From: a virus
DNA length: 26,313 nucleotides
IMG/VR virus record: IMGVR_UViG_3300003690_000122
Span: 1 to 26,313 of that record
Strand: one strand, 5' to 3'
Shown here: positions 1-26,313 of the stretch, piece after piece
How the letters are laid out: each line of letters starts with the position of its first letter
Numbering within the stretch: position 1 is the first letter of the stretch
Position numbers and translations under genes: made by a program
The notes under the pieces: generated by a model
Databases searched by the model: none
What the model saw: only the letters and a program-made list of their open reading frames with translations
What the model was told of the DNA's origin: nothing

Positions 1-522
1 TTCTCCACCAAGCGCACCCCACTTATCAGCACCTGTATAGGTATAGTTACCAGCTTTATCTACTGTAACATTAACATCACGTCCTAAAGCATCTTGATTT
101 GCAACAATATCATCAGCTATTTGTCGATCACGGGCTTGTATACCTCTATCTACTGTATCGAAATATCCCATATCTACAAGGTCATTATAACCCAATCCAG
201 AATCTATGCTTAATTCTCCTGTTTCAGCATCTCTTCCTGTTCCCTCTACATCTGTATAATCAGCCATGCCTTGTGCAGAACGGTCTTCTGCTTCTGCTTG
301 TGCCGCTGCATCCCCTGCTGCCGCAGCATCTTTGGCTTCTTCTGCTGCATGAGAACCCGGACCTCCTATACCTTCATAGTCTTCAAAGTCAGCATCACTT
401 AAATCATCAGAGTCATCATCTCCAAAGCAGCAATGGGTTCGTTCATATTCATTAAAATAGTTTAGCCACGGTTGTTTAGCGGGGCCATCATTCCACATCG
501 GTCTTTTAAATTCGTTCAACAT
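1..522 (-). CDS. Acidic hypothetical phage protein, C-terminus beyond window edge
   Basis: The frame opens at ATG 522 and stays open for 174 codons to the window edge, so the protein is incomplete at its C-terminus. An AGGG ribosome site lies 6 nt before the ATG. The start overlaps the end of the HlyC-like gene by 17 bp, so the two are probably translated together. The N-terminus has aromatic residues and a Cys-Cys pair (near residues 31-32). Next comes a strongly acidic stretch rich in Asp and Glu, then an Ala-Glu-rich low-complexity segment at about residues 58-85. I do not recognise a family. Its place among leftward holin and packaging genes suggests a virion or virion-associated protein, which is inference only. 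Confidence 0.7.
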   Translation of the reverse strand, partial: MLNEFKRPMWNDGPAKQPWLNYFNEYERTHCCFGDDDSDDLSDADFEDYEGIGGPGSHAAEEAKDAAAAGDAAAQAEAEDRSAQGMADYTDVEGTGRDAETGELSIDSGLGYNDLVDMGYFDTVDRGIQARDRQIADDIVANQDALGRDVNVTVDKAGNYTYTGADKWGALGGE

Positions 523-868
523 TGTTCACCCTATTGCTCCCCAACCGTTTAAAATTAACTTTATTTGGTAATCCATTTTCTTTACGTATTATATCTAATC
601 TACGCATAGCTTTTATGGCACCGCCGTTTGGACATAAAACATTAATAATCCAAAAATTATTTCCACTATTCCAATCTTCTGCTTGAAGCTTATGTTTATT
701 TTGTTTGTAAGCTTCTGATATACTATCAGATAAAAATCCCCAACTTATAAAACAACTAGGAACTTCTTTATCATTATATAATCTATATTGCCCCAATCTT
801 AAAGGTGGTATTATTATTCTTTGTATGCCGCTTAGTCTCATATCTTTAAATCTTGGACATAAAGACAT
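506..868 (-). CDS. HlyC-like (toxin-activating lysine acyltransferase fold) protein, catalytic residues replaced
   Basis: The pattern matches the HlyC family from memory of the E. coli HlyC sequence: QYRL near residue 28, ISWGFLSD at 41-48, EDWNSG at 64-69, then a W-I-I segment and P-N-G. HlyC proteins transfer an acyl chain from acyl-ACP to lysines of RTX toxins. In the aligned positions the catalytic His23 of HlyC is Phe7 here and Asp92 is Asn76, so the classical activity is doubtful. No RTX target is visible in the window. The ATG at 868 is my choice (120 residues), with an AAGG 11 nt upstream. A TTG at 958 would give 150 residues but overlaps the holin-like gene by 68 bp. The extra N-terminal residues do resemble the HlyC helix, so that longer start is possible. 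Confidence 0.72.
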   Translation of the reverse strand: MSLCPRFKDMRLSGIQRIIIPPLRLGQYRLYNDKEVPSCFISWGFLSDSISEAYKQNKHKLQAEDWNSGNNFWIINVLCPNGGAIKAMRRLDIIRKENGLPNKVNFKRLGSNRVNNVERI

Positions 869-890
869 TAACAATAATACCTTTTCTAAG

Positions 891-1184
891 TCACTTTGAT
901 AATCGTGTTGCAATAATCTCTTCTGCCTTTGGTAGTAATCTAATACCACAGTATCCAATCAGGAATGCTATGGCTGGACCCCAAGTCATATCCAAGGCCC
1001 AATGTTTCATTATTGGTGGGATAAACCACTCTGCAGCTATCCACCCTACAATAACTGCTAGAAGAATATCCTTTAAAGCAGTCCAGTTAAAGTTCTTCTT
1101 TGTTAATACATTTGTTAAACCGCCTACACCGCTTGATAAAATACAACAAGTCTTTGCGCCTAGCGTTTGAATCAACCACTCCAT
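891..1184 (-). CDS. Holin-like membrane protein
   Basis: A 97-residue protein starts at ATG 1184, chosen because AAAGGAGA lies 7 nt upstream. Two hydrophobic segments are visible, at about residues 36-55 (ILLAVIVGWIAAEWFIPP) and 65-82 (WGPAIAFLIGYCGIRLL), with a charged C-terminal tail. The small size, paired membrane segments and the GxxG in the last one resemble phage holins of the kind that permeabilise the inner membrane for endolysin release. A shorter hydrophobic N-terminal stretch containing GGLTNVL may form a third segment. It sits between the broken terminase gene and the HlyC-like gene. The promoter at 1241-1269 probably drives it, with a leader of about 50 nt. Confidence 0.6.
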   Translation of the reverse strand: MEWLIQTLGAKTCCILSSGVGGLTNVLTKKNFNWTALKDILLAVIVGWIAAEWFIPPIMKHWALDMTWGPAIAFLIGYCGIRLLPKAEEIIATRLSK

Positions 1185-1240
1185 AACTGTTCTCCTTTTA
1201 AACTGTAACCATATACTATCCAATATTTTTGTTATACACT

Positions 1241-1269
1241 ATTATACCATACTTTTTGCTTCAATGCAA
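1241..1269 (-). promoter_or_regulatory. Sigma-70-type promoter, TTGCAT-N17-TATAAT
   Basis: On the minus strand TTGCAT (1269-1264) is followed after exactly 17 nt by a consensus TATAAT (1246-1241). It faces the holin-like gene and lies just past the end of the terminase fragment. The same -35/spacing/-10 combination recurs at 2702-2730 and 8865-8893. Confidence 0.7.
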
Positions 1270-1270
1270 A

Positions 1271-2293
1271 TTAAAATGTCCAATAAGTTTTTTTCTTCTC
1301 AGTTACTTCATCATCATACTCTGGATCATCAGGGTGTGTTAGATGCCAAGACTCCTTCATATAATGTATAGCCATTGTCATGGCATCCACTTGGTCATCA
1401 TGTGCCGCATTGGGAAACCTTAGTAATTCTTCTATTAATTCATCTGACCACTTCTTGTTATTGGGTATCCACATTCTACCAGCTTCTATGATAGGCGAAG
1501 CTGCATATACTCTGGATACCTTATCTCTATCTGGATTATACTCCAGTACAGGTAGACCACCTCTACGCATATCTTGTATCAGAGACTGCCCACTGGCCTT
1601 CTTCTCCACCATACACACGTCTGGCTTGTGTTCATTGTAGAGTTTCTGTGCAAGCTTCCTTAGTTCTGGATATTCAAACCTACCTCTGATGTTTCCCAGT
1701 AAGATTAGGTTGGGGGTAAAGTCCTCTATACCATTCTCATCCTGATTAAACATGGAGAATATACCCCATGTCTGTATCACACTGTAATCAGCCGTAGTCT
1801 TGGTAGAGAATGCAGTATCATATGTTTGTATTATAAAATCACAGGTAGGTGGTTCTTCGTATTCCCAATGCTTCAACCATTTCTTCTTTATAATCCCACC
1901 TTCTTCTGGTGTGGGGTCTTGCATGTACAGTGCATTCCAGTATCTGCTACCATTACTTGCTTTGATCTCGCTTTCGTCCATTCTAAGGACTTCATCGCTC
2001 TTCCATTCGGGAAAGTAACTAGAGCCTACAGGTAAGTCAAGCAATTGCGCTGCTTCTTCGTCCACCCATGCAGGTATTCTAATTACTTCCCAAGGGATCG
2101 TTTCAAACTCTCCCATATTCTCCTGTTGTTTTAGCAACCATCCACACAGGTCATCATAGTGGTAGCGTGTATTGATAATAACTATGGCTCCATTGGGCAT
2201 TATGCGGGTTCTAAGCCCTGCTGGGTACCATTCCTTGATATATCTCCTACCTGATGCACTAATAGCATCGTCTTCAGACATCACATCGTCCAA
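1271..2293 (-). pseudogene. terL: Terminase large subunit, C-terminal fragment (nuclease part)
   Basis: This frame encodes the rest of the ATPase and the RuvC-like nuclease of a terminase large subunit. It reads GRGAHIAILDD just before the listed start, which is the Walker B region, then INTRYH, and nuclease carboxylates in QTYDTAFS, VCMVEKKASG and AHDDQVDAM. It lacks its own N-terminus, and the homologous frame shift places it one frame off from the 2281-2694 fragment. Relative to family members, an estimated 35-45 residues linking the two parts are missing. A TGATG overlap at 2283-2279 would let ribosomes restart at ATG 2281, but that would not restore the lost segment. Either the gene is dead or the sequence has a deletion artefact. 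Confidence 0.85.
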
Positions 2294-2694
2294 TATAGCA
2301 ATATGTGCGCCACGTCCGTATTGACTACATCCCGTACAGATCGACCAAAATCACTGGATAACTGGTCACTATGGGAGACAGTCAGTATCTCATGTGTAGG
2401 ATTCCTACCAATATACCAAGCAGGAAAGAGTTTAGAGCAGATAACAGACTTAGAAGACCGTGGTGGAAGAAAGACCATCAGCCGTTTTACTTTACCAGCT
2501 TCTAATTCTTTTAGTTTATCTGATATAACTTCTATATGTCTTCCCATTCGCCAATCAGAGACAAGCATAGGAGCCATTCTTCTGACGAATGTGAGGAAAT
2601 CATCTTTAGATTCTTGATTTACTTTAGTATCTAGTAAATCTTTTAGATTAATAAAGGGTTGTAGGTACTCGTTAGTACTTTCTAGTAATTCCAT
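2281..2694 (-). pseudogene. terL: Terminase large subunit, N-terminal fragment (Walker A part)
   Basis: This carries the N-terminal helices and the P-loop of a terminase ATPase: LPPRSSKSVICSKLFPAWY around residues 76-94, a Ser variant of the usual PPRHGKS, then TVSHSDQLSSDFGRSVRD. Family similarity ends at about VVNT. The last ten residues (VAHILLYWTM) are the Walker B coding DNA read in the wrong frame. Terminases pump phage DNA into the prohead, and this split product could not do so alone. The start is ATG 2694, which lies only 7 nt after a TATAAT, so the message may be leaderless. Confidence 0.85.
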
Positions 2695-2701
2695 AGATAC
2701 T

Positions 2702-2730
2702 ATTATACACTATTTAGTCCTCCAATGCAA
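2702..2730 (-). promoter_or_regulatory. Sigma-70-type promoter, TTGCAT-N17-TATAAT, abutting the terminase start
   Basis: TTGCAT (2730-2725), a 17-nt spacer and TATAAT (2707-2702) on the minus strand. The terminase ATG follows after 7 nt, so transcription would begin at or near the start codon. A GGAGG lies inside the spacer but would not be transcribed. Confidence 0.7.
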
Positions 2731-2765
2731 CTATTAAATTAAAATAAATATAAATAATATAAATT

Positions 2766-2787
2766 AAAGTAACTTTAAAGTAACTTT
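2766..2787. repeat. Two tandem copies of an 11-bp palindrome
   Basis: AAAGTAACTTT occurs twice with no gap (2766-2776 and 2777-2787). Each copy is an inverted repeat around a central A, as expected for a binding site of a dimeric protein or an origin iteron. Confidence 0.6.
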
Positions 2788-2881
2788 ATAGCCGCCGATT
2801 GGTTTTGAAGAGAAGTCCGTAATTTTTTAAAAATATATGGCAGTGCTGTTTTATATATATATCATGTGCGTGTGTATTTTT

Positions 2882-2898
2882 CCCCCTACCCCCACCCC
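2882..2898 (-). other. G-rich tract on the minus strand, possible G-quadruplex
   Basis: The plus strand has runs of 5, 5 and 4 C separated by 1-2 nt. The minus strand is thus three tight G-runs, with a further GGG some 15 nt before them in minus-strand order (2914-2916). This is exceptional in such an AT-rich sequence. Confidence 0.4.
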
Positions 2899-2921
2899 AA
2901 GCCTCGGCGGGATGCCCAAAT

Positions 2922-3213
2922 GACTCCGTAGGAGTCCCATCTAACTCTTTTAGAAAACCCTGAGTTCTTACGAAGGGTTTTCAAGAGTTAGTAGGAACTT
3001 TTCAGCCAAATTCTGTTGCAAATTTACCACAGTTACTGTGAAAATCATCCGAAGGATGGACAGAATGGCAACATGGTCTACTCTGTAGACACTTGGCAGA
3101 ATATGTTAAGCCATTGAGATTGTTACACAATCTTACACATTGCCTCACACTGAGCAACTACGTTGCCATGATGAGATGCAGAGCATCTTGACGAGGGACT
3201 TGACAAAGCCAAG
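2922..3213 (+). ncRNA. Candidate structured RNA: array of triloop hairpins with long-range stems
   Basis: Perfect stems closed by 3-nt loops are at 2922-2936 (6 bp, gta), 3028-3040 (5 bp, tta), 3046-3058 (5 bp, gaa), 3076-3090 (6 bp, tct), 3117-3133 (7 bp, tac) and 3174-3188 (6 bp, aga). A seventh at 3140-3157 (loop cac) has one bulged C. Two long-range stems enclose them: 3010-3016 with 3060-3066, and ATGGCAAC 3065-3072 with GTTGCCAT 3162-3169. A bulged double stem (2941-2991) belongs to the hairpin family described separately. No open frame of note covers the stretch. The sense strand is not certain because the stems work on both strands. Plus is preferred because the rightward genes follow it. 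Confidence 0.6.
2941..2991 (+). repeat. Hairpin-family element H1
   Basis: CTAACTCTT (2941-2949) pairs with 2983-2991, and GAAAACCCT (2953-2961) pairs with 2974-2982. The 12-nt loop is GAGTTCTTACGA, the same loop as in H2 and H3, although the stem sequence differs completely. It lies inside the structured region. Confidence 0.75.
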
Positions 3214-3222
3214 ACGATATAC

Positions 3223-3270
3223 TAATTAATATCTTTAGTAGAGTTCTTACGATACTAAAGAGATTAATTA
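3223..3270 (+). repeat. Hairpin-family element H2
   Basis: An 18-bp stem with one mismatch (3223-3240 with 3253-3270) closes the loop GAGTTCTTACGA (3241-3252). The outer part is TAATTAAT. It stands 34 nt before the first rightward gene. Confidence 0.8.
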
Positions 3271-3304
3271 GATTATAATTACAACCAACCAACTGGAGCG
3301 ACCA

Positions 3305-3472
3305 ATGCAAGATATTACAAATTTACAATTTGAGATCGACCAATTCCTGAATGGTGAGTTCGATGTATTCACGAGCTTGTGCGGCAACGGTATAGACCTT
3401 CATAACCGCTTCGGTTATGTTGCAACATACGATGATGCAGAAGATTTACGCCACGAGATTTTCAAAGATTAA
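3305..3472 (+). CDS. Small early protein (55 aa), paralogue of the 4678 gene
   Basis: ATG 3305 follows a GGAG 8 nt upstream. The protein is acidic and has the segment FLNGEFDVFT, which closely matches FLNGTYDSVT of the 51-residue protein at 4678, so the two look like diverged copies. Function is unknown. The coding DNA carries an 8-bp triloop hairpin at 3401-3419. It is the first gene of the rightward early region. Its stop codon lies within the TTAATTAA arm of the next hairpin element. Confidence 0.7.
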   Translation: MQDITNLQFEIDQFLNGEFDVFTSLCGNGIDLHNRFGYVATYDDAEDLRHEIFKD

Positions 3473-3521
3473 TTAAAAGCTCTGTAGTAGAGTTCTTACG
3501 ATACTACAGAGCGTTAATTAA
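3469..3521 (+). repeat. Hairpin-family element H3
   Basis: TTAATTAA and GCTCTGTAGTA (3479-3489) pair with TACTACAGAGC (3502-3512) and TTAATTAA (3514-3521). The loop is GAGTTCTTACGA. It fills the gap between two small genes. Confidence 0.85.
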
Positions 3522-3534
3522 ATAGGAGGATAAA

Positions 3535-3687
3535 ATGTTTTTACTTCCAGATGATATAGATGTTCCTGCATCAAGACGAGATTTATCTAGTGAAGGGAAT
3601 GTACGATGGTTGCTGAGAAATTTAGCTGTAAAAAATAAAACACATCCTAAATTTAAACTGATTATGAATCAGTTGAAAGGAAAATAA
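3535..3687 (+). CDS. Small hypothetical early protein (50 aa)
   Basis: ATG 3535 has an ideal AGGAGG site 6 nt upstream. The 50-residue product is basic towards its C-terminus (NLAVKNKTHPKFK, then a GK end) with an acidic start (LLPDDIDVPASRRD). No family is recognised. It lies just downstream of hairpin H3, which may control or process its message, and 3 nt before the next gene. Confidence 0.65.
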   Translation: MFLLPDDIDVPASRRDLSSEGNVRWLLRNLAVKNKTHPKFKLIMNQLKGK

Positions 3688-3690
3688 AAG

Positions 3691-3906
3691 ATGAAAAGAA
3701 AAACAGGCAGAATTTATGACGGGCCACAAATTTTAGAAATAATAACTGTGGAAAACGGCTTTGATTTTATAGATGAAAGCCGTGGGTTAGGGGGTCATGT
3801 ACCATGGCCCGACAATTATGCAATGTCGATACATAATTTATCGGAATTGGATATCTTTAATCATGTTCTGTATTGTTATGATCATGGTTCATACGTTTAC
3901 AACTAA
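3691..3906 (+). CDS. Hypothetical early protein (71 aa)
   Basis: ATG 3691 is preceded by AAAGGAAAATAAAAG, a usable ribosome site. The protein is mixed charged and aromatic, with GFDFIDESRGLGGH in the middle and a Tyr/His-rich end (CYDHGSYVYN). No domain is recognised. Its place in a run of small genes suggests a host-directed early function, by inference only. Confidence 0.65.
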   Translation: MKRKTGRIYDGPQILEIITVENGFDFIDESRGLGGHVPWPDNYAMSIHNLSELDIFNHVLYCYDHGSYVYN

Positions 3907-3925
3907 CTGGAAGGGTAAAGATAAA

Positions 3926-4057
3926 ATGACTGAATATGGTGGTACACTTGAAGAAAGATACGAAAATTATTTAACTTGGGCTGATGATGGTAGAGGTGGT
4001 GACAATACTAGAAATGGTGAACCATTGCTAACCTTTGATGAATGGTTAAATAATTAA
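3926..4057 (+). CDS. Small acidic hypothetical protein (43 aa)
   Basis: The start at ATG 3926 has GGAAGGG upstream. Longer readings in this frame run back through the previous gene and are unlikely. The product is acidic, with two Trp (TWADDGRGGDN and FDEWLNN). The motif LTFDEWL is common at the end of small phage proteins. Function is unknown. Confidence 0.6.
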   Translation: MTEYGGTLEERYENYLTWADDGRGGDNTRNGEPLLTFDEWLNN

Positions 4058-4072
4058 TTAAGAGGATTTGCT

Positions 4073-4246
4073 ATGCAATGTCTATTCGAAGTCAAGTCAG
4101 TCTATGGTCGGAATAAGGTATATCCAGCCTGTGACAAATCGTCGCTACTTGCCAAACTTTCTGGCAAGACAACACTAACCAATGAAACACTAGCCATAGC
4201 TAAACAGCTAGGGTACACTTTCAAACAAAAGGAAGTATTATTATGA
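4073..4246 (+). CDS. Small hypothetical phage protein (57 aa)
   Basis: ATG 4073 follows AGAGGA 7 nt upstream. The layout is a Cys-containing N-terminal strand (QCLFEVKSVYG), then SLLAKLSGKTTLTNETLA and a final IAKQLGY. The pattern LL..L.GK.TLT..TL is one I associate with small hypothetical proteins of marine phages, but no function is known to me. Its stop overlaps the next start as ATGA, so the two are translationally coupled. Confidence 0.65.
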   Translation: MQCLFEVKSVYGRNKVYPACDKSSLLAKLSGKTTLTNETLAIAKQLGYTFKQKEVLL

Positions 4247-4428
4247 TTGAAAAAATAACAGTAACATTAGGAATATTAGTTGGGATATTCCTAATATTGA
4301 GTGGTATATTGCTACCCTTTGACCTCACTTTACAAGTGTTATTGGGCTTGATGGGAATGGTAATTATAGTAGCTTGCACAGTCTACTTAGACTATGTGAT
4401 ATGTAACAACAAATACTTTGGAGAATAA
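4243..4428 (+). CDS. Small two-helix membrane protein (61 aa)
   Basis: Two hydrophobic helices, at about residues 5-24 (ITVTLGILVGIFLILSGILL) and 28-50, are separated by a short acidic turn, with a charged C-terminus. It probably sits in the host inner membrane. The start overlaps the stop of the previous gene (ATGA). A perfect 11-bp inverted repeat with an 8-nt loop (4266-4295) lies in its coding DNA. Function is unknown. Superinfection exclusion or membrane targeting are possibilities only. Confidence 0.65.
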   Translation: MIEKITVTLGILVGIFLILSGILLPFDLTLQVLLGLMGMVIIVACTVYLDYVICNNKYFGE

Positions 4429-4429
4429 C

Positions 4430-4588
4430 ATGACACGCAAACATTACGTAAAAATAGCAGAGCTATTGGCAAAAACTAATGCTTCTCAAGAGGTAATCAA
4501 CGGTATGATTGATATATGCCTTGAAGATAACCCAAGGTTTGACCTTGATAGATTTAAGGATTATATCTTCGATAAAACTACGATTTGA
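4430..4588 (+). CDS. Small hypothetical protein (52 aa)
   Basis: The start is ATG 4430, 1 nt after the previous stop, with TTTGGAGAATAAC upstream. It begins MTRKHYVKIAELLAKT and ends DNPRFDLDRFKDYI. This is a pattern seen in many short phage proteins of unknown function, apparently all-helical. No catalytic motif is visible. Confidence 0.65.
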   Translation: MTRKHYVKIAELLAKTNASQEVINGMIDICLEDNPRFDLDRFKDYIFDKTTI

Positions 4589-4677
4589 AAAAAAAATTAA
4601 ATTAAATGGGAACAAAAATAATTATCTACCGTCTTACCCCATGAGACCAACACTGAAACCACATTTGAAAGAGACCT

Positions 4678-4833
4678 ATGCACACACAAAACAAAACCCT
4701 AGAAGACCTTTTGATTAAACTTCAAGTTGAGTTCTTAAATGGTACATACGACTCAGTAACAGAGAACGCATTTAGAGACTTGACACTAGAGCAACTGGCA
4801 AAACTAAAAACTGCCTTTGATAAAATTAAATAG
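4678..4833 (+). CDS. Small early protein (51 aa), paralogue of the 3305 gene
   Basis: ATG 4678 has GAAAGAGA upstream. The segment FLNGTYDSVT matches FLNGEFDVFT in the 55-residue protein at 3305. The rest is helical and acidic to mixed (LTLEQLAKLKTAFDKIK). The 89 nt between the previous stop and this gene hold only frames of 12 and 25 codons. It is followed at once by hairpin H4. Confidence 0.65.
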   Translation: MHTQNKTLEDLLIKLQVEFLNGTYDSVTENAFRDLTLEQLAKLKTAFDKIK

Positions 4834-4840
4834 TGAATGG

Positions 4841-4890
4841 CTAATTGATGCCCATAGTAGAACTTTAGTGATACTATGGGTATCTATTAG
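4841..4890 (+). repeat. Hairpin-family element H4
   Basis: A 19-bp stem (4841-4859 with 4872-4890) with one mismatch and one G-U pair closes the loop GAACTTTAGTGA. The stem has CCCATAGTA where H5 has CCCTGTAGTA, with matching changes on the other arm. Confidence 0.82.
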
Positions 4891-4950
4891 GTATTGATAG
4901 CCTAACCCAAGCCAGTGGGGTTTGACATTGGCAACTAATCGGAGATTAAA

Positions 4951-5163
4951 ATGGAAAGAGTATTTGATGTTTACCAAGGTAAAAAGTGGGTAGAGCTAAA
5001 GCAAAAGGAAAAGGGTGACAGATCACTCTTTGATACGGCTGCTGAAGCTGGCAAAGCCATTCGTATTCGTGGACTAGCCAAGAACGGCAAGGAGTTCTTC
5101 AAAGTCATTAAGAACGCTGACGTATTGCCAGAGAGTGAGCCACTGTCACAACGGGCAGTGTAG
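4951..5163 (+). CDS. Small basic hypothetical protein (70 aa)
   Basis: ATG 4951 is preceded by CGGAGATTAAA. The protein starts as a beta-type segment (VFDVYQGKKWVELKQKEKG), followed by a helix (LFDTAAEAGKAIRI) and a second strand (GKEFFKVIKNADV). The overall layout suggests a small alpha/beta fold. No function is recognised. It is flanked by hairpins H4 and H5. Confidence 0.65.
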   Translation: MERVFDVYQGKKWVELKQKEKGDRSLFDTAAEAGKAIRIRGLAKNGKEFFKVIKNADVLPESEPLSQRAV

Positions 5164-5168
5164 TTTAC

Positions 5169-5221
5169 TTAATTAAAAGCCCTGTAGTAGAACTTTAGTG
5201 ATACTACAGGGCGTTAATTAA
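5169..5221 (+). repeat. Hairpin-family element H5
   Basis: TTAATTAA and GCCCTGTAGTA (5179-5189) pair with TACTACAGGGC (5202-5212) and TTAATTAA (5214-5221). The loop is GAACTTTAGTGA, as in H4. The ribosome site of the next gene follows immediately. Confidence 0.85.
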
Positions 5222-5232
5222 AGGATAGTATA

Positions 5233-5391
5233 ATGGACAGCACAGTATTAGAAGTTTATGTGAGAACATTTTTTACAACACTTAAAAGTGATGAGCCGGA
5301 ATTGTACAACAAAACCATGCGACTATTCAAAGCTGGCAAGGGTGACGCAGTACGAGATATTATGTGGGAAGTTTTCAGCAAGGGAAAATAA
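5233..5391 (+). CDS. Small hypothetical protein (52 aa)
   Basis: ATG 5233 follows AAAGGATAGTATA, directly after hairpin H5. The protein appears all-helical (LEVYVRTFFTTLKSDEPELY, then a lysine- and arginine-containing second helix ending VFSKGK). No family is recognised. Its stop lies 1 nt before the next start, so it is coupled to the HhH-type gene. Confidence 0.65.
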   Translation: MDSTVLEVYVRTFFTTLKSDEPELYNKTMRLFKAGKGDAVRDIMWEVFSKGK

Positions 5392-5392
5392 A

Positions 5393-5980
5393 ATGTTTGC
5401 AGAACATCAACCTCTTATAAGAGAATATGCCATGAAATCGCCAGACCATGTAGCTGATGTTGGGTATCTTGTATTGTCAACAATACAACAACAGTTTAGC
5501 GCAGTGCGTGAGAGCTATTGGGATATGAAAGATAAAGGGCTTGATAGCCGATTCGCATGGGGCAGTAAATCTAATGGTATAAAACGTATTCAAGCAACAA
5601 AGGATAGTATCTATAAAGATATGTTTGGACATTCACTGTCCCAATCTGAATTGCTTTTATGTGTTGCAGGTATACCGGGATTTGGATTAGTAAAAGCTGG
5701 TTTTTATATTCAAATGTGTACTGGTTCTATGGGTTGTTTAGACGTACATAACCTAAAAAGGTTTGGACTTTCACCTAATACATTCAAACTACCAAAGAAA
5801 CTAGGCTATGATACAGCTTTAAGAAAAGCTGACTTCTATCTGGAAACTATACATAAGTTCGGTGGCAGTGAGTACCTATGGAATAGCTGGTGTGACTACG
5901 TAGCTGCACTATATCCAAAGAAATTTAAAGATGGTGAACATGTGTCAAAGTGTCACATTGACTATCTCATAAACAGATAG
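5393..5980 (+). CDS. HhH-GPD-like protein, putative DNA glycosylase or base-modification enzyme
   Basis: A 195-residue protein from ATG 5393 (AAGGGA upstream). The core is a helix-hairpin-helix at residues 90-101 (CVAGIPGFGLVK), followed by GCLDVHNLKRFG at 115-125. This mirrors the L-P-G-x-G...D-T-H arrangement of HhH-GPD glycosylases. Asp117 matches the catalytic aspartate. The Lys of endonuclease III type enzymes is not in its usual place, so a lyase activity is not supported. Such proteins flip out and act on bases. A base-salvage or hypermodification role is possible, since the next gene is ParB-like. The frame is open further upstream, but this start has the better ribosome site and does not overlap the preceding gene. 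Confidence 0.6.
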   Translation: MFAEHQPLIREYAMKSPDHVADVGYLVLSTIQQQFSAVRESYWDMKDKGLDSRFAWGSKSNGIKRIQATKDSIYKDMFGHSLSQSELLLCVAGIPGFGLVKAGFYIQMCTGSMGCLDVHNLKRFGLSPNTFKLPKKLGYDTALRKADFYLETIHKFGGSEYLWNSWCDYVAALYPKKFKDGEHVSKCHIDYLINR

Positions 5981-6012
5981 CGGCTTATGGTGTAGCCGTT
6001 TGTAATACACCA
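5981..6012 (+). promoter_or_regulatory. H-type RNA pseudoknot between the HhH-like and ParB-like genes
   Basis: Stem 1 is CGGCT (5981-5985) with AGCCG (5994-5998). Stem 2 is TGGTGT (5988-5993), inside loop 1, with ACACCA (6007-6012) downstream. Loop lengths of 2 and 8 nt suit a classical H-type fold. It starts directly after the TAG of the upstream gene and ends 22 nt before the next ATG, a position suited to translational control. Confidence 0.55.
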
Positions 6013-6034
6013 GATACACAGAAGGACCAAAACT

Positions 6035-6829
6035 ATGAGTACGATTAAAGAACTAAGTAAGTATGAGGCATACCCCGTCTATAAAATACCTACAGATGGT
6101 ACTATTAAAATAGTAAAAGCTGAAGGACAACGTGAGCCGTTACCAATATCTCTAGCTAGATTGCAACAATCTATAAAAAGATGTAATCTTTTAAAGCAAA
6201 AACCAATCAATGCTGTTTGGCATAAAGGTAAACTAATTGTATTTGATGGATGGCATAGATATATATCAGCCAAAGTAGGTAACAAAAACGAGGGCAAAAG
6301 TTTAGAAGCATTTTTTATTGTTGTAACAGAAGATGAATATGATGATGAATGGATGGCACATTTAAATTCTTGTCAACAAAACTGGAAACCTATGCACTAT
6401 GCAAATATGTTTTCTAAAGGTAAAGATAAGAATAAAGCAAGTATTTATACAAAGTTCTTAGAATATTATAAAAGATACACAGTAACCGCTGGTGTGTTGA
6501 TAGCATTGTATAATGGTAAAGTACGTCGTCGTAATCAAGAGATGGATGAGTTTAAAAATGGTGAACTGTCAGAAGAACACATTAAAAATGTGGAAGAAAA
6601 ACTATCGAAGATAGATACTCTAAGATTCTCAGCTTCAAATCCACCACTGTTACACAGTACATTGGTAAAGCAACAGTTTCAACAGGCTGTCATTACTGCA
6701 CTCACAACTAATGGATTTAGTTTTGAAAAGTTTATTTATAATCTGAGTAGGAGCCGCCATAAGTTTAATTTACTTGCTAAACAGAGGGATATGCTTGAAG
6801 AAATATTTCGAATTGAAAGAAAGAAGTAG
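6035..6829 (+). CDS. ParB/sulfiredoxin-fold nuclease-like protein
   Basis: A 264-residue protein from ATG 6035, with AGAAGGACC upstream. Residues 12-90 look like a ParB N-terminal domain: PLPISLARLQQSI, then VFDGWHRYISAK (69-80), which matches the D-G-x-H-R-x-x-A nucleotide/phosphate-binding box of ParB/Srx proteins. The C-terminal half is helical and basic and ends in coiled-coil-like sequence (LLAKQRDMLEEIFRIERKK). In phages this fold serves as nuclease, CTPase or DNA-modification partner. The exact role here is open. It is preceded by the pseudoknot and followed by hairpin H6. Confidence 0.72.
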   Translation: MSTIKELSKYEAYPVYKIPTDGTIKIVKAEGQREPLPISLARLQQSIKRCNLLKQKPINAVWHKGKLIVFDGWHRYISAKVGNKNEGKSLEAFFIVVTEDEYDDEWMAHLNSCQQNWKPMHYANMFSKGKDKNKASIYTKFLEYYKRYTVTAGVLIALYNGKVRRRNQEMDEFKNGELSEEHIKNVEEKLSKIDTLRFSASNPPLLHSTLVKQQFQQAVITALTTNGFSFEKFIYNLSRSRHKFNLLAKQRDMLEEIFRIERKK

Positions 6830-6830
6830 A

Positions 6831-6883
6831 TTAATTAGATGTCCTGTAGTAGAACTATAGTGATACTACAGGGCATCAATTAA
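6831..6883 (+). repeat. Hairpin-family element H6
   Basis: The arm at 6831-6851 pairs with 6864-6883 (one bulged A, one U-G pair). The loop is GAACTATAGTGA. It starts 1 nt after the stop of the ParB-like gene and is followed by AAAGGAGA of the next gene. Confidence 0.82.
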
Positions 6884-6894
6884 AGGAGAATAAT

Positions 6895-7119
6895 ATGACT
6901 GAGTATGCAAGCAAGATTACTTTTGTAGATACAGAAATAAAAAATAAAAAGGTAAAAATAGTATGGAACACTAAAAGTCTGCGGTCAGTTGGGACATATA
7001 TAGATGGCGAAGCAAGGCCATTTTTATTTACTACATCAAGGGTTGAGCTTGGTCCTAATACTGCATACGACATAGCCTTATCACAATTAAAAACCATAGA
7101 AGAATTGATATTGATATGA
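6895..7119 (+). CDS. Hypothetical early protein (74 aa)
   Basis: ATG 6895 has an ideal AAAGGAGA site 7 nt upstream, right after hairpin H6. The product looks mostly beta (KITFVDTEIKNKKVKIVW) with a helical C-terminus (AYDIALSQLKTIEEL). No family is recognised. Its stop overlaps the next start (ATGA). Confidence 0.65.
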   Translation: MTEYASKITFVDTEIKNKKVKIVWNTKSLRSVGTYIDGEARPFLFTTSRVELGPNTAYDIALSQLKTIEELILI

Positions 7120-7289
7120 AAGCAAAAGAAAGAGATGGATGGGTGCGACACTATGACCTATTTACATTAGCCAATCATCCTATTAATATAGCTACTGATT
7201 GGCCTAAAGAGTGGACGTGGTATCAGTATCCGGCAGAGTTTCAAAAGCTGGCGATTAAATTATTAATAAGGATTGAAGGAGATAACTAA
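7116..7289 (+). CDS. Small Trp-rich hypothetical protein (57 aa)
   Basis: The start overlaps the previous stop as ATGA. It is rich in aromatic residues (GWVRHYDLF, DWPKEWTWYQYP) and ends in a helix (FQKLAIKLLIRIEG). No function is recognised. Overlap at both ends (TAATG with the next gene) marks a coupled translation chain. Confidence 0.6.
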   Translation: MKAKERDGWVRHYDLFTLANHPINIATDWPKEWTWYQYPAEFQKLAIKLLIRIEGDN

Positions 7290-7465
7290 TGACTAAAGAA
7301 TATACAAAAGAAGAAGTTATTGATGCTTGTATTGACGAAGTAAATGGATGGGATTTAGATACTTTATTGAACTATGCTTACGATAACCTTACAGATTATT
7401 TCTTAGATTCTGCTGATGCAGAAGACCTAGAACTCTTTATGGAAGGAGAAGATGTCAATGTTTAA
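7289..7465 (+). CDS. Small acidic hypothetical protein (58 aa)
   Basis: ATG 7289 overlaps the previous TAA, with AAGGAGA 7 nt upstream. It is strongly acidic (VIDACIDEVNGWDLDTLL and DSADAEDLELFMEGED) and probably helical. Small acidic early proteins often act as DNA mimics or inhibitors of host enzymes. Nothing specific shows that here. Confidence 0.62.
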   Translation: MTKEYTKEEVIDACIDEVNGWDLDTLLNYAYDNLTDYFLDSADAEDLELFMEGEDVNV

Positions 7466-7559
7466 TAACCCTTTAACTGGATACATAATATGTCTTGGTA
7501 TTGTAGTAGCTGTTTTGATATTGGTATATTTAAAAGCAACTGGGTTTACTATCGGATAG
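7458..7559 (+). CDS. Single-pass membrane miniprotein (33 aa)
   Basis: ATG 7458 follows GGAAGGAGA and overlaps the previous gene by 8 bp. One hydrophobic helix (YIICLGIVVAVLILVYL) with short polar ends predicts a single membrane span. An in-frame ATG at 7452 is too close to the ribosome site. Function is unknown. Confidence 0.5.
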   Translation: MFNNPLTGYIICLGIVVAVLILVYLKATGFTIG

Positions 7560-7569
7560 GAGATGACTA

Positions 7570-7824
7570 ATGACTGATAAAAAGTGGGTTGTGATATGCG
7601 ATTGTACATGGTGCCACGGTGAAGGTGAAACCTATGGCAATGACCCAAGCAAGAAGGCAGAAGAGTGTAGGGAATGTGAAGGTCATGGAATAGAAGAGTT
7701 CTATGAAGATGGTTATCAATATGAGAACGAAGAAGAGGTGCGAGAAGATTACAAAAGCAAAGAGATACTATTCGTAGCCCTTGTAGATCGTGCATGGGGC
7801 AGTCCAACAACAAGCATGGAGTAG
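7570..7824 (+). CDS. DnaJ-type zinc-finger small protein (84 aa)
   Basis: Two CxxCxGxG motifs are visible (CTWCHGEG near residues 12-19 and CRECEGHG near 33-40). They resemble half of the DnaJ cysteine-rich zinc domain, followed by a very acidic stretch (GYQYENEEEVREDYKSKE). It may bind zinc and interact with a host or phage protein. No J-domain is present. ATG 7570 has GGAG upstream. Confidence 0.6.
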   Translation: MTDKKWVVICDCTWCHGEGETYGNDPSKKAEECRECEGHGIEEFYEDGYQYENEEEVREDYKSKEILFVALVDRAWGSPTTSME

Positions 7825-7827
7825 GTT

Positions 7828-7980
7828 ATGAGTAACATACACAACGATGCCATCAAAGAAATGTTATATGAAGCAGCCTTGACAAGTCTCATTGAAGGTG
7901 GTAAACCTGACAATGAAGAGACTGCTATTGAAGCAGTCAAGATAGTTAACAAAGAGTTTGAAGAAAGAGAAGGATACTAA
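7828..7980 (+). CDS. Small helical hypothetical protein (50 aa)
   Basis: ATG 7828 follows GGAGTAGGTT. The product is an acidic, apparently all-helical protein (MLYEAALTSLIEGGKPDNEE, then a second helix ending FEEREGY). No domain is recognised. The stop TAA overlaps the next ATG. Confidence 0.6.
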   Translation: MSNIHNDAIKEMLYEAALTSLIEGGKPDNEETAIEAVKIVNKEFEEREGY

Positions 7981-8342
7981 TGACCAACACACACCCAATC
8001 CTAGAGAAGCTACCTAAAAAACACAGGCTACATCCTGACAAAGTGAAAGAATGGATCAGAGTTAATTCAGATATGCTTATATCTATCCGTAAAGATGTAC
8101 GACAAAATGTAAAAGGTGCTGTTGCTAAACAGACAGACATCGAAGGGTACATCAGAAACATGCGTAAGTATTTAAAAGATGGTGATTGGATTGATATGTT
8201 CTATGGTGTAGCACAAGAAGGTAGAATAATGCCTAAGTGTGTAGTAATGGCATACAACAGCGACGGCACAGCTAAACGTGACGTTGGAACTTGGTATCCA
8301 GACATGGGTATCTATACAAAGGAGATGAGAGATGGCGAATAA
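7980..8342 (+). CDS. Hypothetical phage protein (120 aa)
   Basis: The start overlaps the previous stop (TAATG) with GAAGGA upstream. The N-terminal half is basic and helical (ILEKLPKKHRLHPDKVKEWI). The C-terminal half looks beta, with Met, Trp and Tyr (MPKCVVMAYNSDGTAK, GTWYPDMGIYTKE). I do not recognise it. It overlaps the next gene by 11 bp. Confidence 0.65.
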   Translation: MTNTHPILEKLPKKHRLHPDKVKEWIRVNSDMLISIRKDVRQNVKGAVAKQTDIEGYIRNMRKYLKDGDWIDMFYGVAQEGRIMPKCVVMAYNSDGTAKRDVGTWYPDMGIYTKEMRDGE

Positions 8343-8625
8343 GAATCCATTTGGTAAAAGCACAACACAAGATAAGCCCTATGCTGTGTATCAAAATGAC
8401 TTTGGTTGGGAGTGGCGAGTATTAAAAACATACCAACGTCCTGATAAAGAACCAAGCAACAAGTATGCACGATGGTTTGTTGCGGCTACGTCACCACACA
8501 TGCACGATGGTGGCTATGAATTGGGTGATACATACATCAGTGATATAATGGGACCATATAATGACGGCTACCTTTTATCGGCTACTGATGAGTGGAAAGA
8601 ACATTATAAAGGAGAAGAAACATGA
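8332..8625 (+). CDS. Hypothetical phage protein (97 aa)
   Basis: ATG 8332 has AAGGAGATGAG upstream and overlaps the previous gene. The pattern DKPYAVYQ..FGWEWRVLKTYQ..DKEPSNKYARWFVA and YELGDTYISDI is one I associate with unnamed marine-phage proteins. It is aromatic-rich and probably a compact beta fold. Its function is unknown to me. It is coupled to the next gene by ATGA. Confidence 0.65.
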   Translation: MANKNPFGKSTTQDKPYAVYQNDFGWEWRVLKTYQRPDKEPSNKYARWFVAATSPHMHDGGYELGDTYISDIMGPYNDGYLLSATDEWKEHYKGEET

Positions 8626-8822
8626 GGTTACCTGATGGATGGATGTCTCCCTACGATTGGGAAGAATGGATGGAGCATACCCTAGATGAAATGCCCTCTT
8701 GGTATAGTAATGTTAATTTACGAGAAGATGCTTACCGTAAATATATTAAAGGACTTACCTATAATGTTTTTTCTAGTGATAGGAAAAAACGAAGGAAAGA
8801 AAGGCTAAAAAAATGTCTATAA
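8622..8822 (+). CDS. Small basic hypothetical protein (66 aa)
   Basis: AAAGGAGAAGAAAC precedes ATG 8622, which overlaps the previous stop. It has a Trp-rich N-terminus (GWMSPYDWEEWMEHTLDEMPSW) and a very basic tail (DRKKRRKERLKK), which could bind nucleic acid. No family is recognised. Confidence 0.6.
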   Translation: MRLPDGWMSPYDWEEWMEHTLDEMPSWYSNVNLREDAYRKYIKGLTYNVFSSDRKKRRKERLKKCL

Positions 8823-8872
8823 TCATGTACTTAGTTATACTTCATGTTGCTGTTGCAATTATAGTTGCATAG
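8813..8872 (+). CDS. Possible 19-residue membrane peptide
   Basis: ATG 8813 follows AAAGG at suitable spacing and overlaps the previous gene. The peptide is wholly hydrophobic (IIMYLVILHVAVAIIVA), one membrane span. Its stop runs into the promoter at 8865. It is so short that chance cannot be excluded. Confidence 0.3.
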   Translation: MSIIMYLVILHVAVAIIVA

Positions 8873-8893
8873 TGTAAGATAATATGATATAAT
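8865..8893 (+). promoter_or_regulatory. Sigma-70-type promoter, TTGCAT-N17-TATAAT, abutting the 8900 gene
   Basis: TTGCAT (8865-8870), a 17-nt spacer and TATAAT (8888-8893). The next ATG is only 6 nt downstream, so transcription should start at the initiation codon. This is the same box as the two leftward promoters. Confidence 0.72.
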
Positions 8894-8899
8894 ATAAGG

Positions 8900-9196
8900 A
8901 TGAAGACAATGAAGAAACTACCTAAAGACTTTTGCGAATGGCTGTTTGGTATAATGGACATACCATTCGCTAGGCAAATGGATTGGAAACTTAAACATCT
9001 ACGATCTCCAAACGAGAGAGAATATAAAAATGTTAATCGTTATACAAGAGCAGGTAAGGGTGGTAAGTTTATCATGTGTCCTCACTGTCATGCTGATACC
9101 CGTGTCTATCATTTCTCATGGGCTGCTATAAAATGTCCATCATGTGATATATGGTCTGATAAGAATGATTGGCTTGAAGTTGATTGGAAATTCTAA
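8900..9196 (+). CDS. Zinc-ribbon phage protein (98 aa)
   Basis: The C-terminal half holds CPHC (60-63) and CPSC (79-82), a four-cysteine zinc ribbon with Trp and His between. The N-terminal half is helical and basic (KLPKDFCEWLFGIMDIPF, RQMDWKLKHL). Such ribbons bind DNA, RNA or protein. The TATAAT ends 6 nt before ATG 8900, so the message is probably leaderless if this start is used. ATG 8909 is the other candidate, but lacks a ribosome site. Confidence 0.65.
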   Translation: MKTMKKLPKDFCEWLFGIMDIPFARQMDWKLKHLRSPNEREYKNVNRYTRAGKGGKFIMCPHCHADTRVYHFSWAAIKCPSCDIWSDKNDWLEVDWKF

Positions 9197-9372
9197 TGGA
9201 TAAATATGATTTTAAATCTCACAACGAAGTACCTACTTCTCTAGCAGATTATGTAGTAGATGTATGTGTCTTCTCTGGGCTAGAAATAAATAGCTTGACA
9301 GATATTAAGTTATCTGATATAAATGGTTTTCTAAATGGTTATGAAGAACATTGGATGGAGCAAGAAGAATGA
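9196..9372 (+). CDS. Small acidic hypothetical protein (58 aa)
   Basis: ATG 9196 overlaps the previous TAA. It is acidic, with a helix-rich appearance (PTSLADYVVDVCVFSGLEI, then DINGFLNGYEEHWMEQEE). No domain is recognised. A promoter-like sequence for downstream genes lies within it (9295-9323). Confidence 0.6.
   Translation: MDKYDFKSHNEVPTSLADYVVDVCVFSGLEINSLTDIKLSDINGFLNGYEEHWMEQEE
9295..9323 (+). promoter_or_regulatory. Promoter-like TTGACA-N17-TATAAA inside the 9196 gene
   Basis: Consensus -35 TTGACA, a 17-nt spacer and TATAAA (5 of 6). It would feed the basic miniprotein at 9369 and the cupin gene. Being intragenic, it could be a chance match. Confidence 0.45.
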
Positions 9373-9494
9373 AAGTTAAAACAATTAATGTGGATTCGAC
9401 TTCAAGGGCTTGGAAGAAGGCGCAGTTGAAGCGTCACAAAGCAAAGGTTCGGAATGTCGGGAAGAAAATAAGCAAAGATTCAGTGAATTATTAA
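9369..9494 (+). CDS. Small very basic protein (41 aa)
   Basis: The start overlaps the previous stop (ATGA). The product is rich in Lys and Arg (WKKAQLKRHKAKVRNVGKK), so RNA or DNA binding is likely on charge alone. No family is recognised. Its GC content looks higher than that of the surrounding small genes. Confidence 0.55.
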   Translation: MKVKTINVDSTSRAWKKAQLKRHKAKVRNVGKKISKDSVNY

Positions 9495-9533
9495 CAGCAT
9501 TGCACACAGGAAAGAAGATCAAGAGGTAGAGGA

Positions 9534-9962
9534 ATGAGTATAGTAGAAGGAAAGGTATGGGGGACAACGATTCCCCTTATCCAACGTCCTCAATTAGAAC
9601 TGCATAGTATCTTTGTTAATGCTGGTGGCTATTGCTCTAAGCATAGACATCAATCAAAGATCAATGCCTTCTATGTAGAGGAGGGTGAGCTTGAAATACA
9701 CCGATGGAAAGACTATGATTTAGTTGATGTTACAGTTTTATATAATGAGGATGTAGCTATAGTTCCGGCTGGTGAATACCATATGTTTAATGCTCGACGT
9801 GATACCAAAGCATTGGAAATTTATTGGTCTGAATTATCTCTTAATGATATTGAAAGAGAAATTGTTGGAGGTCTTGATAAGACCCTTGATCTATTTAATA
9901 CTCCAATGAAAGATGATTTTGGTAAAATATTTAATTTAGATGACTTAGAAGGGAGAAATTAA
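9534..9962 (+). CDS. Cupin-fold protein, mannose-6-phosphate-isomerase-like
   Basis: A 142-residue protein with both cupin motifs: GGYCSKHRHQSKINAFYVEE near residues 31-50, whose His pair and following Glu are typical metal ligands, and VPAGEYHMFNA near 77-87 with the third His. Cupins of this type bind a divalent metal and include sugar isomerases, epimerases and dioxygenases. The N-terminal GKVWGT and the C-terminal LEIYWSEL look like a conserved phage clade. The substrate is unknown. AGAGGA precedes ATG 9534. Confidence 0.72.
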   Translation: MSIVEGKVWGTTIPLIQRPQLELHSIFVNAGGYCSKHRHQSKINAFYVEEGELEIHRWKDYDLVDVTVLYNEDVAIVPAGEYHMFNARRDTKALEIYWSELSLNDIEREIVGGLDKTLDLFNTPMKDDFGKIFNLDDLEGRN

Positions 9963-10150
9963 TGTCTGTCATAATGGAAGTGGCAAAGCGAAGCGGGAGT
10001 CCTACATTAATTATGAAAGAAGATTATAAATCTTTAGACTTCTCAGAGAAATTACAATGCTTAGTCTCAATACGTACAGCTATTGAAAAAGAAATAGCCT
10101 TTACTGAGAAAGACTTAGGTAGGTTTGTCAACAAACGAAAGTTTGCGTAA
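9962..10150 (+). CDS. Small helical hypothetical protein (62 aa)
   Basis: ATG 9962 overlaps the cupin stop (TAATG) with AGAAGGGAGA upstream. It has a basic start (VAKRSGSPTLIMK) followed by a long helix (LQCLVSIRTAIEKEIAFTEK). No function is recognised. Its stop overlaps the next start. Confidence 0.6.
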   Translation: MSVIMEVAKRSGSPTLIMKEDYKSLDFSEKLQCLVSIRTAIEKEIAFTEKDLGRFVNKRKFA

Positions 10151-10353
10151 TGTTTGTTATAGTTCAAGATATAATTAAAGAAGCACATAAAGATGTGGAT
10201 GACTTTGATTGTTTTGATTTACTCACAACACCAACAGGCTTTCCAATGAAGTTTTCTACAGAGGGAGAAGCAATAAAATTTTTAAGTGCATTGGGTATTG
10301 AAGAGACAGCAAGTTTAGAAACAGGGGAGATTAGAATTGACAGAGTTCACTGA
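10150..10353 (+). CDS. Small acidic hypothetical protein (67 aa)
   Basis: The start overlaps the previous stop (TAATG). It is acidic (EAHKDVDDFDCFDLL) with TPTGFPMKFSTEGEAIKFLSALG in the second half. That second half resembles a strand-helix unit seen in many small phage proteins. Function is unknown. It overlaps the next gene by 17 bp. Confidence 0.58.
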   Translation: MFVIVQDIIKEAHKDVDDFDCFDLLTTPTGFPMKFSTEGEAIKFLSALGIEETASLETGEIRIDRVH

Positions 10354-10525
10354 AGAATATACTGTGCTTGTCTCTCAATTACATAGTAATATTAGTAAAC
10401 TAAAGGCACAGCTAAGAGAATCAAACGATATTATTAAACAATTAAGGGGTGAATTATCTATAGCACGTCAAAAAAATGGTGTTGGTAATTCATGGGCTGA
10501 GTTGGATGACGGCAGAGATAATTAA
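10337..10525 (+). CDS. Small coiled-coil protein with a TTG start (62 aa)
   Basis: The start is TTG 10337, supported by a strong GGGGAG at a 7-nt spacing. No ATG in this frame gives a sensible protein. The sequence is a continuous helix with heptad-like leucines (VSQLHSNISKLKAQL, IIKQLRGELSIARQK), so it probably oligomerises or binds a partner. Function is unknown. Confidence 0.58.
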   Translation: MTEFTEEYTVLVSQLHSNISKLKAQLRESNDIIKQLRGELSIARQKNGVGNSWAELDDGRDN

Positions 10526-10676
10526 TTTTTATAAGCACTGGAAAGAAAGACAAGAGACACTGAGAAAATCTCTTGGATATCCCGGTGATCTATGGTACAT
10601 GATGCTCGACAATGGCTATGAGCCTACAGACATTGATGATGTCAAACAATTTATAGAGGACTATGAAGATGGTTAA
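10506..10676 (+). CDS. Small hypothetical protein (56 aa)
   Basis: The start at ATG 10506 overlaps the previous gene by 20 bp. Longer readings in this frame are shadows. The pattern is ERQETLRKSLGYPGDLWYMM and an acidic end (DIDDVKQFIEDYEDG), likely two helices. No family is recognised. Confidence 0.55.
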   Translation: MTAEIINFYKHWKERQETLRKSLGYPGDLWYMMLDNGYEPTDIDDVKQFIEDYEDG

Positions 10677-10854
10677 GAATTTTTGGCAGAAAGACAGGGC
10701 AACTCTCTTTAAAAATTATGTACGCCAATATAAAGAAGAAGGCTATGATGCAAAAGAAGCTAGGCAACTAGCCAAGATTGAGATTAACGAAGTGATGGAA
10801 GACAAAGAAGACTTTGTAAGTAATCTTTGGAAAGAAACTTTTGAAGATGTATAA
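10669..10854 (+). CDS. Small helical hypothetical protein (61 aa)
   Basis: ATG 10669 is chosen because GAGG lies 9 nt before it. ATG 10663 is too near the same site. Charged helices (FKNYVRQYKEEGYDAKEARQ and an acidic second half) suggest a helix bundle. No function is recognised. It overlaps the next gene by 8 bp. Confidence 0.55.
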   Translation: MVKNFWQKDRATLFKNYVRQYKEEGYDAKEARQLAKIEINEVMEDKEDFVSNLWKETFEDV

Positions 10855-11035
10855 TTTAATTTATAAAGATAATGTAGTACAAAGATATAGAACCAAGCGT
10901 GAAGCGCAGAAAGAACTTGACGACAGGTCTAGTCTGTGTTATATGTTAAGAGTAAGTCCTTCTGAGGCATATTTAATTACGAAAGGAAAGACCAATGCAA
11001 CCAGAAGAAAGCGGATACAAAAGTCCATGCGATGA
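10847..11035 (+). CDS. Small basic hypothetical protein (62 aa)
   Basis: ATG 10847 overlaps the previous gene. It has a beta-like start (YNLIYKDNVVQRYRTKREAQ) and a basic end (NATRRKRIQKSMR). The layout resembles short proteins in which a strand is followed by a residue-repeating helix. It overlaps the primase gene by 41 bp. A TTGACG-N17-TATATG sequence (10917-10945) within it could act as a weak promoter for replication genes. Confidence 0.5.
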   Translation: MYNLIYKDNVVQRYRTKREAQKELDDRSSLCYMLRVSPSEAYLITKGKTNATRRKRIQKSMR

Positions 11036-12626
11036 GTGCGGATCATCCGACGCCAACCATCATTACCCCGATGGTCACACCTATTGTTACAGTTGTAAAA
11101 CACATAAACCTGCAAAGAAAGTAACCACTATGGCTACAGTACAACCGACACACTCTAATAGTCTTAACGCCACTGCTAGACTTGCTGAGTATAATGATAT
11201 ACCTGATCGTAAGATTACAAAAGATACAGCTAGAAAATTCAATACCCTCACAAAGAAGAAGGGGTCAATGACAACGCATCACATCTATCAGTACTATGAT
11301 AGTAAAGGTAATCACATTTGTAATAAGGTGCGTGATACTGCCAATAAAAAGTTCTGGTCTGAAGGCAGCATGAGTAATGCTGGTCTATTTGGTCAGAATG
11401 TTTTCACTCAGAAGGCAAAGTTCATTACCATCTGCGAAGGTGAGGTAGATGCTATGTCTGCCTATCAGCTAATGGGTTCTCAATGGCCTGTTGTTTCACT
11501 CAAGAATGGAGCAGCATCAGCCGTATCAAACTGCAAGCAATCCTTTGAATACCTAAATCAATTTGGTAATATTGTATTGTGTTTTGATAATGACAAGGCA
11601 GGTAAGAAAGCAGCCAATGAGGTTGCTGAAATCTTTGAGCCTAATAAATGTAAGATCATGCAGCTTGACTTGAAGGATGCCAATGAGTGTCTCAAGGTAG
11701 GCATGAAGTCAGAAGACTTTATCAATGCTTGGTGGGCATCAAAGCCTTTTACTCCTGCTGGGATTATCAATCTACATGATCTTGGTGACAGCCTCTATGA
11801 TGAAGACTATTGTGAGACCTGTCTGTACCCTTGGTCTAATCTCAATGAGAAAACCTATGGTATGAGGACGGGTGAGCTTGTCACGTTCACCAGTGGGGCT
11901 GGTATGGGCAAGTCAAGCATCATGCGTGAGCTTATGCACCACCTCATGATGAATACCAAGGATAACATTGGTGTCTTGGCAATGGAGGAGAGTGTACGCA
12001 ACACAGCCTTTAACATCATGAGTGTTGAGGCTAACGCTAGGCTCTACATCAAAGAGATACGTGATCAATTTACCAAGGAACAGCTACGTGAGTGGCAGGA
12101 TAAAACTGTAGGCAGCAAAAGGTTCTTTGCCTTTGATCACTTTGGTTCAATCAGTAACGATGAAATCCTAGCCCGTGTACGCTACATGGCTAAAGCATTG
12201 GAAACTAAGTGGGTGATACTGGATCACCTCAGTATCTTAGTGTCTGGTCAGGAAGATAATGGTGATGAACGTAAGTCAATTGATATTCTAATGACTAAGC
12301 TACGGTCCTTGGTAGAGGAGACAGGCATAGGCTTGCTACTGGTGAGCCACCTGCGAAGGCCAAGTGGTGATCGTGGTCATGAAGATGGGCGTGAGGTATC
12401 TCTCTCGCATCTACGTGGCTCTGCCAGCATTGCACATCTAAGTGATGCAGTCATAGCCTTGGAACGCAACCAGCAAGCAGACGATGAGCAAGCTGCCAAC
12501 ACCACCACCATACGTATTCTAAAGAACAGGTACACTGGTGACACAGGTGTGGCTTGCTACTTACACTACGATAAAGAAACTGGTCGAATGACACAGATTG
12601 ATAACCCTTTTATGGAGGATGAGTGA
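10995..12626 (+). CDS. T7 gp4-type DNA primase-helicase
   Basis: A 543-residue bifunctional replisome enzyme. Residues 12-34 form a four-cysteine zinc motif (CDEC ... CYSC) used for template recognition. The TOPRIM primase core shows ITICEGEVDAMSAY (144-157) and VLCFDNDKAG (194-203). The helicase part has Walker A SGAGMGKSS (300-308), Walker B WVILDHLS (406-413) and VSHLRRPSG (450-458). It unwinds DNA with NTPs and makes primers for the polymerase encoded downstream. ATG 10995 has AAAGGAAAG upstream. A TGATG overlap joins it to the next gene. The order matches T7-type replication modules. Confidence 0.95.
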   Translation: MQPEESGYKSPCDECGSSDANHHYPDGHTYCYSCKTHKPAKKVTTMATVQPTHSNSLNATARLAEYNDIPDRKITKDTARKFNTLTKKKGSMTTHHIYQYYDSKGNHICNKVRDTANKKFWSEGSMSNAGLFGQNVFTQKAKFITICEGEVDAMSAYQLMGSQWPVVSLKNGAASAVSNCKQSFEYLNQFGNIVLCFDNDKAGKKAANEVAEIFEPNKCKIMQLDLKDANECLKVGMKSEDFINAWWASKPFTPAGIINLHDLGDSLYDEDYCETCLYPWSNLNEKTYGMRTGELVTFTSGAGMGKSSIMRELMHHLMMNTKDNIGVLAMEESVRNTAFNIMSVEANARLYIKEIRDQFTKEQLREWQDKTVGSKRFFAFDHFGSISNDEILARVRYMAKALETKWVILDHLSILVSGQEDNGDERKSIDILMTKLRSLVEETGIGLLLVSHLRRPSGDRGHEDGREVSLSHLRGSASIAHLSDAVIALERNQQADDEQAANTTTIRILKNRYTGDTGVACYLHYDKETGRMTQIDNPFMEDE

Positions 12627-12898
12627 TGGTATGGAAATATAGAACAGAACAAGATGTAGAACATGTTTCAAATTATTTAAAAGATAAAGGGCTTTCCTTT
12701 ACTTTTGATGAGCGACTACCTGCTTTTTATATAAGTCATCCTGATCCTGAGAAACATTATATAGCTTATCAATATTATTATACAACAGGGAGATGGGGAG
12801 TTATGTATAATAAACGAAATAAAAATAGAAAACATTATATGTGTAAAGACATAGAAACATTAGTAGATAAATATATTTTAGAGGAGAACGAAGAATGA
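12626..12898 (+). CDS. Hypothetical protein (90 aa) in the replication module
   Basis: ATG 12626 overlaps the primase-helicase stop (TGATG), with GGAGG 10 nt upstream. It is aromatic and basic (VWKYRTEQDVEHVSNYLKDK, YIAYQYYYTTGRWGVMY, NKRNKNRKHY), likely alpha/beta. No family is recognised. Its place between primase-helicase and a nuclease-like gene suggests a replication accessory role. It overlaps the next gene by 4 bp. Confidence 0.65.
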   Translation: MVWKYRTEQDVEHVSNYLKDKGLSFTFDERLPAFYISHPDPEKHYIAYQYYYTTGRWGVMYNKRNKNRKHYMCKDIETLVDKYILEENEE

Positions 12899-13359
12899 AT
12901 ACGATGGGCAAGCGCAAACAATTTGATAGGGCGTTGTATGAAGTAGCAGATAGAGATGCGAAGACTGCTACCTTGAAGTACATTAAAGATATGAACTACA
13001 CTACTGTAGACACAACAGAGAGGAAAGACTTTGATATTATCTGCAAAGCTACAGAAGATATCCATCACCTCTATGAAGTAGAGATTAAGTATGCTTGGAA
13101 AGGTGAGTGGAATCCTAGCTGGAAAGAGATACGAATACCTTATCGCAAGAACCGCTTACTCACTAAGTGGAAAGAGCAATACCCTGATGCACTCTTCACA
13201 TTCATAGTGTGGCGTAACGATTGCAAACAGGCGTGGCATATTGACGCAAATATTTTACTTGACTGCGAGGTAAAAGAAGTGTCTAATAGAAACATCAGAG
13301 AGGGTGAGAAGTTCTTCCACATTAATGTAGAGGATGCTTGTCTCATTGAGGTAGAATGA
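12895..13359 (+). CDS. Putative PD-(D/E)XK nuclease-like protein
   Basis: A 154-residue protein starting at ATG 12895 (AGAGGAGA upstream, ATGA overlap). KDFDIIC near residue 44 followed by YEVEIKYAWKG near 60 gives a D...E-x-K layout of the PD-(D/E)XK superfamily. Then comes a Trp-rich stretch (WNPSWKEIRIPYRK) and a strand pair (FTFIVWRND, AWHIDAN). If active, it would cut DNA, perhaps as a counterpart of T7 endonuclease I or a host-DNA nuclease. The assignment rests on the motif and position, so it is tentative. Its end overlaps the polymerase start. Confidence 0.5.
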   Translation: MNTMGKRKQFDRALYEVADRDAKTATLKYIKDMNYTTVDTTERKDFDIICKATEDIHHLYEVEIKYAWKGEWNPSWKEIRIPYRKNRLLTKWKEQYPDALFTFIVWRNDCKQAWHIDANILLDCEVKEVSNRNIREGEKFFHINVEDACLIEVE

Positions 13360-14990
13360 CAACAGCTATAGTTGATATTGAAACAGACAGTTTGAATGCA
13401 ACAAAGATACATTGTATCGTAGCAAGGAGTTATGAAGGTAATAAAGTTAAGGCGTGGGTAGGGCAGGAGTGTTCGGAGTTTGCTAGTTGGTCGCAGCAGA
13501 TAGATACCTTTGTAATGCACAATGGTATTAGCTTCGATGCTCCTGTCCTGAACCGCCTACTTGGATGTAATATAAAGCTCAATCAAATACGTGATACTCT
13601 TATTGAGTCACAGCTTTACAATCCAATAAGAGATGGTGGTCACTCTCTTGAAGCTTGGGGTAAGACCCTTGGCCTTGAGAAGGGTGACTTCCATGACTTC
13701 TCAGAGTACTCCCCTGAGATGCTGGAGTATTGTAAACGTGATACAGAAGTCACACGTCTTGTAGCACAGAAGCTAGAGAAAGAAGGTAAAGCTTTTAAAT
13801 CTAAAGCCTATGAGCTAGAGTGTAAGGTCAGAGCTATCGTAGATAAGCAGCAGAAGAATGGCTTTGCTTTTAAATTAAAAGAAGCTATGATTCTACAGGC
13901 TCAGTTACAAGATGAACTACATGAGCTAGAACGTAAAGCGGAAGAAGACTTTGAACCAAATGTAATTGAACTAAAGACCAAGACTAAGTACATACCTTTT
14001 AATATAGCAAGTCGTAAGCAGATAGCTGAGAGACTACAGGCTAAAGGGTGGAAGCCCAAGCAGATGACTGATAAAGGTAATGTGATTATTAATGAAGCAG
14101 TCTTATCAAAGATTGATATGCCTGAAGCTAAAATGTTTAATCGGTACTTCTTATTACAAAAGCGTACTGGATTAATAAAGTCATGGATCATGGCTTGCGA
14201 AGATGACAACCGTGTACGAGGTAAAGTAATGACACTTCGTACTATAACTGGAAGGATGGCTCATGCAGTTCCTAATATGGCACAAGTTCCCGCTATCTAT
14301 AGTCCTTACGGCAGAGAATGCAGGGGATTATGGACAGTGGATGATGAATCTAAATATCGCTTGGTAGGTGTGGATGCCAGTGGCCTTGAGCTAAGATGCT
14401 TGGCACACTACATGAATGATCCTGAGTATACTAATATTGTATTGACAGGTGATGTACACACAGCTAATCAACGGGCAGCAGGATTACAAACCAGAGATCA
14501 AGCCAAGACTTTTATCTATGCCTTTCTCTATGGTGCAGGAGCAGCTAAGATTGGTAAGGTAGTTGGTGGTGGTCCCAAGAAAGGACAACAACTAATAACT
14601 AAGTTCTTAAATAACATGCCAGCACTTAAACGTCTGCGAGAACAAGTAGCTATGTGGTCAGCTAATGGTACGGTTCCGGCCCTAGATGGTAGGCTACTAC
14701 ACATTAGATCAGAACATGCTGCAGTTAATACTTTACTTCAGGGTGCTGGTGCTATAGTATGTAAGCAATGGCTTGTTCACATTATGGAGCGAGTTATTAA
14801 AGCTAAGTTAAATGTCAGATTGGTTGCCTCAATACATGATGAATATCAATTCGAGGTAGCTATACCTGACATAGAAAGATTTTGTAGGATAACAAAGGAG
14901 GCAATGACACAGACAACAAAGACACTAAAGATGAAGTGTGAATTAGACTGTGATTATAAAATTGGAAAAACATGGGCTGATACACATTAA
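13356..14990 (+). CDS. Family A DNA polymerase with 3'-5' exonuclease (T7-type)
   Basis: A 544-residue replicative polymerase. Exonuclease motifs are DIETDSL (7-13), NGISFDAPVL (56-65) and YCKRDTEV (125-132). Polymerase motif A is GVDASGLELR (338-347), motif B is RDQAKTFIYAFLYGAG (380-395), and motif C is ASIHDEYQFE (491-500). The residue equivalent to Phe762 of E. coli Pol I is Tyr388, as in T7, which allows easy dideoxynucleotide incorporation and is often found in phages carrying an RNR. The protein is shorter than the 704-residue T7 enzyme, mainly between the exo and pol parts and in the thumb. No thioredoxin-binding loop is obvious. The start overlaps the preceding stop (ATGA). Confidence 0.95.
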   Translation: MTTAIVDIETDSLNATKIHCIVARSYEGNKVKAWVGQECSEFASWSQQIDTFVMHNGISFDAPVLNRLLGCNIKLNQIRDTLIESQLYNPIRDGGHSLEAWGKTLGLEKGDFHDFSEYSPEMLEYCKRDTEVTRLVAQKLEKEGKAFKSKAYELECKVRAIVDKQQKNGFAFKLKEAMILQAQLQDELHELERKAEEDFEPNVIELKTKTKYIPFNIASRKQIAERLQAKGWKPKQMTDKGNVIINEAVLSKIDMPEAKMFNRYFLLQKRTGLIKSWIMACEDDNRVRGKVMTLRTITGRMAHAVPNMAQVPAIYSPYGRECRGLWTVDDESKYRLVGVDASGLELRCLAHYMNDPEYTNIVLTGDVHTANQRAAGLQTRDQAKTFIYAFLYGAGAAKIGKVVGGGPKKGQQLITKFLNNMPALKRLREQVAMWSANGTVPALDGRLLHIRSEHAAVNTLLQGAGAIVCKQWLVHIMERVIKAKLNVRLVASIHDEYQFEVAIPDIERFCRITKEAMTQTTKTLKMKCELDCDYKIGKTWADTH

Positions 14991-14994
14991 ATGC

Positions 14995-15023
14995 TTGACA
15001 ACCTCAATCAGATAGTGTATACT
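14995..15023 (+). promoter_or_regulatory. Sigma-70-type promoter TTGACA-N17-TATACT before the SSB gene
   Basis: Perfect -35 TTGACA (14995-15000), 17-nt spacer and TATACT (15018-15023). It begins 5 nt after the polymerase stop. Transcripts would begin near 15030 and serve the SSB gene starting at 15099. Confidence 0.65.
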
Positions 15024-15098
15024 GATGGAGTTAAAGTAGTAGACAACTATATCAACAGCCACGATGGTGTGGCACTAAACACAAAGGATACTTTTAAT

Positions 15099-15572
15099 AT
15101 GCCTATTCAACCTTTATATCTAACAGGTAAATGCTATTGGGCCTCAGTCATTGAACCTAATAGTACGTTTGAACCAGCTTGGCAAGTTGATCTTTGCCTT
15201 GATGAAGATACTAAAGCTTTAGTCCAAGAAGCAGGGCTAACGGTACGTAATAAAGATGATGATCGTGGCGAGTTTGTCACGTTGAAGCGTAAGGTGCAGG
15301 GTAAGAACGGCCCACGTCAAGCACCTTCGGTAGTGGATTCCCAAAATAATCCTTGGGATAAGAAACTTATTGGGAATGGTAGTGTGGTCACTGTCAAAGC
15401 ACTTCCCTTTGAGTGGAACTATGCAGGTAAAGCAGGCAAGTCGGCTGACCTTGCAGCAGTTCAGGTAGTTGAGTTGGTTGAGTATGGGGATAAAGGCTTT
15501 GATGTTGTTGAAGGCGGTTACGTTAATCAAGCAACGGCTGAGATGTCAGACGATATTCCTTTTGGTAACTAG
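15099..15572 (+). CDS. Single-stranded DNA-binding protein, T7 gp2.5-like
   Basis: A 157-residue protein with PLYLTGKCYWASVIEP at the start, an OB-fold-like middle (QVDLCLDEDTK, FVTLKRKV, NGSVVTVKALPFEWN) and the typical C-terminal acidic tail SDDIPFGN. That tail resembles the DDIPF tip of bacterial SSB and the acidic end of T7 gp2.5, which contacts polymerase and primase-helicase. I start it at ATG 15099 (AGGA 10 nt upstream). An in-frame ATG at 14991 would add 36 residues with no family resemblance and would place the promoter inside the gene. It lies directly after the DNA polymerase and is followed by a terminator. Confidence 0.8.
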   Translation: MPIQPLYLTGKCYWASVIEPNSTFEPAWQVDLCLDEDTKALVQEAGLTVRNKDDDRGEFVTLKRKVQGKNGPRQAPSVVDSQNNPWDKKLIGNGSVVTVKALPFEWNYAGKAGKSADLAAVQVVELVEYGDKGFDVVEGGYVNQATAEMSDDIPFGN

Positions 15573-15581
15573 GTGAGGGTG

Positions 15582-15625
15582 GGGGTGTTGCATTTTGTTC
15601 GGTGGTGTAACACCCCTATTTTATT
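15582..15625 (+). terminator. Rho-independent-type terminator after the SSB gene
   Basis: GGGGTGTT (15582-15589) pairs with AACACCCC (15609-15616) across a 19-nt loop, followed by TATTTTATT. It starts 9 nt after the SSB stop. The next ATG follows the T-rich run at once. Confidence 0.65.
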
Positions 15626-16483
15626 ATGAAAAAAATTGAAACATTAGTAGAAGATATCTATGATCTTTTTAATCTTAGTCCTATAGAGAGAGACGAGAAA
15701 GAAGTAGATGAGCTTATAGATAAGTTTGGTGATATGCTTAAAGTTCATATCAAAGAATTTATGTATAGCAAACCAAGAGATAGTGGGAACTTAAGACTAT
15801 CCGCAATAGGTAAACCCAATAGACAGATATGGTATGATGTTAATACAGAAGCAACAGAAGAAAGTTTACCACCAAGCACACGCATTAAATTTCTATATGG
15901 ATATATTCTTGAAGAACTTTTACTACTGTGTGCATCCGTAGCTGGTCATACTGTAGAGGCGCAACAGAAGGAAGTCTCAGTAGAAGGAGTGCTTGGTCAT
16001 CAGGATGCAGTTATTGACGGGGTTCTTGTAGATTGTAAGTCTGCTTCAGGATTTAGTTTTAAAAAGTTTGAGTCCAATACAATAGCTGAAGACGATCCCT
16101 TTGGTTATATAGCACAGATATCTGCTTATGCACAAGCCAATGATATAGATAAAGCAGCCTTTCTTGTTATAGATAAATCCACTGGTAAGATTTGCCTAAC
16201 ACCAGTTCATTCAATGGAGATGATTAATGCTGGTAAAAGGGTTAAGTTTCTTAAAAGCATTGTTAGTAGGGATAATATACCTGATAGATGTTATGCTCCT
16301 GTACCTGATGGGAAGTCTGGTAATTATAAGCTTTCTATTGGTTGTGTTTATTGTAGACACAAGAGTATGTGTTGGTCTGATGCTAACCAAGGTAAAGGTA
16401 TTAGGACATTTAAGTATTCAAATGGTAAGAGGTACTTGGTACAAGTTGCGAAGACACCTGATGTTGAGGAAATAATTAATTAA
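15626..16483 (+). CDS. RecB/Cas4-type PD-(D/E)XK exonuclease
   Basis: A 285-residue nuclease: LEE (95-97), GHQDAVIDG (124-132), VDCKSAS (135-141) and QISAY (164-168) form the D...D-x-K and Q-x-x-x-Y pattern of RecB/Cas4 nucleases. Near the C-terminus C240, C243 and C249 give the C-x2-C-x5-C of an Fe-S cluster. The fourth Cys, usually in a CPR near the N-terminus, is replaced by KPNR at 63-66. In T7-type phages such an enzyme takes the place of gp6 exonuclease, in host DNA breakdown and recombination. ATG 15626 abuts the terminator and has no ribosome site, so translation may be weak or leaderless. Confidence 0.82.
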   Translation: MKKIETLVEDIYDLFNLSPIERDEKEVDELIDKFGDMLKVHIKEFMYSKPRDSGNLRLSAIGKPNRQIWYDVNTEATEESLPPSTRIKFLYGYILEELLLLCASVAGHTVEAQQKEVSVEGVLGHQDAVIDGVLVDCKSASGFSFKKFESNTIAEDDPFGYIAQISAYAQANDIDKAAFLVIDKSTGKICLTPVHSMEMINAGKRVKFLKSIVSRDNIPDRCYAPVPDGKSGNYKLSIGCVYCRHKSMCWSDANQGKGIRTFKYSNGKRYLVQVAKTPDVEEIIN

Positions 16484-16485
16484 GT

Positions 16486-16914
16486 ATGCACTGGAAGTAC
16501 CACAGAAAGCCTGACCCTACTAGTCACTTTGGGTTTGTCTATCTTATTACAAACAAGAAGACAGGTAAGGCTTATGTGGGCTGCAAACAGTATTGGCATG
16601 CCGTGAAGAGAAAGAAAGGTAGCTCTAAGGCAACAAAGAGAGAATCCAATTGGGTTATTTATATGGGTTCCTCTAAGTTGTTGTTGGAAGATATCAAGAA
16701 GATAGGTAAAAGAAGTTTTAAGTTTGAGATAATATCAGAGTTTAAAAACAAAAGAAGCCTGAAGTACTATGAGCTATACTACCAGATGAAGTATAATGTT
16801 TTGTCCTCTACCTTGGAAGGTACAGATGAACCAGCATACTATAATAATTATGTGGGTGGTAAGTTCTATAGGCCAGTACAAGAGTTTGAGAATGAACCTA
16901 CAAGATTTAGATAA
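16486..16914 (+). CDS. GIY-YIG nuclease-domain protein
   Basis: A 142-residue protein with FVYLITNKKTGKAYVGCK near residues 18-35, the GIY-YIG signature in a diverged form (VYL ... YVG). It then has a basic middle (KRKKGSSKATKRES), KRSFKFEIISEF and a Glu in YYELYYQ that fits the metal-binding position. These nucleases cut DNA with one divalent metal and include free-standing homing endonucleases as well as phage replication nucleases. Conserved-looking placement after the exonuclease suggests the latter. ATG 16486 is 3 nt past the previous stop. Its end overlaps the next gene. Confidence 0.75.
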   Translation: MHWKYHRKPDPTSHFGFVYLITNKKTGKAYVGCKQYWHAVKRKKGSSKATKRESNWVIYMGSSKLLLEDIKKIGKRSFKFEIISEFKNKRSLKYYELYYQMKYNVLSSTLEGTDEPAYYNNYVGGKFYRPVQEFENEPTRFR

Positions 16915-17236
16915 TATACTAGAGTTACAGTCAAAAGCTTTTACAAAGTCAGAGAATGTTTTATTCTTATCAGTTATATATCAAGCGTTACTTGATGCCA
17001 CTGAACCTAAAGTTAAGAATGAAAGGACAAGTATAACATCTATTAGGAAGCAAGCAAAGGCTTGGTTCTTTGCATCAATAGGTGTGACATGTCAAGACTT
17101 TGAATTTATATGTGATAATGCTGGGCTTAGACCTTCAATGGTCAGAGAGTTCGCAGCCTATGTTATTAATTCAGATGATGGAGATGAAGCTAGAAGTAAA
17201 TTAAATCTTATATGGAAAGGAACTAGTGATAATTAA
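16892..17236 (+). CDS. Hypothetical phage protein with ARxWFF-type motif (114 aa)
   Basis: ATG 16892 overlaps the GIY-YIG gene by 23 bp. The second half, AKAWFFASIGVTCQDFEFIC and then DNAGLRPSMVREF, resembles a helix-turn-helix-like unit found in many phage proteins next to replication genes. Its exact role is unknown. It could bind DNA. The next gene begins immediately after its stop. Confidence 0.65.
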   Translation: MNLQDLDNILELQSKAFTKSENVLFLSVIYQALLDATEPKVKNERTSITSIRKQAKAWFFASIGVTCQDFEFICDNAGLRPSMVREFAAYVINSDDGDEARSKLNLIWKGTSDN

Positions 17237-17551
17237 ATGTCAGACTTACAAAGCGATCATGAATTTAAGCACGAATCGAGAGACACTTATATCTTGAGAA
17301 GGATGAAAGAAGATAGAGAACAAGTAGTGATTGAATCTGATGAAGCTATACTGGATAAACAAATAGGAGGAGATCATTATAAAGATTGTAAGATACAGCC
17401 TGTCGAGTACATACATGCTAATGAATTAGATTACTTTGAAGGTAATGTAATTAAGTATGTCACCAGACACAGAACAAAAGGAGAAGGTAAAAAAGATATT
17501 GAAAAAGCCATACACTACGCTGAACTAATACTAGCACTATACTATAAATAA
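17237..17551 (+). CDS. DUF3310 protein, T7 gp1.7-like
   Basis: A 104-residue protein with the DUF3310 signature IGGDHYKDCKIQPVEYIHAN (54-73 region) and FEGNVIKYVTRHRTKGEG, ending in KAIHYAELILALYY. T7 gp1.7, which carries this domain, phosphorylates dTMP and dGMP. A role in nucleotide supply fits the RNR gene 10 nt downstream. Residues 1-45 are a charged extension without similarity that I can see. The start has no clear ribosome site but follows the previous stop directly. Confidence 0.85.
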   Translation: MSDLQSDHEFKHESRDTYILRRMKEDREQVVIESDEAILDKQIGGDHYKDCKIQPVEYIHANELDYFEGNVIKYVTRHRTKGEGKKDIEKAIHYAELILALYYK

Positions 17552-17561
17552 GGGGAAACAG

Positions 17562-19484
17562 ATGCCGAACAACTACTTGCCAACACTTTACCAAGAATTT
17601 ATTCACCTATCAAGATATTCTCGTTGGCTCTATGATGAAGAGAGGAGAGAGACTTGGCCTGAGACAGTCGGGAGATACTTTACTTTCTTTAAAGAGCATG
17701 TCAAAGACTTACATAATTTTAATATACCAGATGCTTTAGTAAAAGAACTAGAGGAAGCTGTGTTGTCTCTTGAGATAATGCCTTCCATGCGGTGCCTGAT
17801 GTCAGCAGGTGATGCTCTCAAGCGAGAGAACATTGCAGGGTACAACTGTTCTTACGTAGCCATTGATCGTGTGCAATCCTTTGATGAGATATTATACATA
17901 CTTATGAATGGCACTGGTGTAGGCTTTAGTGTTGAACGTCAGTTTGTTACTAAGCTACCTGAAGTAGCAGAAGAGTTTCACCATACAGACTCTACAATCC
18001 TTGTTGCTGATAGCAAGATGGGTTGGGCAAAGGCACTCAAGGAACTTATTGGTATGCTCTATGTAGGGCAGATACCTAAGTGGGATTTGAGTAAGATACG
18101 TCCAGCAGGATCACCACTTAAAACATTTGGAGGCAGGGCATCAGGTCCAGAGCCATTGGAATCTTTGTTTGAGTTCTGTGCAAAAGTATTTCAAGACTCA
18201 GCAGGGCGGAGGCTTAACTCCATAGAGTGTCATGATATTGTATGCAAGATAGGAGAGATTGTTGTAGTCGGTGGTGTGCGAAGGTCTGCACTCATCAGCT
18301 TATCCAATCTATCTGATGATCGTATGCGCCATGCCAAGGCTGGTCAGTGGTGGGAAGCCAATCCACAAAGGGCATTGGCAAACAACTCTGCTTGCTACAC
18401 AGAGAAGCCTGACATAGGTATCTTCATGGATGAATGGAAAGCTCTCTATGATTCTAAGTCTGGTGAGCGTGGCATATTCAATCGTGAGTCAGCAGTAAAG
18501 ATGGCTGCAGCTAATGGACGCAGAGAGACAGAAGGTTGGGAGTTTGGTACGAACCCATGCTCAGAGATCATACTAAGAGATCGTGAGTTTTGTAATCTAT
18601 CTGAGGTTGTGGTGAGAGTAGATGATACACCTGATTCTTTAAAAAGAAAGGTTAGGCTTGCAGCTATTCTAGGAACACTACAATCAACGCTCACAAACTT
18701 CCGCTATATCTCTAAGACATGGAAGAAGAACTGTGAAGAGGAGAGGCTATTGGGTGTATCTCTTACAGGCATTATGGATTGTTTTCATACCAATGGTAGT
18801 TCTCTTAAACATACACTCCCAGCTTTGTTACAAGACTTAAAGAACGAAGCTGTTAAAACAAACGCAGAGTTTGCAAAGAAGATTGGTATCCCTCAATCAG
18901 TTGCTGTCACCTGTGTTAAGCCATCAGGCACAGTCAGCCAGCTTACTGATGCAGCCTCTGGTATTCATGCAAGGCATAACCCTTACTACATACGTACAGT
19001 ACGAGGGGATAAGAAAGACCCTCTAACAAAGATGATGGTAGAATATGGCTTCCCTGTAGAGAACGATGTGATGAAGCCTGATCATACTTCTGTCTTCTCG
19101 TTCCCAATGAAGGTAGCAAAAGGTGCAGTCTTTCGCACAGACAAGACAGCCATTGAACAACTAGAACTATGGTTGATATACCAGAAGAACTGGTGTGAGC
19201 ATAAACCATCTGTGACTATCTCAGTCAAGGAACATGAGTGGATTGATGTAGGTGCATGGGTATACAGACACTTTGAGTATATGAGTGGTGTATCTTTTCT
19301 ACCCTTTAGTGAACACAGTTATCAACAGGCACCTTATCAAGACTGCGATGAAAAAGAATACAAGGAACTTGTTAGCAAGATGCCAAAGGATATTGATTGG
19401 AACAAGCTATCTGATTGGGAAAGTATTGACATGACTACTGCCTCACAAGAGTTGGCCTGTGTTGCTGGAGCTTGCGAGATATGA
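17562..19484 (+). CDS. nrdJ: Class II (adenosylcobalamin-dependent) ribonucleotide reductase, monomeric type
   Basis: A 640-residue enzyme that reduces ribonucleoside triphosphates to deoxy forms, using coenzyme B12 to make a thiyl radical. Visible active-site elements are C96 (GYNCSYV), C333 and E335 (GTNPCSEIILRD), C344 (FCNLSE) and the C-terminal shuttle pair C633/C638 (CVAGACEI). KPSGTVSQL (453-461) is the family phosphate loop. The layout follows the Lactobacillus leichmannii type, about 100 residues shorter. A good AAGGGGAAACAG precedes ATG 17562. Such RNRs are common in aquatic phages and imply a host that makes or imports B12. The stop overlaps the DUF1289 start (ATGA). Confidence 0.95.
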   Translation: MPNNYLPTLYQEFIHLSRYSRWLYDEERRETWPETVGRYFTFFKEHVKDLHNFNIPDALVKELEEAVLSLEIMPSMRCLMSAGDALKRENIAGYNCSYVAIDRVQSFDEILYILMNGTGVGFSVERQFVTKLPEVAEEFHHTDSTILVADSKMGWAKALKELIGMLYVGQIPKWDLSKIRPAGSPLKTFGGRASGPEPLESLFEFCAKVFQDSAGRRLNSIECHDIVCKIGEIVVVGGVRRSALISLSNLSDDRMRHAKAGQWWEANPQRALANNSACYTEKPDIGIFMDEWKALYDSKSGERGIFNRESAVKMAAANGRRETEGWEFGTNPCSEIILRDREFCNLSEVVVRVDDTPDSLKRKVRLAAILGTLQSTLTNFRYISKTWKKNCEEERLLGVSLTGIMDCFHTNGSSLKHTLPALLQDLKNEAVKTNAEFAKKIGIPQSVAVTCVKPSGTVSQLTDAASGIHARHNPYYIRTVRGDKKDPLTKMMVEYGFPVENDVMKPDHTSVFSFPMKVAKGAVFRTDKTAIEQLELWLIYQKNWCEHKPSVTISVKEHEWIDVGAWVYRHFEYMSGVSFLPFSEHSYQQAPYQDCDEKEYKELVSKMPKDIDWNKLSDWESIDMTTASQELACVAGACEI

Positions 19485-19717
19485 GTGTACATATGTCTTT
19501 ACTGGAACACCTAAGAAAAGGAAGGTATGCCAAAGAAAAATCCCCTTGTATATCAGACTGTACTCTTGTTAATAAAAGTACATACATGATATGCAGGGGA
19601 TGCGGCAGAACCCAAGAAGAAATATCAAAATGGGGAATGCTTACTAAAATAGAAGTAGATAAAATATTAGATAGACTGAAAAAAACACTTGACAAACCAC
19701 TAGAAAGTATTATATAA
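19481..19717 (+). CDS. DUF1289 small cysteine protein
   Basis: The start overlaps the RNR stop (ATGA). The 78-residue product has SPCISDCTL near residues 21-29 and MICRGCGRTQEEISKW in the middle, the four-cysteine layout of DUF1289 proteins, thought to bind metal or an Fe-S cluster. Their function is not well known. Coupling with the RNR suggests a redox or nucleotide-metabolism role. The coding end contains the promoter for the next gene. Confidence 0.78.
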   Translation: MSVHMSLLEHLRKGRYAKEKSPCISDCTLVNKSTYMICRGCGRTQEEISKWGMLTKIEVDKILDRLKKTLDKPLESII

Positions 19718-19718
19718 T
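19689..19718 (+). promoter_or_regulatory. Sigma-70-type promoter TTGACA-N18-TATAAT
   Basis: Full consensus -35 (19689-19694) and -10 (19713-19718) with an 18-nt spacer. It overlaps the DUF1289 stop and lies 27 nt before the next ATG, so it probably drives the 19746 gene and the following cassette. Confidence 0.75.
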
Positions 19719-19745
19719 ACTAAACTTAATTATGTCTAGGTAAAT

Positions 19746-19925
19746 ATGATGGATACTTTAGAGAGCAGACTTAACCATATGAATTTTATTTTAAAAGAAA
19801 TAGGAATGTTAAGAGGAAAAATTAGAGATCATGATACAGGTCATATTCATACTACTATCAATACCCTTGAAGAAAGAGTCAATGAAATTCAAAATGATAT
19901 GTTAAAGGAAGAAGGAAATAAATAG
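19746..19925 (+). CDS. Small coiled-coil protein (59 aa)
   Basis: ATG-ATG at 19746, after TCTAGGTAAAT. The product is one long amphipathic helix with hydrophobics at heptad spacing (LNHMNFILKEIGMLRGKI, INTLEERVNEIQNDML). It may dimerise. No family is recognised. It is the first gene after a strong promoter and the last before the HNH endonuclease, which starts 2 nt after its stop. Confidence 0.6.
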   Translation: MMDTLESRLNHMNFILKEIGMLRGKIRDHDTGHIHTTINTLEERVNEIQNDMLKEEGNK

Positions 19926-19927
19926 TT

Positions 19928-20503
19928 ATGGAACTTACTGCTGAGATAGCTAGAGAATTATTAACTTACAATCCTGATACTGGTAAACTCTTCTGGAAAG
20001 AAAGATCAGCAAAATATTTTAAGAACTCTAAAAAGGGTGCAAAGTCTTGGAATGCTAAATGGGCTGGTAAAGAAGCACTTACAGCCATTACTCGTAGAAA
20101 GTCTGGACAGATATCCAGATTAGATGGTCAGATACTTAGGAAAAAATATTACGCACATCGTATAGCATGGTTAATATATTATGGTGAATGGCCTAAAATT
20201 CAAATAGACCATATAAATCAAGACCCTACAGATAATAGAATAAAAAATCTTAGAGATGTAACTAACGCTGAAAATGGAAAAAATCAAAGATTACGCAGCA
20301 ACAATACATCTGGTTATATAGGGGTGAGTTTTTATAAAGGAAAAAAGAAATATGCAGCGGAATTAGTAATAAACGGAGTAAAGAAATGGCTAGGATATTA
20401 TGACACTGTTGAAGAAGCAGCAGCAGTTAGAAAAATAGCAAGTATAAACTACAACTTTCATCCTAATCATGGGAACAGTAAAGGAAAAGAAATCAATGCG
20501 TGA
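19928..20503 (+). CDS. HNH homing endonuclease with AP2 DNA-binding domain
   Basis: A 191-residue free-standing homing endonuclease. The HNH core is AHRIAWLIYYGEWPKIQ, then IDHINQDPTDNRIKNLRDV (about 86-110), with the His-Asn-Asn metal site in DHIN...DNRIKNLR. It is followed by NTSGYIGVSF and KKYAAELVINGVKKWLG.YDTVEEAA, an AP2-like module (126-170) that grips DNA. The N-terminal TAEIARELLTYNPDTGKLFW is the usual lead-in. Such genes spread by cutting alleles that lack them. It lies beside the broken glycosyltransferase gene. It has a poor ribosome site. Confidence 0.9.
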   Translation: MELTAEIARELLTYNPDTGKLFWKERSAKYFKNSKKGAKSWNAKWAGKEALTAITRRKSGQISRLDGQILRKKYYAHRIAWLIYYGEWPKIQIDHINQDPTDNRIKNLRDVTNAENGKNQRLRSNNTSGYIGVSFYKGKKKYAAELVINGVKKWLGYYDTVEEAAAVRKIASINYNFHPNHGNSKGKEINA

Positions 20504-20660
20504 TCCAGCTACAATAGATGGTGGTGTATTCTATAGAGCAGCAAAAAGAAATGGTCTAGCTACAGATAATAGAACACTAAATATGATATTAAAAACTGCT
20601 AAAGATAAAAAGATATCTGTTAGCAAAGCAGCAAAAGAGGTTGCAGAAAGATTAAAATGA
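20496..20660 (+). CDS. Small hypothetical protein (54 aa)
   Basis: ATG 20496 has AAAGGAAAAG upstream and overlaps the HNH gene by 8 bp. It is basic and helical (GGVFYRAAKRNGLATDNRTL, then KISVSKAAKEVAERLK). No family is recognised. Its stop overlaps the start of the broken glycosyltransferase (ATGA), so the chain was probably co-translated. Confidence 0.58.
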   Translation: MRDPATIDGGVFYRAAKRNGLATDNRTLNMILKTAKDKKISVSKAAKEVAERLK

Positions 20661-20788
20661 GAAAGTCACCCAACACAGTTTACATAGGCTATGATCCTAA
20701 AGAACATACAGCCTATGAAGTTTTAAAGTTTACGATTGAGAGAATAGCAAGCCCTTCTCCAGTGAGTTTAGTTTCACTAGGTTCTTAG
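20657..20788 (+). pseudogene. GT8-like glycosyltransferase, N-terminal fragment
   Basis: It starts at ATG 20657 with VYIGYDPKEHTAYEVLKFTI, the nucleotide-sugar-binding start of GT8-like transferases (V-G-Y-D-x-x-E...A-Y). Similarity stops after IERIAS and the frame closes at TAG 20788. The continuation of the protein is in another frame from 20749 on. By comparison with family members, an estimated 30-40 residues are missing between the fragments. Confidence 0.8.
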
Positions 20789-20796
20789 TACCAGCC

Positions 20797-21318
20797 ATGA
20801 ATATGTATGAAGGCTGGGCATTGTACATGGACTGTGATATGTATTTACGTACTGATATCAATGAATTGTTTGAAGAGTACAATACAGATTACTATCCTCT
20901 CTACTGTGTCAAGCACCAGTATGAACCCGGTGATGGTTTTAAAATGGATGGGAGAGTGCAGCAGAACTATCGTAGAAAGAACTGGTCTAGCCTTATGTTG
21001 TTCAACTGTAGTCATGAGCTTAATAAGAAGCTTACCCCTGAAGTAGTTAATACTATGCCGGGTGGTTGGCTACATGGCTTTGAGTGGTTGCCTGATAAAG
21101 ACTCTGATATAGGTACAATTCATGAAGAATGGAACTGGCTGGACAACCATTCACCAGAAGACATGAGAGCCAAGAACGTACACTTTACAACAGGTGGTCC
21201 TTGGTTTAAGGATTGGACTTGCAGTAGAACTACCGATGGTAAGTATGCTGCAGAATGGAATGGAGATTACACCTACTTAGTAGGCACTGGTAAACTAGAA
21301 CCACTGGATATTGTTTAA
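20797..21318 (+). pseudogene. GT8-like glycosyltransferase, C-terminal fragment
   Basis: From 20749 this frame reads KPFSSEFSFTRFLVPA and then, from ATG 20797, MNMYEGWALYMDCDMYLR with the metal-binding D-C-D. It continues RKNWSSLMLFNCSH, LHGFEWLPDKD, EEWNWLDNH and HFTTGGPWF. These are the standard features of this transferase family, which moves a sugar from a nucleotide donor onto a glycan. Without the N-terminal strand it is unlikely to be active. ATG 20797 lies inside the family core and is not a native start. The end is coupled to the next gene by TAATG. Confidence 0.8.
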
Positions 21319-23693
21319 TGAAGTATAAGTTTGTTACATGTTTTAATGAGGAGTACCTACAGAAGATGACATCTCAGTTGCTTACTCTGATGAGTACAAC
21401 TTGGGAACCGTCTATAGAAATACATTGTTATTACTATGATATAGATATTAAAAACTATTCTCTTCCTAAAGCCAAGCATCTTTTCTACCATAACCTAGAA
21501 GAGATAGAAGACTTTAATGATTGTATTGAAGCCAATAGAGTTCATGATGGTACTGAGGGTGGCAGTGTTCAGTACAATCGCTCTATAGATGCAATGACAT
21601 TTATTCCTAAAGTAATATCATTGACTGAAGCAGCCTTTAATGGCGAAGACTGTTGGTTGTTTTGGCTTGATGCTGATGCTATGTCCAAGAAGAACATTCA
21701 AGTAGATGATCTTGATAAGCTTATGCCAATCAACGGTGATAAGTGTGATGTAGTTTGCCTCATAGATAAAGAAGATGACCCTGATTATTTTCTACAAGGA
21801 TTTAATTTAGCACGACAGACACCTGTGGATATGTTGGGTGATCTACGTGGCTCCTATATCTCTGGAGAGTTTCTAAACTATCGTGAATGGTATGATGGTT
21901 TTATCATGAGTAGGTTAATGACTATCTATACTGCTCATGGTATGAGAGTGCATGAAGTAAGCACTGAAGATTCAATAGCTCAAGATTTATTTATACATCT
22001 TAAAGGCAGCACTAACATTGCTCTGCGTGATAGCAGTGGCAATCGTATGTTTAAACTATCTGATGAAGAGACATCACCAGACATACTGCCCAATAGGTAT
22101 AAGCAGCTTGCTGATATAGTACGCCTATATAAACCCAAGACTATCTTGGAGACAGGCACATGGAATGCTGGACGTGCTATTGAAATGTCTCTCGCAGCCT
22201 TTGAGAAGCATAGTGCAATTCATTACATTGGATACGATCTATTTGAAGATGCAACTATAGAGACAGATGAAGAAGAGTTTAATGTAAAACCACATAATAC
22301 TTTAGCAGCAGTTGAGAAAAGATTACTAGAGTTTTCTGAAGTGATGGAGACTTCTGATAAGAAGTTTACATTTGAATTACATAAAGGTAATGTACGTGAT
22401 ACTTTAAATAAACTTTATATTGATGAAGTTGATCTTGCTATGATAGGTAGTGGCAACAGCGTTAAGACTGTTGAGCATGAGTATGACATGTTAAAAAGTG
22501 TACCTGTTGTAGTGATGGATCATTTCTTTACAGAGGATGACGATGAAAATATTCCACCAGAAGAATACCACGGTGTTAAAGCCGTCTTTGATAAGATATC
22601 CACGAAGAAGGTTGATGCTCAAGAAACTACTGAGGATGGTTGGACTGTATTCGATGAGTCCACTAATGCTAGAAAATATATTTTACCTTCTGGTGATAGC
22701 GTTGTTGGCGGTGGTCATACTCATCTGTGTTTAATTCTATCTGATGAAGAACTTGTTGATTGTCCTGATGAATTAAAACGAGTACCTGTTGTTGTGCATC
22801 CAAGAGATTGTGTGCCTAAAGATTATATTAAAAATAATATTAAATCAAACATGAAGCTACTGGCTGATAATAAATTTATAATTAAACATCCTCCTCATAG
22901 AGGTAAAGCTATCTTAGTTTCTGCTGGTCCTTATATTAATTTTAAGAAGTTAAAACAATTTATTAGAAAGAATAAGGATGCCAAGGTAGTCTGTGTTAAA
23001 CACTCTTATCCTACTCTATTGGAGAATGGTATTGATCCTTGGGCATGTGTTATCCTTGATCCACGTCCTATCACTGGTGTCTCTACACATGGTATAGTAC
23101 GTAAGGAACTCTTTAAGAAACTAAATCCTGATACTAAATTTATGCTTGCATCCATGACTGATCCTAGTGTTACTGAGCATCTCTTAGAGAATGACTGTGA
23201 TGTATGGGGGTGGCATGCCTTTACAGACTCTCTAAGGGATGACTCAGAGCAAGGTAAAGAGATTAAGAACCAACAGGTTAAGATCACTGAAGAGTTAGGT
23301 CTGCCCAAGGGTGCTACTCTAATTACTGGTGGTACGTGTGCAGCCATGAGAAGCATTGGTATGCTACATACAATGGGCTTCAGGGATGTACATCTCTTTG
23401 GCTTTGATTGCTGTATGGATGAGCCTACCAAGGAACAGATGACTGAAACAACAGGAGACTTAGAAGGTGGTGAAACACCTAGACCTAAGTACTTTCAAGT
23501 AACAGTAGACAACAATACATACTGGACTACGGGTGAGCTTCTGGCTATGGCTCAAGACTGTGAGAAGATATTCTCTGATGAAGGTCTTCAAGGTGTCTTG
23601 ACATTTCATGGAGAAGATACTATGGTGTCTGATCTATGGCGTATCAAAGAAGAGAAAGATAAACGTCCACAATTTGAGGGTTATTATGATTGA
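21318..23693 (+). CDS. Three-domain protein: GT-A glycosyltransferase, methyltransferase-like, DUF115 (Maf/MptE-like)
   Basis: A 791-residue protein. Residues 1-230 look like a GT-A transferase with LFWLDADAM (114-122) as the D-x-D metal site. Residues 260-405 have a Rossmann-type start (KPKTILETGTWNAGRAIEMS, IGYDLFED), as in class I methyltransferases, with VVVMDHFF later. Residues 525-775 match the DUF115/MptE-like group: GKAILVSAGPYINFKKL, VCVKHSYPTLLENGIDPW, ILDPRP, TGGTCAAMRSIGMLHTMGF and VHLFGFDCCM. DUF115 proteins include nonulosonic-acid transferases of flagellin glycosylation. The assembly suggests making and decorating a surface glycan. The substrate is unknown. The start overlaps the preceding stop. 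Confidence 0.75.
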   Translation: MKYKFVTCFNEEYLQKMTSQLLTLMSTTWEPSIEIHCYYYDIDIKNYSLPKAKHLFYHNLEEIEDFNDCIEANRVHDGTEGGSVQYNRSIDAMTFIPKVISLTEAAFNGEDCWLFWLDADAMSKKNIQVDDLDKLMPINGDKCDVVCLIDKEDDPDYFLQGFNLARQTPVDMLGDLRGSYISGEFLNYREWYDGFIMSRLMTIYTAHGMRVHEVSTEDSIAQDLFIHLKGSTNIALRDSSGNRMFKLSDEETSPDILPNRYKQLADIVRLYKPKTILETGTWNAGRAIEMSLAAFEKHSAIHYIGYDLFEDATIETDEEEFNVKPHNTLAAVEKRLLEFSEVMETSDKKFTFELHKGNVRDTLNKLYIDEVDLAMIGSGNSVKTVEHEYDMLKSVPVVVMDHFFTEDDDENIPPEEYHGVKAVFDKISTKKVDAQETTEDGWTVFDESTNARKYILPSGDSVVGGGHTHLCLILSDEELVDCPDELKRVPVVVHPRDCVPKDYIKNNIKSNMKLLADNKFIIKHPPHRGKAILVSAGPYINFKKLKQFIRKNKDAKVVCVKHSYPTLLENGIDPWACVILDPRPITGVSTHGIVRKELFKKLNPDTKFMLASMTDPSVTEHLLENDCDVWGWHAFTDSLRDDSEQGKEIKNQQVKITEELGLPKGATLITGGTCAAMRSIGMLHTMGFRDVHLFGFDCCMDEPTKEQMTETTGDLEGGETPRPKYFQVTVDNNTYWTTGELLAMAQDCEKIFSDEGLQGVLTFHGEDTMVSDLWRIKEEKDKRPQFEGYYD

Positions 23694-24414
23694 TTCCAAC
23701 GCATTTTTCAGTAGGTATTCTCCATCAACTAGGTATACTGAGCTTCTTGAAGAATACAAAGACATGCACAAGTCAGCAAAAGGTATGTTCAATGGACGTA
23801 GCCTTGTAAAGTATGTTGATATTATTAAGAACTATTTAGAAAAGAACGAATGCAAAACACTTATTGATTATGGCTGTGGTAAGGGGCTTCTCTACACAGA
23901 TGATTATGAACTGGTAACTGAGAAGAAACCTTTATATAAAAATCTTGATAAGCCTTTACCTGAGTATTGGAACCTCACTAGACATGCCCTGTTTGATCCA
24001 GCACATGAAGAACATAGTGAACTACCAATGGGATTATATGATGCAGCTATATGTACTGATGTACTAGAACATGTACCAACATCTGATCTTGGGTGGGTAA
24101 TAGGAGAAATATTTGGCTTTGCAACAAAGATGATCTTTCTCAACATAGCTTGTATGCCAGCCCTGAAGAAGCTAAAGGATGGTAGCAATGCCCATATCTC
24201 ATTGCATAGTCCTTATGATTGGCTTCAGTTCATTGCTGAAATTGTAGATAAAAGAACTAAAATTAAACATGATTTAAATGTATATGTTTTCTTTGATGTA
24301 TTTGATGAGAATGAGAAGCTAATAACAGAAGGATATAAAATACATAAACGTGTAAACATTATACCCTTGACTCAGAAAGATGAGAAGGGTACAGTTTTAA
24401 TGGGAGAAGATTAA
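23686..24414 (+). CDS. Class I SAM-dependent methyltransferase
   Basis: A 242-residue protein from ATG 23686, overlapping the previous gene by 8 bp, with GAGG upstream. Motif I is LIDYGCGKGLLY (about 64-75) and motif IV AAICTDVLEHVPTSDLGWV (about 125-143), with VLEH as in many small-molecule and sugar methyltransferases. LHSPYDWLQFI follows. It probably methylates a sugar or related molecule made by the cassette. This is inferred from location. The stop overlaps the next start (TAATG). A TTGACA-N17-TATGGT (23598-23626) upstream could be a weak promoter. Confidence 0.85.
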   Translation: MIDSNAFFSRYSPSTRYTELLEEYKDMHKSAKGMFNGRSLVKYVDIIKNYLEKNECKTLIDYGCGKGLLYTDDYELVTEKKPLYKNLDKPLPEYWNLTRHALFDPAHEEHSELPMGLYDAAICTDVLEHVPTSDLGWVIGEIFGFATKMIFLNIACMPALKKLKDGSNAHISLHSPYDWLQFIAEIVDKRTKIKHDLNVYVFFDVFDENEKLITEGYKIHKRVNIIPLTQKDEKGTVLMGED

Positions 24415-24647
24415 TGGAGCCACTGAGCTACGTCGAAAATATAGAGCCACTAAGCTGCGACGAAAATGGAGAGCCACTGTCCTACGAAGTATACGATCCT
24501 GAATTGGAATTTAAAAAATCAATTGATTCTCTTATAGGTAGTGTAGATACTCTTTGTGACTGCATACTAGACATAGATAATCAACTCAGTTCAACAAATA
24601 GTGCAATAGAACATTTAACATATGTAATTAAGGGGTATGAACCATAA
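24414..24647 (+). CDS. Small acidic protein with an N-terminal 9-residue triple repeat (77 aa)
   Basis: The start overlaps the previous stop. After Met the protein has three 9-residue units beginning EPLS (residues 2-28), then a predicted coiled coil (KKSIDSLIGSVDTLCDCILD, IDNQLSSTNSAIEHLTYVI). The coiled coil before a holin gene suggests a membrane- or envelope-associated lysis accessory, which is speculative. No family is recognised. It is coupled to the holin by TAATG. Confidence 0.62.
   Translation: MEPLSYVENIEPLSCDENGEPLSYEVYDPELEFKKSIDSLIGSVDTLCDCILDIDNQLSSTNSAIEHLTYVIKGYEP
24417..24497 (+). repeat. Three tandem 27-bp coding repeats
   Basis: Units at 24417-24443, 24444-24470 and 24471-24497 encode EPLSYVENI, EPLSCDENG and EPLSYEVYD. 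The first two are the closest in DNA sequence. This is an in-frame duplication that can expand or shrink without breaking the frame. Confidence 0.8.
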
Positions 24648-25057
24648 TGGTATTAGGAATAGCAGATTCAATAATAGGAGTAGCAGGTAAGGTACTTGAT
24701 AAGTTTGTAGCAGACAAAGACCTGAAAGCTAAGTTAGACTTTGAGCTACGTAAGGCATACTCAGATGCCAACCTTGCTCAGATAGATGTTAATAAAGAAC
24801 AAGCCAAACACCCTAGCCTGTTTGTTGCAGGAGCTAGGCCCAGCATCATGTGGATATGTGCCTTTGGTTTGGGGTGGCAGTTTGTATTTCTACCTATAGC
24901 TGCATGGTATATAGCTGTGACAGGACAGGCAATACCCTTACCAGAGATTGAGACTGAAGGCTTGATGTCCCTGACACTTGCATTACTAGGTCTTGGTGGT
25001 ATGCGTACCTTTGAGAAAAGAAATGGTACACACAGAAATAATCTGAAGCACCGTTGA
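24647..25057 (+). CDS. 3TM-type phage holin
   Basis: A 136-residue protein. An N-terminal amphipathic helix (IADSIIGVAGKVLDKFVADK) and a charged helix are followed by ARPSIMWICAFGLGWQFVFL (about 64-83), a second hydrophobic segment (PIAAWYIAVTG) and LMSLTLALLGLGGMRTFEK (about 106-124). The RP...W start of the first helix and the LGLGGMRTxEK end are the marks of the GTA/phage 3TM holin family, which opens the inner membrane. It is coupled to neighbours at both ends (TAATG and TGATG). Confidence 0.82.
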   Translation: MVLGIADSIIGVAGKVLDKFVADKDLKAKLDFELRKAYSDANLAQIDVNKEQAKHPSLFVAGARPSIMWICAFGLGWQFVFLPIAAWYIAVTGQAIPLPEIETEGLMSLTLALLGLGGMRTFEKRNGTHRNNLKHR

Positions 25058-25491
25058 TGGGACTCAATGAGAAGCAGGAGAAGTTTGCACAGTCCTATAT
25101 CCTACATAGGAATGCAACTGAAGCTGCCAAGTCTGCAGGATATGCAGCGGCATCAGCAGCCAATCAAGGCTATAGACTCATTAACAATGATGAAGTAGCT
25201 GAACGTGTCAGAGAACTAGAGAATGAACTTGAAACTAATGTAGATGTTATTGAAGAGATTGAGAACCAGTACACATTTGCAAGAGCCAATGGTCATACCA
25301 ACAGCGCACTTAAAGCTCTAGAATTATTATCTAGGATTAGAGGTAACAACTCTGATATAGAAGGTGGGCTTGATGAAAAGTCTTTAGAGGATGGAATAGT
25401 ACAGTGTCTAAATATTCTAGGTGTTGATAAAGTATTTGCTATGTTAAACAAGTGTGACTTCATGGAAGAAGAAGAGGAAGAGGAAGAGTAG
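25057..25491 (+). CDS. terS: Terminase small subunit (Terminase_2-like)
   Basis: A 144-residue protein, ATG 25057 overlapping the holin stop. LNEKQEKFAQSYILHRNATE, then AAKSAGY...QGYRLINNDEVAERV, is the N-terminal helix-turn-helix pattern of small terminase subunits that bind the packaging site. The middle is helical for ring assembly. The C-terminus ends in eight Glu, perhaps contacting the large subunit. The large-subunit gene is not next to it but at the far left of the window on the other strand, which is unusual unless the map is circular. Confidence 0.82.
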   Translation: MGLNEKQEKFAQSYILHRNATEAAKSAGYAAASAANQGYRLINNDEVAERVRELENELETNVDVIEEIENQYTFARANGHTNSALKALELLSRIRGNNSDIEGGLDEKSLEDGIVQCLNILGVDKVFAMLNKCDFMEEEEEEEE

Positions 25492-25615
25492 GTTGAAATC
25501 CACAGCAGGTGGGGTAGAAGGCTCACAGAGAAGCATCTTATTTTACCCTTAGTCCTACTACCTATACTATAAATTAGGCTACTGTATGGGCCTCTACGGG
25601 CTTTTAAAAGGGTAT

Positions 25616-25882
25616 CTAAGAGTAATATGGAGAGGTAACTTCCCCTTCTTCATGAGATACGCTGAAAACATCATCAGGAAATTCATTTATTAACATATCT
25701 TCCACCCCTAATTTAAGGGTAAAGGTGCTGGCGGCACACCCTGCACATGATCCTGTTAGCTTAACATGTACGTTCTTAGTGTCTTCATCATAAGATAATA
25801 ACTCTATATGCCCACCGTGCATAGCAATAGAAGGTGCTACCTTATCAGCCAAAGCATCTTCTATCTTAGCAAAAACAGTCAT
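25616..25882 (-). CDS. NfuA/NifU C-terminal-domain Fe-S carrier
   Basis: An 88-residue protein made of just the NifU-like domain: KIEDALADKVAPSIAMHGGH, then VHVKLTGSCAGCAASTFTLK with the C-x-x-C (Cys46 and Cys49) that holds a bridging Fe-S cluster in a dimer, and GVEDMLINEFPDD. Such proteins pass clusters to target enzymes. It is a host-type metabolic gene carried by the phage. Possible clients here are the Fe-S-type exonuclease and the DUF1289 protein. It converges with the terminase small subunit gene. The ribosome site is weak (AGAAAGATAGATAA). Confidence 0.85.
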   Translation of the reverse strand: MTVFAKIEDALADKVAPSIAMHGGHIELLSYDEDTKNVHVKLTGSCAGCAASTFTLKLGVEDMLINEFPDDVFSVSHEEGEVTSPYYS

Positions 25883-25963
25883 TTATCTATCTTTCTATTG
25901 TATAGGAGAAGATATATAAAAATAATAATATCCCTATCCCATACATCCAAACACCTATTACCA

Positions 25964-26313
25964 TCACTTATAGCTCCATATCCACGGTCTAGGATTCTCA
26001 TGGCTATTCTCTAGGTCATCAATGTGTATGAACCTTTTACTATCTGGTCCTCTTTGTGCTACACCTATACCTGTCATACCACACTCCAAGGCTAGACGTA
26101 CTAATCTAAGTGCTGGTCTACCCATGACTAACACATCAACAGCCCTGCCTTGTATATGTGCAGAAAATCTATCACCACCGACTACCATGTTATGTGCAGG
26201 ATGCCTATACCCTGATGTAATAATCATTGGTTCATTAAACTTTATTCTTAGTTGTTCTAGTTTCGACATGAACTCGTCGTTCATTTCACACTCTTCAGTG
26301 CCTTTACAAGCTA
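25964..26313 (-). CDS. Endolysin, peptidase M15 type, 5' end beyond window edge
   Basis: A M15_3-type zinc peptidase that cuts peptide cross-links in peptidoglycan. IITSGYRHPAHN, VVGGDRFSAHIQGRAVDV (SAHxxGxAxD ligands), MTGIGV and KRFIHIDD (last His ligand) are present, and it ends RPWIWSYK. An ATG at 26284 would give 106 residues, but the frame stays open to the window edge and reads CKGTEECE just upstream. That fits the usual family N-terminus (C-x-G-T-x-E-C-x-M), so the true start lies outside. It would act with one of the holins to lyse the host. Confidence 0.88.
   Translation of the reverse strand, partial: ACKGTEECEMNDEFMSKLEQLRIKFNEPMIITSGYRHPAHNMVVGGDRFSAHIQGRAVDVLVMGRPALRLVRLALECGMTGIGVAQRGPDSKRFIHIDDLENSHENPRPWIWSYK

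Follow-up and report, generated by a model that had tools for sequence, protein, structure and literature searches.

Intergenic hairpins with conserved GA…GA loops accompany a small basic protein in the early regions of uncultured phages

Genes and features of the early region

We analyzed a 26,313-nucleotide stretch of viral DNA (IMG/VR record IMGVR_UViG_3300003690_000122, positions 1 to 26,313), hereafter the window. Its early region holds six similar hairpins, a leader RNA between the first two, and small early genes, including one for a 70-aa basic protein, C0.

2837–2865, + strand: candidate early promoter, ATGGCA-17-TATCAT, in an AT-rich stretch 5′ of the leader; a weak match (9 of 12)
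2941–2991, + strand: hairpin copy 1, with an AACCCT neck and loop GAGTTCTTACGA; 5′ bracket of the leader
2992–3222, + strand: structured leader RNA with triloop mini-hairpins, probably non-coding
3223–3270, + strand: hairpin copy 2, loop GAGTTCTTACGA; 3′ bracket of the leader, upstream of the gene starting at 3305
3305–3472, + strand: C2, the first early gene, encoding an acidic protein of 55 aa; found with most, not all, hairpin phages
3469–3521, + strand: hairpin copy 3, loop GAGTTCTTACGA, outer arms TTAATTAA; its 5′ arm shares nucleotides with the stop codon (3470–3472) of the gene before it, and a Shine-Dalgarno sequence follows directly 3′
4841–4890, + strand: hairpin copy 4, loop GAACTTTAGTGA; 5′ of C0
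4951–5163, + strand: C0, 70-aa basic protein, predicted beta-beta-alpha-beta-beta, with hairpins on both sides
5169–5221, + strand: hairpin copy 5, loop GAACTTTAGTGA; begins 6 nt past the C0 stop codon
6831–6883, + strand: hairpin copy 6, loop GAACTATAGTGA; directly past the stop of the gene at 6035–6829 and ending at the Shine-Dalgarno sequence of the gene at 6895–7119

Six stable hairpins lie on the coding strand, most at gene junctions

A preliminary description of this DNA had reported six hairpins and their loop sequences. When both strands of the window were scanned for GA-N8-GA loops closed by stems of 5 bp or more, exactly these six copies were returned, all on the + strand and with the reported loops, at 2962, 3241, 3490, 4860, 5190 and 6852. 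Their uninterrupted stems measure 9, 9, 11, 13, 11 and 14 bp, respectively, and both apical pairs are formed in all six; between them and the paired outer arms is a small internal loop, in many cases asymmetric, such as AA/G in copies 3 and 5. Stems of at least 9 bp with two apical pairs occurred six times on the + strand and never on the − strand, and 300 dinucleotide shuffles yielded one in total. RNA folding of the six copies gave −19.7 to −27.0 kcal/mol (z −5.4 to −8.6), with no shuffled sequence equally stable and the drawn structure as the predicted minimum. The six-copy hairpin family is real.

Five copies had been described as standing just before a ribosome site. Their intergenic placement on the coding strand held, while the position proved tighter, with the element hugging the upstream stop codon: copies 3–6 start at most 8 nt from that codon or overlap it. 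Copies 3, 5 and 6 reach up to the next Shine-Dalgarno sequence, and copy 4 lies ~60 nt 5′ of the next start. Copy 1 is not upstream of a gene but marks the beginning of a ~230-nt leader, with copy 2 at the other end. Among 100 distinct elements, a Shine-Dalgarno sequence and start codon lie downstream on the sense strand in 85, mostly within 8–62 nt, and on the antisense strand in 12; most upstream stop codons fall within ~15 nt of the 5′ edge of the element. Ordinary termination, judged unlikely at the outset, is as a rule unsupported in the larger set too. No T-tract follows any of the six window copies, none of the six is among the terminator-like sites, and just 10 of the 100 elements have TTTT close to their 3′ end; intrinsic terminators, as a hairpin with a direct T run, were rejected as an identity for them.

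The leader between copies 1 and 2 is rich in mini-hairpins (cacagTTActgtg, catccGAAggatg, gtctacTCTgtagac, agattgtTACacaatct, gcaacTACgttgc and agatgcAGAgcatct), with eight seen in 2880–3222 vs ~0.8 expected from shuffles, and its 3′ end reads GATGA-hairpin-TTGACGA-CTTGACA-GACGA. Hairpins flank 28 of 35 leaders at each end, usually at a fixed spacing, and equivalents of copy 1 occur in L007, L013, L021 and L029. The ~230-nt leader is conserved and probably non-coding. In the leader alignment, RNAalifold identified a single 4-bp hairpin supported by two-sided changes, a low yield because MAFFT aligns the varying mini-hairpins poorly. The region shows no enrichment of promoter-like sites (28 observed vs 39 expected, counted with the sigma-70 consensus only). 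An AT-rich stretch resembling the one upstream of the window leader is also present in L101.

The hairpin is conserved as a base-paired structure

Related hairpins were found in dozens of IMG/VR contigs from uncultured, mostly marine, phages. In an alignment of 53 copies, 12 of 14 pairs showed two-sided change and 96.8% of cells were paired, and the covariation score was 0.61 vs 0.05–0.16 in slid controls. A further search held only the central core fixed, and outward pairing was then examined: 41–44 of the 49 distinct matches paired outward at positions 6–10, using all four Watson-Crick pair types, and the eight poorly paired matches included all five from cellular genomes. Those five were the only core matches in 84,980 species genomes, none of them had the stem, and a cellular origin was set aside. 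The proposal of base-pair conservation without sequence conservation is thereby upheld: many related phages carry copies, and the stem changes in them preserve pairing.

Across the family, the AGTA/TACT neck and the tandem G·A at the loop ends hardly vary, and the conserved GA…GA ends are consistent with the tandem G·A pairs suggested earlier. The short apical helix is, as had been proposed, kept by compensation (GU/AC, AC/GU, and CU/AG in L210 and L214). The 12-nt loop applies to the six window copies and is not a family constant, as loops in relatives range from 11 to 14 nt. Stacked G·U outnumbered A·C 41 to 20 in this class, a modest excess among related copies. An alternative fold of the commonest head, AGTATC-TTAC-GATACT, was dropped on inspection because it is lost in GAAC…GTGA loops.

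In line with the initial impression that no named family has this loop, no covariance model of Rfam 15 reached its gathering cut-off; the best sub-threshold matches in 2700–3310 were to microRNA models, at chance level and well short of the cut-offs. A hairpin search of GenBank phages returned no match, and a literature search for the motif found no paper.

A small basic protein occurs together with the hairpins

C0 was present in 12/12 hairpin genomes and 0/2 hairpin-less relatives, the best association among all gene clusters. Scanning from C0 instead, we found the same hairpin family at 17 of 28 new loci and a second class at others; overall, 54 of 57 C0 genes have an adjoining hairpin, and at a few C0 loci (e.g. 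L228 and L206) neither class was clearly represented in the vicinity. The second class, seen at L230, L231 and L234–L236 in distant C0 phages, is a different, unrelated hairpin at the equivalent position. C2 was dropped as a hairpin partner because it is absent in phages L086, L111, L112, L120 and L153, which have both hairpin and C0.

On a primase tree, C0 and hairpins switch together at least four times and never apart, which stays below significance because only four independent switches are available (sign test, p 0.125). Phages L070 and L071 have identical primases, yet differ in both C0 and hairpins; since these near-isogenic phages differ in the whole module, the system is exchangeable. 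Part of the co-occurrence is linkage, because both lie in the same exchangeable early block. The early regions of HTVC027P, HTVC023P, 023Pt_psg01, DSL-LC04, HTVC115P, CRP-125, Aeromonas 1233 and HTVC104P have neither hairpin nor C0, and a C0 search of GenBank phages gave no match. The link to C0, the leader, the second hairpin class and the variable loop length came to light only through other genomes.

C0 had no significant match in Pfam, PHROGs, NCBIfam or PDB, and fold comparison matched it to no known RNA-binding fold. A catalytic role was rejected, as the alignment has no conserved His/Glu/Asp set. Its close association with the hairpins makes C0 their proposed binding partner.

A possible punctuation system of early transcripts

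The hairpins may well be RNA punctuation sites of early transcripts that are read by C0 and control early mRNA, a reading we hold with slightly less than even confidence. They would act in cis on a polycistronic early transcript, each folding with an inner helix of ~9–14 bp that a small internal loop separates from an AT-rich outer helix and a tandem G·A step from an apical helix of 2–3 bp. Transcript units would be set apart in this way, copies 1 and 2 bracketing the leader and the other copies lying between a stop codon and a Shine-Dalgarno sequence. The conserved head, AGUA-GA-apical helix-GA-UACU, could be the recognition surface for C0, which, being encoded between two hairpins, would act on its own mRNA as well as on every marked junction at once. 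Early mRNA would then likely be segmented or protected at the junctions, blocked in initiation at the adjacent Shine-Dalgarno sequence, or both, with host RNase III as the obvious nuclease candidate and early-gene output presumably affected. A host factor alone could also read the hairpins.

In uncultured marine phages, the function of most small early genes is unknown and little work has addressed how they are controlled; the junction-marking hairpins, a linked protein family of new sequence and a linked leader RNA offer a direct, testable handle on this control and point to a mode of RNA-based regulation of early phage genes not described before. If the proposal is correct, the tandem G·A hairpin head and C0 would form a new RNA-protein recognition pair, explaining how long early transcripts are managed and providing an annotation marker for related contigs. 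More tentatively still, the whole could be a three-part system new to phage biology, in which a C0 of new fold reads the G·A-head punctuation hairpin, alongside the leader RNA, so that early messages are cut into segments, protected or silenced, and in which a second lineage has C0 paired with an unrelated hairpin.

Two other readings we regard as unlikely. The hairpins might be plain host RNase III sites, each cut to free the messages, with C0 merely a linked early gene. In T7 early mRNA, long intergenic hairpins are RNase III processing sites, and the present elements resemble them in being several long intergenic hairpins of an early transcript upstream of ribosome sites. The two helices and the apical part here total ~20–25 bp, about what RNase III requires, and the coding-strand intergenic positions, the leader bracketed on both sides and the general absence of T-tracts also suit such cleavage. 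The present elements, whose cleavage is putative, differ from T7 sites in their sequence-conserved head with a tandem G·A step, their tie to a phage protein and the bracketed leader. RNase III needs no conserved tandem G·A step, no fixed AGUA/UACU neck and no conserved UCUUAC apex, and this reading therefore leaves the strong head conservation and the tight link to C0 unexplained.

The other is translational: hairpin-bound C0 would block ribosomes at the downstream Shine-Dalgarno sequence and silence early genes, including its own, just as improbable in our estimate as bare RNase III cleavage. Precedents for translational repression are the T4 RegA regulon and the gp43 hairpin operator (PMC3014915). 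All copies except copy 1 lie beside a ribosome-binding region, the Shine-Dalgarno sequence often directly abuts the outer arm, start codons are mostly 8–35 nt past the element, and C0 is small, basic, early and flanked by sites. Against this, no gene follows copy 1 or its equivalents, several elements are at least 50 nt from the next start, and the Shine-Dalgarno sequence is not within the hairpin. T4 RegA sites have no clear structure and gp43 has a single operator (PMC3014915), whereas the hairpin here is multi-copy. None of the protein libraries that we searched holds a relative of C0; neither RegA nor gp43 homology was found in Pfam, PHROGs, NCBIfam, PDB or fold comparison, and a repressor role is putative.

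Antitermination, with leader RNA and C0 modifying RNA polymerase, is very unlikely. A structured leader located near where the early region begins, together with an early protein that is small and basic, recalls lambda N with nut boxB and the structured put RNA of HK022, which act early in an operon. The lambda nut and HK022 put systems have one or two sites per operon, whereas the sites here recur at many gene junctions, close to stop codons; boxA is missing here, with a similar sequence 5′ of just 2 among 100 elements and 3′ of none.

Hardly credible is a DNA-level repeat or mobile cassette boundary spreading genes by recombination, suggested by the likeness of copies within a genome and the reshuffling of the early region around them, as orientation tracks the coding strand, wobble pairs favor the RNA strand, loops are conserved across phages, and little promoter space is left between element and start codon. 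The comparison here is with the mobile regulatory PeSL cassettes of T4-type phages (Arbiol et al. 2010, cited in PMC4177764), whose stem-loops likewise recur between genes in a reshuffled set of small early genes. PeSLs reportedly join a stem-loop to an early promoter; the present hairpin instead abuts the Shine-Dalgarno sequence.

Returning to punctuation of the RNA, the second hairpin class folds at −26 to −28 kcal/mol on the coding strand vs −14 to −17 kcal/mol on the other strand. That the coding strand alone folds well supports reading at the RNA rather than the DNA level.

The hairpins form a covarying family

Genes in the 26,313-base IMG/VR virus record encode terminase, primase-helicase, DNA polymerase A, a gp2.5-like ssDNA-binding protein, a Cas4-type exonuclease and ribonucleotide reductase. 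The features considered here are as follows:

1271-2694, - strand: terminase large subunit, in two reading frames (ORFs 2281-2694 and 1271-2293)
2941-2991, 3223-3270, 3469-3521, 4841-4890, 5169-5221 and 6831-6883, a single strand: hairpin copies 1 to 6
2992-3222: leader between copies 1 and 2
3305-3472: C2, first early gene, 55 aa
4951-5163: C0, small basic protein, 70 aa
6035-6829: early protein, 264 aa

All six hairpins of the preliminary description were found where it had placed them. RNA folding reproduced their drawn fold (z -5.4 to -8.6). By chance such hairpins are hardly expected: when the window was dinucleotide-shuffled 300 times, 1 appeared in total, versus 6 observed. The two terminase ORFs indicate a frameshift near 2290, which is an assembly error, a programmed shift or an inactivation. 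The 264-aa protein contains a ParB-like motif by eye, FDGWHRYISAKV, and had no significant match in Pfam or PHROGs.

The core DNA pattern retrieved 23 viral contigs, more than half with real stems, and a pattern with an unconstrained loop, TAGTAGAGTN{3,6}ACGATACTA, retrieved 69 stretches, mostly new. Because the latter fixes the 5-bp neck and the loop ends and nothing else, the outward stem of its matches can be judged without that bias: positions 6-10 pair in 41-44 of 49 distinct matches, with each of the four Watson-Crick types represented, and all five matches from cellular genomes are among the eight that pair poorly. The proposed base-pair conservation was borne out in 53 diverse copies (96.8% of cells paired; two-sided changes in 12 of 14 pairs), where the signal collapsed in slid controls; since these sequences were picked by stem scan, the test on the 49 core matches is the cleaner one. 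A covariance-model search, suggested earlier as a check, found many more copies.

The AGUA/UACU neck is almost fixed across the family. The commonest head is GA-GUA-UCU-UAC-GA; others include GA-GU-UCUU-AC-GA, GA-AC-AUA-GU-GA, GA-AC-UUUA-GU-GA and GA-CUA-UCU-UAG-GA, and minor types have AA facing GA or another head, such as GUAACGAAGUGU. The apical helix is thus kept by compensation, as had been claimed, but the loop is 11-14 nt across the family rather than a constant 12.

Hairpins lie between early genes and bracket a structured leader

Relatives available at full length (47-60 kb) have their elements grouped in one region, where the elements examined lie mostly between early genes and reach to the primase. 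A Shine-Dalgarno sequence and start codon follow 85 of 100 distinct elements on the sense strand versus 12 on the antisense strand; the reported placement before early-gene ribosome sites holds for most of the family but not for copy 1, which precedes no gene. Upstream stop codons fall mostly within ~15 nt of the 5′ edge, and TTTT occurs near the 3′ end of just 10 of the 100, in agreement with the reported lack of a T-tract. CCAAC is common between hairpin and Shine-Dalgarno or start codon, perhaps as an unstructured ribosome standby stretch; it occurs downstream of 22 of 100 elements (e.g., 3283-3300) and upstream of 4.

Within 2880-3222, eight mini-hairpins were found versus ~0.8 expected, and the 3′ motif of the leader reads GAYGA-hairpin-UGAYGA-CUUGACA-GAYGA. 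One leader helix has two-sided changes at 4 of 4 aligned pairs; by inspection, both sides change in the helix preceding UGAYGA (AGAUGC/GCAUCU, AAAUGC/GCAUUU, AAUCAC/GUGAUU, AAUUGC/GCAAUU). A hairpin stands on each side of 28 of 35 distinct leaders, at a mostly constant spacing of 204-240 nt. Among the phages compared, the structured leader is limited to those with hairpins and C0, and its motif was absent from hairpin-less relatives. Conserved leaders, ~200-240 nt long and bearing both mini-hairpins and GAYGA motifs, occur in the window, in loci L003, L101, L114, L119, L144 and L146, and in others. The leader had no Rfam match and may be an RNA family of its own.

A small basic protein accompanies the hairpins

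Gene clustering of 14 early regions placed C0 in every hairpin genome (12 of 12), whereas both relatives lacking hairpins, L035 and L038, were also without C0; the runner-up, C2, was present in 11. C2 is very acidic, has a conserved G-G-x-G-I/F-D stretch and could be a host inhibitor or DNA mimic. A profile search of the loci collected by then identified 58 C0 loci with elements and none without, and element-bearing loci lacking C0 were mostly short, truncated or chance core matches. Reverse sampling from C0 gave 57 loci, 28 of them new, of which 17 had hairpin-model matches at E ≤ 0.01. A hairpin of at least nine Watson-Crick pairs lies close to 54 of 57 distinct C0 genes, a count that accepts any such hairpin, including a few outside both the window-type class (class 1) and the second class described below.

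Contigs sampled through their primase and extending far upstream, some of them near-copies, fell into two groups: nine had both C0 and hairpins and five had neither (L035, L038, L064, L071 and L243); none had one alone. The primase tree requires at least four switches for C0 and hairpins. L070, a 56-kb contig, and L071 are nearly isogenic, with identical primases and flanks 92-97% identical around a completely exchanged early block. The main caveat is that linkage in an exchangeable block accounts for part of the co-occurrence.

C0 is basic and spans 59-98 aa in the alignment used, with W, G, V and N invariant and R and K nearly so. AlphaFold2 predicts a beta-beta-alpha-beta-beta fold (mean pLDDT 86), which had no match in the PDB or viral structures. 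Sequence searches gave no significant match in Pfam or PDB and weak, uninformative ones in PHROGs and NCBIfam; searches of isolates found no C0.

The hairpins are proposed RNA punctuation sites

Six distant C0 loci (L230, L231 and L233-L236) have an unrelated hairpin, AAAUACUUUGUGCA...UGAGUAUUU, in place of class 1, in the same stop-hairpin-Shine-Dalgarno arrangement beside C0. This second class (AAATACTTTGTGCA...TGAGTATTT) is multi-copy and intergenic, and folds well on the coding strand only (-26 to -28 kcal/mol versus -14 to -17 on the opposite strand), a clearer strand signal than in class 1, where stacked pairs include 41 G·U versus 20 A·C. Together with the orientation bias, strand-specific folding and the G·U excess favor function as RNA rather than DNA.

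Comparison establishes the hairpins' structure, strand, position, bracketing and C0 linkage. We propose that C0 would bind the head, and that the marked junction would be cut, protected or silenced. Reading by RNase III alone fits in part, as the helix length suits it, but leaves the conserved head and the C0 link unaccounted for. A pure translational operator would suit the Shine-Dalgarno placement but not copy 1; because the hairpins bracket a probably non-coding unit besides genes, punctuation is more likely. Antitermination sites are an alternative that lacks boxA. T4 RegA and gp43 provide a precedent for phage use of such logic (PMC3014915), although C0 was unrelated to them in every search made.

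In the window clade (the window, L021, G001 and L029), C0-adjacent hairpins are of the AC/GU apical type and other L021 copies are GU/AC; the two types could differ in affinity for autoregulation.
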